DNA from: a virus
IMG/VR virus record: IMGVR_UViG_3300046836_000153
Location: 1-42,986 of that record
DNA: 42,986 nucleotides
Strand: one strand, 5' to 3'
A model generated the notes under the pieces. The model saw only the letters and a program-made list of their open reading frames with translations. It was not told the origin of the DNA and did not search any database. Below, one piece after another: positions 1 through 42,986 of the stretch (the first letter of the stretch is position 1; every line of letters begins with the position of its first letter). A program made the translations under genes and the position numbers.

Positions 1-123
1 GGGACGCACACGGAGGCCCAGGTCAGGTGGAAAGCGGCGTGGCGAGGGCCGGCGCCGATTACGTTGCGGACGATAGACGATGCGTTGCGCTTTGCGCTCG
101 TCGCGATGGAGACTATGCGATGA
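1..123 (+). CDS. VRR-NUC nuclease, C-terminal part (gene continues from the right end of the window)
   Basis: Frame 1 is open from the first base to a TGA at 121-123 and encodes 40 residues beginning GTHTEAQVRW and ending with a helical tail. VRR-NUC proteins typically end with a 'PKG..T.AQ..' segment after the EIK catalytic motif, and the partial gene at 42809 ends in exactly EIKQPKG. Joining the two through the shared GGGA keeps the frame and gives about 98 residues, a normal length for a stand-alone phage VRR-NUC. The stop overlaps the next start as ATGA (120-123). The homology is established family knowledge; the join is inference. Confidence 0.8.
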   Translation, partial: GTHTEAQVRWKAAWRGPAPITLRTIDDALRFALVAMETMR

Positions 124-353
124 CCCGGCCCAACGACTACCTCGTGATCTACATCCGACCCTCCTTACAGGGTTCAGACCAGCCGGTGACCGCGTTCCTT
201 GGCGGGACGCAACTGGAAGGCCAAGGACCAACGGTCGCCGGCGCCATAGCGGATCTCTTCACGTATTCAGAACCGCGTCGTTTGGTGCGAAAACTAGAAC
301 ATCAGATCCAGCAGGCCTTAGCTGGTGTCGTCGAAGACCGGAGGGCACAATGA
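120..353 (+). CDS. Hypothetical protein, 77 aa
   Basis: Start ATG at 120 is chosen because it overlaps the previous stop (ATGA) and has GGAGA at 108-112. The protein begins MTRPNDYLVIYIRPS and has a beta-rich N-terminal half followed by a C-terminal helix (residues about 50-70). No catalytic or metal-binding pattern is visible and I do not recognise the family. It is part of the early rightward operon; its 3' end carries GGAGGGCAC, which is the ribosome-binding site of the next gene. Confidence 0.7.
   Translation: MTRPNDYLVIYIRPSLQGSDQPVTAFLGGTQLEGQGPTVAGAIADLFTYSEPRRLVRKLEHQIQQALAGVVEDRRAQ
330..348 (+). repeat. Leader repeat A, copy 1 (carries Shine-Dalgarno)
   Basis: The 19-bp GTCGAAGACCGGAGGGCAC is found here and identically at 696-714. 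The GGAGG within it serves as ribosome-binding site for the gene at 350. Confidence 0.85.
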
Positions 354-694
354 AGTACCTGATTGAAGCGACAAGTTTCGCGGCACCGTTTGTGAGCGAC
401 ACGTCCACGCGGCTGGTGGAGGCGGCCTCTCCGCGTGAAGCATTGGAATCATTCGCGGCGTCGTATTCGCATCCGGCTGGACTGTACGCGGCCAACTGTT
501 ACGCCAGTGCCGAGTCCTACCATGAGGGCGCGAAGCCGTTAGCGAGGTGGCGATCCAACTTAGAGCAGGCGAGAGAGGCGGCCACGAAAGGCATGAGCGC
601 CTATTCCTACTGCAATCACGGCAACGGCACGATCGAGATCAATGGCAAGGGCATGACTGTCCTGAATCCACGTGGCGGCTCCGTTGTCGCGTAG
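350..694 (+). CDS. Hypothetical protein, 114 aa
   Basis: The ATG at 350 overlaps the preceding TGA (ATGA) and follows GGAGG. The protein (MKYLIEATSFAAPFV...) starts with a beta strand and has a helical centre around residues 60-80 and a Gly-rich C-terminus. Phage proteins of this shape are common and uncharacterised. The sequence just before this gene (330-348) is repeated before the methyltransferase gene (696-714), so this gene sits between two copies of a leader repeat. Confidence 0.7.
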   Translation: MKYLIEATSFAAPFVSDTSTRLVEAASPREALESFAASYSHPAGLYAANCYASAESYHEGAKPLARWRSNLEQAREAATKGMSAYSYCNHGNGTIEINGKGMTVLNPRGGSVVA

Positions 695-695
695 G

Positions 696-721
696 GTCGA
701 AGACCGGAGGGCACGCTAGAT
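696..721 (+). repeat. Leader repeat A, copy 2, joined to leader repeat B, copy 1
   Basis: Bases 696-714 repeat the 19 bp at 330-348 exactly. Bases 706-721 (GGAGGGCACGCTAGAT) are repeated exactly at 1257-1272 just before the start at 1271. The unit supplies the Shine-Dalgarno sequence for the genes at 723 and 1271. Confidence 0.85.
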
Positions 722-722
722 C

Positions 723-1253
723 GTGAGGATTTTAGACCTCTGCGGCGGATCTGGCGCGTGGTCGAAGCCCTACGCCGACGCCGGCTATGACGTGGAGATT
801 GTCGATCCCGTCCACGATGGCCGGGATGCGCGCCTCTTACAGCGTCTGCGCGGATGGTTTCAGGGCATCCTCTGCGCGCCGGTCTGTACGGAGTTCAGCT
901 ACGCCAGGAATCGCTATCCACCGTCCGACGCCGAGATATTACATGCACTATCTCTGGTCGATGCGTGCCATCGGATCGTGTGGGTGCAGCGGCCGAAGTG
1001 GTGGGCATTGGAAAACCCGCGCAATAAGCTTCGGCGCTATTTGGGGCCGGCGCGTCTAGAGTTCTACCACTGGGAATACGGCGATGCCGCGCACAAGCCG
1101 ACGTGTATCTGGGGAGACTTCACGGTGCCGATGAAACACGCGAAAACGAGACGGAAGGCGAGCACCTACAAGACCAAACTTGAGAACGCGAGCCCGATCG
1201 ATGCGATTACGCCGGCAGGTTTTGCGCGGGCGTTCTACGAGGTGAATCCATGA
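723..1253 (+). CDS. Orphan DNA methyltransferase, probably C5-cytosine type
   Basis: This 176-residue protein has a SAM-binding motif I (LDLCGGSGAW, residues 4-13), an acidic residue after the next strand (VDP, 27-29), a motif IV-like CAPVCTEFS (51-59) with the candidate catalytic cysteine, and a motif VI-like ENP (97-99), followed by KPTCIWG (125-131). It is short compared with bacterial C5 enzymes because the target-recognition domain is reduced, as in many phage methyltransferases. No restriction enzyme gene lies nearby, so shielding of phage DNA from host restriction is the likely role (inference). The start is GTG at 723 after GGAGG at 706-710; the spacing is long. Confidence 0.85.
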   Translation: MRILDLCGGSGAWSKPYADAGYDVEIVDPVHDGRDARLLQRLRGWFQGILCAPVCTEFSYARNRYPPSDAEILHALSLVDACHRIVWVQRPKWWALENPRNKLRRYLGPARLEFYHWEYGDAAHKPTCIWGDFTVPMKHAKTRRKASTYKTKLENASPIDAITPAGFARAFYEVNP

Positions 1254-1256
1254 CCA

Positions 1257-1272
1257 GGAGGGCACGCTAGAT
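1257..1272 (+). repeat. Leader repeat B, copy 2
   Basis: GGAGGGCACGCTAGAT is identical to 706-721. It places a strong Shine-Dalgarno sequence 8 bp before the ATG at 1271. Shorter versions (GGCACGCTAATG, GCGCACGCTAATG) occur on the minus strand at the starts at 4148 and 3942. Confidence 0.8.
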
Positions 1273-1615
1273 GGCCCTCGGTGCCCGTCCTGGCTGGCCG
1301 ATCTGTGAAACCTGTGGATTGCCCTGTAAGGCCCGTCAGCGCAAGCCGGGGCACAAGGCGCGGTTCTGTTCAGTGGGCTGTATTCCGCGCGCCTGTCGAT
1401 CCGCGTGGGGCCGGAAGGGGCGGCAGCAGTACATCGTGGCGCGTCGGTTGCGGCTGTTTCGGAGCGAGTTGCAGCGATTGCAGGCGTTGCCACGGATTAC
1501 GGGGCAGGAACTGTCTGCGAGCTTTGCGCTCATTGCGGATCGGTCGTATGGGAACGGCTACAGTGCGGCGGAGACAAAATGGATACGACGGATGCGCCAG
1601 AAGGAGGCTGCGTAA
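1271..1615 (+). CDS. Small zinc-binding protein, 114 aa
   Basis: The N-terminus has ICETCGLPCKARQ (C-x2-C-x3-C) and then FCSVGC (C-x3-C) around residues 12-37, a probable zinc finger. The rest is basic and helical, ending in a segment rich in Arg and Lys. A nucleic-acid-binding role is plausible, but the family is not recognised. The ATG at 1271 follows GGAGGG, and the stop overlaps the next gene's start as TAATG at 1613-1617. Confidence 0.75.
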   Translation: MALGARPGWPICETCGLPCKARQRKPGHKARFCSVGCIPRACRSAWGRKGRQQYIVARRLRLFRSELQRLQALPRITGQELSASFALIADRSYGNGYSAAETKWIRRMRQKEAA

Positions 1616-1836
1616 TGGGACGTTGCGCCAAAGAGATTTACAAGCGCGACACGTATCGCCGCACCGGCCGTGGGAAGACGGGATTTGAAATGCACTACAA
1701 CCGCACGCAGTGCTCGCGCCGAGCCATGCCCGACAGCGTTCTCTGCTGGCAGCATGGCGACTCAGCGCGGTCGGCGGACGCGGTAGCTGGGACGGTGGAT
1801 GAGCCACAGGTTAAACCATCGCGTACAAGGATTTAA
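1615..1836 (+). CDS. Hypothetical basic protein, 73 aa
   Basis: The start ATG at 1615 is coupled to the previous stop (TAATG) and follows AAGGAGG at 1601-1607. The protein begins MGRCAKEIYKRDTYRRTGRG, is strongly basic and has a later C-x10-C pair plus a WQHG motif. No recognised domain. Part of the early operon. Confidence 0.7.
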   Translation: MGRCAKEIYKRDTYRRTGRGKTGFEMHYNRTQCSRRAMPDSVLCWQHGDSARSADAVAGTVDEPQVKPSRTRI

Positions 1837-1838
1837 GC

Positions 1839-2162
1839 ATGACCAAAGCGAAACCGTGTCCCTGTGGAGCGTCGAGGTGGGATCCGAAGATCCACGCCTA
1901 TGTCCAGACGGGCTATCACGCGACGAAGGATGGGATTGTGCGCTCTGATGGACAGCCGGAAGGCCGGCCGAGACGCCCAAACGGCACCACCAAGAAACTT
2001 CCGCCGAATTTCCTCAAGGCGATGGATCGTGAACGGCGCGCGGTGGCGGCCCAATTGCGCCGGATTACGGTTCACGATCCCAACGATCCCACGCAAGTCA
2101 TGATGGCGCTCTTAGAGGCCTATCGTCGGGCGGGCCAGAAAATAGCGCGGAAAGGACGCTGA
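1839..2162 (+). CDS. Hypothetical protein, 107 aa, Cys-containing N-terminus
   Basis: The ATG at 1839 lies 2 bp after the preceding stop. The protein starts MTKAKPCPCGASRW and has a proline/arginine-rich middle (residues 37-55) and a helical C-terminal half with heptad-like spacing. The CPCG near the N-terminus resembles half of a zinc knuckle but no partner cysteines are seen. Function unknown. Confidence 0.7.
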   Translation: MTKAKPCPCGASRWDPKIHAYVQTGYHATKDGIVRSDGQPEGRPRRPNGTTKKLPPNFLKAMDRERRAVAAQLRRITVHDPNDPTQVMMALLEAYRRAGQKIARKGR

Positions 2163-2165
2163 ATC

Positions 2166-2507
2166 ATGGCTGACGCGACGTCGACGGACCCGAAGGCCGA
2201 ATTGGATGCATTGAAGAAGGCTGAGCGGCATTCCACCTACGCCGAGACGCGCTATTGGTGCGACCAGTACAAGAGTTTTGCTACGAAAGCAGTGGCCGAG
2301 GTCACCGCCCTCCACGCGGAACGAGACAGGCTGGCCCAGCGGGTGAAGGACTTGGAAGCCAAGAAGGATTTAGAAGTGCGTTTAGCGTTCGCGGCTGGGT
2401 TTCTAGCGACCGTCGATCAACAGACAGGCGCTTGGTTATTCGACGGGCCATCAGCAGCCGACCGTGAGAGCCAAGCATTCCTGGCATGGACTGGGAGGCC
2501 GCGATGA
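2166..2507 (+). CDS. Coiled-coil hypothetical protein, 113 aa
   Basis: Residues about 12-65 are a nearly continuous amphipathic helix with repeated Ala, Glu, Lys and Leu, a likely coiled coil. The C-terminus (AGFLATVDQQ...AFLAWTGRPR) is less helical. The stop overlaps the next start (ATGA at 2504-2507). It is probably an accessory early protein; no enzyme motif is visible. Confidence 0.7.
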   Translation: MADATSTDPKAELDALKKAERHSTYAETRYWCDQYKSFATKAVAEVTALHAERDRLAQRVKDLEAKKDLEVRLAFAAGFLATVDQQTGAWLFDGPSAADRESQAFLAWTGRPR

Positions 2508-2968
2508 TTCACGAACTGAAAACGTGGCCGGAGTTCTACGACCATCTCGTCAGTGGACGAAAGACATTTGAACTTCGGCGCAATGACCGAGGCTTTCGAG
2601 AGAACGATACGCTCCATCTCCGCGAATACGACCCAACGACAAGGCAGTATACCGGCCGTGAGATGCACCGAGTCGTGACGTACATGTTGAGCACGAACAT
2701 GCATAGCGATTTCGTTGTGATGGCGCTTGCGCCGTTGCCTAATCAGGCCAAGGCCGAGGCGGCACGGCTTAGGGCGGCGCTGGCTCCATTTCAACCCGGC
2801 GCAGGCGATGGTATATGGGGCCGCATTAAGGCGTTTATCGTGAACGGCGCACCCACGCGCGAAGAAGGCATTGCGATTGCGCGACAAATTACTGAATGGC
2901 AATGCGCAATCGATGAGGCGGCGCTGGCCTCGTCAGGGACCGTCCCAGAGAGGCCCAAGAACGGCTAG
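2504..2968 (+). CDS. DUF3850/ASCH-like putative RNA-binding protein
   Basis: The start ATG at 2504 overlaps the previous stop (ATGA). The N-terminal 70 residues match the DUF3850 pattern: H-x-LKTWPEFYDHLVSGRKTFELR, then RNDRGFRENDTLHLREYD and YTGRE, then a strand with VVTYML. This fold belongs to the ASCH/PUA superfamily, which generally binds RNA or modified bases. The remaining 80 residues are helical and not part of the domain, so this copy (154 aa) is longer than the usual single-domain protein. It is the last gene of the early rightward block. Confidence 0.8.
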   Translation: MIHELKTWPEFYDHLVSGRKTFELRRNDRGFRENDTLHLREYDPTTRQYTGREMHRVVTYMLSTNMHSDFVVMALAPLPNQAKAEAARLRAALAPFQPGAGDGIWGRIKAFIVNGAPTREEGIAIARQITEWQCAIDEAALASSGTVPERPKNG

Positions 2969-2987
2969 ATTTGACCTGTACGCGATG

Positions 2988-3029
2988 CGGCGCCGGCAGC
3001 TAGGGGTAAGCCTAGGGATGCCGGCGCCG
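2988..3029. terminator. Strong hairpin at a convergent gene junction
   Basis: CGGCGCCGGCA (2988-2998) and TGCCGGCGCCG (3019-3029) are perfect 11-bp inverted repeats. The loop itself contains CTAGG (3000-3004) and CCTAG (3011-3015). It lies between the last rightward gene (ends 2968) and the last leftward gene (ends 3055). There is no T-tract on either side, so it is not a classical intrinsic terminator. It may block RNA polymerase, protect 3' ends, or have another role. Confidence 0.55.
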
Positions 3030-3054
3030 ATGCGTCTGAGGGGCGTCTAGGACT

Positions 3055-3333
3055 TTACGTCCAATCCTTGTGTCCGGGCGAGTCCGCGAAGTCACAATTG
3101 CGGGATCGGGCCGCCGCCCGTTCGTGGCTATCGTCTCGGCGTTCGGCGTCTTCGACGCATTGGGGGCACCAGAGTTCGTCGTCGGCATCCCGGCGCCACC
3201 CGAAGGCTGTGAACGTGAGGCTGATGTCACGACCCGTCTGCAGCCCTTCCGCGGCATCGTCGGCGTCCATCACGAGTTCGGCGTGGCAGGATCGCTGGTC
3301 GCATTCGTAGACGATTCGGCCTCTGATACTCAT
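3055..3333 (-). CDS. Hypothetical protein, 92 aa, with cysteine pairs
   Basis: The start at 3333 overlaps the upstream gene's stop. The protein begins MSIRGRIVYECDQRSCHAELV and carries C-x4-C near the N-terminus and C-x2-C (WCPQC) around residues 57-61. This pattern fits a zinc ribbon of the kind found in many small phage proteins. The C-terminal third is charged and probably flexible. It is the last gene of the leftward early operon. Confidence 0.65.
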   Translation of the reverse strand: MSIRGRIVYECDQRSCHAELVMDADDAAEGLQTGRDISLTFTAFGWRRDADDELWCPQCVEDAERRDDSHERAAARSRNCDFADSPGHKDWT

Positions 3334-3518
3334 CGCTGTTTCCTTTCCAGCCGCGTCAGTTCCGTATAGGCGTCCGCGAGCATCGCCTCGCATATGCCGA
3401 GCAAATAGGGCCAGTTCTTCTGTTCTGGCGCCTCGCCTGGGATCGTGAGCATCTTCGGATTGGCGCGCGCCTCGAGCATCGCATGCACGGCATCCACGGT
3501 CATCGGACGTGGTGTCAT
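3330..3518 (-). CDS. Hypothetical protein, 62 aa
   Basis: The protein begins MTPRPMTVDAVHAMLEARANP and continues as two helices; there are no cysteines or membrane segments. Its start at 3518 overlaps the end of the upstream gene, and its stop overlaps the next start, so the gene is translationally coupled on both sides. Family not recognised. Confidence 0.65.
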   Translation of the reverse strand: MTPRPMTVDAVHAMLEARANPKMLTIPGEAPEQKNWPYLLGICEAMLADAYTELTRLERKQR

Positions 3519-3730
3519 GACACCCTCTTTTCTTGATCCATCGGATGTCCGGTGAGCCGTGAGCGGTCAATGCCGTGATCCACGTATTGCCGGATCAACG
3601 CCCAGATGAGCCAGGTAATCGAGTGGCCTTCAGACCGGGCGCGGGTGTGGAAGGCTTTCCAGAGTTGCGCCTGCGGTTCTTTGCGTGCATCGCGCTTCAG
3701 GTTCGTCGTGTCTCTCAGAATAAAAGGCAT
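3515..3730 (-). CDS. Small basic protein, possible ribbon-helix-helix type
   Basis: The start at 3730 is chosen for its AAAGGA Shine-Dalgarno sequence. The 71-residue protein begins with a short strand containing LRDTTNLKRD and is followed by two helices (AQLWKAFHTRARSEG and SITWLIWALIRQYVDHGI). A strand followed by two helices is the shape of Arc/MetJ DNA-binding proteins, which act as dimers. The match is by pattern only. Confidence 0.6.
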   Translation of the reverse strand: MPFILRDTTNLKRDARKEPQAQLWKAFHTRARSEGHSITWLIWALIRQYVDHGIDRSRLTGHPMDQEKRVS

Positions 3731-3753
3731 CGTAGTCCTTTGTTTGCAACAAG

Positions 3754-3942
3754 TTAGCGTCGGACGTAGTGTTCGTAGCACGCGGCGGAGCAGAACCGTG
3801 TGGCATCGGCCAGCATGATGGGACAGTCGTCCCGGATGTCTTTCCCGCATGTCCCGCACGTGTGTAGTGGGACTGAGAGCGGATCGCGGTAGTCGCGCCA
3901 GTCGCGCAAGGGTTCTGGTGTGGGGCGTGTGGTGTCGGCCAT
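3754..3942 (-). CDS. Small zinc-finger-like protein, 62 aa
   Basis: From the start at 3942 the protein has LHTCGTCGKD (C-x2-C) and RFCSAACYEHY (C-x3-C) at about residues 28-55, the pattern of a treble-clef or MYM-like zinc-binding motif. The N-terminus is proline-rich. Its start is coupled to the previous stop as TAATG. Function unknown. Confidence 0.7.
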   Translation of the reverse strand: MADTTRPTPEPLRDWRDYRDPLSVPLHTCGTCGKDIRDDCPIMLADATRFCSAACYEHYVRR

Positions 3943-4148
3943 TAGCGTGCGCCTTTCGTTTTCCACGGGTAGACGTCGTAGGCGGTGACCGCGCCGCAGC
4001 CCCACGGCATATCGCAGGTGCGCTCATACTGGCCCTGTCCGAACGGGCGATTCGTGGTGCGCTGCGAGTCGGGATTCAGCTCGCTCGCGCACTCACGGCA
4101 GACGACGGAGGCGTGGAGGATGTACGGGGCGTCAGTGTAGGTCGGCAT
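3942..4148 (-). CDS. Small cysteine-containing protein, 68 aa
   Basis: The protein has VVCRECASEL (C-x2-C) and RTCDMPWGC (C-x5-C), about residues 17-52, suggesting a four-cysteine metal site. It ends in KTKGAR, whose codons also form the GGCGCAC Shine-Dalgarno-like stretch for the next gene, and its stop is shared with that start (TAATG). Confidence 0.7.
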   Translation of the reverse strand: MPTYTDAPYILHASVVCRECASELNPDSQRTTNRPFGQGQYERTCDMPWGCGAVTAYDVYPWKTKGAR

Positions 4149-4393
4149 TAGCGTGCCACTCCAGTTGTATAGCGTCCGGTTGACGGTTCCAGGTAATAGA
4201 CGGCAATCGGTACTTGGTCATACCGTGGCTCCGCGTCGTCATACAGGTCTAGGCGGTCGGGACAATCCTCCCGTCCGGCCAGCATGAACGATTCAAACGG
4301 CGGTACGGGTTGGTCGACGTTGGCTGGTGCGAGGTGGGTGTCGAGGAGCCATTGCACGTCTGAGGGATCGCAAAGGAAGATTTGCGTAGCCAT
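4148..4393 (-). CDS. Hypothetical acidic protein, 81 aa
   Basis: The protein (MATQIFLCDPSDVQWLLDTHL...) is acidic, with many Asp and Tyr residues in its second half (DLYDDAEPRYDQ, YYLEPSTGRY). No known domain is visible. It is coupled on both sides by TAATG junctions. Small acidic early phage proteins are sometimes host-factor inhibitors, but nothing specific supports that here. Confidence 0.65.
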   Translation of the reverse strand: MATQIFLCDPSDVQWLLDTHLAPANVDQPVPPFESFMLAGREDCPDRLDLYDDAEPRYDQVPIAVYYLEPSTGRYTTGVAR

Positions 4394-4605
4394 TAGCGGC
4401 TCCCTTCGGTCTGATATTCCGCTTTCCGGCTTAGGAATCCCGGCTTATGCGTGGTGTTATACTGCTGGCAGATCGCGCGGGCTTCGGATTCCGTTTCGAC
4501 GTGGCGCCGAAGGGTAGACTTGCGACCAGCGCCCGGCTCACGTCCGTTCGGCCATGCGGGATTGCGAATCCACCAAGTGCGGGTAAATACGTGGAAAGTA
4601 GCCAT
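4393..4605 (-). CDS. Conserved small phage protein, 70 aa
   Basis: The start at 4605 overlaps the upstream stop. The sequence RTWWIRNPAWPNGREPGAG, then SEARAICQQYN, then GFLSRKAEY resembles a recurrent phage protein of unknown function with the same order of motifs. The conserved aromatic and glycine residues suggest a compact fold; the function is not known. Confidence 0.7.
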   Translation of the reverse strand: MATFHVFTRTWWIRNPAWPNGREPGAGRKSTLRRHVETESEARAICQQYNTTHKPGFLSRKAEYQTEGSR

Positions 4606-5189
4606 TAGAGTGCTCCTTGCGTGAGCAGTTCTTCCGCGCCCATGACGGCGAGCTGTCCGCACGATTCGCACTTGTAGCCATTGGCGTCGGGTTCCACGCC
4701 GTACGCCTCGTTCCCGCAGGACGTGCAGAAGCCAATGGATTCGCCCGATTCAATAGCGCGGATGATGCGCGCTTGTGCGATAATGGCCGCGGGTACCGCT
4801 GGTGCGCCCGTCGTGACTGTCCAGGGTGACGGTTTGCCGGACTTCAGTGGCGCCTGATGGATGCGGATGTAATCGGCCGTCGTCAGCCCTTGCTTGATTT
4901 TGCCGGCGACTTTCCAGCCGTACGAATAGCGGCGACCGTTCGGATCGTCCCATGACGCGGGAATCGGCGAGGGACGGAATCGCACATCGCGCTTTTCGAG
5001 GATATTGCCATCCGACATCAGCCGACGCGTGACCCGTTCCCATATCGTCAGCGAGGGATCAGCACCGTCCACGTAGTCAGGTTTGTAGGAGCGTTCGTAG
5101 CGGTCATGGGCGCGTTGCAGTTGCGCTTCGGTGTATTCCTTGACGGTTTCCACAAGGCAAGTGCGATTGCGAGCGGAGAGTTTAGCCAT
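4605..5189 (-). CDS. Conserved phage protein with C-terminal zinc ribbon, 194 aa
   Basis: This is the largest gene of the leftward block. Residues 1-130 begin MAKLSARNRTCLVE and are mixed helix/strand. The C-terminus has FCTSCGNEAYGVEPDANGYKC and ESCG (two C-x2-C knuckles, about residues 155-178), followed by GAEELL. Similar phage proteins are common and uncharacterised. It is preceded by a variant of the leader repeat found at 5387 and 5680, so it is not coupled to its upstream neighbour. Confidence 0.75.
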   Translation of the reverse strand: MAKLSARNRTCLVETVKEYTEAQLQRAHDRYERSYKPDYVDGADPSLTIWERVTRRLMSDGNILEKRDVRFRPSPIPASWDDPNGRRYSYGWKVAGKIKQGLTTADYIRIHQAPLKSGKPSPWTVTTGAPAVPAAIIAQARIIRAIESGESIGFCTSCGNEAYGVEPDANGYKCESCGQLAVMGAEELLTQGAL

Positions 5190-5229
5190 CTGCGTACCTC
5201 TTGCGAGAGCGTGAATGAATGGGACGTGG

Positions 5230-5394
5230 TTACTTTATGGCTTTGCCGTGTGAATGCGGGCAGCACATAGCACAGAAGGGACCCGCGAAGGTCTCGCAGC
5301 AGACCGGCGTCATCTCCCCGCACCCGCTACACTCCGCGATTGCGTAGTCCTCGGAAGGTTCTTGCGATTCGTTGCAATCAAGTTGTGTGGTCAT
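5230..5394 (-). CDS. Small cysteine-rich protein, 54 aa
   Basis: From the start at 5394 (AAAGGG Shine-Dalgarno) the protein carries AECSGCGEMTPVCC and FCAMCCPH, giving at least six cysteines and a histidine between residues 20 and 47. This is a probable zinc-binding module. The upstream 32 bp (5387-5418) nearly repeat those before the gene at 5687. Confidence 0.7.
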   Translation of the reverse strand: MTTQLDCNESQEPSEDYAIAECSGCGEMTPVCCETFAGPFCAMCCPHSHGKAIK

Positions 5395-5418
5395 CTGCGT
5401 ACCCTTTCGGAGCGTGAT
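5387..5418 (-). repeat. Leader repeat C, copy 2
   Basis: These 32 bp match 5680-5711 at 30 positions. They cover the first codons, the start and the AAAGGG ribosome-binding site of the gene starting at 5394. A more diverged version lies at 5187-5214 before the gene at 5189. Confidence 0.85.
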
Positions 5419-5462
5419 AAGACTGCGGTTAGAAGACTGTGATTTGACTGCTGAGTTTTTTG

Positions 5463-5687
5463 TCAGCCTTTTAGGACTTGATCGATGTCTTCCGCTTTGT
5501 TGTCGAAGACGCGCGCCTGTGCTGCAAACGCGGACGATTGTTCGAACTGTACCGATGCGAGCGAAGCATCCTCCGCGTTTGACGCCGCGCGGCGATAGTC
5601 GTCCGCTGCCTCCCGACACGCTACAGCCTGTTCGCGGAAGTCATTCCGCATCGCTTCGAGATTCGCTCGTGCTTGATCCGTGGTCAT
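5463..5687 (-). CDS. Helical hypothetical protein, 74 aa
   Basis: This is the first gene of the leftward operon. The protein begins MTTDQARANLEAMRNDFREQ and is almost wholly helical, with Ala-rich heptads that suggest a coiled coil. The Shine-Dalgarno sequence is AAAGGG about 10 bp upstream. The leader from the promoter at 5738-5766 would be about 44 nt with a GGCGC/GCGCC hairpin. Function unknown. Confidence 0.7.
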   Translation of the reverse strand: MTTDQARANLEAMRNDFREQAVACREAADDYRRAASNAEDASLASVQFEQSSAFAAQARVFDNKAEDIDQVLKG

Positions 5688-5711
5688 CTGCTTTCCCTTT
5701 CGGAGCGTGAT
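5680..5711 (-). repeat. Leader repeat C, copy 1
   Basis: This 32-bp unit carries the start region and ribosome-binding site of the gene at 5687 and is nearly identical (30/32) to 5387-5418. Confidence 0.85.
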
Positions 5712-5737
5712 GGGCGCTTCATTGCGCCAACAGAGAG

Positions 5738-5766
5738 ATACTACAACGTAGCCGATAGAGAGTCAA
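5738..5766 (-). promoter_or_regulatory. Sigma70-type promoter for the leftward block
   Basis: On the minus strand TTGACT (5766-5761) and TAGTAT (5743-5738) are separated by exactly 17 bp. Transcription would start near 5731 and read leftward into the gene at 5687. CTAC-AAC-GTAG surrounds the -10 box side. Confidence 0.75.
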
Positions 5767-5797
5767 GAGATAAGTGAAAGAAATCTTTCAGGCTACG
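5747..5797. promoter_or_regulatory. Nested palindromes around the leftward promoter
   Basis: CGTAGCC (5747-5753) and GGCTACG (5791-5797) form a 7-bp inverted repeat that encloses the -35 box and the inner palindrome TGAAAG-AAAT-CTTTCA (5775-5790). These are candidate binding sites for a regulator of the leftward operon. Confidence 0.5.
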
Positions 5798-5923
5798 ATT
5801 GCTGATGACCAGGTAGAAGCGTAGACTCCGCCTATCTCGTGAATAACGCTAGTGTTCGGAGCCTTTCGGATGGTCGATGCGGTAGCCCGTGCCGGTGAAT
5901 AGGTCACAGGCCGTCCACGCGCG

Positions 5924-5929
5924 TATAAT
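5924..5929 (+). promoter_or_regulatory. Candidate late promoter -10 box before TerS
   Basis: A perfect TATAAT lies 15 bp before the TerS ATG. The region 17 bp upstream (5901-5906, AGGTCA) is a poor -35 match, so activation by a phage factor may be needed. The remaining intergenic sequence (5798-5923) shows no gene. Confidence 0.45.
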
Positions 5930-5944
5930 CGTCCGTAATTCCTC

Positions 5945-6496
5945 ATGGCGCCAGACGTAGCCTCTATCGTTCAAACCTTCAAAGCTACGCTCGCCGATAA
6001 TCCCATCGCCCTGAATTCACACCTCGCTGATCCCGTTACCCTCCAAAGCCTCCTCGACTCCGCTGCAGCTGGCCTTAACGACAAGACCTGTTGCGAAGCC
6101 GCCGGCATCAACCCCATTACTCTTCAACGCTGGGCGAAGCTCGCCGACGAATCCCCCACAGACTTTCCCGCCCATGTGGCTTTTGTGTCCGCGCTAAAAG
6201 AAGCACGCGCGAACGGAAAGCGGGAACTACTTAATAGGATTAGACTTGCGAGCGAGAAGCCACAGTTCTGGACGGCGGCCGCGTGGACCCTAGAACGGAC
6301 GGATCCTGAGCAGTTTGCGCTGCGGAAGGACGACAGCCAGGTGCCTCGAGTGGTCGTGCAGCTCGGGGGGAACGTGGGTGACGTGAAGGTTGGCATCCTA
6401 TTAGCCCCTGCTTTGGACGCTAAAGCAGCAGACGGGGTAGAGTTACAGTCATTTCCTGCCGTAGTGTCCCAGAACGAGACAGATCCGCTAAAGTAG
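5945..6496 (+). CDS. Terminase small subunit (TerS)
   Basis: The 183-residue protein has a helix-turn-helix around residues 44-66 (LNDKTCCEAAGINPITLQRW), the usual DNA-binding module of small terminases, then a helical central part (SALKEARANGKRELLNRIRL) suited to ring assembly and an extended C-terminus that would contact TerL. It is the first gene of the late block and lies just before TerL. No Shine-Dalgarno sequence precedes the ATG; with the TATAAT at 5924 the leader would be only about 8 nt. Confidence 0.85.
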   Translation: MAPDVASIVQTFKATLADNPIALNSHLADPVTLQSLLDSAAAGLNDKTCCEAAGINPITLQRWAKLADESPTDFPAHVAFVSALKEARANGKRELLNRIRLASEKPQFWTAAAWTLERTDPEQFALRKDDSQVPRVVVQLGGNVGDVKVGILLAPALDAKAADGVELQSFPAVVSQNETDPLK

Positions 6497-6800
6497 CGTG
6501 GGTCAGCTAAATACGGGGACGTCTCGTTATGAGACACCCACCTTATACCCCTACCCGCCTTCGCCGGCGAGGGGTTTCGACTGGGTCCCATCGCGGGGCT
6601 GGGCGCGGGGTGCCGTGGCCCAGCGAGGGCGGGTATAAAGGGTGGAGTAGGGAGTCTCGGGAGAGTCGCGTGGCAGCCATATGCAGTAAAAAGGGCGAGT
6701 TTATACACGACTGCATAATGCGATTGGCGGGGCTTTTTATCTCATTTTCTCGGGCTGAGACTTTTCCGAGCGCGGAAGCGATGTATAACCGTAGAGCCGA
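6497..6800. other. Structured non-coding gap between TerS and TerL
   Basis: These 304 bp hold no convincing gene. GTCTC (6521-6525) pairs with GAGAC (6531-6535), or GAGAC pairs with GTCTC at 6654-6658. CCACC-TTATACCC (6538-6550) is complementary to GGGTATAA-AG-GGTGG (6631-6645). Inside lie TCGCCGGCGA (6561-6570) and the stem GCTGGGC/GCCCAGC (6598-6604, 6618-6624). TATGCAGT (6680-6687) pairs with ACTGCATA (6710-6717). This could be a packaging site, a structured RNA, or an inserted palindromic element. Confidence 0.6.
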
Positions 6801-8447
6801 ATGCCTATCTACGCAGACCTCCTAAGAGACCCGATCGGGACGAAGCACCACATGGCGGTGTGCTGTTGGTGTCGGGGGCCGATGGTGGTGGGGGAGTTTT
6901 TGGGGCGGCGGTGTTGGTTCTGTGCGAACCCGCCGTGTACGCAGAAGCAGGTGGATGGGGCGATCATTGTCGAGGTGTCGGCGAAGGCGGCGAAGGAATT
7001 GGGAGGGGAGGCTGGGAAGCGGTGTTTGAATCTGCCTCTGCCTTCGCAGTGCGCCTTCGAGGAGACGGATGCCCCGTATGTGCTGTGGGGGGGGCAGGCT
7101 GGGCCTGGGAAGAGTCACGGGATGCGGTGGTGGTTGTATCGGCGGTCGTTGATGACGCCGGGGCACACGGCGCTTCTGCTCCGGGAGACGAACGACGAGC
7201 TCAAAAAGACGCATCTGCGGTTCATGGAGCAGGAGGTGCCGCTCTTGGGGGGGATCTTCAAGCAGGGTCCGCCGGCGCAGGTCTATTTTCCGTCGTCGGG
7301 GTCCTACATCGACTGTGGGCACATGAGTGATGCGGCGGCGATTCGGCACCATCTGGGCACGAACTACGGGGCGATCGTGGCGGAAGAGGGCTCCCAGTAC
7401 CCGTTGATGGATGACGGCATCAGTCCGTTGGGGGAACTGAGTACCCGTGCGCGTGAGGTGTATCGGGACCAGGCCGGACGGCCGGTGAAGCCCCGGTTCT
7501 TCGTCGCGAGCAATCCTGGGGGGCCGTGTAGTCAGTGGCTCCTGGACTTCTTTATTGATCATACGCCGGATTTTGAGGTCTACCCGGCCTTGGCGAAGGT
7601 CTACGACCCCAAGAACTACCTCTATATGCCGGCGTCTCTGGAAGATAACCCCTACCAGGACCCGGAGTATGAGTCCCAGAAGCTCGCGATTCTGCCCCGC
7701 TGGCGGTATGAGCAGTTGCGGCATGGGGACTGGCGGGTCTTTGCGGGGCAGTTTTTCTCGCGGTACCGGGCGAGTCATCATGTGCGGGACTGGGGGACGC
7801 CGAGTGGGTGTAGGTGGTTCCGGTCGATGGATTGGGGCTTCAATAGCCCCGGCTGCGTGATCTGGTGGGCGGTCCTGCCGGACCATCGGCTCTACATCCG
7901 GGATGACTGGAAGTTTCAGGGCCTCGATGAGCCCGAAGTGGCGCGTGGCGTCTTAGCGCGGGACGCGGAACTGGGGATCGACAGCGCCTCAACCTACACG
8001 GTCGGGGATCCCTCGATGTTCAATAAGACCGGAGCCACCCATACGTCGGAAGAGTTCTCCGACCCCTCGAAGTGTATCGCCCAGACCCTCGGCTACTACG
8101 GACTCCCGCTGCTCCGCGGGAACCGGGACCGGGTGAACGGGTGGAAACGGTGCCAGGGATTGCTCAGGGATGCCCCGGACGGGATCCCGTGGCTCGTGTT
8201 CCATCCCGATGCCAGTTACTTGACACGTACGCTACCATCAGCGCAGTCGAGTAAATCTGACCCAGACGATGTCGATACGGCCGGCGACGATCACGCCTTG
8301 GACGCGTGGCGCTACGGGGCGATGTCCCCCGGCGCCCCCGCCATTGGCACCGTGTCGTCACCGTCGTTCTCTCCTGGCACCGTGGGGGCGCTCGTGAAAC
8401 AAGCCCTGCGGAAGCCGATGGCGCCGTCTCGTTGGGGGGTCCGCTAG
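6801..8447 (+). CDS. Terminase large subunit (TerL), with extra N-terminal zinc-binding segment
   Basis: This is the packaging ATPase and nuclease (548 aa). Walker A is GGQAGPGKS (97-105), Walker B IVAEE (192-196), and SNPGG (237-241) fits the coupling motif. Nuclease acidic residues are in SMDWGF (D344), VGDPS (D403) and the GDDHALDAWRYG block (D497, D501). Unusually, residues 21-46 hold CCWCRGP and CWFCANPPC, a likely zinc ribbon before the ATPase domain. No clear Shine-Dalgarno sequence precedes the ATG; TATAAC lies 11 bp upstream. The portal start follows its stop directly. Confidence 0.95.
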   Translation: MPIYADLLRDPIGTKHHMAVCCWCRGPMVVGEFLGRRCWFCANPPCTQKQVDGAIIVEVSAKAAKELGGEAGKRCLNLPLPSQCAFEETDAPYVLWGGQAGPGKSHGMRWWLYRRSLMTPGHTALLLRETNDELKKTHLRFMEQEVPLLGGIFKQGPPAQVYFPSSGSYIDCGHMSDAAAIRHHLGTNYGAIVAEEGSQYPLMDDGISPLGELSTRAREVYRDQAGRPVKPRFFVASNPGGPCSQWLLDFFIDHTPDFEVYPALAKVYDPKNYLYMPASLEDNPYQDPEYESQKLAILPRWRYEQLRHGDWRVFAGQFFSRYRASHHVRDWGTPSGCRWFRSMDWGFNSPGCVIWWAVLPDHRLYIRDDWKFQGLDEPEVARGVLARDAELGIDSASTYTVGDPSMFNKTGATHTSEEFSDPSKCIAQTLGYYGLPLLRGNRDRVNGWKRCQGLLRDAPDGIPWLVFHPDASYLTRTLPSAQSSKSDPDDVDTAGDDHALDAWRYGAMSPGAPAIGTVSSPSFSPGTVGALVKQALRKPMAPSRWGVR

Positions 8448-10589
8448 ATGTATCCGCCTCCCACCGTTGGGATGCCGCCGCAGATGGGTGGACAGGGTCC
8501 GATGGCCCCACCGGCCATCCCCGGTCTCGCGCAGGCGCAGCCGATGCCGACGCCGCTGCAACAGGCGCCTCCCGCCGTCCCGAAGATTGACGACACCCCC
8601 ATCCCGATGTCGGCGGACGACCTCGCGGCGTGGTGGGGACGTGTCGATCAAGCCGTGCGGGCGAGAAAAGACCGGGAAACCCGCTGGGAGACGCTCCTGC
8701 GGTCCTATCTCCCGACCACCGACCCCGACACGCTCAACAGCAACATCCACTTCCGCAACACCGAACAGAAGAAGGATACGATCTTCTACCGGAGCCCCGA
8801 TCTCATCCTGACCCCGCTCTTTCCCCTCCAGGATGTGACGATCGGTCCAGACGGCCAACAGCATACGGCCGAAGACATCGTCTCCATCAAGCAGGCCATC
8901 CTCAAGGCGAAGCTCGGGGCGGGTGGAGTCGACCTGAAGTGGCTCGCGAACGAACTCCTCTTTGACATCCTCCAGGTATCGGGGTGTGGTCCCTCCTATA
9001 TCGCCTACGAGTGCGACAAGGTGCCGGTCCCAGACCCGATGACGGGAGAACCGGTGCCGGTGACGATCCACGAAGAGTGGACGTGGCGGAAGTTCAGCAG
9101 CAAAAAACTGCTCATTCCGCACGACTGGAGGTCCCAGCGGTACGACGACGCCCCCTGGATGGGCTTCCAAGGCGTCAAGCCCTTGGCGCTCGCCAAACAG
9201 GAAGGGCTGGTTCCGTCGGATTTCGAGCCCAACGCCACGCGAGACGAGCACGTCTTCGACACCCCCCAAACCGGCGGGGTCATGCGCGAAGCCGGGACGG
9301 GACAACTCCTGGAGTTTGTGGAACTCTGGTACCGTCCGGCGGTCATCGACGGCTCCGTGACGCATCGGCAGCTTCAACGGCGTCTGGTGCTGGTTCGTGG
9401 CCTCGAGGCCCCCGCGAAGCACGTCAAGAGCCCCTATCAGAGCCTCGATCCCCAGACGGGACGCCTCACGGCGGACTCGATGGAGGGGTATCCGATTCAC
9501 GTGGTGACGCTCCGGGATCTGCCCGATGCGGCCTACGTGCCCTCGGATGCTCAGATGACCGATCCGCTGGTCCGGCAGATGAACCGCTGGGTGTCCCAGG
9601 ACATCAAGATGCGGGATGCGAACATCCCGAAGTTCCTCTACGACCATCGCATCAAGACCGCGCTCGAAATCCTCGCCTCCGGGGACGAAGGGGACGGCGC
9701 CGGCGTCGATGCCTCCATCTTGGCCGCCGGGATTGACCGCGTCATCGCCCAGTTGCCACGTCTCGAGAAGGCGATGTCCGACATCCAGGGACGGGCGGCG
9801 ATCGAACAGAAGATCAACGAGACACTCGCCTTGGGCCCGAACCAGAGCGGGACGACCAACGATAAGGTCTTGTCGGCGACCGAGATCAGCACCGCGCAGG
9901 CGACGAGTAATGTCAGAACGTCCGCCGAGCAGGATCGCTTCATGAGCCAGATCCTCCAAGGCGTGCGGAAGTACGACAGTCTCCTCCAGCGGTTCGCGAC
10001 CGAACAGGACTACGTCTCATGGGTTGGCAGGGACGGCAGTAAGAAGCTCACGATGTGGGATCAGACCCTCATCGCGGGTCGGTACGCCTACGACATCGCC
10101 CCAGATTCGCAGTTAAAGATTGACGCCGCGCAGAAACGCGCCCAAGATCTGCAGTACGCCAACTTGGTGAGCAACGCCCCGGAAACGAATCGCGCGGAAG
10201 TCCTCCGCGAAGCCGCGCGGGACTTTGGGAAAGATCCGTCTCGGATGGTCCAGCCCCCACCGCCGAAACAGCCAGAACCCCCGAAGATCTCGCTCTCCTT
10301 CACCGGGGCCGATATGAGCAATCCGGTCGTGCTGGACATCTTGACGAAGCAGGGCGTTCCGGTCGATCCCGCCGCGATCCAGACGATGCTCCAGATGACC
10401 CACGGCGGCATGGTCGCCCCCGGCGCCGGCACAGGGAACGTCATCGGCTCGCAGACACCGGGCATCGGCGGCGCCCCACCCCAGACGGGTCCACATCATG
10501 CCCTCGAAGGGACGCCCGGTGGGTTGGAGCCGGTGAACAAGCACGCCGGGGCGCTCACCGGCAACCGCGATGGACGGCCGACGCTATGA
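8448..10589 (+). CDS. Portal protein
   Basis: The 713-residue protein directly follows TerL, the normal portal position. It has a Pro/Met/Gln-rich N-terminus (1-45), a WWGRVDQAVRARKDRETRWE helix, a mixed core with ILQVSGCGPSYIAYECDKV, and a long helical stem/crown part (about 500-570). The C-terminus is Pro/Gly-rich. Size and order fit podovirus-type portals, which form a 12-subunit ring for DNA passage. Confidence rests on context and overall pattern rather than one motif. Confidence 0.85.
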   Translation: MYPPPTVGMPPQMGGQGPMAPPAIPGLAQAQPMPTPLQQAPPAVPKIDDTPIPMSADDLAAWWGRVDQAVRARKDRETRWETLLRSYLPTTDPDTLNSNIHFRNTEQKKDTIFYRSPDLILTPLFPLQDVTIGPDGQQHTAEDIVSIKQAILKAKLGAGGVDLKWLANELLFDILQVSGCGPSYIAYECDKVPVPDPMTGEPVPVTIHEEWTWRKFSSKKLLIPHDWRSQRYDDAPWMGFQGVKPLALAKQEGLVPSDFEPNATRDEHVFDTPQTGGVMREAGTGQLLEFVELWYRPAVIDGSVTHRQLQRRLVLVRGLEAPAKHVKSPYQSLDPQTGRLTADSMEGYPIHVVTLRDLPDAAYVPSDAQMTDPLVRQMNRWVSQDIKMRDANIPKFLYDHRIKTALEILASGDEGDGAGVDASILAAGIDRVIAQLPRLEKAMSDIQGRAAIEQKINETLALGPNQSGTTNDKVLSATEISTAQATSNVRTSAEQDRFMSQILQGVRKYDSLLQRFATEQDYVSWVGRDGSKKLTMWDQTLIAGRYAYDIAPDSQLKIDAAQKRAQDLQYANLVSNAPETNRAEVLREAARDFGKDPSRMVQPPPPKQPEPPKISLSFTGADMSNPVVLDILTKQGVPVDPAAIQTMLQMTHGGMVAPGAGTGNVIGSQTPGIGGAPPQTGPHHALEGTPGGLEPVNKHAGALTGNRDGRPTL

Positions 10590-10795
10590 CGCCGCTCTTG
10601 CAGACGGTCTGCGACTGGGCCAAACGGACCTATCCGGTCAATGGACGGATCTATCGCGTCACGATGCGCCGTGAACTCTGGCGACAACTCGCGACAGACC
10701 TCTTTATGTCGGAGCCGTATCGGTACGTGAAGCCGATGGACGCGCCCTTCGCGGTCGTCATTCGGAACGTGCATTTTCAGCCGAGGATCTCTTAA
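10586..10795 (+). CDS. Hypothetical protein, 69 aa
   Basis: The ATG at 10586 overlaps the portal stop (ATGA). The protein begins MTPLLQTVCDWAKRTYPVNG and has a mixed helix/strand profile without cysteines pairs or membrane segments. Between portal and scaffold genes phages often encode small head-assembly accessories; no specific role can be assigned. Confidence 0.65.
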   Translation: MTPLLQTVCDWAKRTYPVNGRIYRVTMRRELWRQLATDLFMSEPYRYVKPMDAPFAVVIRNVHFQPRIS

Positions 10796-11043
10796 TGGGT
10801 GTCCTGACTTCCGCACAGCGCAAAGCGATGCCGCAGAGCGAGTACGCGCTTCCCGGCAAGCACTATCCCATCAACGACAAGTCCCACGCCGCGATGGCGG
10901 AGACCGACGCCTCGAAGTTTGCGACTCCCGACGAGAAGGCGAAGATCGACGCCGCCGTTCACGCGAAGTATCCGAAGATGGGCAAGAACTCCGCGAAGTC
11001 CATGCTCAATAGCCTCACGTACAAGTTGAAGAACGGCTCATGA
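10795..11043 (+). CDS. Small phage protein, DUF6582-like
   Basis: The protein MGVLTSAQRKAMPQSEYALPGKHYPINDKSHAAMA... follows the pattern of a recurrent phage head-region protein (L-T/S-x-x-x-R-K-A-M/L-P-x-x-x-F/Y-A-x-P, then YPI-x-D-x-x-H-A). The C-terminal half is basic and helical. The family is found near capsid genes but its function is unknown. Coupled to its neighbours by TAATG and ATGA junctions. Confidence 0.7.
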   Translation: MGVLTSAQRKAMPQSEYALPGKHYPINDKSHAAMAETDASKFATPDEKAKIDAAVHAKYPKMGKNSAKSMLNSLTYKLKNGS

Positions 11044-11345
11044 GCGTCAAAGAACAACTCCGTCGCAAGCGGCAGATTCGTCAGGGCGCCCTGATTCCGA
11101 CGCTGTTGTCACGGGATTGGGTCGTGCTCTCGAAGTGTCGCGAGGCCGTGGCGCACGGCGCGCAGGATGCGACTGTCGATCCGCAGACCTTCGACGCCTA
11201 CGAGGAGATTCTTGGACGGTTACCGCAACGCCCGTGGAAGGACTATCCGAAGTGGAGCGTCATCAACGCCCGCTTCATGGATGCGTCAGAATCGGCCACG
11301 CACTACCTCTGTTATGGCCGTCGGCTCTATCGAGGCGCTGTATGA
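11040..11345 (+). CDS. Hypothetical protein, 101 aa
   Basis: The ATG overlaps the previous stop. The N-terminus is basic (SVKEQLRRKRQIRQGALIPTLL) and the C-terminus has the aromatic segment YLCYGRRLYRGAV. The family is not recognised. Its place within a run of coupled small genes before the scaffold suggests a minor virion or assembly role. Confidence 0.65.
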   Translation: MSVKEQLRRKRQIRQGALIPTLLSRDWVVLSKCREAVAHGAQDATVDPQTFDAYEEILGRLPQRPWKDYPKWSVINARFMDASESATHYLCYGRRLYRGAV

Positions 11346-11773
11346 GCGTCACCTGCCAGAAGTGCGGCGTCCAGTTGCAAATTTCTGACTATCCGTTCTG
11401 TCCGCATGGCAGTGGCACGACGCGCGTCTCGGGCGACGAGTGCGACTACATCGATCACAACCTCGGCCCCGAACCAATTCACATCAGGAGCTGGTCCCAG
11501 CGTCGTGCCCTCATGGCTGCCCGTGGACTCCAGGACTACCAGTACGACGTCCCCGTCCCTGACGGGATGCAGGACAACAAGCAGCGTCCCTCGCGATGGG
11601 GTGCCTACCGGCGTGTCGATGCCGACCAGATGGCGTGGCTCGCGGCTCGTCTTGCGACTGGGAAAGCTGATAAGGCCCCCGACGAACCGATGACGATCCG
11701 CCTCACCGAGACCGTGGGCGATCCCCGGCATCACTGGAACACGGCGTACGACATGCCGAAGGAGCGCGGATGA
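11342..11773 (+). CDS. Zinc-ribbon hypothetical protein, 143 aa
   Basis: Residues 5-20 read CQKCGVQLQISDYPFCPHG, an FmdB-like zinc knuckle (C-x2-C...C-x-H). The centre contains YIDHNLGPEPIHIRSWSQRRALMAARGL, a pattern seen in uncharacterised phage head-cluster proteins. The start at 11342 is chosen for its ATGA overlap with the preceding gene. Role unknown. Confidence 0.7.
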   Translation: MSVTCQKCGVQLQISDYPFCPHGSGTTRVSGDECDYIDHNLGPEPIHIRSWSQRRALMAARGLQDYQYDVPVPDGMQDNKQRPSRWGAYRRVDADQMAWLAARLATGKADKAPDEPMTIRLTETVGDPRHHWNTAYDMPKERG

Positions 11774-12027
11774 GCGGCGCCCCCGGCCTCTGGATCCCCG
11801 GACAGGGCGTGCAACGGACTCGGACGCCGGAAGAACTCCCGTGGCAGGTGATGCTCCGCACGATGGAGTACGCGACCATCGCCCAGCAGTTCGGCCTCGG
11901 GCTGCACTGTTCGCGCTGTTCACAGGACATCGTGGCGAAGAACGCCGAGACGGATCCGGTGCTGAAGATGCGCTGTGGCTGTCGGGAACTCTGGTCTGTG
12001 AACCCCAAAGCGGGGAAGATCCAGTGA
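11770..12027 (+). CDS. Hypothetical zinc-binding protein, 85 aa
   Basis: The ATG overlaps the preceding TGA. The protein has LHCSRCSQDI (C-x2-C) and MRCGCREL (C-x-C) near residues 47-73, a four-cysteine site. It is one of three consecutive cysteine-motif genes before the scaffold; nothing more specific is visible. Confidence 0.65.
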   Translation: MSGAPGLWIPGQGVQRTRTPEELPWQVMLRTMEYATIAQQFGLGLHCSRCSQDIVAKNAETDPVLKMRCGCRELWSVNPKAGKIQ

Positions 12028-12143
12028 AGACGTGCAAGTGTCGGGATCCGAAGCCGACCACGTTGCCGAGTGGCCGTGTGATTTGTGGCTGGTGTGCGGC
12101 GCCCTTCGCGGCGCCACCGAAGCCGATTGAGGACCGACCGTGA
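12024..12143 (+). CDS. Very small zinc-binding protein, 39 aa
   Basis: A GTG start at 12024 overlaps the preceding TGA (GTGA). The peptide begins VKTCKCRDPKPTTLPSGRV and continues ICGWCAAPF, so it has CxC and C-x2-C pairs like a minimal zinc ribbon, and a Pro-rich tail. The gene is supported by tight coupling and the cysteine pattern. It is the last gene before a 219-bp structured leader. Confidence 0.55.
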   Translation: MKTCKCRDPKPTTLPSGRVICGWCAAPFAAPPKPIEDRP

Positions 12144-12362
12144 TCTAAATCGATTGCGACCTCTTCTCTAGCCTTTGCAAGGGCGAACCCCAGGTGCTCT
12201 CCTGGGTGAGAAGGGACAACGAGCACGAAGATTCGAGCCTTCGTTGGACCGTGACCATTCACGGCTGACGAGGGCTTTTTCTTTGTGCTCCACGTTTCGT
12301 GGCGTGGTTCCCCAGACGAACCAATTGGACCGAGTCACCATACGACTCAAGGAAGACACGAC
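12144..12362 (+). promoter_or_regulatory. Attenuator-like structured leader before scaffold and capsid genes
   Basis: Besides the terminator, the leader holds CCCAGG/CCTGGG (12189-12194, 12201-12206), ACGAAG/CTTCGT (12225-12230, 12239-12244) and CCACG/CGTGG (12290-12302). ACGAAG/CTTCGT uses bases of the terminator stem, so the two exclude each other. GAGCAC (12221-12226) can pair with GTGCTC upstream (12194-12199) or downstream (12285-12290). No gene or clear promoter is seen. It may set the level of capsid transcripts or release a small RNA. Confidence 0.5.
12236..12284 (+). terminator. Intrinsic terminator in the capsid-operon leader
   Basis: AGCCTTCGT (12236-12244) pairs with ACGAGGGCT (12268-12276) over 9 bp with one G-U. 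Within it CCGTGA-CCAT-TCACGG (12249-12264) forms an inner hairpin. The stem runs straight into TTTTCTTT (12277-12284). Confidence 0.65.
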
Positions 12363-13415
12363 ATGGAAGACACAAGCACGACGAGTGCCGTCGCAGAATC
12401 ACCCGCTCCCGTCTCAGCGCCCAGTGCGCCGAGTGGGGAGACCTCTGCGCCGACGACTCCCTCCGAGACGCCGTCCTCGACGCCTGTCGCAAAGCCCACG
12501 TCCATGCGGGACGCCTTCGCGAAGACCGCCGAGAAGCGGAACGCAGCCACCACAGCGCTGCCGGCGTCCGGAGACCAGACCGCGAAAGGGCCGATCCCGT
12601 TCGATGTCGTTCAGACCTCACTAAAGAATGCTCGGGCGAAAGAACGCGCTGACGTCCAAGCTGAATACGAGGCTGAGCGCAAGCAGTACGAGTGGGCGAA
12701 ACAGATCCCGCAAGAGACCCTCCAGAAAGCGATCGAGTTTGCCACCCTCATGGGGGACAACCCGGTGGAGTTCGCGGACAGGTTTGTCAAGGATCTCGTC
12801 TCCAACCCCAAGTACAAAGACGACCTCATCTCGCGTGCCACGCGGAATCGTGACGCGCAAGGTCGGTACGTCTCAGGTCAGACGACGCCACAGGTCGATC
12901 TGAATCCGTATCGCGTGCAGATGTCCGATGGGAAAGAAATCGGGCTCTACACGGCGGAACAGATCGCGGCGATGGAACAGCAGTGGATGGCGAAAGTGGA
13001 ACAGCGGCTTGCCCCGATTCAACAGGTGCAAGAACGCGAAGCCGCAACCCGTCAAGCCGCAGCCGACCACGCCGAAGGGGAACGCATGGGCACCTCGGTC
13101 TATCAGACCGCCAAAAGTTGGGCGGGGATGGACTCGAAGGAGACACAGATCGCGGTCGCGAAGGAAGTGGAGCGTCTCGCTCCGAATCCCAACGATCCGC
13201 GTGATGTCGTCATCGCCCTCCACGAAGCGTATCACCGGGTTGTGGGACCGACATTGCTGAACCAGGGATCGGCACACGCGAAAGCCACCTTCATGCAGAA
13301 AGCGGTCGCGGCGACGGAATCTCCGTCGCAGTCCGCACCGACGCCGCAGGCCCGCCCCAAGAACCCCGCCGAGTTGGCGAAGTTCATGGCGGCGAAAGCG
13401 CGGCAGCGGAGTTAG
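12363..13415 (+). CDS. Scaffold protein
   Basis: The start ATG at 12363 follows AAGGA. The 350-residue protein has a Ser/Thr/Pro/Ala-rich disordered N-terminus (1-50), long charged helices (about 90-120 and 200-245), and a basic Ala/Lys/Arg C-terminus (AELAKFMAAKARQRS) typical of capsid-binding ends of scaffolds. It lies immediately before the major capsid gene. No protease motif is present, so it is probably expelled rather than autocleaved. The assignment rests on composition and position. Confidence 0.8.
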   Translation: MEDTSTTSAVAESPAPVSAPSAPSGETSAPTTPSETPSSTPVAKPTSMRDAFAKTAEKRNAATTALPASGDQTAKGPIPFDVVQTSLKNARAKERADVQAEYEAERKQYEWAKQIPQETLQKAIEFATLMGDNPVEFADRFVKDLVSNPKYKDDLISRATRNRDAQGRYVSGQTTPQVDLNPYRVQMSDGKEIGLYTAEQIAAMEQQWMAKVEQRLAPIQQVQEREAATRQAAADHAEGERMGTSVYQTAKSWAGMDSKETQIAVAKEVERLAPNPNDPRDVVIALHEAYHRVVGPTLLNQGSAHAKATFMQKAVAATESPSQSAPTPQARPKNPAELAKFMAAKARQRS

Positions 13416-13431
13416 ATAAAAGGACAGTTCG

Positions 13432-14400
13432 ATGGCCGATCCCAATGACGGACGTGACGTCACCGAATCCTGGGAAGCATACGTCTCCCAGGATCCGGTC
13501 GACAACATCTTCGCACGCCACTACATGCTGGAGCAGCTCCGTGCGAACGGGAGCTTCGAGCAGCAGAATGGCCGCGCGATTTTCCACATCCTCGAATACG
13601 CGGAGAACTCCACCGTCAAGTGGATGTCCGAGTACGAAACGCTGGATGTGACCCCGCAGACTCCCTTCGACCAGGCCGAGTTCGCCTGGAAGAACATCGG
13701 CGGCGACGTGCCGATGAGCGAGTTCGAGAAGGCGATCACCGCCAAGGGCGCCGGCAAGTTCGACGTCATGGCGCGCAAGCTCGACAACCTCAAGAGCACC
13801 ATCGAAGAGACGGTCAACACCGGCCTCTTCGCGGACGGCAACGGCACGGCAGGAAAGGAACTCGGCGGGCTGCAGTTGCTCGTCTCGACCACGCCGACGA
13901 CGGGCACGGTCGGGCAGATCAGCCGCGTGACCTTCTCGTTCTGGCGCAATCAGGAAACGAGCGGCGCGCAGTCGCTTGCGGCCTTCGACAAGCTGAAGGC
14001 GTCACTGGAGTCGGTCTACAACTCGTGCAGCAACGGCCTCGGCAAAGAGACGCCGACGTTCTGCGTGACGACCCAGACCGTGTTCCAGGGCTACATGGGC
14101 CTCTTGGTCGCGCAGGAACGCTACGACCGTGTGTCCTCGAGCGACAAGGCGGTCAGCGGCTTCAAGGGCATGACGGCGATGTTCAAGGACATCCCGATCG
14201 GCTACGACGCGGCGTGTCCGACCGGCAACGCGTACATCCTGAACAACAGAAATTTGCATCTGGTGTACCAGCTCTGGATGAAGGCGTACGATCCCGTCAA
14301 CCCGTCGAACCAGTTCGTGGACGTGTTCAAGGTGCTCTGCAGCCTGAATCTGACGACCGACAACCCGCGTCGTCTCGGCGTCGTGGACCTGATCACGTAA
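13432..14400 (+). CDS. Major capsid protein
   Basis: The 322-residue protein follows the scaffold with an AAAGGAC ribosome-binding site. The N-terminus is helical (NIFARHYMLEQLRANGSFEQQ), followed by an E-loop-like region, a spine helix with ITAKGAGKFDVMARKLDNLKSTIEETV, and an A-domain-like C-terminus ending VDLIT. Length and order agree with HK97-fold capsid proteins of phages with separate scaffolds. The codons are strongly GC-ending, as expected of the most expressed gene. Confidence 0.85.
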   Translation: MADPNDGRDVTESWEAYVSQDPVDNIFARHYMLEQLRANGSFEQQNGRAIFHILEYAENSTVKWMSEYETLDVTPQTPFDQAEFAWKNIGGDVPMSEFEKAITAKGAGKFDVMARKLDNLKSTIEETVNTGLFADGNGTAGKELGGLQLLVSTTPTTGTVGQISRVTFSFWRNQETSGAQSLAAFDKLKASLESVYNSCSNGLGKETPTFCVTTQTVFQGYMGLLVAQERYDRVSSSDKAVSGFKGMTAMFKDIPIGYDAACPTGNAYILNNRNLHLVYQLWMKAYDPVNPSNQFVDVFKVLCSLNLTTDNPRRLGVVDLIT

Positions 14401-14415
14401 GCGAGTGGAAGCGAT

Positions 14416-14443
14416 GCCGGTCTCATAATTCTGTGGGACCGGC
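14416..14443 (+). promoter_or_regulatory. Hairpin between capsid and decoration genes
   Basis: GCCGGTCTC (14416-14424) and GGGACCGGC (14435-14443) form a 9-bp stem with one G-U and a 10-nt loop. No T-tract follows. It may stabilise the capsid mRNA 3' end or reduce read-through. Confidence 0.5.
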
Positions 14444-14473
14444 GCCCACCACCTAACGCACAAGGACAGACAC

Positions 14474-15208
14474 ATGTCACAAGGACTTACGGGGCGCAAC
14501 GGGACCGCCGTCGCCCCGCTCTACAGCAACAGCACCACGCAACTGCATCCGCTCGGGACCACAGGGTTCGCCAACGACGGGCGCGTGTTCAAGTACGCGC
14601 AGGCCGTGGCGGATACCGTCGCGGGTAACGTCCAGCAGTCCACGGCGCCACTCCCGAACCACCTCGCCAAGACCGCGCCGGTGGTGGCGATTGGGGCGAC
14701 CTCGTTCGCGTTCACACCGGGCAATACCGCCGGCGCCGCGAACCTCTACGCGGAAGGTTATCTCCAGGCCGATACCGGTCCCGGCAACGGCTACACCTAC
14801 AGTATCAGCGGCCATGCGGCGATTGTCGCCAGCACCGCCTTCACGCTGTATCTCGCGGAACCGATCCAGATTGCGTTCAGCGGGTCGTCGGCGCTGGGCC
14901 TGATTCACAATCCGTGCAAGAACGTCATCATCTGCCCGACCACGCAGACGGCGACGGCGGTCGGCGTCTCGACCTACATCATCACCGGATCGAGCTACGG
15001 CTGGATTCAGTGCAACGGACCGGCCTCGGTGCTGATCAACGGCACCCCGACGATCACGGCGCCGGTCGTGCCTTCGGGTACCACGCCGGGTGCGGTGGAT
15101 CTGTGGACGACCGCTGCAGCGGCTGTCACGGTGCAGCCCATCGGCCATGCGATGCAGGTTGGCGTCTCGACCAAAAACAACTTTTGCTACCTGATGATGG
15201 GTGTGTAA
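14474..15208 (+). CDS. Decoration or head-stabilising protein (putative)
   Basis: The 244-residue protein directly follows the capsid gene and is almost wholly beta-stranded, with many Thr, Ser, Gly and Ala residues and no charged helices. Segments such as AIGATSFAFTPGN and LYAEGYLQADTGPGNGYTYSISGHA recall the beta-rich head-cement or decoration proteins often coded here. AAGGACA precedes the ATG. The role is inferred from position and composition. Confidence 0.6.
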   Translation: MSQGLTGRNGTAVAPLYSNSTTQLHPLGTTGFANDGRVFKYAQAVADTVAGNVQQSTAPLPNHLAKTAPVVAIGATSFAFTPGNTAGAANLYAEGYLQADTGPGNGYTYSISGHAAIVASTAFTLYLAEPIQIAFSGSSALGLIHNPCKNVIICPTTQTATAVGVSTYIITGSSYGWIQCNGPASVLINGTPTITAPVVPSGTTPGAVDLWTTAAAAVTVQPIGHAMQVGVSTKNNFCYLMMGV

Positions 15209-15547
15209 GTGGTTGTAACCCCGCACTTGTCCGAAGCGGACGCGCGGAAACTGAGTGCGGCGATCACCGAGGCGCTCTTTCGTCTCGGTGGTCGTCCGAC
15301 GTCGATCGGCGTGACGCTCCTCCCTGAAGGCTTTACGTTCGTCGCGATGTTGAATGGGAGGCAAGTCACCGTGCGTGTCCCTGAAGGGGTCATGCAGTAC
15401 GACACGGTCGCGAAGGAACTCCTCGCGCTCTCGCTCGAAGTCGACCCGTGGTGTAACCGTATTTTTCAACTGAAAGATGGCAAAGATGGACGAGAACGAC
15501 ACCTCGACTCCCCCGTCAGTGTCCCCGAAGCGAAAGCCGGGACGTAA
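15209..15547 (+). CDS. Hypothetical protein, 112 aa
   Basis: A GTG directly after the previous stop begins VVVTPHLSEADARKLSAAITEALFRLGG, a helix, followed by strands (SIGVTLLPEGFTFVAMLNG and QVTVRVPEG) and another helix. It resembles small head-completion accessories in size but has no recognised domain. Its last 71 bp overlap the next gene in another frame, an unusually long overlap. Confidence 0.65.
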   Translation: MVVTPHLSEADARKLSAAITEALFRLGGRPTSIGVTLLPEGFTFVAMLNGRQVTVRVPEGVMQYDTVAKELLALSLEVDPWCNRIFQLKDGKDGRERHLDSPVSVPEAKAGT

Positions 15548-16127
15548 GCCGGGCTGGACGAAAGCAGTCGCGGCGGCGCCTGACACGGCCACGATGACGG
15601 CAGTCCTTGAGCGCCTCGCGGCCTCGCAGGAAGCGATGGCGGCGGCGCAGCAGACCGCGCCCCAGAAGCAGGCCGAAGCGATTCAGAAGTTGCGGGATCC
15701 GAGTTCGCCCGTGTGTACCGGGGTCTCGGCGTTCAATCCACGTGGCGATCTACTCCCGGATTATCAGATGCCGCGTCTGGTGTGTGAGATTCACGCGCCC
15801 CATAAGATTCATCCGAACTACCACGGGCTTACCCGTGAAGAAGTCGAACTCTGCAATCTGGTCATCGCGCAGGGGGCGGCGGAGTATCGGATCGAACTCG
15901 TGGACGGCACGCAGACGAAGCTCACCGTGCAGTTGATCAAGAACGACGTGACCGGAAAGGTCGAGAAGGCGCGCTTCGTCTCGGGATGGACCGAGGAGAA
16001 GAAGGGCCTCTACCCGGGGATGACGGTGTTCCTGCGGGAGATGCTCGGGAAGAAAGCGGATGCGGTGATGTCGATGAAGACCGAACGGCGTCTGATTGAG
16101 GCCGGCGAACTCTCGGTGAGCCGGTAA
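15477..16127 (+). CDS. Hypothetical protein, 216 aa, AT-hook-like N-terminus
   Basis: The ATG at 15477 follows AAAGATGG and lies inside the previous gene. The N-terminus is basic with KRKPGRKPGWTK (residues 18-29), similar to an AT-hook, then a helical Ala/Gln-rich segment (35-70), then a globular part containing LVCEIHAPHKIHPNYHGLTREEVELCNL. DNA contact by the basic tail is possible. No family recognised. Confidence 0.65.
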   Translation: MAKMDENDTSTPPSVSPKRKPGRKPGWTKAVAAAPDTATMTAVLERLAASQEAMAAAQQTAPQKQAEAIQKLRDPSSPVCTGVSAFNPRGDLLPDYQMPRLVCEIHAPHKIHPNYHGLTREEVELCNLVIAQGAAEYRIELVDGTQTKLTVQLIKNDVTGKVEKARFVSGWTEEKKGLYPGMTVFLREMLGKKADAVMSMKTERRLIEAGELSVSR

Positions 16128-16132
16128 CGGTC

Positions 16133-16321
16133 ATGGCGGACCCCAAGCTCGGTCTCAGCGTGCGTCTCTGGAATGGCACCGTCATGGACGTGGATCGTCC
16201 GACCAAGCCCGAACTCGGACATCCGCTGGAGGTCCACATCGGCGGGACGCCCTACGTCCATGTGTCGAACGATCCTGATGGCACCTGGGTCTATGCGCCG
16301 CGTGACGTGAAGCATCGATGA
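16133..16321 (+). CDS. Hypothetical protein, 62 aa
   Basis: The small beta-rich protein (ADPKLGLSVRLWNGTVMDV...) has no cysteines or membrane segment. It is coupled to the adaptor gene by an ATGA overlap at 16318, which suggests a function in connector or tail assembly; this is positional inference only. Confidence 0.6.
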   Translation: MADPKLGLSVRLWNGTVMDVDRPTKPELGHPLEVHIGGTPYVHVSNDPDGTWVYAPRDVKHR

Positions 16322-17295
16322 CACTCGCCTCGATTCTCGCGGGGTGTTACGAGCGGTTAGGCTACTCCGCGTCTCCGCCCACAGCGGTGGTGACGCGGTT
16401 GACCGACCACGCCAACGAAGTGCATCGGGCGCTCCTCTCGCTCCCAGGCATGGAAATGCTGCGGGACGACACGACGCCCGTCACCTCGGTCGCGAATGCC
16501 CCGCGCATCGGTCTCCCGCTGAACGTCGCCCGCATCAAGCGCATCGTGGACCGTACGAACAACACGCTCCTGCGCGAAGTCACTATGACGGAACTCGCAC
16601 GTCGCGATCCCGGCCTGACGAGCACGGGGAATCCGTGGGCGTTCGCACGGAGTGGGTTTCAGGCGGTGCAGGCGCAACCGGCCGCCGCGACGGGCGTGTG
16701 GGCCGTCTCGAGCAGCGCGTCTGATACCGCTGGTCCCACAGTGAGCCTCACGGCTATTCGCACGGGCGGCTTCCTGCATCAGCCCTCAGCGCAGGCGTTG
16801 ACGGGAACAGCCCGTGTGCAGGTTGGCGGTCAGACCGACTACATCGAGATTGACAAATTTGCGCTCAGTGCGGCGTGTGTGGGAGACGTGAGTCTCTACG
16901 ATGCGGTGACGGTCGGGAACCTGCTCGCGGTGATCCCGAAAGGGCAGACGAATGCCCGCTACCTCGGGATTCACTGGTTCCCGGTTCCGGCGACGGCGTT
17001 GACGTACTACGTGGACTACACGCGCACGACGCCGGATATGACGACGACGGACGAACCGCTGTTGCCGCAGGACTTCCACGATCTGATCGGGATCGGGATT
17101 CGGATGAAGGACTACGAGTATCGCGGCGATGCGCGCTTCCAGGCGGCGGCCGGGGAGTACATCGCGCGGACGCAACAGTTTCGAGACTTCGTGCAAACCG
17201 ATGGCGCCTTCCTGCTGTCGTTGCGGAAGAAACCGCAGCGATGGTCCCAGTTTGGCGGACAGTATCCCGCCGACACCGTGACTTGGAGTTGGTGA
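16318..17295 (+). CDS. Head-tail adaptor protein (putative)
   Basis: The 325-residue protein begins with helices (TLASILAGCYERLGY and VTRLTDHANEVHRALLSLPGM), followed by strands with PRIGLPLNVARIKRIVDR and later YVDYTRTTPDMTTTDEPLLPQDFHDLIGIGIR. Helical N-terminal bundle plus a C-terminal segment with a conserved-looking 'LP..FHD.I..G' stretch is the arrangement of adaptor proteins (tail tubular A or P22 gp4-like) that bind the portal. Position upstream of tail genes agrees. Confidence 0.65.
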   Translation: MTLASILAGCYERLGYSASPPTAVVTRLTDHANEVHRALLSLPGMEMLRDDTTPVTSVANAPRIGLPLNVARIKRIVDRTNNTLLREVTMTELARRDPGLTSTGNPWAFARSGFQAVQAQPAAATGVWAVSSSASDTAGPTVSLTAIRTGGFLHQPSAQALTGTARVQVGGQTDYIEIDKFALSAACVGDVSLYDAVTVGNLLAVIPKGQTNARYLGIHWFPVPATALTYYVDYTRTTPDMTTTDEPLLPQDFHDLIGIGIRMKDYEYRGDARFQAAAGEYIARTQQFRDFVQTDGAFLLSLRKKPQRWSQFGGQYPADTVTWSW

Positions 17296-17296
17296 G

Positions 17297-19015
17297 ATGC
17301 GTGGACTAATCATGAATGCAACCGTCAAACAGATGCTCCTCATCGGGGGACTGATCGCAGCGGGCTGTGCGTCGATGCCGGTGACGCTCGCGGCCCAGAA
17401 TCCCTTCACGCTTTTGTCGGTCGTCGCCGCCACCAAAAACGTCACGCTGACCACGACGAGCGCCGACGACGATGGCCGGATGAGTCTCGCGGGCTTTTCC
17501 GGGGTCGCCGTCCAGTTGAGTGGCACGTGGACTGGCACCGTCACGTTTGAAGTGAGCATCGACGGCACGACCTATACCGCCCTCAACATGACGCCTCCGA
17601 ACTCCACAGCCGCGGTCACGACGGCGACGGCGAACGGGCAGTGGATGGGGAGTGCGGTCGGCTTCCGCTATTTCCGCGCCCGGTTCTCGACCCCATCGAG
17701 CGGGAGTCCAGTCGTGGGGATTCGGGAAACGTTAGGGGGTGGATCGGGTTCAGGCGGAGGCGGCGGCGGGTCCGTCACGATCAACGATCCGAATACGACC
17801 AGTCAGAAAGCAGCGGTGAACGCCAGCGGCCAGCTCTCCATCACCTGTGCGAACTGTTCGGGATCTGGTGCGTCTTTTGTGGATAAGGCCGCCTTTACGG
17901 CGGGCACCGACTCGGGCGCGCCAGCGATGGGCCTCTTCGAGACCTCACCCTCCACCGTGACGACTGGACACAGTTCGGTCCTGGCGATGACGAACGACCG
18001 GCATCTCTTCGTCAACATCGGCAAGGTCGGCGCCGCCACGATCACCCTCGGATCGAAGACGGGGGCGAACTCGTTCCCGGTCGTCATCGCCTCAGACCAG
18101 ACGTTACCACTTCCGTCAGGTGCGTCGACCGCGGTGGCCGATGGCGGGACGTTCACGGCGAGCACCACCACGGCGAACCCGATTGCGGGATTCTACGAGT
18201 TTTCTCCCACGACGTGTACAACCGGAAAAGCGTGCGCCATCGGACTCACCACGAACCGAGAAGCGAAGGTCTCCCTGACGACGGCGCTCCCTGCGGGCAC
18301 GAACGGGATCGGCAAGCTCACGGCGAACGGCGGCGTGATTATCGGAGATGTCAACATCAACGGTGTCTCACCCAACAGCGGCCGTGTGCCAGTACTCGCG
18401 GACATTAATAACGGCAGCACCACCGTGACGGAGGCGGCGACCCTCACGGCAGGCCAGTCCAGTGTGGCCCTGACCAACTCCGTGCTCTTTGGCTACGACG
18501 GTTCGACGGATAGCCGTGTCGCGGCGAAGAGTTCGACGCCGGCTAGCAATGCGGTCGGACTCGTGGTGCGTCCCTTGGGATGGACTGATGGCACCAACAC
18601 GGCGCCGACGATGGATGCGGCGGTACGGGCGGGCTATATGGTCCCCACGGCGTCGGCCTCTGGCGGCGGCGCGTCGAACTATTCCGCCCTCCAGACCAGT
18701 GGTGCCGTGTTCACGGCGCAGATCAAAGGGGCCGCTGGGCAAGTGTATGAGATTGATTGCACCAGTACGGATGCGGCGGCGATGTTTGTGCGGCTCTATG
18801 ACCAGACGGGTGCCCCGGCGAGTACCGACGGCGCCAACATCGTGTGGCGCGGAACGATTCCCGGCGCCGCGACGGGGGCGGGGTTCGTCAAGACCTTCAC
18901 CATCGGGCGCGTCTTTGCGACTGGCGTGGGTATTCGCATTAGTGGCGCCGTGGCCGACAACGATACGACGGTGTTGAGTGCGAACAAAGTCATGTGCAAT
19001 GTGGGGTACAAATAA
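17297..19015 (+). CDS. Late protein with N-terminal signal peptide and Gly-rich hinge, 572 aa
   Basis: The N-terminus (KQMLLIGGLIAAGCASMPVTLAAQNP, residues 11-36) has a hydrophobic core and an AxA-like cleavage site near LAA/Q, a Sec-type signal. Residues about 40-140 are beta-sandwich-like. A Gly/Ser hinge (about 147-161) precedes a long Thr/Ser/Ala/Gly-rich beta region with repeated SxGxxxVxA spacing, and a final domain (about 475-572) resembles a fibre tip. It could be a tail appendage, but signal peptides are abnormal on virion proteins. ATG at 17297 is used; M6 (17312) is an alternative start. Confidence 0.65.
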   Translation: MRGLIMNATVKQMLLIGGLIAAGCASMPVTLAAQNPFTLLSVVAATKNVTLTTTSADDDGRMSLAGFSGVAVQLSGTWTGTVTFEVSIDGTTYTALNMTPPNSTAAVTTATANGQWMGSAVGFRYFRARFSTPSSGSPVVGIRETLGGGSGSGGGGGGSVTINDPNTTSQKAAVNASGQLSITCANCSGSGASFVDKAAFTAGTDSGAPAMGLFETSPSTVTTGHSSVLAMTNDRHLFVNIGKVGAATITLGSKTGANSFPVVIASDQTLPLPSGASTAVADGGTFTASTTTANPIAGFYEFSPTTCTTGKACAIGLTTNREAKVSLTTALPAGTNGIGKLTANGGVIIGDVNINGVSPNSGRVPVLADINNGSTTVTEAATLTAGQSSVALTNSVLFGYDGSTDSRVAAKSSTPASNAVGLVVRPLGWTDGTNTAPTMDAAVRAGYMVPTASASGGGASNYSALQTSGAVFTAQIKGAAGQVYEIDCTSTDAAAMFVRLYDQTGAPASTDGANIVWRGTIPGAATGAGFVKTFTIGRVFATGVGIRISGAVADNDTTVLSANKVMCNVGYK

Positions 19016-19714
19016 ATGGCCTTGCAGGGACCACGACGCCTGCTCGCGGTCCTGGGCCTGTGCCTCAGCGCCGTGCTGATCCTCCATGCCACCATTCCGG
19101 TGAGTGATAACTTTGCGGCGTATAGCGGAGGGACCGATCTGAATAGCCCGCCGTGGGTGAAAACGCAAGGGACGTGGGCGGCCGATGGTGGCAACGCGAC
19201 CCACTGTTTCTCGGTGGCGGCCTTTTGTTCGGCCTATTGGGACACCGCGACGGATACGTTCACGGCGAATCAACATGCGGATGTCAAGCTCTATTCGCAA
19301 TTAACCGGACAGCCTGGCCCCGCCGTTCGGATGGCGGGCACAGGAGGCACGACGCGGGGCATGTGGTTTGACATCGATCCAAATCCTGGTCATGCCAATA
19401 ATGGGCTGTGGGTCTATACCGGGGGCACCAACGTCGGATCGCTCTTGGTGGCGTGCTCCATTAATGCGGCGAGTGGCGACACGGCACGGATCTCGGTGAC
19501 GGGTTCGACCTACACCCTGAGCGTGGATGTGGGATCGACCGGATCGTTTACCACCTGTGGGTCTGTGTCTGACGGCACATATGCCTCTGGGCAGCCAGGG
19601 ATGATTGAATATGACACGTCGGGCTATTTGGTGTCCTTCGCGGCGGATAATGTGAGTGCAGGGGGGACCACGGTACGTCGCCTGATGCTCCTCGGTGTCG
19701 GCGGCCACTTGTGA
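19016..19714 (+). CDS. Late protein with signal peptide, lectin/LamG-like sandwich, 232 aa
   Basis: The ATG follows the previous stop directly. Residues 8-27 (RLLAVLGLCLSAVLILHATI) form a signal peptide with likely cleavage after HA. The mature part begins with VSDNFAAYSGGTDLNSPPWVKTQGTW, a typical start of concanavalin-like sandwich domains in secreted proteins, and has two cysteine pairs that fit disulfides in an exported protein. Carbohydrate binding is plausible (inference). Confidence 0.65.
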   Translation: MALQGPRRLLAVLGLCLSAVLILHATIPVSDNFAAYSGGTDLNSPPWVKTQGTWAADGGNATHCFSVAAFCSAYWDTATDTFTANQHADVKLYSQLTGQPGPAVRMAGTGGTTRGMWFDIDPNPGHANNGLWVYTGGTNVGSLLVACSINAASGDTARISVTGSTYTLSVDVGSTGSFTTCGSVSDGTYASGQPGMIEYDTSGYLVSFAADNVSAGGTTVRRLMLLGVGGHL

Positions 19715-21615
19715 TCCGACTAGTGGCTGCATTGGCGGCGGCACTCGTGGCGCTGGCGATTCCTCAACGCGCCGCCCTCTTTGGGCGCACGGTTCCCCAA
19801 CAGCAAGTGGCGGTGGGGGCGCTCTTTCAGGTCACGAACCTGCATTACGACTGCGGCTTTCTGGTGCCGCATGGGACGGATGCGAATGGGGTAAGTTACG
19901 GCCAAGCCGGATTTGGTGCGATTGCCTATTCGCCCTCTGGGAATAGCGGCCAAGGTTCGCTCTATGTGAGTGGGGATGATAACCAGCGGAAGGTGGGTGA
20001 ACTCTCTATTCCGACGTGTTCGGGCAGTGCGGGCAATATCGCGACGTGGCCCACCGCGACGATCCTCTCGCCCCAGTATGATCCCGGCGAAGGGCACATC
20101 GGCCCCTGTATCTATAATCAGGGGTATCTCGGGCACTGCGCGACTGGGACGGTGCCCTCGAATCTCGATTACAAGCTCGGCGGCATGCTCGTCTATCCCT
20201 TCGACGGCTCCAGCACGCGGTATCTCTACCTGCAAGACTACAGTTACTACGACGCGGGGAACGTGCAGCAATTCACCGCCTCTCGACGCGGGCTCTCCTT
20301 GAGCGGCACGAGTTGGGACGGGATGTATCAGCTCTCGCCGTTCTCGCCCCCCTACGAAAAGTACGTCGATGGGACACTGAGTGAGGTGGATCCAGCCTAC
20401 ACGTCCGCGCTCGGAGGCACGATCATTTCGGAACATACGGGGGCGCCCATCGTGAGTATTGCCTCCCAAGGGTTCGCCGCGACAATTTGGAATCCGCTCT
20501 CCAGTTGGGGGCAACCCATCAGCTCACAACTCCTGCTCGGCTATGACGGAGACGGCGGCACCAATCCGCATCGCATGGCGGTGGCGCTGCAAGCGGCGGG
20601 CTACGCCTATCCGGCCGGCGAAGTCACCTCCGCGAATACGTGGTGGAACTTGACCATGCATGTGCATGGCACGATGATGCCCACCGGCTACCGCTCGCAT
20701 CTGTACTTCGGGCGCATCGGGACGACCTACTGTTACGGCAATGGTGACGCCTATCCCCCATTGGTGAAATCATTTCTGGCGGGATCCGATCCGGCGGGTG
20801 GCAATTCCGGCAACAACGCCTCCAGTAACGGCGCGGGCACTGTGATCACGCTCCCAGGCGCGGATCTCTCGTACGTCGCCACGAATCACTACGGGTTGTG
20901 GCTCAACACGGGCGCGGCTAACGGTACCACCCATGCCATTAGCGCGACGGCGAATAGTGGCCTCTCGAATGCCCAAGTCACGATTACGCCAGCGGTGGCC
21001 GCGGGCCTCTCGGGGGTGGACTACGCGCTGGGAGTCATCGGGATTGATGCCTCCACGAATAGTGCGGGTGACACCATCACGGTGCCGAATGCGGTGCTGG
21101 ACCGTGTGCAGGGGGCAGAGATTCACCTTCTCAACCAAACCACGCCCAACTTCGATGATTGCCCAGGCTGGTGCAATGGGGGCTTGCGGAGTCACCCCGG
21201 TGTCGGTGCGGTGCTCAGCGTGGCGAACTCCGGCACCGGGTCGGCCACGGTCGGCTCTGGCGGCTTCCCCGGCAACCTCACCAACCAGCCCTACATGATG
21301 GGCGACATCAACTGCGACGACCCGCAGGACCGCACGTCGAAGGGCAATCACGGCTATCCGTATGCGAACTATCTCAACGCCTACGACCTGAATGATTTCC
21401 TCGCGGTGAAGGCGGGGAGCAAGCACGCCTACGAACCGATCCCCTATCTCCACGCGGACATCACGTCGCTGCTCAACACGGCGATGGGCACGGGCGGGGC
21501 GAGCGGGGGCGATCTCTTAGGGCTCGCGCATGACCGGACGCACAAAACGATCTACATCGCGATGGTGTTTATCGACGGGACGTATCCCGTCATCTTGAAG
21601 TTTCACTATGACTAG
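19711..21615 (+). CDS. Large late protein with signal peptide, 634 aa
   Basis: A GTG start overlaps the previous stop. Residues 1-17 (MIRLVAALAAALVALAI) are a hydrophobic signal-like segment. The rest is rich in Tyr, Gly and Ser, beta-stranded, with repeated YLYLQDYSYY and LYVSGDDNQ-type blades that suggest a propeller-like fold in the first 300 residues, then a Thr/Ser/Gly-rich segment and a C-terminal domain with many His and Asp residues. No catalytic signature is recognised. It is the third consecutive late gene with an export-type N-terminus. Confidence 0.65.
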   Translation: MIRLVAALAAALVALAIPQRAALFGRTVPQQQVAVGALFQVTNLHYDCGFLVPHGTDANGVSYGQAGFGAIAYSPSGNSGQGSLYVSGDDNQRKVGELSIPTCSGSAGNIATWPTATILSPQYDPGEGHIGPCIYNQGYLGHCATGTVPSNLDYKLGGMLVYPFDGSSTRYLYLQDYSYYDAGNVQQFTASRRGLSLSGTSWDGMYQLSPFSPPYEKYVDGTLSEVDPAYTSALGGTIISEHTGAPIVSIASQGFAATIWNPLSSWGQPISSQLLLGYDGDGGTNPHRMAVALQAAGYAYPAGEVTSANTWWNLTMHVHGTMMPTGYRSHLYFGRIGTTYCYGNGDAYPPLVKSFLAGSDPAGGNSGNNASSNGAGTVITLPGADLSYVATNHYGLWLNTGAANGTTHAISATANSGLSNAQVTITPAVAAGLSGVDYALGVIGIDASTNSAGDTITVPNAVLDRVQGAEIHLLNQTTPNFDDCPGWCNGGLRSHPGVGAVLSVANSGTGSATVGSGGFPGNLTNQPYMMGDINCDDPQDRTSKGNHGYPYANYLNAYDLNDFLAVKAGSKHAYEPIPYLHADITSLLNTAMGTGGASGGDLLGLAHDRTHKTIYIAMVFIDGTYPVILKFHYD

Positions 21616-21642
21616 TGTCTATGGACGGACGCCAGCCATGAC

Positions 21643-21855
21643 TCAGCGCAGGACGGCCCAGCACGCCAGCGCGATGATGATCGTCGCCATACCGACGCAG
21701 AAGGCGATGAATTCCCAGTCGCGCCCTTCGGGTCGTGCGAAGACGGTGAACCCGGTGCGCTTCGAGGCGGGACGGAGCGTGGATCCCAGCGCCATTCCTC
21801 GGAAGCGGCGGAAGTCGGCGCGGGTGAGTTCGGGTGTGTTGGGCTTGTGTGTCAT
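21643..21855 (-). CDS. Antisense membrane protein, putative moron, 70 aa
   Basis: On the strand opposite to all surrounding genes, the protein MTHKPNTPELTRADFRRF... is basic in its first 45 residues and ends with one membrane segment (EFIAFCVGMATIIIALACWAVL, residues 48-69). It fills almost exactly the gap between two late genes and has its own promoter. No Shine-Dalgarno sequence precedes the ATG. Small membrane morons often cause superinfection exclusion or alter the host envelope; that function is inference. Confidence 0.7.
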   Translation of the reverse strand: MTHKPNTPELTRADFRRFRGMALGSTLRPASKRTGFTVFARPEGRDWEFIAFCVGMATIIIALACWAVLR

Positions 21856-21862
21856 AAACGTG

Positions 21863-21891
21863 AACATAACATAAACAATGGCGTCTGTCAT
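21863..21891 (-). promoter_or_regulatory. Promoter of the antisense membrane gene
   Basis: On the minus strand ATGACA (21891-21886) and TATGTT (21868-21863) are 17 bp apart. TATGTT is followed by 7 bp and the ATG at 21855, so transcription would begin at or next to the start codon. Confidence 0.65.
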
Positions 21892-23851
21892 CTGGGCGAA
21901 AAACCGGGGCCGCAATGGCTGGGACAGTCTCGTGGATGTCGGACTGGACGAATCCGTCGAATCCTTGAATGTCCACCTGTACAACGACGGGCTTGGCACG
22001 CGGCGGGGTGGCTCGACGCTCATCACGACAACGGGCGTGACGGCGCCCATCTATAGTGCCTTCGAGTTCATCCCCGGCCAAGACGAGACGGTTGCGGAGT
22101 TGTTCGTATTCGACAATTCCTCGCCGGTGAAGATTCTGCGCTGCGCTGGTGGCTCGTCGTTCACGAATCTGACGCTCGTGGACAACTGCAACGGCTCGCA
22201 GTGGATTTCGAGTGCGGCGGCGCTGAACGGGAAGCTCTATCTCGCCTATGCCACGGGCGTGAACCGGCTCCATGTGTTCGATCCTGGCGGCTCGACCACG
22301 ACCGTGCGCAGAGCCGGGTTGAAACCACCCGCTGCCGCAACCGTCGCGAACAGCGTCGGTGGTGGCGCCTACGCCGCGACCCTTCGCTACTACAAAGTGG
22401 CGTATACCGTCGTCCGCAGCGGCGTCGTGGTCTATCGGTCGGAACTTTCGCCGGTCGTGAGTTTCACGCCCGATGGCTCCCATGCGAGCGCGGTCGTGAC
22501 GAAACCCGCGTCGATCAGCGAGAGTGAGACGAACTGGGAAGTCTACGGATCGCCCGATGGGGTCTTGTTCTATGCGCTCGCGGCCGATCTCGCTGGGGCC
22601 TTGAGTGCGTCCATTGTGGTCGGCACGACAACCTACGCGGATTCGACGGTCGTCTCCACCTACGCGAATTACACCGCCCAAGAGGCCATCGGCTCGAATA
22701 CGCCCTTCCCGTCCGTGAAGTCGCTCGGGACGGATGGCTCTCGGCTCTACGGTCTCGGGGTGTGGGAAACGAGTGCGGGAGATTCCCTCGCCCCGAAAGC
22801 GGGCCGCTTCTACTTCGGTCCGGTGCTGGACTCGTCCGATGTCAACGACGACGAACGCATCAACAATACGGCGAGTCTGCGTGGATGGATTGACCTCGCG
22901 CGGAACGCGAACGCCGCCGACCGAGGGGTCTCGCCCCATCCGGTGAACAACGTCATCTACGCGTTTCAGTCGTCGGGGGTCTTTGGGCTCTATCCGACCG
23001 ATTCCGCCGTGACCCCGTATCGGCGCGTCGTGCTCTCGACCGCGATTGGCAATCTCAGCCAGCGCATGATCGTGATGGGTCACGACCGGAACGGCGCGCC
23101 CTGTTGCTACTTCTGGGATCCGGTCAAGGGTCCGTACGTCGTCGGGGGCGTCGATGGGTTACGGTGGGTTGGGAAAGATCTCGCGGACATCGCCGCACGC
23201 GTGAATCGTCTGCCTGATGGGACGCTCTGTGGTGGGTTCTATCAGGATCGGCAGCAACTGATCTTCGGACTCGCGGTGGACGGCAGCAACGAACCGAATC
23301 TGATGGCGGTGTGCGATGTCACCAAGCAGCAACCCGACGAGACCGGCGACCTCCGGGGCGGCTGGACCCTCTATAGTGGGGACTTCGCGACGGCTCGCGC
23401 CATCGTGCTGTTCAGCAACACGCTGAGCGCCACACGGTCCCGTGTCAAGGTGCCCTACGTCAGCTCGGTCAGTGCGGGCACGTTCCAGAAGTACGACGAG
23501 AGCGTCAACCAGGATAACAGCGTCTCGTTCCAAGCCTACGTGACGAGTGGCCCGCGCTTTGTCGAGAACGCCCATGTCTCCCTCGTGCAGCCCTACGTCA
23601 TGGCTGACGCCGCCAGTGCGGTGACGATTCGGCATCGTCTCATCCGCAACGCAGGCGCTGAGACGCGCGACAGCACGCTCACGCTCACGGCGGAAGGGTC
23701 AGAAACCATCGTGCTGAAGAAGGCGGAAGATGCCGCGATGAATGACGCGTGGACACTCCAGGTCCAACTTGGTGATGCGGCTGCGGCGAACGTCCACTGG
23801 TTGATTCATCAGTGGCGCTGTCCGAACGTCAAAGCCGGGAGTGCGCTCTAA
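21878..23851 (+). CDS. Tail hub/tail tubular B-like protein
   Basis: The 657-residue protein starts ASVIWAKNRGRNGWDSLVDVGLDE and has the 'S-x-N-V-x-L-Y-N-D-G-x-x-T-R-x-G' pattern of phage nozzle and stabilisation proteins. It is mostly beta-stranded with repeated WxxYGSPDG and GLGVWE-type blades, fitting a propeller. In podoviruses such proteins close the tail tube (T7 gp12 or P22 gp10 role). Location before the fibre and ejection genes agrees. No Shine-Dalgarno sequence is visible before the ATG. Confidence 0.65.
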   Translation: MASVIWAKNRGRNGWDSLVDVGLDESVESLNVHLYNDGLGTRRGGSTLITTTGVTAPIYSAFEFIPGQDETVAELFVFDNSSPVKILRCAGGSSFTNLTLVDNCNGSQWISSAAALNGKLYLAYATGVNRLHVFDPGGSTTTVRRAGLKPPAAATVANSVGGGAYAATLRYYKVAYTVVRSGVVVYRSELSPVVSFTPDGSHASAVVTKPASISESETNWEVYGSPDGVLFYALAADLAGALSASIVVGTTTYADSTVVSTYANYTAQEAIGSNTPFPSVKSLGTDGSRLYGLGVWETSAGDSLAPKAGRFYFGPVLDSSDVNDDERINNTASLRGWIDLARNANAADRGVSPHPVNNVIYAFQSSGVFGLYPTDSAVTPYRRVVLSTAIGNLSQRMIVMGHDRNGAPCCYFWDPVKGPYVVGGVDGLRWVGKDLADIAARVNRLPDGTLCGGFYQDRQQLIFGLAVDGSNEPNLMAVCDVTKQQPDETGDLRGGWTLYSGDFATARAIVLFSNTLSATRSRVKVPYVSSVSAGTFQKYDESVNQDNSVSFQAYVTSGPRFVENAHVSLVQPYVMADAASAVTIRHRLIRNAGAETRDSTLTLTAEGSETIVLKKAEDAAMNDAWTLQVQLGDAAAANVHWLIHQWRCPNVKAGSAL

Positions 23852-24816
23852 TGCCGTTCCCTGCGTTCAACAGCGTGCAGGAGTTCACCGCGATGGCGGG
23901 GAACCAGATCCAGCAGTTCACGGCGTATCTGACGGGGTTTCTGCAATTCCAGCACAAGGATGATGGGAGTCACGGGGCAGTCACGGCGGATTCCGTCGCC
24001 ATCACGGGCGCCCTCACGGTAGGCGGAGCCACTACTGGCACAGGCGCCGCAACCTACAACGCCAACGTGAAGGCGAAGGATGTCGAGATTGGCGATGTCG
24101 GGTCCGCGAATCCCACCGATGGCGTACTCGGGCCGGGGATGCGGATTTACGATACGACCGGCACGACACCCGCGTATGACCTCGCCAGCAGTCAGGTGAT
24201 CAGCAGCAACTATCAAGCCTTGACGCTTATGGAGCGCGGCGGTGGGTTCGTCCCTCTTCAGATCGTCCGTGACATCTCGGGATCGGCCTACTGGATGGGA
24301 CCGGGGAAAGATTCTCCCGTGACGCATCCGGTCGATCTCGGCACGGCGTTCTACGCGAGCGGCGCACGCGGGAAGTACCAGAACGCCTATCTCAGTGGGT
24401 CCGTGTTCGAACTCGGACGTGGAGTGGGACAAGGGCTGTGGCAGGCGTATACGCCGACCCTGACGAACCTCACACTCGGGAACGGCACCAAGGGTGGGAC
24501 TTGGGCGCAAGTCGGGAACGTGACCTGCGTGGAGGTCAACATCGTCTTCGGATCGACGTCGTCCATCACTGGGAACGTCATCGTCTCGCTCCCGACGTCG
24601 AACACGAATATGACCTCCTCGCAGATTCTCGGGGATGTCACATACTTTGATTCGAGCGCCGGCCAGTTGTATCAGGGGCAGGCGCATCACAGTTCGGCCA
24701 CGGAAGCCGTGTTGCGATCGGCTGGTTCGCCATTGGTGCTGATTTCGTCCACCGTCCCGATGACGTGGGCGACGAGTGATGAAATCTGGCTGCGGTGTTG
24801 TTACCGCAACGTCTAA
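23851..24816 (+). CDS. Tail fibre or spike protein
   Basis: The ATG at 23851 overlaps the previous stop (TAATG). The 321-residue protein has an N-terminal helix (VQEFTAMAGNQIQQFTAYLTGFLQF), a collar with VTADSVAITGALTVGGATTGT repeats, and a C-terminal domain beginning WQAYTPTLTNLTLGNGTKGG, a motif widely found at the tips of phage tail fibres. It probably contacts the host surface as a trimer. Confidence 0.75.
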   Translation: MPFPAFNSVQEFTAMAGNQIQQFTAYLTGFLQFQHKDDGSHGAVTADSVAITGALTVGGATTGTGAATYNANVKAKDVEIGDVGSANPTDGVLGPGMRIYDTTGTTPAYDLASSQVISSNYQALTLMERGGGFVPLQIVRDISGSAYWMGPGKDSPVTHPVDLGTAFYASGARGKYQNAYLSGSVFELGRGVGQGLWQAYTPTLTNLTLGNGTKGGTWAQVGNVTCVEVNIVFGSTSSITGNVIVSLPTSNTNMTSSQILGDVTYFDSSAGQLYQGQAHHSSATEAVLRSAGSPLVLISSTVPMTWATSDEIWLRCCYRNV

Positions 24817-24825
24817 AGGAACCTC

Positions 24826-25617
24826 ATGGCTGTGGATTACCGCACCGCCCTACTCGACCAACTCGATCCCACGCAACAGCGGAAGAACGCCGATGGGACG
24901 CCAATCGATCCGACCGCGGAGTCTCCCGCCACGGCGCCGAAGTGGACCGGTGGAGAAATCCCTGCAGCGGGCACGCTCACGCCGGTGCCTGGAGTCACGG
25001 GTCCGCTCACGTCTGACCCGAACAGCCCGAACGTGAAGGCGGCGGTGGCCTACGCGGCTACGCAACAGCCGAAGCCCCCCTCCACGGCCTCCGTGACGCT
25101 CGCCGGGTGGGATCCCTCCCGCACGGACAACAACGGGAAGTACGAATACGGGCGGGCGGTGCAGGCGGCACTCAACAGCGGACAGACCTACAACGCCGAC
25201 TGGGTGCGGAACTTCGTGGCCCAGCATCCAAACGAGTGGGAGATTGACCCGAACTCGTCTCAGAACGACCCGCACATCCGTCAAAAGCAGTCGTACCTCA
25301 ATAGCGCGACGGGTGATAGCAAGCAGGGTCAGACCTCCATCTATCAGGATGTGCTCGGGGATGCGGGAGGCGCGAATCGGCCCCAGTTCAGCAACGTGGA
25401 AGGCGATCCCGCACTTGGCTACGCGGCCCCGACCGTTTCAGCGTCCCCGTCGATGGCGTCTCCCATGAGCGCAGGGAGTGGGACGTCTGGACTCGCCTCG
25501 GCGCTGCAGGGCGATCCCTACGCGGCGATCAATTCCGGGCTAAACAGCATCTCTGGCCCGTCTCAGACCGACACCTTGCTCCAGACGTTACTCGCGCAGT
25601 TGCGCGGGGGGAAATAA
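24826..25617 (+). CDS. Probable ejection (internal virion) protein, 263 aa
   Basis: AAAGGAAC precedes the ATG. The protein is Pro/Thr/Ala/Ser-rich with a globular centre (WDPSRTDNNGKYEYGRAVQAALNSGQTYNADWVRNF, about 85-125) and a low-complexity C-terminus. This is the first of five consecutive genes with the composition of DNA-ejection proteins, placed after the tail genes as in P22- and T7-type podoviruses. No peptidase or transglycosylase motif was recognised. Confidence 0.55.
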   Translation: MAVDYRTALLDQLDPTQQRKNADGTPIDPTAESPATAPKWTGGEIPAAGTLTPVPGVTGPLTSDPNSPNVKAAVAYAATQQPKPPSTASVTLAGWDPSRTDNNGKYEYGRAVQAALNSGQTYNADWVRNFVAQHPNEWEIDPNSSQNDPHIRQKQSYLNSATGDSKQGQTSIYQDVLGDAGGANRPQFSNVEGDPALGYAAPTVSASPSMASPMSAGSGTSGLASALQGDPYAAINSGLNSISGPSQTDTLLQTLLAQLRGGK

Positions 25618-26555
25618 TGGCGACCACGACGATTGGCGATCCGAACCAGCAGAAGCCGCTTCCGGGCTCGAGTGACCCGCTCGCCCCCTACGTAGGGAGA
25701 ACGTTGACGGGCGGCGAAGCGAATCAGGCCGCGCAGCAACTCGGCATGACCCCGAACGCGGGCGGCGACTACTTCTCGAACGTGAACAACGGGCAAGCCG
25801 CCAACAGCGCCTACAACTGGAGCAACACCGGGCAGGGCTGGTCGCTCCAGCCGAACGCGCCGGCCAATACCACGACGACCACTGCTCCGGCCGCCCCCGC
25901 GACACCGGCCCCGATTACGACACAGCAGGACGTGCTGAACACCCCGACCACCGCTGGAGCCACGACGACTCAGCCGACGACGGTGGCACAGTCGTTCCAG
26001 CAAAGCCTCGTCAACCTACTGAATCCGTCGATTGCCTCGCCCGTGAATGCGAGCAACCCGGCGATTGCCCCCGCGATTCAGGCCAACCAGTTGGCCGGCC
26101 AGCGTGGACTGGAGCAGCAGCGGAACACCCTCGCGGAGCAAGCGGCAGCGAATGGAACCAGCAACAGCGGTGGATTCGATTCAGTCCTCAGCGGGCTGAT
26201 TGCGAATAATGCGGCGCAACAGGGGCAGTATGCCGGGTCGGCTGTGCAACACTTGTCGGACCAGAACAATAGCAATCTCCTCTCAGCGCTTGGGCTCGGG
26301 AGTGGGATGCTGAGCGGACAGGCGGGGTTGTCGCAGCAGGGGACGGAGTTTGGACAGACGCTCGCGGAACAGCAGCGGCAGGCCAACATGGACAACGCGC
26401 TGAAGCAGCTCGGTATTACAAGCACGACGCAACTCGGCCAGGGCGACCTGAATCTGCGGTTGCTGTTGGGCCTCGCGGGCTTGGGGCAGCAGGCGAACAT
26501 CTTCGGACAGAGCAACGATTCGAGCACACTCGCCAGCCTCTTGGGCATGGCATAG
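25617..26555 (+). CDS. Probable ejection protein, Gln/Ala-rich, 312 aa
   Basis: The gene starts in a TAATG overlap. The first half is low complexity with a Thr-Pro-Ala linker (about 80-105). The second half is helical and Gln/Ala/Leu-rich (LAGQRGLEQQRNTLAEQAAANG, then SALGLGSGMLSGQAGL), with glycine-zipper-like segments that could insert into membranes. Family not recognised; role inferred from context. Confidence 0.55.
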   Translation: MATTTIGDPNQQKPLPGSSDPLAPYVGRTLTGGEANQAAQQLGMTPNAGGDYFSNVNNGQAANSAYNWSNTGQGWSLQPNAPANTTTTTAPAAPATPAPITTQQDVLNTPTTAGATTTQPTTVAQSFQQSLVNLLNPSIASPVNASNPAIAPAIQANQLAGQRGLEQQRNTLAEQAAANGTSNSGGFDSVLSGLIANNAAQQGQYAGSAVQHLSDQNNSNLLSALGLGSGMLSGQAGLSQQGTEFGQTLAEQQRQANMDNALKQLGITSTTQLGQGDLNLRLLLGLAGLGQQANIFGQSNDSSTLASLLGMA

Positions 26556-26564
26556 GAGACCGCG

Positions 26565-27308
26565 ATGAGTTGGTGGCAAGCACTCGCAGACATCGGCCTC
26601 GGGGTCGCGGCTCCGTTCACTGGAGGGGCGTCACTCGCCGGCATTCCGGCGGTCAACGCCATCGGCGCCAAGAGCGGATCGAATCCCTTGACGGACGCCT
26701 CGCAACTGATCGGCGGCCAGCAGGCGGGGTCGAACAACGCCCTCGTCCAGCAGGGCAATCTCAATCAAGGCGCGGACCGGAACGCCCTCACGGCGTATCA
26801 GGACCAGCAAGCGGCCCAGAACCAAGCCGCGCAGCTCGACCTGCAGCGCCAGCAGTACTCGACCAAGAACCGCTCGGACGTGATGCGGCAAGCCCTCATC
26901 GGCCAGTTGCTCGGGAGCGGGTCGTTCCAGCCCACGCATGTGAGTCCGACTGGCTCGAGCGGTGGGATTCTCGCATCTCTCAATGCAAATCCGGGTGCGC
27001 TGCAGGCATTGAAGACGTTCGGGCAGCAAGGGTCCACCGCGCAGAACACGCCGCTGTCGTTTACGGGCGGGAACATTCTGACGCCGCCAACATTGTCGAA
27101 AACGCCGACGCTCGATACCGGCAGCAGCGCGCTCGGACGGACGGGCACGACGCTCGGATTGGCGGGGGCACTCACGCCGGCGATTCTCGCGGCCATCAAG
27201 AAGATTCAGGATCAGTCCGGCAGTGTGCCGATTGACACGAGCGGTTGGTCGAGTGACTGGCAGGATCCGCAGACCCCGAACATCCCGACCACGGAAGGCT
27301 GGCCCTAA
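26565..27308 (+). CDS. Probable ejection protein, 247 aa
   Basis: GGAG precedes the ATG. The N-terminus (MSWWQALADIGLGVAAPFTGGASLAGIPAVNAIGA) is hydrophobic and glycine-rich, like membrane-active ejection proteins. Residues 55-110 form a Gln/Ala/Arg-rich helix (ALTAYQDQQAAQNQAAQLDLQ). A second hydrophobic segment (TTLGLAGALTPAILAAIKKI) lies near the C-terminus. Together these fit a protein that helps form a channel through the envelope. Confidence 0.55.
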   Translation: MSWWQALADIGLGVAAPFTGGASLAGIPAVNAIGAKSGSNPLTDASQLIGGQQAGSNNALVQQGNLNQGADRNALTAYQDQQAAQNQAAQLDLQRQQYSTKNRSDVMRQALIGQLLGSGSFQPTHVSPTGSSGGILASLNANPGALQALKTFGQQGSTAQNTPLSFTGGNILTPPTLSKTPTLDTGSSALGRTGTTLGLAGALTPAILAAIKKIQDQSGSVPIDTSGWSSDWQDPQTPNIPTTEGWP

Positions 27309-28979
27309 ATGGCGGATTACGGCGGCGTCCTCGGCGGCACGGCGGGACAGGGACAAGCCCTGCAGGACATTCTCCAGCAGCGATTCCGTGAAGCGCTCGC
27401 GAACCAGCAGGCGCAGCAAGAGCAGCAGCGGATCGCCATCGAACAGCAGCGCGTGAACAACGAGAGCGATCTGAAGAAGCTCGCAATCCAAGAGTCTATT
27501 CGTCAGCACGATGCCTCACAACGCGATGCGGCGGTAAAGGCGGGCACGGCGTTGCAGATGAACACGCCGATGGGCACTGACGTCATCGACAGTCCGAATC
27601 TCCCACTGTACCAAGCGTCCGGCACGAAACTGACCCCACAGGATCCGACACTCTCTAGCACGAATCTCTCGGGCGGGGCCACGGCTGGTTCCACGGCGCC
27701 GCGTATCGTTGGCATCGCCGGTCAGCAAACCGGTGCGCCGAACGTGGCTGGGGATCTGACGCAGACGAACAATCCCGGTCACAAGGCGAGGCTCATCGAT
27801 GAAGGTCTGCCGGTACAGCAACAGCAAGCCACAGAGGATGCTGCGTTGCAGCGATACATCGCCCATCCGAATCGTGGCGATGCGTTGATCTCTGTCGGTC
27901 CGAAAGGACGCGAGTCACTCCTCAACTCGTACAATACGCAGGACAATGCCGCGAACAAGCCGCACACGATTGAAAGCAAAGCTGGCACTCTCAACGGGAA
28001 AGAGATATGGGCCAACTTCAGCGAGGGCAAATACACTGATCCTGCGACTGGGGCCGATATTTCCGGGTCGTTCAAACCGATGCCGCCTGCGGCGATGCGG
28101 GTGCAGATTGGTGCAGGCGCGAATGGGATGGGTGGAGAGACGTTCGATGCGAATCGCCCAGATCCTGCAACCGCCAATAAGGTGGATGGTAAGACCGGCA
28201 TGACGCCCAATGCGCTGTATCAGAATGCGCTGACCTACGCCCTAGAGAATCGTATCCCTGCCGGTGGACGGGCGTCTGTCGGACAGGCCCAGAACGCACG
28301 GATGGCGATCCAGAACAAGGCTGGAGCGATTGCTGCCGCTGCTGGCACGGATCTGCCCACCGTGCAGGCGCAATATCGGGCGAATGCTGCGACGCTTGGG
28401 AAGTTGCTACCCATCGCACAACAGACAGCGAATTACGCCAATACCGCGAAGGACAATATCGCGTTAGCGCAGCAACAGAGTCCACAAGTGACGCGCACGG
28501 ATTCCCAGTGGGTGAATCAAGTCGCGAATGCTTTCGTCAAAGGCGCCATGCCTGCCGCGAATCTGACGAAGTTTGAAGTCTACATCTACACAGCGGCGCG
28601 TGAATATGCCAAGGTGACGAGCGGTGGCGCGATGAGCGCGCAAGGACTGAGCGATTCGGCCGCACGCGAGGCGAGCAAGTTGCTCAATGCCTCGCAGTCG
28701 CCAGAGGCGTTTGCTGCGGCCGTGGACGCCATGCAACACGACATGGACAACGTCACCTCTCGGCAGTTCGAGGGTGTGCGCTCCGTGTCTGAGACCATTG
28801 GACGATTCCTGGCGGCGGCGAATGGCGTCCCGCTTGGAACCAGTAGTGGGAACGCGCCCCCTCCTGGCGGTGGTGGCGGCGGCGATCTGATTCGCGTGCA
28901 AGGACCGGGCGGCAAAACCGGCCGTGTGCCGAAAGGCACGACGCTGCCAACAGGATGGACGGTGGTGAACGGTGGGTGA
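27309..28979 (+). CDS. Large probable ejection protein with coiled coil, 556 aa
   Basis: Residues 20-75 are a long Gln/Glu/Arg coiled coil (LQQRFREALANQQAQQEQQRIAIEQQ). The middle is mixed; the C-terminal third is helical and Ala-rich, ending in a Gly/Pro linker (PPPGGGGGGDLIRV) and a small domain with GKTGRVPKGTTLPTGWTVV. It is the longest helical protein in the genome and takes the place of a tape-measure-like or internal core protein in a short-tailed phage. No lytic motif recognised. Confidence 0.6.
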   Translation: MADYGGVLGGTAGQGQALQDILQQRFREALANQQAQQEQQRIAIEQQRVNNESDLKKLAIQESIRQHDASQRDAAVKAGTALQMNTPMGTDVIDSPNLPLYQASGTKLTPQDPTLSSTNLSGGATAGSTAPRIVGIAGQQTGAPNVAGDLTQTNNPGHKARLIDEGLPVQQQQATEDAALQRYIAHPNRGDALISVGPKGRESLLNSYNTQDNAANKPHTIESKAGTLNGKEIWANFSEGKYTDPATGADISGSFKPMPPAAMRVQIGAGANGMGGETFDANRPDPATANKVDGKTGMTPNALYQNALTYALENRIPAGGRASVGQAQNARMAIQNKAGAIAAAAGTDLPTVQAQYRANAATLGKLLPIAQQTANYANTAKDNIALAQQQSPQVTRTDSQWVNQVANAFVKGAMPAANLTKFEVYIYTAAREYAKVTSGGAMSAQGLSDSAAREASKLLNASQSPEAFAAAVDAMQHDMDNVTSRQFEGVRSVSETIGRFLAAANGVPLGTSSGNAPPPGGGGGGDLIRVQGPGGKTGRVPKGTTLPTGWTVVNGG

Positions 28980-30237
28980 ACGTCCTCTCGTCCCGGCGGG
29001 ATTTATTCCAGACGACGAGCCGAAAGGTTTCATCCCCGATGAGCCCAAGTCGTCCGCGCCGTCCGCCTCTCCGCCATCAGCAATAGAGACGATGCTGGCG
29101 GATAGTCCCGCCGATCCGTGGGATGTACGCGTTGCGAAGTTCATCGCGCGTCAAGCGAAAGCCCATCCTGTAACAGCGGGAGCCACGGTCGGATCCGCGC
29201 TCGCGACGGGTGGCACGAGTATTCTCGCGCAGATCGGACTCGCGGCACTCGGCGCCGCTGGTGGCGCAGGGTACGGGATGCTCGCTAAAGGATCCTCGAC
29301 AGGCGATTACGGGACACCTACGGGCAACGCCGAACGGATGTTCGATGAAGGCACTTCGGCAGCGGTCGGACAGGGTGTCGGATCAGCTGTAGCGGCAGGA
29401 GCGCCGAAGATCGCGAAGGTGCTCTATCGCAGCGCCCTACGTCCGTCCGTGCCACTTCAGAAGGACTTTGGCGACCTCGCCGCCACGGGTCTCCGTGATG
29501 CCATACCAGTGAATGAAGCGGGCACCGCTGAAGTCAACGCGATGCGGGGCGCGTCAGCCGACAAGGCTGCAGGCGTGCTTGCCGCGAAGGATGCGGAACG
29601 TCCGACCGTAGCAGGACTGTTGCCTCCCGCGCAAGGCATCGAACTGCCCAATAAGACGGGCGTGCTGATGGGACGTGACACGCCGAATATTCCCGGCGCG
29701 CGCGATGTCACGTATCCCCAACTCGTCGGCGCGAGCGAAGTGCTCAACCGTGGGATGGGCACTGCGCGATCCGCGGCGGGAGATGCGCCATTCCCGGCTG
29801 ATGCCGAATCCGCACTCGCTGCGTTAGAGCAGAAGTTCAAGGACCAGCGACCCTACGGGATGTCACTGTCCGACACGAATCGCCTGAAGCAGACCTCCCA
29901 AGATCTCGCGAATGCCGCCTATCAGGATCCCCTCTCGGTTCACACGACGGGAACGCAGTTCAACAAAGGCGTGGCGACAGGGGCACGGCAAGCGATTGAA
30001 GCACGCGCCCCAGAGGTCGGTCCTATCAATGCCCGCACGCAGGAGTTGATCGGACTGCAGCGGGCACTCGAAAACGCCCAGATGCGGAATCCGGGCCCCA
30101 TGAGTCTCAGGGCGTTACCCGGCTATATCGCGCCGGGACTCACGTCGCAGGCGTCGATTCTCATGAACAAAGCGGCACCGTATGCGCCATCGATGTTGCG
30201 GTCCTTACTGGCGGCGCTCGGTGGAGGTGGTTCATGA
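28972..30237 (+). CDS. Probable ejection protein with duplicated N-terminal GFIPD motif, 421 aa
   Basis: A GTG at 28972 overlaps the preceding gene by 8 bp. The N-terminus has a duplicated motif (AGFIPDDEPK, KGFIPDEPK), a short linear repeat seen at the N-termini of phage internal proteins. Residues 60-110 are hydrophobic (GATVGSALATGGTSILAQIGLAALGAAGGAGYG), probably membrane-inserting. The C-terminal half is helical (ALAALEQKFKDQRPYGMSLSDTNRLKQ). It ends the ejection gene series. Confidence 0.6.
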   Translation: MGERPLVPAGFIPDDEPKGFIPDEPKSSAPSASPPSAIETMLADSPADPWDVRVAKFIARQAKAHPVTAGATVGSALATGGTSILAQIGLAALGAAGGAGYGMLAKGSSTGDYGTPTGNAERMFDEGTSAAVGQGVGSAVAAGAPKIAKVLYRSALRPSVPLQKDFGDLAATGLRDAIPVNEAGTAEVNAMRGASADKAAGVLAAKDAERPTVAGLLPPAQGIELPNKTGVLMGRDTPNIPGARDVTYPQLVGASEVLNRGMGTARSAAGDAPFPADAESALAALEQKFKDQRPYGMSLSDTNRLKQTSQDLANAAYQDPLSVHTTGTQFNKGVATGARQAIEARAPEVGPINARTQELIGLQRALENAQMRNPGPMSLRALPGYIAPGLTSQASILMNKAAPYAPSMLRSLLAALGGGGS

Positions 30238-30398
30238 GACGAGTAGCGGTACGGCGGATTCTCGTAGGACTCCTCGTCGCGCTCGTCTTCGCGGCAGGAG
30301 GCACGCTCTACGCGAACGAGGGCATCTGGGCGGCCCTGTGTGCGGCGTATCCCAAGGACTCCCCCGAGTGGATGACGTTCTTTTGCTATCTCTTGTAA
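30234..30398 (+). CDS. Small membrane protein, 54 aa
   Basis: The ATG overlaps the preceding stop (ATGA). The peptide begins MRRVAVRRILVGLLVALVFAAG, a basic N-terminus and one membrane segment (or uncleaved signal), followed by a short periplasm-like tail with two cysteines (AALCAAYP, FFCYLL). It may be part of the lysis functions, but has no recognised family. Confidence 0.6.
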   Translation: MRRVAVRRILVGLLVALVFAAGGTLYANEGIWAALCAAYPKDSPEWMTFFCYLL

Positions 30399-30404
30399 GG
30401 CAGC

Positions 30405-30530
30405 ATGGCGTTCCGTTTGCTCCCGCTGTTCTACCTGGGGGTAACGACGATGGTGACAGTCGTGTGTCTCTGTATGGTCGGATTCGCGGTCGGCTTGGTC
30501 GGGTTCTATAAACTCGGGCGCCATTCATGA
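30405..30530 (+). CDS. Small membrane protein, 41 aa
   Basis: ATG at 30405; the peptide MAFRLLPLFYLGVTTMVTVVCLCMVGFAVGLVGFYK... is a single long membrane segment with a short basic tail. Its stop overlaps the next start (ATGA at 30527-30530). The Shine-Dalgarno AAGGCAGC is moderate. Possible holin or antiholin component by context only. Confidence 0.55.
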   Translation: MAFRLLPLFYLGVTTMVTVVCLCMVGFAVGLVGFYKLGRHS

Positions 30531-30817
30531 GCATCTCCATCCCAGAAATCCTCGCCATCGTGACGGGCGCGTGTTCGATGACGACAGCGATTTTCTGGGG
30601 AGCGTTCCTGCTGGGGAAACAGCAGAATGCGCTCGACAGTGTCATTGAGGATGTGGGGAACCTGAATACCAGGATGAACCGCGCCGGGGAGCACATGTCG
30701 GATCTAGCGGATGCTGTGCAGAAACTACCCGACGAGATGGACAGAAGGTTTGTGCCCCGCCACGAACTCGGGACGCTGTTGCAGATTAACGGCCGCCGCC
30801 GTATGGATGAGTCGTGA
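30527..30817 (+). CDS. Membrane-anchored coiled-coil protein, holin-like candidate, 96 aa
   Basis: Residues 7-30 (EILAIVTGACSMTTAIFWGAFLLG) form one membrane segment, followed by an amphipathic coiled coil (ALDSVIEDVGNLNTRMNRAGEHMSDLADAVQKL). Phage lysis clusters often code such one-span proteins with a cytoplasmic or periplasmic coil (XhlA-like or spanin-like). Its stop overlaps the next GTG start. The assignment is by topology. Confidence 0.55.
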   Translation: MSISIPEILAIVTGACSMTTAIFWGAFLLGKQQNALDSVIEDVGNLNTRMNRAGEHMSDLADAVQKLPDEMDRRFVPRHELGTLLQINGRRRMDES

Positions 30818-31965
30818 CACGCCAAGTTGTCGCCTCGGCATGGTACGGGGAGATGATGCCCACTGGCGAATGGGCGGCGACGATTCCCCACGTTGGCGTC
30901 CAGTCCCATCTCGGCTCACTTGGGAATCCTGAAGCCTTCGGCCCGCTTTACCTGCGCTGCACGACCGTCCCATCGTTTCGGTGTGCGGGACAGGCCCACG
31001 ACACTATCGAACCGGCGTGCTGGGAATGGAACGGGTCGTGGCAACCGCACCCACAGCCCTGTTGCGGCGAGTCGCCGGTCATCTTCGACCTCCACGGAGT
31101 CCGGTATCAGCATCCGTGCGGTCCCGGCGAGGACTCTAACGGCTACCGCTACGTCACGCCAGACAACGTCATCGTCGGCGGGAAAGAGACGTACGGCCCG
31201 TGGAACGGTCTGTCACAATACACCGACCTGTTCAATGGCCTCTGGATCGGGCAAGGACACGACAACGGCGGCGTCTGTGTCTGGGACGGCACCACGTTAC
31301 GGCTCCTCGAGGCGGGTGCGTGTACGTTCATCCGGGCCACGCGTGACGGTGATACGGTGGGGCTGGCGTTTCACAGCGTCGAAGCGGGAGGGGTGGTGCT
31401 GATGTTGCTCTTACTGTCGGAACTCCATAACCTGCCGCCGGTCGTGCCGCCCGTGGACCCTCCTCCCGTGATTCCGCCCGTGATCCCACCGGTCATTCCC
31501 CCGGTCATCCCTCCGGTGATTCCACCGCCTGTCCAATCGCCTATTCACCATCTGTCGAGGTTTGTCATGGCTGATACGCAGCAGATTCATCTGATCGGAC
31601 CCGCCGGCCAGTTCGCCTATCCCGATGCCCTCAACACCGGGCCGTGGGCCTCGGCGGGTTGGAGAGGGGTCAAGTTCAAGACGACCGCCGACGACAGTTG
31701 CCTCTGGGAGCTGTCCTTTCCTGACGGGACGCACGCCAAGATCCGTCCGGTGTCCACGGGAGGCATGCTGGGGATGGACGCGACGAAGTTCGCCACGAAC
31801 GTCTGTCAGCAGTGGTACGTCAAAGCCTCGGAAGATGGCTGGGGCGGGTACGAGGCGCTGAACTGCTACAGCGGGTATGCGAACGGGACGAAACAGGTCC
31901 AGATGGACTTTGATGACCAGAGCGGGAAGTACGCCTCGGCTGGACTTGTGATCGTGGTGCTCTGA
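30814..31965 (+). CDS. Two-domain fibre-like protein with Val-Ile-Pro-Pro linker, 383 aa
   Basis: A GTG at 30814 overlaps the preceding stop. Residues 1-200 form a Trp/Gly/His-rich domain (WYGEMMPTGEWAATIPHVG, WEWNGSWQPHPQP). A linker of repeated VIPP units (about 209-244, DNA 31440-31545) follows. The C-terminal domain (about 250-383) has spaced glycine and aromatic residues (GWRGVKFKTTADDSCLWEL) like fascin-type trefoil domains. It probably binds carbohydrate; the role as fibre or secreted lectin is open. Confidence 0.6.
   Translation: MTRQVVASAWYGEMMPTGEWAATIPHVGVQSHLGSLGNPEAFGPLYLRCTTVPSFRCAGQAHDTIEPACWEWNGSWQPHPQPCCGESPVIFDLHGVRYQHPCGPGEDSNGYRYVTPDNVIVGGKETYGPWNGLSQYTDLFNGLWIGQGHDNGGVCVWDGTTLRLLEAGACTFIRATRDGDTVGLAFHSVEAGGVVLMLLLLSELHNLPPVVPPVDPPPVIPPVIPPVIPPVIPPVIPPPVQSPIHHLSRFVMADTQQIHLIGPAGQFAYPDALNTGPWASAGWRGVKFKTTADDSCLWELSFPDGTHAKIRPVSTGGMLGMDATKFATNVCQQWYVKASEDGWGGYEALNCYSGYANGTKQVQMDFDDQSGKYASAGLVIVVL
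31440..31545 (+). repeat. Tandem repeat coding a Val-Ile-Pro-Pro linker
   Basis: Imperfect 12-bp units encode successive VIPP or near-VIPP tetrapeptides, at least five in a row, giving a stiff polyproline-type spacer between two domains. Synonymous changes between units suggest the protein sequence is kept while the DNA repeat has decayed. Confidence 0.75.
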
Positions 31966-32936
31966 TGTTCCGTCCTCTGCAGCGATGGACTGGGCACAAG
32001 GGCGGTCCGCTCGCCCGTCCGACCATCGACCGGAAGATCTTCCTCATGGCTGGCCAGCCGTGGCGCTACATGGGCGTGACGGCCTTTCAGCTCATGGACT
32101 TGTTCGGGAAGGGGCAGGACATCAGCCCCTTCGTGAGCCTCTATCTCGGCCTCGGCTTCAACACGTTCCGCGTCATGGCGAACAAGCCGGAAGTGCCGGG
32201 ACAGTTTCCCGGCTGGGACACGCCACCGCTCGAGACGATGCTGGCGTTCGTGCGCTGGATGGCTGGTCAGGGCGCGATGGTGGAACTGACGCTGTTCGGG
32301 TCGCAGGTGAATCCGGTGTTCGTGCCGTCATGGCTGGATGCGCTGCAGGGCGAGCCCAATATTTTGGTCGAGCTTTGTAATGAACCTGGTCATCAGGGCC
32401 AATGGGCGACGGCAGATCCGATTCAAGACCTCGCCATCCCGTCCATCGGTACGATTCCCTACGCCACGGGCGACTACACCTACGACCCCACGCTACGGCG
32501 TGGCACGTTTGGGACAATCCATACTGACCGATCGGATCCCTGCGATACGGCGCGGAAGGCCAAGGGCGTCCTTGATATGTGGGACGTGGCGAAGATTCCG
32601 TGGGTGGGGGACGAACCCGCCAAGCCGCAGGACATCTCGTATCGGGCGGATTGTTTCCTCGCGCTCTTCGGCATCTACGGATTGCTAGGCGCGGGCGGAA
32701 CGGCTCACTTTTTGGGCTCACAGTTCGGCCAACTCCCAGACGATAGAGAACTCGCGTGCGCGAAGGCGGCCATCCAAGGGCTGACGGCATTCCCGGCGAG
32801 CACCCCGAACGACTACGGGTACGTCCACGACACGAACGACGAAGCCGCCTCTGGTAGTTTACGAACGTATAAATGTGGTCCTTTTGGTGTTAGAGTCTGC
32901 CCTAATCCGGGCTACTCAATACTTATTGGAGTTTGA
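31965..32936 (+). CDS. Glycoside hydrolase-like protein, clan GH-A type
   Basis: The ATG overlaps the preceding stop. The 323-residue protein fits a TIM-barrel glycosidase: YMGVTAFQLMDLF (beta-1), LGFNTFRVMAN (beta-2), MVELTLFG, then VELCNEPG with the candidate acid/base Glu140 in the NEP motif, and PWVGDEPAK with candidate nucleophile Glu217. GH5-like and related families cut beta-glycans. It could be an exopolysaccharide depolymerase or the lytic enzyme; no signal peptide or canonical muramidase motif is present. Confidence 0.7.
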   Translation: MFRPLQRWTGHKGGPLARPTIDRKIFLMAGQPWRYMGVTAFQLMDLFGKGQDISPFVSLYLGLGFNTFRVMANKPEVPGQFPGWDTPPLETMLAFVRWMAGQGAMVELTLFGSQVNPVFVPSWLDALQGEPNILVELCNEPGHQGQWATADPIQDLAIPSIGTIPYATGDYTYDPTLRRGTFGTIHTDRSDPCDTARKAKGVLDMWDVAKIPWVGDEPAKPQDISYRADCFLALFGIYGLLGAGGTAHFLGSQFGQLPDDRELACAKAAIQGLTAFPASTPNDYGYVHDTNDEAASGSLRTYKCGPFGVRVCPNPGYSILIGV

Positions 32937-33472
32937 AGCAGATGCTTCCAGGACGATCCATTCCGAATGCGCTTGATGGTCGTCTTGGCTACTCCGAAGC
33001 GTTTCGATGCCGCTACTGTTCCAAGGGTCGAATCTCTTATAGCCATCACGTCGGCGGCTGTCAATTTAGCCCCAGGATGGTCTTCCCCTACGCGCTGGAC
33101 GATGAACTTGAATCGTCCCTTGGCGATACAGTCGCGGATATTGTCGATGTCTTTTCCAAGGAACAAATGGGAAGGACGGACACACCTTGGATTGTCGCAG
33201 TGGTGACAAATCTTTTGATCTGGTGCCAGCGTTACGCCGTGCTCCATTTCAAAAGAGAATCGATGCGCATACGTCTCGTGTCCGTTCCTGCTGATTCGTC
33301 CATAGCCTGCCTTCGTGCGCGCTCCGGTCCAGTCCCAACATCCGTCAGACTTAGCAACGAAAAGCCAGAACCGTTTCTCCGGCGACATGTGGCCCCTAAA
33401 ACAGCCAATAGTTCGAAGTTCGCCGTACAGACGACGACCGCACCCACAGCAACACGTATCATGTTGGACCAT
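32912..33472 (-). CDS. HNH homing-type endonuclease on the opposite strand
   Basis: The start at 33472 is preferred over 33556 because a GATAAT hexamer lies 7 bp upstream. The 186-residue protein has CWDWTGARTKAGYGR (45-59), HRFSFEMEHG (70-79) and ICHHCDNPRCVRPSHLFLG (88-106), the HNH core of intron-like phage endonucleases, then a C-terminal helix-turn-helix (137-175) for target recognition. A Cys-rich start (CCCGCGRRL) may bind zinc. It overlaps the end of the glycosidase gene by 25 bp. Confidence 0.9.
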   Translation of the reverse strand: MVQHDTCCCGCGRRLYGELRTIGCFRGHMSPEKRFWLFVAKSDGCWDWTGARTKAGYGRISRNGHETYAHRFSFEMEHGVTLAPDQKICHHCDNPRCVRPSHLFLGKDIDNIRDCIAKGRFKFIVQRVGEDHPGAKLTAADVMAIRDSTLGTVAASKRFGVAKTTIKRIRNGSSWKHLLQTPISIE

Positions 33473-33479
33473 ATGTGTT

Positions 33480-33507
33480 ATTATCCACATCGCGATGGTC
33501 CATACAA
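33480..33507 (-). promoter_or_regulatory. Promoter of the HNH gene
   Basis: On the minus strand TTGTAT (33507-33502), 16 bp, then GATAAT (33485-33480), 7 bp, then ATG. The -35 match is weak (3 of 6), the -10 strong (5 of 6). A leaderless start is implied. Confidence 0.5.
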
Positions 33508-33525
33508 GGCTTTTTAGGAGACTCA

Positions 33526-33897
33526 ATGGCTGAGATTTCTGTGACACCTCCCGCAATCATGGCGACGGTGGTAGCCTCGGGTGACATCGGGGGGTTCATT
33601 CCCCCGGGAACCATCGCTGCCACACCCGGCGTCACGATGCCGAACGTGGCGGTGACGGTGATCACGCCCATCACGGCCATTGTGGTGCGGTTCATCAATG
33701 CCTTCCTGACCACACTAGTGGGCCTCGTCACGGCGGGAGCGACAACGAACATCATCCCGGCCAACGACTTCTACCATCTGGTGTTGAAGTGTGCGGGGCT
33801 GTCGGTGGCGGGAGCGGGGATTGACGCCATGAAGAACATCCTGACCATCTTCAGCAAGCTTGAAGCGAAGTTTCCCTTGTCCACCGGCAACGTCTAA
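33526..33897 (+). CDS. Membrane protein, holin-like candidate, 123 aa
   Basis: AGGAGA precedes the ATG at 33526. The protein has hydrophobic stretches around residues 40-75 (VAVTVITPITAIVVRFINAFLTTLVGLVTAG) and a C-terminal helix (ILTIFSKLEAKF). It is followed by more membrane and lipoprotein genes, the likely lysis cassette. The topology is not that of a classical holin class, so the assignment is tentative. Confidence 0.55.
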   Translation: MAEISVTPPAIMATVVASGDIGGFIPPGTIAATPGVTMPNVAVTVITPITAIVVRFINAFLTTLVGLVTAGATTNIIPANDFYHLVLKCAGLSVAGAGIDAMKNILTIFSKLEAKFPLSTGNV

Positions 33898-33912
33898 CGC
33901 AGAGTGGTGGGT

Positions 33913-34296
33913 ATGGATGCTGATGCGGCGATCTGGATCTCCGACGGCTGGAATCAGCCAAGTACCCAAATGCTGTCCTATACGATCGGACGCCTCGCGG
34001 GGATTGTGACGTGGCCCAGCGGGAGACAGACCCGAGAGGACATCGGCGGCACCGCAGTCATAACGGACATGGAGGAACTCAGCGCGCGTGGAGAATCGCT
34101 CAGGAACGAACGTATAGCGAATCTCCGCCGCAGTCTCCTCAAGGTAGCACAAGACACGGAGCGTGGGTGGCTCGTACGACTCAGGCCGGGCAAGAAACGA
34201 CACGCTCGTCGTATTGCGTCTGTGGATTGGATTCCGGTCTGGACCAAGCCGGACCCGTCACTCATTCATCGCAAAGCCTTCAAGGAGGACAGATGA
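33913..34296 (+). CDS. Hypothetical basic protein, 127 aa
   Basis: The ATG at 33913 is preferred over the GTG at 33904 because GGTGGGT lies just before it. The N-terminal 50 residues include WISDGWNQPSTQMLSYTIGRLAGIV, and the C-terminus is Arg/Lys-rich (RRSLLKVAQDTERGWLVRLRPGKKRHARR). No domain recognised. Its stop overlaps the next start. Confidence 0.55.
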   Translation: MDADAAIWISDGWNQPSTQMLSYTIGRLAGIVTWPSGRQTREDIGGTAVITDMEELSARGESLRNERIANLRRSLLKVAQDTERGWLVRLRPGKKRHARRIASVDWIPVWTKPDPSLIHRKAFKEDR

Positions 34297-34577
34297 CACG
34301 GAAGTCCTTCCTCGCGCTCTGTGGGTCTGTCCTCGCGGCGCCGTTCGTGACCAAGAAGGCACAAAGAAACGTCGAAATCCTAGCTGTTCGGACGATTCCT
34401 AATCCACCCGATCCACCCCGGTTCAAGAACATCGTGCTGGATCGTGACTGTCCCAAGAACATGATGTACATCATGAATACGGAACAGACGGTCTTGTACC
34501 AGCGGATCCTGAACAGCGAAGGCGAACGTCTCTATGGCATCGGCTCGTGGGACACCAACAGAGGAGACTCCAATTGA
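34293..34577 (+). CDS. Probable exported small protein, 94 aa
   Basis: AAGGAGG precedes the ATG at 34293. The first residues (MTRKSFLALCGSVLAAPFVTKKAQ) have a basic n-region and a hydrophobic core with an APF cleavage-like site. The rest contains a Pro-rich segment (TIPNPPDPPRF) and a strand-rich C-terminus. With its lipoprotein neighbour it may form an envelope-active pair. Family unknown. Confidence 0.55.
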   Translation: MTRKSFLALCGSVLAAPFVTKKAQRNVEILAVRTIPNPPDPPRFKNIVLDRDCPKNMMYIMNTEQTVLYQRILNSEGERLYGIGSWDTNRGDSN

Positions 34578-34954
34578 TACGCAGAAACCGCCGCACTCTC
34601 GTCGTGCTTGCGCTCGCGCTGATCGTCGGCTGCGCCAAGGCGCCCCCCACGCTTTCGCCTGTGGGGAAAACTGCCTGGCAAGGGATTCAGGCGATCCGCG
34701 TCCTCGATACGATCCGCGACGTCGCCATCGCGGCCAACGCCCAGACCCCTCCGGTGCTCTCGACCGACACGACCAGAAAGGTCGTGACGTTCCATAAGAG
34801 CGCCGTCTCGGTGATTGGGTCGGCTCCTGGCGGCTGGAAGCCCATTGTGACGACGTCCATTGCCCAGCTCCAGAAGGACATCCCCGCGGCGGAGTGGACG
34901 AAGATTGCCCCCTACGTGGCCTTGCTCTCGACCATCATTCAGGAGATCCCATGA
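34574..34954 (+). CDS. Probable lipoprotein, 126 aa
   Basis: A TTG start at 34574 overlaps the preceding TGA (TTGA) and follows GAGGAG. The N-terminus MIRRNRRTLVVLALALIVGC has a basic region, hydrophobic core and a lipobox ending in Cys20, so a lipid anchor is likely. The mature part is helical (AWQGIQAIRVLDTIRDVAIAANA, then PYVALLSTIIQEIP). An outer-membrane spanin-like role is possible in a lysis cassette, but the protein is long for Rz1. Confidence 0.65.
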   Translation: MIRRNRRTLVVLALALIVGCAKAPPTLSPVGKTAWQGIQAIRVLDTIRDVAIAANAQTPPVLSTDTTRKVVTFHKSAVSVIGSAPGGWKPIVTTSIAQLQKDIPAAEWTKIAPYVALLSTIIQEIP

Positions 34955-35184
34955 ATCCCGGTCTGTTGAATCTGCTCATCGGCCAGCTCCCGGCTGTCAT
35001 CGGGATGATCAAGGGCCTCCACGCACAGGCGGATCCGAACGCGCCTCCCGTCACCGACGACGAGGTGCTCGCGGCGCTCCAGCAGGCGGTCGCGAGTTCG
35101 ATTGCGCGCGATGACCAGTGGCTGCAAGCTCATCCACAGGGGCCGGACATCGGCGGTGACGTGCCCGGCGGTGGTGCGGTCTGA
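34951..35184 (+). CDS. Hypothetical protein, 77 aa
   Basis: The ATG overlaps the previous stop. Residues 1-25 (NPGLLNLLIGQLPAVIGMIKGL) are amphipathic to hydrophobic and might associate with membranes; the remainder is acidic with DDEVLAALQQAVASSIARDDQWLQ. Unknown family; lies between a lipoprotein and a two-span membrane protein. Confidence 0.6.
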   Translation: MNPGLLNLLIGQLPAVIGMIKGLHAQADPNAPPVTDDEVLAALQQAVASSIARDDQWLQAHPQGPDIGGDVPGGGAV

Positions 35185-35213
35185 TCCAAGACCCGTGCGG
35201 AGATCCCCTCCCC

Positions 35214-35438
35214 GTGGCCCCTGTCGCCCCGCCAGCGCATCCCAACCTCGCCGGGTGGGTCTTTGGGGGCATCCTGCTGGCGGTGCTCGTGTACGAGGTC
35301 TGGGCGGCCAAGACAGGGCATCTGACGATCAGTCAGTGGTTCCAGCGGAAGATGCACAAGCATCCGTGGTGGCGTCCGGTCGCAGCAGGGATTATCGGCG
35401 TTCTCTTATGGCACCTCCTTGTAGGGGGTCCGATTTGA
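35214..35438 (+). CDS. Two-span membrane protein, holin-like candidate, 74 aa
   Basis: A GTG start encodes APVAPPAHPNLAGWVFGGILLAVLVYEVWAA (first span, about 13-31), a basic loop (QRKMHKHPWWR), and a second span (PVAAGIIGVLLWHLLVG). Two spans with a charged loop in a short protein fits class II holins. The gene's neighbourhood of envelope-directed genes supports that; no experimental equivalent is known to me. Confidence 0.55.
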   Translation: MAPVAPPAHPNLAGWVFGGILLAVLVYEVWAAKTGHLTISQWFQRKMHKHPWWRPVAAGIIGVLLWHLLVGGPI

Positions 35439-35659
35439 GCGATCGCCCCCGCGTGCGGTGCATCATCGCGAGGCCGTTGAAGAACGGTGGGATTGGGAAA
35501 TCACGGTTGGTGGGCCTCTCGACGGCGTTCTTGGCCCTCAAAGCGGGGTTTCACGTCGTCGGCCCCGACCCCGATGACCTCGCCGCGCTGGCCCTCTGGG
35601 AACGTGAGCAGGCCTTCGTGAATGCCCCCAGGTGGGCCGCCGGCGAGGTGCCCGAATGA
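35435..35659 (+). CDS. Short protein with ParA/MinD-like deviant Walker A motif, 74 aa
   Basis: A TTG start overlaps the preceding TGA and follows AGGGGG. The sequence VRCIIARPLKNGGIGKSRLV has a deviant P-loop (NGGIGKS, residues 17-23) followed by a helix and a strand ending in GPDPDD (43-48), the order found at the N-terminus of ParA/MinD ATPases. At 74 residues it lacks the rest of the ATPase, so it may be a fragment, a degenerate copy or a chance match. Confidence 0.55.
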   Translation: MSDRPRVRCIIARPLKNGGIGKSRLVGLSTAFLALKAGFHVVGPDPDDLAALALWEREQAFVNAPRWAAGEVPE

Positions 35660-35781
35660 AGCAGATGCCCATGTGCCCCTACTGCGACAGTGGGCTCGAT
35701 CCTGAGCCGATTGGCGAGGGGCTGTGGCTTTGTGTCTGTTGCTCGAAGGTCTTTAAGCAACCGACGCCCAAGAAAGCCTAG
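35656..35781 (+). CDS. Very small zinc-ribbon protein, 41 aa
   Basis: ATG at 35656 overlaps the preceding stop (ATGA). The peptide reads MKQMPMCPYCDSGLDPEPIG and then WLCVCCSKVFK, two C-x2-C knuckles (residues 7-10 and 26-29), a classical small zinc ribbon. It is the last gene of the late block. The 62 bp to the next, convergent gene hold only a 6-bp stem CCGGGG/CCCCGG (35787-35792, 35824-35829). Confidence 0.65.
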   Translation: MKQMPMCPYCDSGLDPEPIGEGLWLCVCCSKVFKQPTPKKA

Positions 35782-35843
35782 GACGTCCGGGGAGGGAACG
35801 CTGGTTCTAACTGTGTCCAGTGGCCCCGGCGCCCTAGGCCCTC

Positions 35844-36038
35844 TCACGTTAGTCGGAAATGGCCCATCGGCATGACCCCGATGAAGCCGAGCAACCAGAC
35901 GAGCGCAATCAGGACGAGGATCACCAGCACCACAGTGCGGATCGGATCCCCGACGCCGAACGCCGTCATGAGCTGACTCGCGACCCAGTACACGACGCAT
36001 AAAACAAGCAGCGCGACGAGTAGTCCAATTAAGGGCAT
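35844..36038 (-). CDS. Two-span membrane protein (Thivi_2564-like), 64 aa
   Basis: The protein MPLIGLLVALLVLCVVYWV... has a first span (2-19), an amphipathic link (ASQLMTAFGVGDPIRT), and a second span (VVLVILVLIALVWLLGFIGV). This pattern matches a small membrane family widespread in proteobacterial phages and genomes (Thivi_2564-type) with no known function. GAGGTGAGAGG precedes the start at 36038. It could act as a holin or an exclusion protein. Confidence 0.7.
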   Translation of the reverse strand: MPLIGLLVALLVLCVVYWVASQLMTAFGVGDPIRTVVLVILVLIALVWLLGFIGVMPMGHFRLT

Positions 36039-36091
36039 CCTCTCACCTCAGCCGTGAACGGTAGCACGGGCTGTGCCGCAGGTCTGAGGTG

Positions 36092-36292
36092 CTATGCCAC
36101 TTCAGATGGGTCGCAGGCCACGACAGAATACGGTGCGCCGAAATCTACCCAGAGGTAGCCATCGGCAATATCGCACAGCCACCCCTCTCGGCCACGCGGC
36201 ACGTCAGGGTCCGCAGACAGCGGCGACTGTGGGATGCGGTGCTTCGCTTTCAGGGGCAACGACCAGTTGTAGTCAGCCACGTCTATTTCCAT
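36092..36292 (-). CDS. Small acidic protein, SH3-like pattern, 66 aa
   Basis: The protein (MEIDVADYNWSLPLKAKHR...) contains DVPRGREGWLCDIADGYLWVDFG, which resembles small SH3/KOW-type barrels ('G..G...D..dG..WV.FG'). There is no Shine-Dalgarno sequence; an extended -10 lies 7 bp before ATG. Divergent from the XRE regulator, it may be a regulatory or host-takeover factor; this is inference. Confidence 0.65.
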   Translation of the reverse strand: MEIDVADYNWSLPLKAKHRIPQSPLSADPDVPRGREGWLCDIADGYLWVDFGAPYSVVACDPSEVA

Positions 36293-36299
36293 ATCTATG

Positions 36300-36308
36300 A
36301 TTATAACA
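36300..36308 (-). promoter_or_regulatory. Extended -10 promoter, leaderless start for the gene at 36292
   Basis: On the minus strand the nonamer TGTTATAAT (36308-36300) is a perfect extended -10. It is followed by 7 bp and then the ATG at 36292. No good -35 is present at 17 bp. Confidence 0.7.
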
Positions 36309-36355
36309 TGGCTGTCAAGTGGCTCTCATCATCCATCATGCTATGGACGCGTCGT

Positions 36356-36625
36356 TTAGCGTCTCGGCTGAGCTGTCCGTGGCTGAGACGGCTTGCGTAT
36401 GAGTCTAAAACGTGGCGGCGGGAGCGGCCGTTCTCGAGGCGGGTCGATGCCCAGTCCTGCGAGAAACGGGTAGATGGAGCGAGGGACGCGGGGATCGGTC
36501 AGGCGCCGGCCATTCGGGATCGGAGCCTGACAGGCTGGATCGCGTCGGTCATGCTGCATATCGGTCTCGCCGTAAGCATAACACGTACCGCAAGATTCTT
36601 CACACAAGCGTAGAATTAAGTCCAC
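36356..36625 (-). CDS. Hypothetical protein, up to 89 aa
   Basis: The frame is open from a GTG at 36625; the first ATG is at 36559 with GGCGAGA upstream, which would give 67 aa. The longer form adds LCEESCGTCYAYGETDM, with three clustered cysteines. The rest is Pro/Arg-rich (DPRVPRSIYPFLAGLGIDPPRERPLPPPRFRLIR). No domain is recognised. Overlapping rightward frames look like shadows. Existence is plausible, the start uncertain. Confidence 0.5.
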   Translation of the reverse strand: MDLILRLCEESCGTCYAYGETDMQHDRRDPACQAPIPNGRRLTDPRVPRSIYPFLAGLGIDPPRERPLPPPRFRLIRKPSQPRTAQPRR

Positions 36626-36628
36626 AGA

Positions 36629-36641
36629 CTATTGACAATAG
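36629..36641. promoter_or_regulatory. Palindromic operator over the -35 box of the regulator
   Basis: CTATTG-A-CAATAG is a perfect palindrome with 6-bp arms. It covers the TTGACA -35 box (36632-36637) of the rightward early promoter, an ideal place for autorepression by the adjacent XRE protein. Confidence 0.65.
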
Positions 36642-36660
36642 AACCGGCGAAGCGTAAGGT
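36632..36660 (+). promoter_or_regulatory. Early rightward promoter
   Basis: A perfect TTGACA (36632-36637), 17 bp, then TAAGGT (36655-36660), then 7 bp and the ATG at 36668. The transcript would begin at or next to the start codon, as for lambda cI from its maintenance promoter. Confidence 0.65.
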
Positions 36661-36667
36661 GTGGGGC

Positions 36668-36907
36668 ATGACGAAGCCACGCACGTATCAAGCCCCGCAC
36701 GCGCTCTGGAATGTGCGGTTGCTGGTGTCGGACATGACGGTGAAGGGCTGGTCGGTGCGGGAACTCTCCCGGCGGTCGGGGTTGGCCCACCGGACGATTA
36801 CCAACTTCCTCGACGGGGAAACCCAGACGGCGAAAACGGCGACTAAGCTGGCGACGACGTTGGGGTATTCGGTGCGGCGGTATCTCGCGAAAGTGAGTGC
36901 GGCCTAA
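36668..36907 (+). CDS. XRE/Cro-type transcriptional regulator, 79 aa
   Basis: The ATG at 36668 is chosen over the upstream TTG at 36632 because that TTG is the promoter -35. The helix-turn-helix is WSVRELSRRSGLAHRTITNFL (about 28-48), followed by TAKTATKLATTLGYSV, the usual remaining helices of a Cro/C1 domain. There is no oligomerisation or cleavage domain, so it is Cro-like in size. It heads the early operon and probably binds the palindrome at 36629. Confidence 0.85.
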   Translation: MTKPRTYQAPHALWNVRLLVSDMTVKGWSVRELSRRSGLAHRTITNFLDGETQTAKTATKLATTLGYSVRRYLAKVSAA

Positions 36908-37149
36908 TGGATCCACTACTGATCGCGAAACTCCAGACGAGCGACCAGATCAACCAACTCGCGCGAAAAATCGCCGCCCAGAGCGCCTTAGTCTTAGCAC
37001 TCGGTCAAGGCAACACGACCCAACTGTCGCCAGAAGAACTGTTGGCGCAACAGGCCGAGTATGAGATTGCCCTTGCTACGCTCGCCTCGATGCGGGACCA
37101 ACTCGCGGCGATGGTCCGTGAGCGCAATACGTGGGGGTACTGCTTATGA
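36907..37149 (+). CDS. Helical hypothetical protein, 80 aa
   Basis: The start is in a TAATG overlap with the regulator. The protein (MDPLLIAKLQTSDQINQLARKIAAQ...) is nearly all helical with heptad spacing and could form a coiled coil. It has no cysteine pairs or membrane span. Family unknown. Confidence 0.65.
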   Translation: MDPLLIAKLQTSDQINQLARKIAAQSALVLALGQGNTTQLSPEELLAQQAEYEIALATLASMRDQLAAMVRERNTWGYCL

Positions 37150-37304
37150 TGCGCTTCTTCCGCTGGCTCTGTGTCTACCGCGACATCGACCTCAGCGAGT
37201 TCCTGGTGCGGATGCGGCGGCTCCCGAAGGTCACGGTGCGGCCGAAACAGGAACGTCGGTTGACGTGGGAAGAACAGCGGTCCCGTGTGGAGGAGCAACC
37301 GTGA
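37146..37304 (+). CDS. Small basic protein, 52 aa
   Basis: ATG at 37146 overlaps the preceding stop (ATGA); a second ATG follows directly at 37149. The peptide MMRFFRWLCVYRDIDLSEFLVRMRRL... is Arg-rich with an aromatic N-terminus. Its 3' end carries GGAGGAG, the ribosome-binding site of the next gene. Coupling on both sides supports it as a gene. Confidence 0.6.
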   Translation: MMRFFRWLCVYRDIDLSEFLVRMRRLPKVTVRPKQERRLTWEEQRSRVEEQP

Positions 37305-37612
37305 AAAAGAAGCCATCACCGCTCGACATGGGCCTGTACGGATTTCTCTCGCTGGACATCTTAGCGAATCGCATCATCGAACTCGGCCAGCGGGTTGAAG
37401 AATTACAGGCGGCGCTGAAGCACGAGGTGGAGAACCGCGTCATGTTCGATACGGTCGCGCATGAGACGTTCCAGCGTCTCGGTGATCCTCGCTCCATTGT
37501 CGAACTCGCGTGTTACGACTGGACCGGGATCGTGCGACGGGACATCAATAGATTTACCTCGATGGGATTCTTCAACCGGCTGGCGTGGTTGCTCACAGGA
37601 CAAATGCCATGA
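37301..37612 (+). CDS. Hypothetical coiled-coil protein, 103 aa
   Basis: A GTG at 37301 overlaps the previous TGA (GTGA) and follows GGAGGAG. Residues 15-55 (LSLDILANRIIELGQRVEELQAALKHEVENR) form a coiled coil, followed by a mixed C-terminal part (DWTGIVRRDINRFTSMGFFNRLAWLL). Function unknown. Confidence 0.65.
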   Translation: MKKKPSPLDMGLYGFLSLDILANRIIELGQRVEELQAALKHEVENRVMFDTVAHETFQRLGDPRSIVELACYDWTGIVRRDINRFTSMGFFNRLAWLLTGQMP

Positions 37613-37785
37613 CACTCACCCAAATCATCGGTGCCTATCTCGTCTCGCTCTGTCTGTGCGTCTTGGCCCTCCAAGGGCTGGTCAGTCTGCGTGATGTCCG
37701 TCGGCGGCATCGGGTGCGGCAGGAATGTGACCGGATGGCCCGAGAGCGGGATGACGAACTCGCCCTCTGGCGGGAAGGCTGGTAA
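37609..37785 (+). CDS. Small membrane protein, 58 aa
   Basis: The start ATG at 37609 overlaps the preceding stop. Residues 4-26 (TQIIGAYLVSLCLCVLALQGLVS) form one membrane segment, followed by a basic and acidic helix (RRRHRVRQECDRMARERDDELALW). A small early membrane protein might affect host envelope or replication attachment; nothing specific is visible. Confidence 0.65.
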   Translation: MTLTQIIGAYLVSLCLCVLALQGLVSLRDVRRRHRVRQECDRMARERDDELALWREGW

Positions 37786-38009
37786 TGAAGCGAGACCTCG
37801 CCACTATTGAGCGTGAGATTGACGCGCTGCGTCACGAACTCGAAACGATGGTCCGCAGTAGCGTGCCCATCGAAGGCTATCAGGAAGACGGGACGGTGCT
37901 ACAGGTGCAGACCGCGCTTGAAGCCATGATCAAGCTGTTCGGTGGCGAGCGGGTGGCGAAGTGGGTACGGGATCTCACGTTTCTGATCGAGCGGAAGGAA
38001 CTGCCATGA
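37785..38009 (+). CDS. Hypothetical protein, 74 aa
   Basis: The ATG shares the preceding TAA (TAATG). The N-terminus (MKRDLATIEREIDALRHELETMV) is a coiled-coil helix; the C-terminus includes VQTALEAMIKLFGGERVAKWVRDLTFL. Family not recognised. It is tightly coupled on both sides. Confidence 0.65.
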   Translation: MKRDLATIEREIDALRHELETMVRSSVPIEGYQEDGTVLQVQTALEAMIKLFGGERVAKWVRDLTFLIERKELP

Positions 38010-38149
38010 AGCGTGTGCCCGTCAAGAAGCGCCGCTCCGTCGAACCGCCGGCAGACCTCCGCTGTAGCGTCTGTGGGAAGCCCCTCGCGGCCCACTGGTG
38101 TCAGGGACCACGCTGGGTCGGCTGTCAAGGAGCGTTGCGTCGTGGCTAG
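38006..38149 (+). CDS. Small zinc-binding protein, 47 aa
   Basis: ATG at 38006 overlaps the preceding stop. The basic N-terminus (MKRVPVKKRRSVEP) precedes RCSVCGKPLAAHWCQGPRWVGC (C-x2-C ... C-x7-C), a four-cysteine zinc site. Probably nucleic-acid-binding; family not recognised. Confidence 0.65.
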   Translation: MKRVPVKKRRSVEPPADLRCSVCGKPLAAHWCQGPRWVGCQGALRRG

Positions 38150-38354
38150 AATTCTGCTGGAAACCGACAAGTTCCGCGTCGTGGAAGACGACAACGGGAA
38201 CAAGTCCGTTGAACGATTCGATGGAGTGGCCGCAATGGGCGAACCCCGATGGCGGGATTTGAAGTTCGGAGAAGCCGACGCGACGTCGCGTCTCTTGCGC
38301 GATTGGATCTTCCTGCATTGTGCAGTCTGTAGCGATTTGAAGGAGCGTGAGTGA
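38142..38354 (+). CDS. Hypothetical protein, 70 aa
   Basis: A GTG at 38142 follows AAGGAG and overlaps the previous gene by 8 bp. The protein VARILLETDKFRVVEDDNGNKSVERF... begins with a beta meander and ends in a helix with two cysteines (LHCAVCSD). Its stop overlaps the next ATG. Family unknown. Confidence 0.6.
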   Translation: MARILLETDKFRVVEDDNGNKSVERFDGVAAMGEPRWRDLKFGEADATSRLLRDWIFLHCAVCSDLKERE

Positions 38355-38932
38355 TGCCGATTATTGCGAAGGGTGGCGACACGAAGACCTATGCACTCGC
38401 GACAGAGGGCGTGCATCAGGCCGTCTGCGTCGATGTGATTGACCTCGGGATGCTGAAATCCGTGTATGCAGACGAACGGACAGGCGAGCCGAAGATCCAG
38501 CACAAGATTAACGTGGTGTGGCAGATTGACGAAACGCGCGACGACGGGAAGCGGTTTCTCCTCTACAAACGCTACACGCTCTCTCTGCACGAAAAGGCCA
38601 CGCTGCGGCACGACCTCCAGAGCTGGCGCGGGAAAGCCTTCAACCCGGAAGAACTCTACGGGTTCGACGTGGAGAAACTGATCGGGGCGAACGGGCTGAT
38701 CAACGTGCAGCACAGGAAGTCGGATGATGGGACGAAGACGTACGCGAACGTCGTCGCCGTGATGCCGCTGGTGAAGGGCATGATCAAGATGGTCGCGAAG
38801 GACTACGAGCGTCCTGAGCCGGACACCTCATTCCAGGCAGGGCCGACGAGACCAGACCCGGCGCCGCAGGACAACTTCGTAGAGCCCGACTGGGGCACCG
38901 CCGACGATGATCCCAATGAGCCACCCTTCTAA
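38354..38932 (+). CDS. Conserved phage replication-module protein, possible ssDNA-binding protein
   Basis: AGGAG at 38341 precedes the ATG. The 192-residue protein has the pattern of a conserved phage family: a beta-rich core with TYALATEGVHQAVCVDVIDLG, INVVWQIDE, RYTLSLHEKATLRHDLQSW, LIGANGLINVQH and YANVVAVMPL (about 12-150), and an acidic tail ending WGTADDDPNEPPF. An OB-like core with an acidic C-terminus ending in aromatic residues is the hallmark of SSB-type proteins, hence the suggestion. It lies among nuclease and replication-like genes. Confidence 0.6.
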   Translation: MPIIAKGGDTKTYALATEGVHQAVCVDVIDLGMLKSVYADERTGEPKIQHKINVVWQIDETRDDGKRFLLYKRYTLSLHEKATLRHDLQSWRGKAFNPEELYGFDVEKLIGANGLINVQHRKSDDGTKTYANVVAVMPLVKGMIKMVAKDYERPEPDTSFQAGPTRPDPAPQDNFVEPDWGTADDDPNEPPF

Positions 38933-39281
38933 CGTGGCTGAGCGCACCGTCCGAGAGCTCGTCGGTCTGATTCAAGCCGAACTCGCATCCGTGTGCGACC
39001 TCACGCCAGATCGTGCGTCCGAGATGCTGAATCAGGCCACGGCGCTTCTCGGCAACTGCCTCGACGAACAGCGTGAGGCGGACCAGGCGTACAAGGTGAT
39101 TCTCCTGCACTGCCTGCGTAACGCGGAGAAAGCGAACCGCGCAAAAATAGAGGCCGAGTGTTCGCCGCAGTGGGCGGCCTACACACAAAGCCGGGATACG
39201 CTGAAATTAGTGGAGCAGATGATTATCAGCTTGCGGCAGTTCTTGCGGACCCAGGCAGAAACGATGAGGCTCTCGCGATGA
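38916..39281 (+). CDS. Helical hypothetical protein, 121 aa
   Basis: ATG at 38916 lies within the previous gene's last codons; a GTG at 38934 is an alternative. The protein is all helical (ERTVRELVGLIQAELASVCDL, then LRNAEKANRAKIEAECS) with likely coiled-coil packing. It may partner the preceding protein. The stop overlaps the next ATG. Confidence 0.6.
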   Translation: MSHPSNVAERTVRELVGLIQAELASVCDLTPDRASEMLNQATALLGNCLDEQREADQAYKVILLHCLRNAEKANRAKIEAECSPQWAAYTQSRDTLKLVEQMIISLRQFLRTQAETMRLSR

Positions 39282-39853
39282 GACAAGTTATTAAGCAACT
39301 CAAGCACGGAGATGCGATCCCACCTGGAGAGCCCAAACGGTATTACAGTTCGCACGGGTACGTGCGTCTTCGGTGGCGCGTCGGATCAAAACAGTACGTG
39401 GAATGCTACGAGCATCGCCTTGTCGCTGGTGCTGTCCAAGGACGACACGTCCACCACAAAAACCATCAGAAGGACGACAATCGCCCAGAGAACCTTATTA
39501 ACTTGGCTCCATCTGAACACACGCAGGAACATCATCCGTTCCTGTGGGATATCGATGAAGCGATTTGCCGTTACCTTGACGGTGCGTCAACGGTCGAATT
39601 GTCTGCCATCTACGGTAAGGATACGTCGCAGATTTATCATGGCATACGCGCCAGAGGTATACGTATGCGAACCGCCCAAGAAGCGGCGCGACGGCAGGAC
39701 GTGGACGTTGTTGAATTTCGTCGTCTCTACAGCCAAGGCGTACGAGTGAGTGCTATTGGGGCGAGACTGGGCGTCAGTTCCACTGTGGCCCATCGTATTC
39801 GCCGTGATCTCGGTCTTGCACCATTTCCTCCAGGTAGGCCTAGGACGGCATGA
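39278..39853 (+). CDS. HNH endonuclease with C-terminal helix-turn-helix repeats, 191 aa
   Basis: ATG at 39278 overlaps the previous stop. Residues 20-85 contain YYSSHGYVRLRWRVG, EHRLVAGAVQG and VHHKNHQKDDNRPENLINLAPSEH, the HNH core of homing-type enzymes (HH...N...H). Residues 95-185 hold two helix-turn-helix-like units (STVELSAIYGKDTSQIYHGIRARGI and GVRVSAIGARLGVSSTVAHRI), as in site recognition domains. Unlike classical free-standing homing genes it is coupled on both sides. Confidence 0.9.
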   Translation: MRQVIKQLKHGDAIPPGEPKRYYSSHGYVRLRWRVGSKQYVECYEHRLVAGAVQGRHVHHKNHQKDDNRPENLINLAPSEHTQEHHPFLWDIDEAICRYLDGASTVELSAIYGKDTSQIYHGIRARGIRMRTAQEAARRQDVDVVEFRRLYSQGVRVSAIGARLGVSSTVAHRIRRDLGLAPFPPGRPRTA

Positions 39854-40254
39854 ACCCCAACTACGAGCGGCCTGCGTTTAGCCCACAGGCGAGACAGCGG
39901 CCCCACGCACTCAAGAAGCGAGACAATAAGCGCGACGACGAGAAACTGGTCCGTGCAGCACACGCAGCGGTCGATGCGAGAGACGGTCGCCAATGTCGAT
40001 GTTGTGGACGCAGGGACAAATTGCACCGGCATCACATCGTATTCCGCAGCAAAGGCGGCAACGATACGACCGAGAATTTGGTTACGATCTGCGAATTCTG
40101 TCACGCGATGCTCCATGCGCGGCAGTTGTGGATCTTCGGGAAGAACGCCGACGCGCGGCTCACGTTTGAGATTCACGAGGCGGCGGTGGTGGATCTGTTT
40201 GGGGTACGTCCATTACCGCCGCATGTGAAAATCACCACGGATCGGAGACGCTAA
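39850..40254 (+). CDS. HNH endonuclease, 134 aa
   Basis: ATG at 39850 overlaps the previous stop. The compact HNH domain is complete: CRCCG (49-53), then HRHHIVFRSKGG (59-70), TENLVTICEFCHAMLHA (74-90). The two C-x2-C pairs would hold structural zinc and HH plus the later H the catalytic metal. A basic N-terminus (RQRPHALKKRDNKRDDEK) may bind DNA. HNH proteins often assist packaging or recombination; here the context is the early operon. Confidence 0.9.
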   Translation: MNPNYERPAFSPQARQRPHALKKRDNKRDDEKLVRAAHAAVDARDGRQCRCCGRRDKLHRHHIVFRSKGGNDTTENLVTICEFCHAMLHARQLWIFGKNADARLTFEIHEAAVVDLFGVRPLPPHVKITTDRRR

Positions 40255-40697
40255 TGGAACATCAACACGGCTGGCTCACGATTACCTGCGACACGCCGTT
40301 CTGCTCCAATAGCCTCACCATCGCCCCGCACGTCACCGACGTGGTCGCCACGATGATGAAGGGCGGCTGGCATCGGACGCCTGACGGTTCGAACGTGTGC
40401 CCGTTTCACCCCGGCAGTGGTCTCAGTGTACTCCTTGCGCTCCAACTCGATAACATTCATCACGAGGTACAGCAGATGGCCCAGACGATTGACGAACTCA
40501 AGACCTTAGTGCAGGCGTTCAACGCGACCCTCACGGCGGACGTCGCCGCAGCGGCGCAGGCGATTGCGGACCTGAAGGCGGAGATTGCGACCCTGAAGGG
40601 TGCCCCGCCGGCATCGGTGGACTTCCAGCCGGAGCTGGATGCGGCGAATGCCCAGTTGGCTGCGCTGGAAGCGGCCACGGCGAGCGCGAAGAGCTAA
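40254..40697 (+). CDS. Two-part protein: zinc-like N-terminus and coiled-coil C-terminus, 147 aa
   Basis: TAATG overlap at 40252-40256. Residues 1-55 have ITCDTPFC (C-x4-C), then NVCPFHPG (C-x2-H), a possible zinc site. Residues 65-147 are a long Ala-rich coiled coil (DELKTLVQAFNATLTADVAAAAQAIADLKAEIATLKG) like those of oligomerising adaptors. Function not known. Confidence 0.65.
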   Translation: MEHQHGWLTITCDTPFCSNSLTIAPHVTDVVATMMKGGWHRTPDGSNVCPFHPGSGLSVLLALQLDNIHHEVQQMAQTIDELKTLVQAFNATLTADVAAAAQAIADLKAEIATLKGAPPASVDFQPELDAANAQLAALEAATASAKS

Positions 40698-40699
40698 GC

Positions 40700-41002
40700 A
40701 TGGGGAACCGGACCTCGTTCACGGCGGCGGTCAGGGCGTATCTCACGGCCCGTCCTGGGGTGTGGGTACATGCGGGCGTGCTGCAGGAGATCGGGGGCCG
40801 GTTCGCGTCCAGAACGCGTATTTCTGACGCGAGGAAGCAGTTGGAGGCGGAGGGGCTGGGGACGATTGCGAACCAGCTCCAGCCGGTGTGGTTTGACGGG
40901 AAGATTGTGCGGAGGGACTCGTTTTACCGGTTTGAGCCGAAGGTGGTTGAGGCGCCCAAGGAACAGGTTGGGCACGATTTGAATGAATGGGGATTGCGAT
41001 GA
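40700..41002 (+). CDS. Winged-helix-like DNA-binding protein (putative), 100 aa
   Basis: The protein contains FTAAVRAYLTARPGVWVHAGVLQEIGG, SRTRISDARKQLEAEGLGTIANQL and YRFEP, in the order helix, helix, recognition helix, beta wing. The RISDARKQL segment resembles the recognition helix of small phage winged-helix proteins. It ends with an overlap to the next gene. Assigned by pattern. Confidence 0.55.
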   Translation: MGNRTSFTAAVRAYLTARPGVWVHAGVLQEIGGRFASRTRISDARKQLEAEGLGTIANQLQPVWFDGKIVRRDSFYRFEPKVVEAPKEQVGHDLNEWGLR

Positions 41003-41445
41003 AATCAGGACTGCTCACGGGATGCCTCGTCACGGCCCTCAGCGCCTCGCTGGGCGCCCAGACGCCCCAAGCCCTGGCTACGATTGCGGCGTTCGGCCAA
41101 CACGTCTGGCTGGACGTGGCGCGGCAGGATCCCGGCATTCTCACGTTCGGGGGCTGGGCGTTTGAGTGCTCGAGCGGGACGCAGGCCATCACGGAACTCC
41201 TGATTGACGGGACGGTGGCCACGAATGTGGTCTTGTTCCCGGCGGCGCGGGAGGATGTCAAATTGTGGGCGATGACGTACAGCGTCTGTGATTTTGCCCA
41301 TACGCCGTACTACTCGGGGGTGAATGCATGGCTGTCTGTCGCGGACTCCCATCTGGCGGTGGGACCGCATGCTGCGCAGTTACGGATTCGGAATACGGCG
41401 GGGGTGATGACGCTGTCGCCGCCGGTGGGGTTCGACGTGAAATGA
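40999..41445 (+). CDS. Exported Ig-like protein, 148 aa
   Basis: ATG at 40999 overlaps the preceding stop. Residues 1-20 (MKSGLLTGCLVTALSASLGA) are a Sec signal peptide with cleavage SLGA/Q. The mature part contains GWAFECSSGTQAITELLIDG and GPHAAQLRIRNTAG, an Ig/fibronectin-like sandwich as found in surface proteins of environmental bacteria. A secreted protein in the early operon may act at the cell surface, for example in exclusion of other phages (inference). Confidence 0.65.
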   Translation: MKSGLLTGCLVTALSASLGAQTPQALATIAAFGQHVWLDVARQDPGILTFGGWAFECSSGTQAITELLIDGTVATNVVLFPAAREDVKLWAMTYSVCDFAHTPYYSGVNAWLSVADSHLAVGPHAAQLRIRNTAGVMTLSPPVGFDVK

Positions 41446-41449
41446 AGGA

Positions 41450-41478
41450 TTGACGGCTGAGGATGCGACGTGCATAAT
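41450..41478 (+). promoter_or_regulatory. Sigma70-type promoter
   Basis: TTGACG (41450-41455) and CATAAT (41473-41478) are separated by 17 bp; each matches the consensus at 5 of 6. Transcription would start near 41485, giving a leader of about 330 nt before the gene at 41816. Confidence 0.65.
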
Positions 41479-41487
41479 CGCCCCATC

Positions 41488-41523
41488 AAAAAGAAGCGCC
41501 CCTGCTCGGAAAAGCAGAGGCGC
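41488..41523 (-). terminator. Intrinsic terminator for leftward transcription
   Basis: On the minus strand GCGCCTCTGCT (41523-41513) pairs with AGCAGGGGCGC (41506-41496) with one mismatch and a 6-nt loop, followed by TTCTTTTT (41495-41488). It would stop an antisense transcript coming from the right. On the plus strand the same hairpin lies at the very 5' end of the RNA from the 41450 promoter. Confidence 0.6.
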
Positions 41524-41767
41524 GGATCGTCGAACGGGTGGAGCGTTCGGAGCGACCTTGGGTTTATCCCAAGCGCATCTTACCAAACACCCACGACAAT
41601 TCAATCTCTTTGGTGGTTCCAGCTTCGCGCCGAAAAGCTGATCAAATCGGGGAAGTGCGCTGCCGCCGGACATCTTCGCGCCCCGTCCGTCATCGTCGTG
41701 AAGGTGACGTGTTCATGGTTTCCGTAGGAGCCCCACAGGGCAGATGACGGAAAAAAGATGTCCGGCT

Positions 41768-41802
41768 TTGTACAGTACTTGTACCAGTACAGATTAGTAC
41801 TA
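41768..41802. repeat. Clustered GTAC motifs, iteron or operator-like
   Basis: GTACA-GTACT-TGTAC (41770-41784) is an inverted repeat with 5-bp arms; AGTAC-AGATTA-GTACT (41786-41801) is a second one. Five GTAC cores occur within 32 bp, spaced 4 to 11 bp apart, immediately upstream of the ribosome-binding site of the gene at 41816. Confidence 0.6.
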
Positions 41803-41815
41803 GCGTAAGGGGAAC

Positions 41816-42175
41816 ATGGCTCTTTTTAGAACACAACCTGATCCGCTCGCAGACGCCTTCGACATCTTCTGGCGTGCCTGTCCTCGTCGTGAAGGGGGCA
41901 AACTGGAGGCCGAGAAGCAGTACCGCCTCGCGCTGAGCCATGCGAGCCCCGAGGTCATCCTGGCAGGAATCGAAGCCTACAAGGCGCACATGCCCTCGGA
42001 GCGGCAGTATCAGGTAACGCCCAGTAAGTTTCTGTCGCGGGGGATGTATCTGGACGAATATGAGCCGGTGGTTGTCAAGGCGGTTTTTCGGGAGTGTGAC
42101 CATGAGCCGAGATGTGGGAACAAGCGGTGGTGTGAGGCCTTGCGGTTGAAGGCCGCACGGGAGCAGACGGCATGA
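41816..42175 (+). CDS. Replication-organiser-like protein, 119 aa
   Basis: AAGGGG precedes the ATG. The protein follows the pattern of the C-terminal domain of phage replication O/DnaT-like proteins: FDIFWRACPRREGG (15-28), A-x-x-x-Y-x-x-AL (33-40), VILAGIEAYKAHM (47-59), and TPSKFLSRGMYLDEYE (68-83). In larger proteins this module helps load the host helicase. Here it stands alone after the structured region and GTAC repeats, which suggests an initiator or loader of host replication proteins. A short Cys/His tail (CDHEPRCGNKRWC) follows. Confidence 0.7.
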   Translation: MALFRTQPDPLADAFDIFWRACPRREGGKLEAEKQYRLALSHASPEVILAGIEAYKAHMPSERQYQVTPSKFLSRGMYLDEYEPVVVKAVFRECDHEPRCGNKRWCEALRLKAAREQTA

Positions 42176-42372
42176 CGTTTCACTGCTGGCGCTGGGGCTT
42201 CTGGTGTCGCATGGGATCCCAAGGGCGAGGGGTGACAGCGGGGTGGATGCCGCCCCTCTTTAGCGAGCGACAGGGGTTGAGGAAGAGATGGCGTCTTGGC
42301 GGCTTCGTCGTGATGCTATTGGCCGTATGTTCCACACAGGGGCCGACAGTATGCGAAGACGAGGCTTGGTAG
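42172..42372 (+). CDS. Hypothetical small protein, 66 aa
   Basis: The ATG overlaps the preceding stop (ATGA). The peptide is rich in Trp, Arg and Gly (MTFHCWRWGFWCRMGSQ...) with a hydrophobic segment near the C-terminus (FVVMLLAVCS). No domain recognised; the coupling is the main support. Confidence 0.5.
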   Translation: MTFHCWRWGFWCRMGSQGRGVTAGWMPPLFSERQGLRKRWRLGGFVVMLLAVCSTQGPTVCEDEAW

Positions 42373-42378
42373 GCGATG

Positions 42379-42397
42379 CCAGGACACCGCTACTCCA
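42379..42397 (+). repeat. Leader repeat D, copy 1
   Basis: CCAGGACACCGCTACTCCA recurs with two changes at 42774-42792. Each copy lies just before the ribosome-binding site of the next gene (42411 and 42809). Confidence 0.75.
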
Positions 42398-42410
42398 ATA
42401 GGAGCGAGGG

Positions 42411-42767
42411 ATGAGTAAACAGCCTGTGTATGGCTATCCATGCGTGACCGATCCTAACGATTTCATCCCGGACGGCGAGTGCTGCTCACCAGACGAGATG
42501 GAACGGCATCGGCTCGCGTGCGCGAACTTCGGCAAGCCCGCATACGAGCCGAACAAGGGATGTTTCACAGACCGCGATGAATCGGGCCAGATGGTGCGTC
42601 ATGTGCTCCGCACATCGTGGGGGATCGGGACGAACCTCATCGCGTCCTGCGACGACTGCGGGGAGCCGTCAGACGATCTTATGACGTGCCACGAATGCCA
42701 CGAGCAGGAGTTCTGCGTCGTGTGCTGGCGGCTGCATGAGAAATCACACGACCGCGAGGATCGCTAG
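42411..42767 (+). CDS. Protein with C-terminal B-box-like zinc finger, 118 aa
   Basis: AGGAGCGAGGG precedes the ATG. The N-terminal part has scattered cysteines (C11, C24, C25, C37, C51). The C-terminus has an ordered set C80-x2-C83-x9-C93-x2-C96-x5-C102-x2-C105-x3-H109-x3-H113, close to the cross-brace spacing of B-box or related zinc fingers, which are commoner in eukaryotes. Likely protein- or nucleic-acid-binding; the function is unknown. Confidence 0.65.
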   Translation: MSKQPVYGYPCVTDPNDFIPDGECCSPDEMERHRLACANFGKPAYEPNKGCFTDRDESGQMVRHVLRTSWGIGTNLIASCDDCGEPSDDLMTCHECHEQEFCVVCWRLHEKSHDREDR

Positions 42768-42773
42768 GTGAGT

Positions 42774-42792
42774 CCAGGACGCCGCTACGCCA
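42774..42792 (+). repeat. Leader repeat D, copy 2
   Basis: CCAGGACGCCGCTACGCCA matches 42379-42397 at 17 of 19 positions and precedes the start of the VRR-NUC gene. Confidence 0.75.
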
Positions 42793-42808
42793 TGCCACGG
42801 GAGACGAG

Positions 42809-42986
42809 ATGAGCCTGTCACGTAGAAATCCTCGCAGAGACGGAAACGAGAGCGCTTTGGTGATGGCGCTCGAGGCGCAAGGCTTCGTCGTGATGCGGGT
42901 CAGTGGCGCCGGCTGTCCTGACCTCGTGGTTTGGCATCGCGCGAGCGGGAGGGCGTGGCCCGTGGAAATCAAGCAACCGAAAGGGA
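42809..42986 (+). CDS. VRR-NUC nuclease, N-terminal part (cut by window end)
   Basis: The protein starts MSLSRRNPRRDGNESALVMAL; ESALV...GF is the opening helix with the family's conserved Glu. AGCPDLVVWH (34-43) carries the catalytic Asp38 and WPVEIKQPKG (50-59) the catalytic Glu-x-Lys. These are the VRR-NUC signature, a PD-(D/E)XK nuclease that cuts branched DNA. The frame runs off the window and is completed by bases 1-123 after a 4-base overlap. A role in resolving replication or packaging intermediates is likely. Confidence 0.9.
   Translation, partial: MSLSRRNPRRDGNESALVMALEAQGFVVMRVSGAGCPDLVVWHRASGRAWPVEIKQPKG

Follow-up and report, generated by a model that had tools for sequence, protein, structure and literature searches.

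A replaceable gene cassette in a tailed phage encodes proteins with predicted Sec signal peptides and may supply virion appendages from outside the cytoplasm

The stretch of DNA analyzed here (the window) comprises an entire IMG/VR virus record (42,986 bases, 61% GC). In its head-tail morphogenesis block lie three consecutive genes, P1, P2 and P3, whose products have N-termini with the features of Sec type I signal peptides (SPs), for which cleavage is predicted. We consider the chances about evenly balanced that these genes form a swappable virion-appendage cassette, whose products would be routed through Sec and joined, at or after lysis, to particles made in the cytoplasm.

Three consecutive genes begin with predicted signal peptides

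The initial annotation had placed three consecutive late genes with Sec-like signals where appendage genes are expected, and our gene calls agree with it in coordinates, sizes and signals. P1 (17297..19015, + strand, 572 aa) begins with the predicted SP MRGLIMNATVKQMLLIGGLIAAGCASMPVTLA/A (17297..17392, + strand; here and below a slash marks the predicted cleavage site, which in P1 is approximate), followed by a beta domain, a Cys-paired repeat region and a C-terminal beta-sandwich, with 6 cysteines in the mature protein; a low-confidence AF2 model has an N-terminal helix at residues 2-18. P2 (19016..19714, + strand, 232 aa) has the predicted SP MALQGPRRLLAVLGLCLSAVLILHA/TIP (19016..19090, + strand), a beta-rich body with 4 mature cysteines and the C-terminal tag RRLMLLGVGGHL. 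P3 (19711..21615, + strand, 634 aa), whose GTG start overlaps the P2 stop, begins with the SP-like sequence MIRLVAALAAALVALA/IPQRA and has 8 mature cysteines. The signals were called with a home-made scorer, a simple method that combines n-region charge, the h-region and a von Heijne-type c-region, and the trio scored 12.6, 6.3 and 10.7 respectively. The 18 E. coli SPs from which the scorer was built all scored at least 9.7 with the correct cleavage site, which is a measure of self-consistency rather than an independent test.

The N-termini of the trio are the most hydrophobic among the called genes of the morphogenesis block (best 11-residue Kyte-Doolittle means of 2.30, 2.84 and 2.81 for P1, P2 and P3, whereas the flanking called structural genes do not exceed 1.75). 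Among the 39 window genes scored, just one other was comparable to the trio, with a score of 7.2. This gene (40987-41445, + strand, 152 aa) lies outside the cassette, and belongs to the phage backbone since its counterpart in the close relative L003 (148 aa; G009) also has an SP. The background frequency of SPs was 2/119 in four comparison phages (genes of 150 aa or longer) and 3.4% (45/1320) in 176 viral loci (genes of 100 aa or longer). Under the gene-calling rule used for those 176 loci none contained a run of three or more SP genes, and about 0.002 runs of three would be expected by chance in a contig of the window's size.

The P1 ATG is preceded by GGAG; the P2 ATG directly follows the P1 stop and has only GGGG upstream; and the P3 GTG lies within the P2 stop overlap (GTGA) with no Shine-Dalgarno sequence, so that its signal would be lost if later GTGs were used. 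The P1 and P2 starts are acceptable and the SP-bearing start of P3 is the weakest of the three, and because this GTG has no ribosome site the P3 signal is rated as probable. The P3 start favors an account in which the signals are artefacts of start-codon choice or of hydrophobic N-termini in high-GC DNA, as does a P22-like coat protein in another contig (G003) that was falsely called SP-bearing through a wrong start. We regard this account as very improbable, given that many homologous SPs are preceded by strong ribosome sites, that the pattern recurs in independent phages and that it is associated with cysteine content (see below).

A Pfam scan of P1-P3 matched no S74, tail-fibre, spike or other domain, and homology searches detected no relatives of P3. 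A fold search was precluded by the poor quality of the AF2 models, which reached a pLDDT of 33 for P3 alone and of 41 for P1 with nine sequences.

Close relatives replace the cassette between conserved flanks

The trio occupies most of a variable cassette of ∼4.5 kb (17297..21846) that has no DNA match in two relatives, L002 and L003, whose capsid proteins share 91-96% aa identity with that of the window. In blastn comparisons the flanks, which are 81-90% identical, end at 17,286-17,296 and resume at 21,847-21,878, with the gap between them unmatched. The left border is a head-tail adaptor gene (16318..17295, + strand; SU10_adaptor, Pfam PF24175, E 1.7e-8) whose product is 97-98% identical in aa sequence to its L002 and L003 counterparts, and the right border is a 657-aa gene (21878..23851, + strand) with about 87-94% aa identity, which is hub-like or stabilization-like by position. 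The trio had been described as lying between adaptor and tail-hub genes: the upstream adaptor is borne out by the Pfam match, but the 657-aa gene had no match in our family searches and the label "tail hub" is therefore positional. The region thus has a place in the head-tail block next to the adaptor, and varies between close relatives while its flanks are conserved. Between P3 and the 657-aa gene there is also a 70-aa frame on the minus strand (21643-21855) with a C-terminal hydrophobic segment, for which no match was found in L002 or L003.

Both relatives replace the cassette cleanly with unrelated or signal-less genes, none of which has an SP according to our scorer. The first replacement genes of L002 (342 aa) and L003 (239 aa) are homologous to each other; an HMM of C-terminal domains taken from P1-like proteins with SPs matches the L003 protein at 4e-6, and the L002 protein has a weak BLAST match (E 0.001) to the C-terminus of P1. 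The slot therefore holds related proteins with or without a signal. The N-terminal ∼100 aa of the two replacement proteins, which are conserved between them and would be a natural docking domain, are absent from P1. Homology between P3 and a 540-aa gene of L003 had been suspected by eye and was not supported by hhalign.

Downstream of the cassette, a 334-aa protein (23812-24816, + strand) has an N-terminal ∼60 aa in common with L002 and L003, differs from them in the remainder and has no SP. This pattern is usual for a signal-less tail fibre, and the protein may be another receptor binder of the phage; because this separate fibre-like gene is present, the trio need not be the receptor binder of the window phage.

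Runs of signal-peptide genes recur in other phage lineages

The same trio had been proposed as something to look for in related phages. As such it is replaced in L002 and L003, but at least six other contigs, which differ in capsid or adaptor family, have runs of SP genes at the corresponding place: the major capsid protein of the window matches phrog_9953, G003 has a P22-like coat protein, and G004 and W01 have SU10 adaptors. Since these contigs differ in their capsid and adaptor families, the SP-cassette trait crosses lineages.

In tblastn searches of phage records, P1 domains matched proteins of both uncultured and cultured phages. P1 shares a repeat or N-terminal domain with its phage homologues, the P1-like "glycoprotein repeat" proteins, and hhalign gave 94.8% for P1 against a 291-aa protein of S-SRP01. 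The initial annotation had also offered acquisition of fibres from secreted host proteins as an origin; this is unsupported for P1, whose domains match proteins of other phages. A scan for the P1-like family with a cysteine-independent DNA pattern, together with an HMM, identified SP-bearing members in four contigs (L122, L128, L187 and L190); two more came from other sources, i.e. the LLGVG tag pattern (L105) and a companion scan in which cysteine was selected for (L204). Further SP genes, including PHROG tail proteins, are adjacent to the P1-like genes in these contigs. Other SP-bearing proteins match a PHROG tail spike (phrog_2234) and PHROG tail proteins (phrog_18522, phrog_17312 and phrog_8763).

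One example is MW202554.1 (L007), a podovirus genome from Manatee Spring, which has four consecutive SP genes encoding a P1 homologue that begins MLNRLAKFCVLIGLLAAPVYA/QTP, a 197-aa protein, a Laminin_G_3 lectin (8e-14) and a GH28/pectate-lyase tail-spike-like protein. In addition, a collar fibre of this phage (PF07484, 1.7e-23), adjoining the gene in the hub position, begins MIVLVLLFLLLSISSADA/G after a strong ribosome site. Two of the four consecutive genes differ from the GenBank annotation: the gene for the 197-aa protein (L007 8450-9043) is missing from it, and the annotated start of the polygalacturonase (L007 9831-11429) at 9870 is too far downstream, as a GTG at 9831 following AGGAG adds an SP. 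Among 50,697 GenBank phage records, MW202554.1, itself an uncultured genome, was the only one in which the SP-type family turned up, and looking for cultured, named phages with SP-bearing fibres of this kind yielded no other. That the sole GenBank record of the SP-type family is an uncultured genome would explain why the trait has gone unnoticed so far.

The tag of P2 (RRLMLLGVG) is shared by some phage proteins that have an SP and others that lack one. The lectin of MW202554.1 has the similar C-terminus RMLLLGVGP, and L101, a contig retrieved with the LLGVG tag, carries five SP genes within its final 7 kb, and the product of one of them ends RRLMLLGVGEP. More generally, a tag close to RRLLLLGVG (19679-19711 in the window; also in L007, L122, L101, L057, L061 and L003) ends beta-rich phage proteins that are otherwise different and may or may not have an SP. 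The most extreme cassette among those examined is that of a 32-kb contig (L330/L331; IMG/VR 3300021560_000047) with at least eight SP genes, encoding proteins of up to 1255 aa and 26 cysteines that include TIG and Big_7 Ig-like domains and a pectate-lyase-like spike. The notion that the N-terminus of the G004 fibre is a common attachment domain was not confirmed and was set aside.

Cysteine content fits folding outside the cytoplasm

If the SPs are functional, then the mature proteins would be expected to be adapted to an oxidizing space. In seven SP-cassette contigs, cysteine made up 1.57% of SP-bearing proteins of at least 150 aa and 0.80% of the others (p 5e-5), although this and the other p-values given here are optimistic because the sampled proteins are related to one another and the scorer is simple. 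After removal of the SP, even and odd cysteine counts stood at 29:3, as against 52:42 for signal-less proteins (Fisher p 1.6e-4); when restricted to proteins with at least four cysteines, the ratios were 24:2 and 37:13, a marginal difference (p 0.05). One of the three odd counts in the SP group comes from a P22-type coat protein whose start was miscalled. The mature counts in L101, which was examined later, were 7, 6, 4 and 2. Within the P1-like family, close cysteine pairs (CDSGC, CVSGC, CANC) were present in 7/7 SP-bearing and 2/12 SP-less members (p 7e-4), and in the cysteine-blind sample in 4/4 and 1/10 (p 0.005). These data fit genuine export of the SP-bearing cassette proteins by Sec and their folding with disulfide bonds beyond the cytoplasm. 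The predicted export is well supported at the level of sequence, and export and oxidative folding have the best support among the steps of the route proposed below.

The same data bear on whether the N-termini could instead be uncleaved anchors, holding the proteins to the inner membrane or the particle or inserting into the membrane of the next host, rather than export signals. Hydrophobic segments alone could suffice for this, the cleavage site of P1 is ambiguous and its GLIAAGC resembles a degenerate lipobox. However, several relatives have textbook AxA-type sites (e.g. PVYA/Q, PVWA/G and TSAWA/A), the counts are mostly even once the SP is removed and the bodies of the proteins are Cys-paired, and we consider anchoring improbable.

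A possible second site of appendage assembly

In the textbook view, tailed-phage assembly is a cytoplasmic process, and we know of no tailed-phage assembly step that takes place beyond the inner membrane. A periplasmic assembly route was one of the options raised by the initial annotation, rightly in our view. On the route that we propose, the trio proteins would be exported by Sec and lose their signals, as the SP and cysteine statistics suggest, and would then fold with disulfide bonds in the oxidizing space beyond the inner membrane, as suggested by their paired and mostly even cysteines. When the holin opens the inner membrane, the exported proteins could meet the DNA-filled particles made in the cytoplasm and attach to their neck or tail. 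What the phage would gain is a fast-changing receptor-contact module whose lectins, spikes or fibres are rigid and stabilized by disulfides. Late attachment from solution is feasible, since P22 tailspikes can be joined to heads in vitro.

Membership of the virion is the step at which the evidence divides. We infer it from the position of the genes, from the swap with signal-less homologues and from the collar, tail-spike and tail-protein families found behind SPs in relatives. The absence from P1 of the N-terminal region conserved in its slot partners, presumed to dock them, and the separate fibre-like gene at 23812-24816 speak against it. Alternatively, the proteins may leave the cytoplasm by Sec without ever becoming part of the particle, being late periplasmic, surface or released products (lectins, polysaccharide-active enzymes, matrix or decoys) that share the appendage locus. 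The SPs and paired cysteines, the missing docking region of P1 and the presence in cassettes elsewhere of LamG lectin, GH28, TIG or Big_7 Ig-like domains, kinds of domain that secreted bacterial proteins have as well, would all fit such products. Nevertheless, SPs are present on a PF07484 collar fibre and on PHROG tail proteins, homologous domains without a signal occupy the same slot in close relatives, and the genes lie inside the head-tail morphogenesis block; we therefore judge the non-virion alternative to be somewhat unlikely. The broader form of the appendage reading, that a class of tailed dsDNA phages exports fibre, spike or lectin proteins by Sec, disulfide-bonds them and docks them at lysis, with the cassette moving between lineages, we put slightly below an even chance. 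The occurrence of a similar swappable, disulfide-rich cassette in several unrelated viruses suggests that in some tailed viruses the surface components may be produced in one compartment of the cell and the remainder of the particle in another.

No account of SPs on tailed-phage fibres was found in the literature searched, and to our knowledge the tail fibres that have been studied to date lack cleavable signals and fold in the cytoplasm. The tail-fibre or spike cassettes of podoviruses and siphoviruses (PF07484 collar, PF12708/GH28 spikes) resemble the present one in genomic position, in their swap-in/swap-out evolution and in the domain types of its SP-bearing relatives; unlike them, most cassette members here have SPs and paired cysteines. 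The coat and adsorption proteins of filamentous phages have Sec signals and periplasmic disulfides, but those virions are extruded through membranes, whereas the window comes from a tailed phage whose dsDNA genome carries terminase and capsid genes. The mosaic adhesive trimer fibres of Bdellovibrio are phage-fibre-like, have a signal peptide and are exported before use (PMC10769870). They are made by a predatory bacterium and not by a phage, and their likeness to the trio is one of description. The T4 antiholin RI is a phage lysis protein with a signal (PMC8385771). Like other lysis proteins (SAR endolysins and spanins) it uses Sec during infection, but these are lysis regulators, whereas the trio are large beta-rich proteins encoded in a morphogenesis block.

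If appendages are indeed exported and added at lysis, tailed phages would have a second assembly compartment, the presence of disulfide-stabilized lectins and enzymes on the particle would be explained, and host SecA, signal peptidase and Dsb would limit particle infectivity. Runs of SP-bearing genes with even cysteine counts in a morphogenesis block could then serve as an annotation rule for the receptor-contact genes of uncultured phages. Should the proteins not belong to the virion, they would represent a late secreted surface programme of the phage, likewise undescribed in the literature searched.

With a view to host assignment, we searched bacterial genomes for the Cys-repeat DNA pattern, and none of the 112 places found encodes a family member according to the HMM. 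Elsewhere in the window (34547-34954, + strand) an in-frame start yields MIRRNRRTLVVLALALIVGC, a lipobox-like signal that is likewise present in L003; the product is possibly an outer-membrane lipoprotein such as a spanin, which hints at a Gram-negative host.
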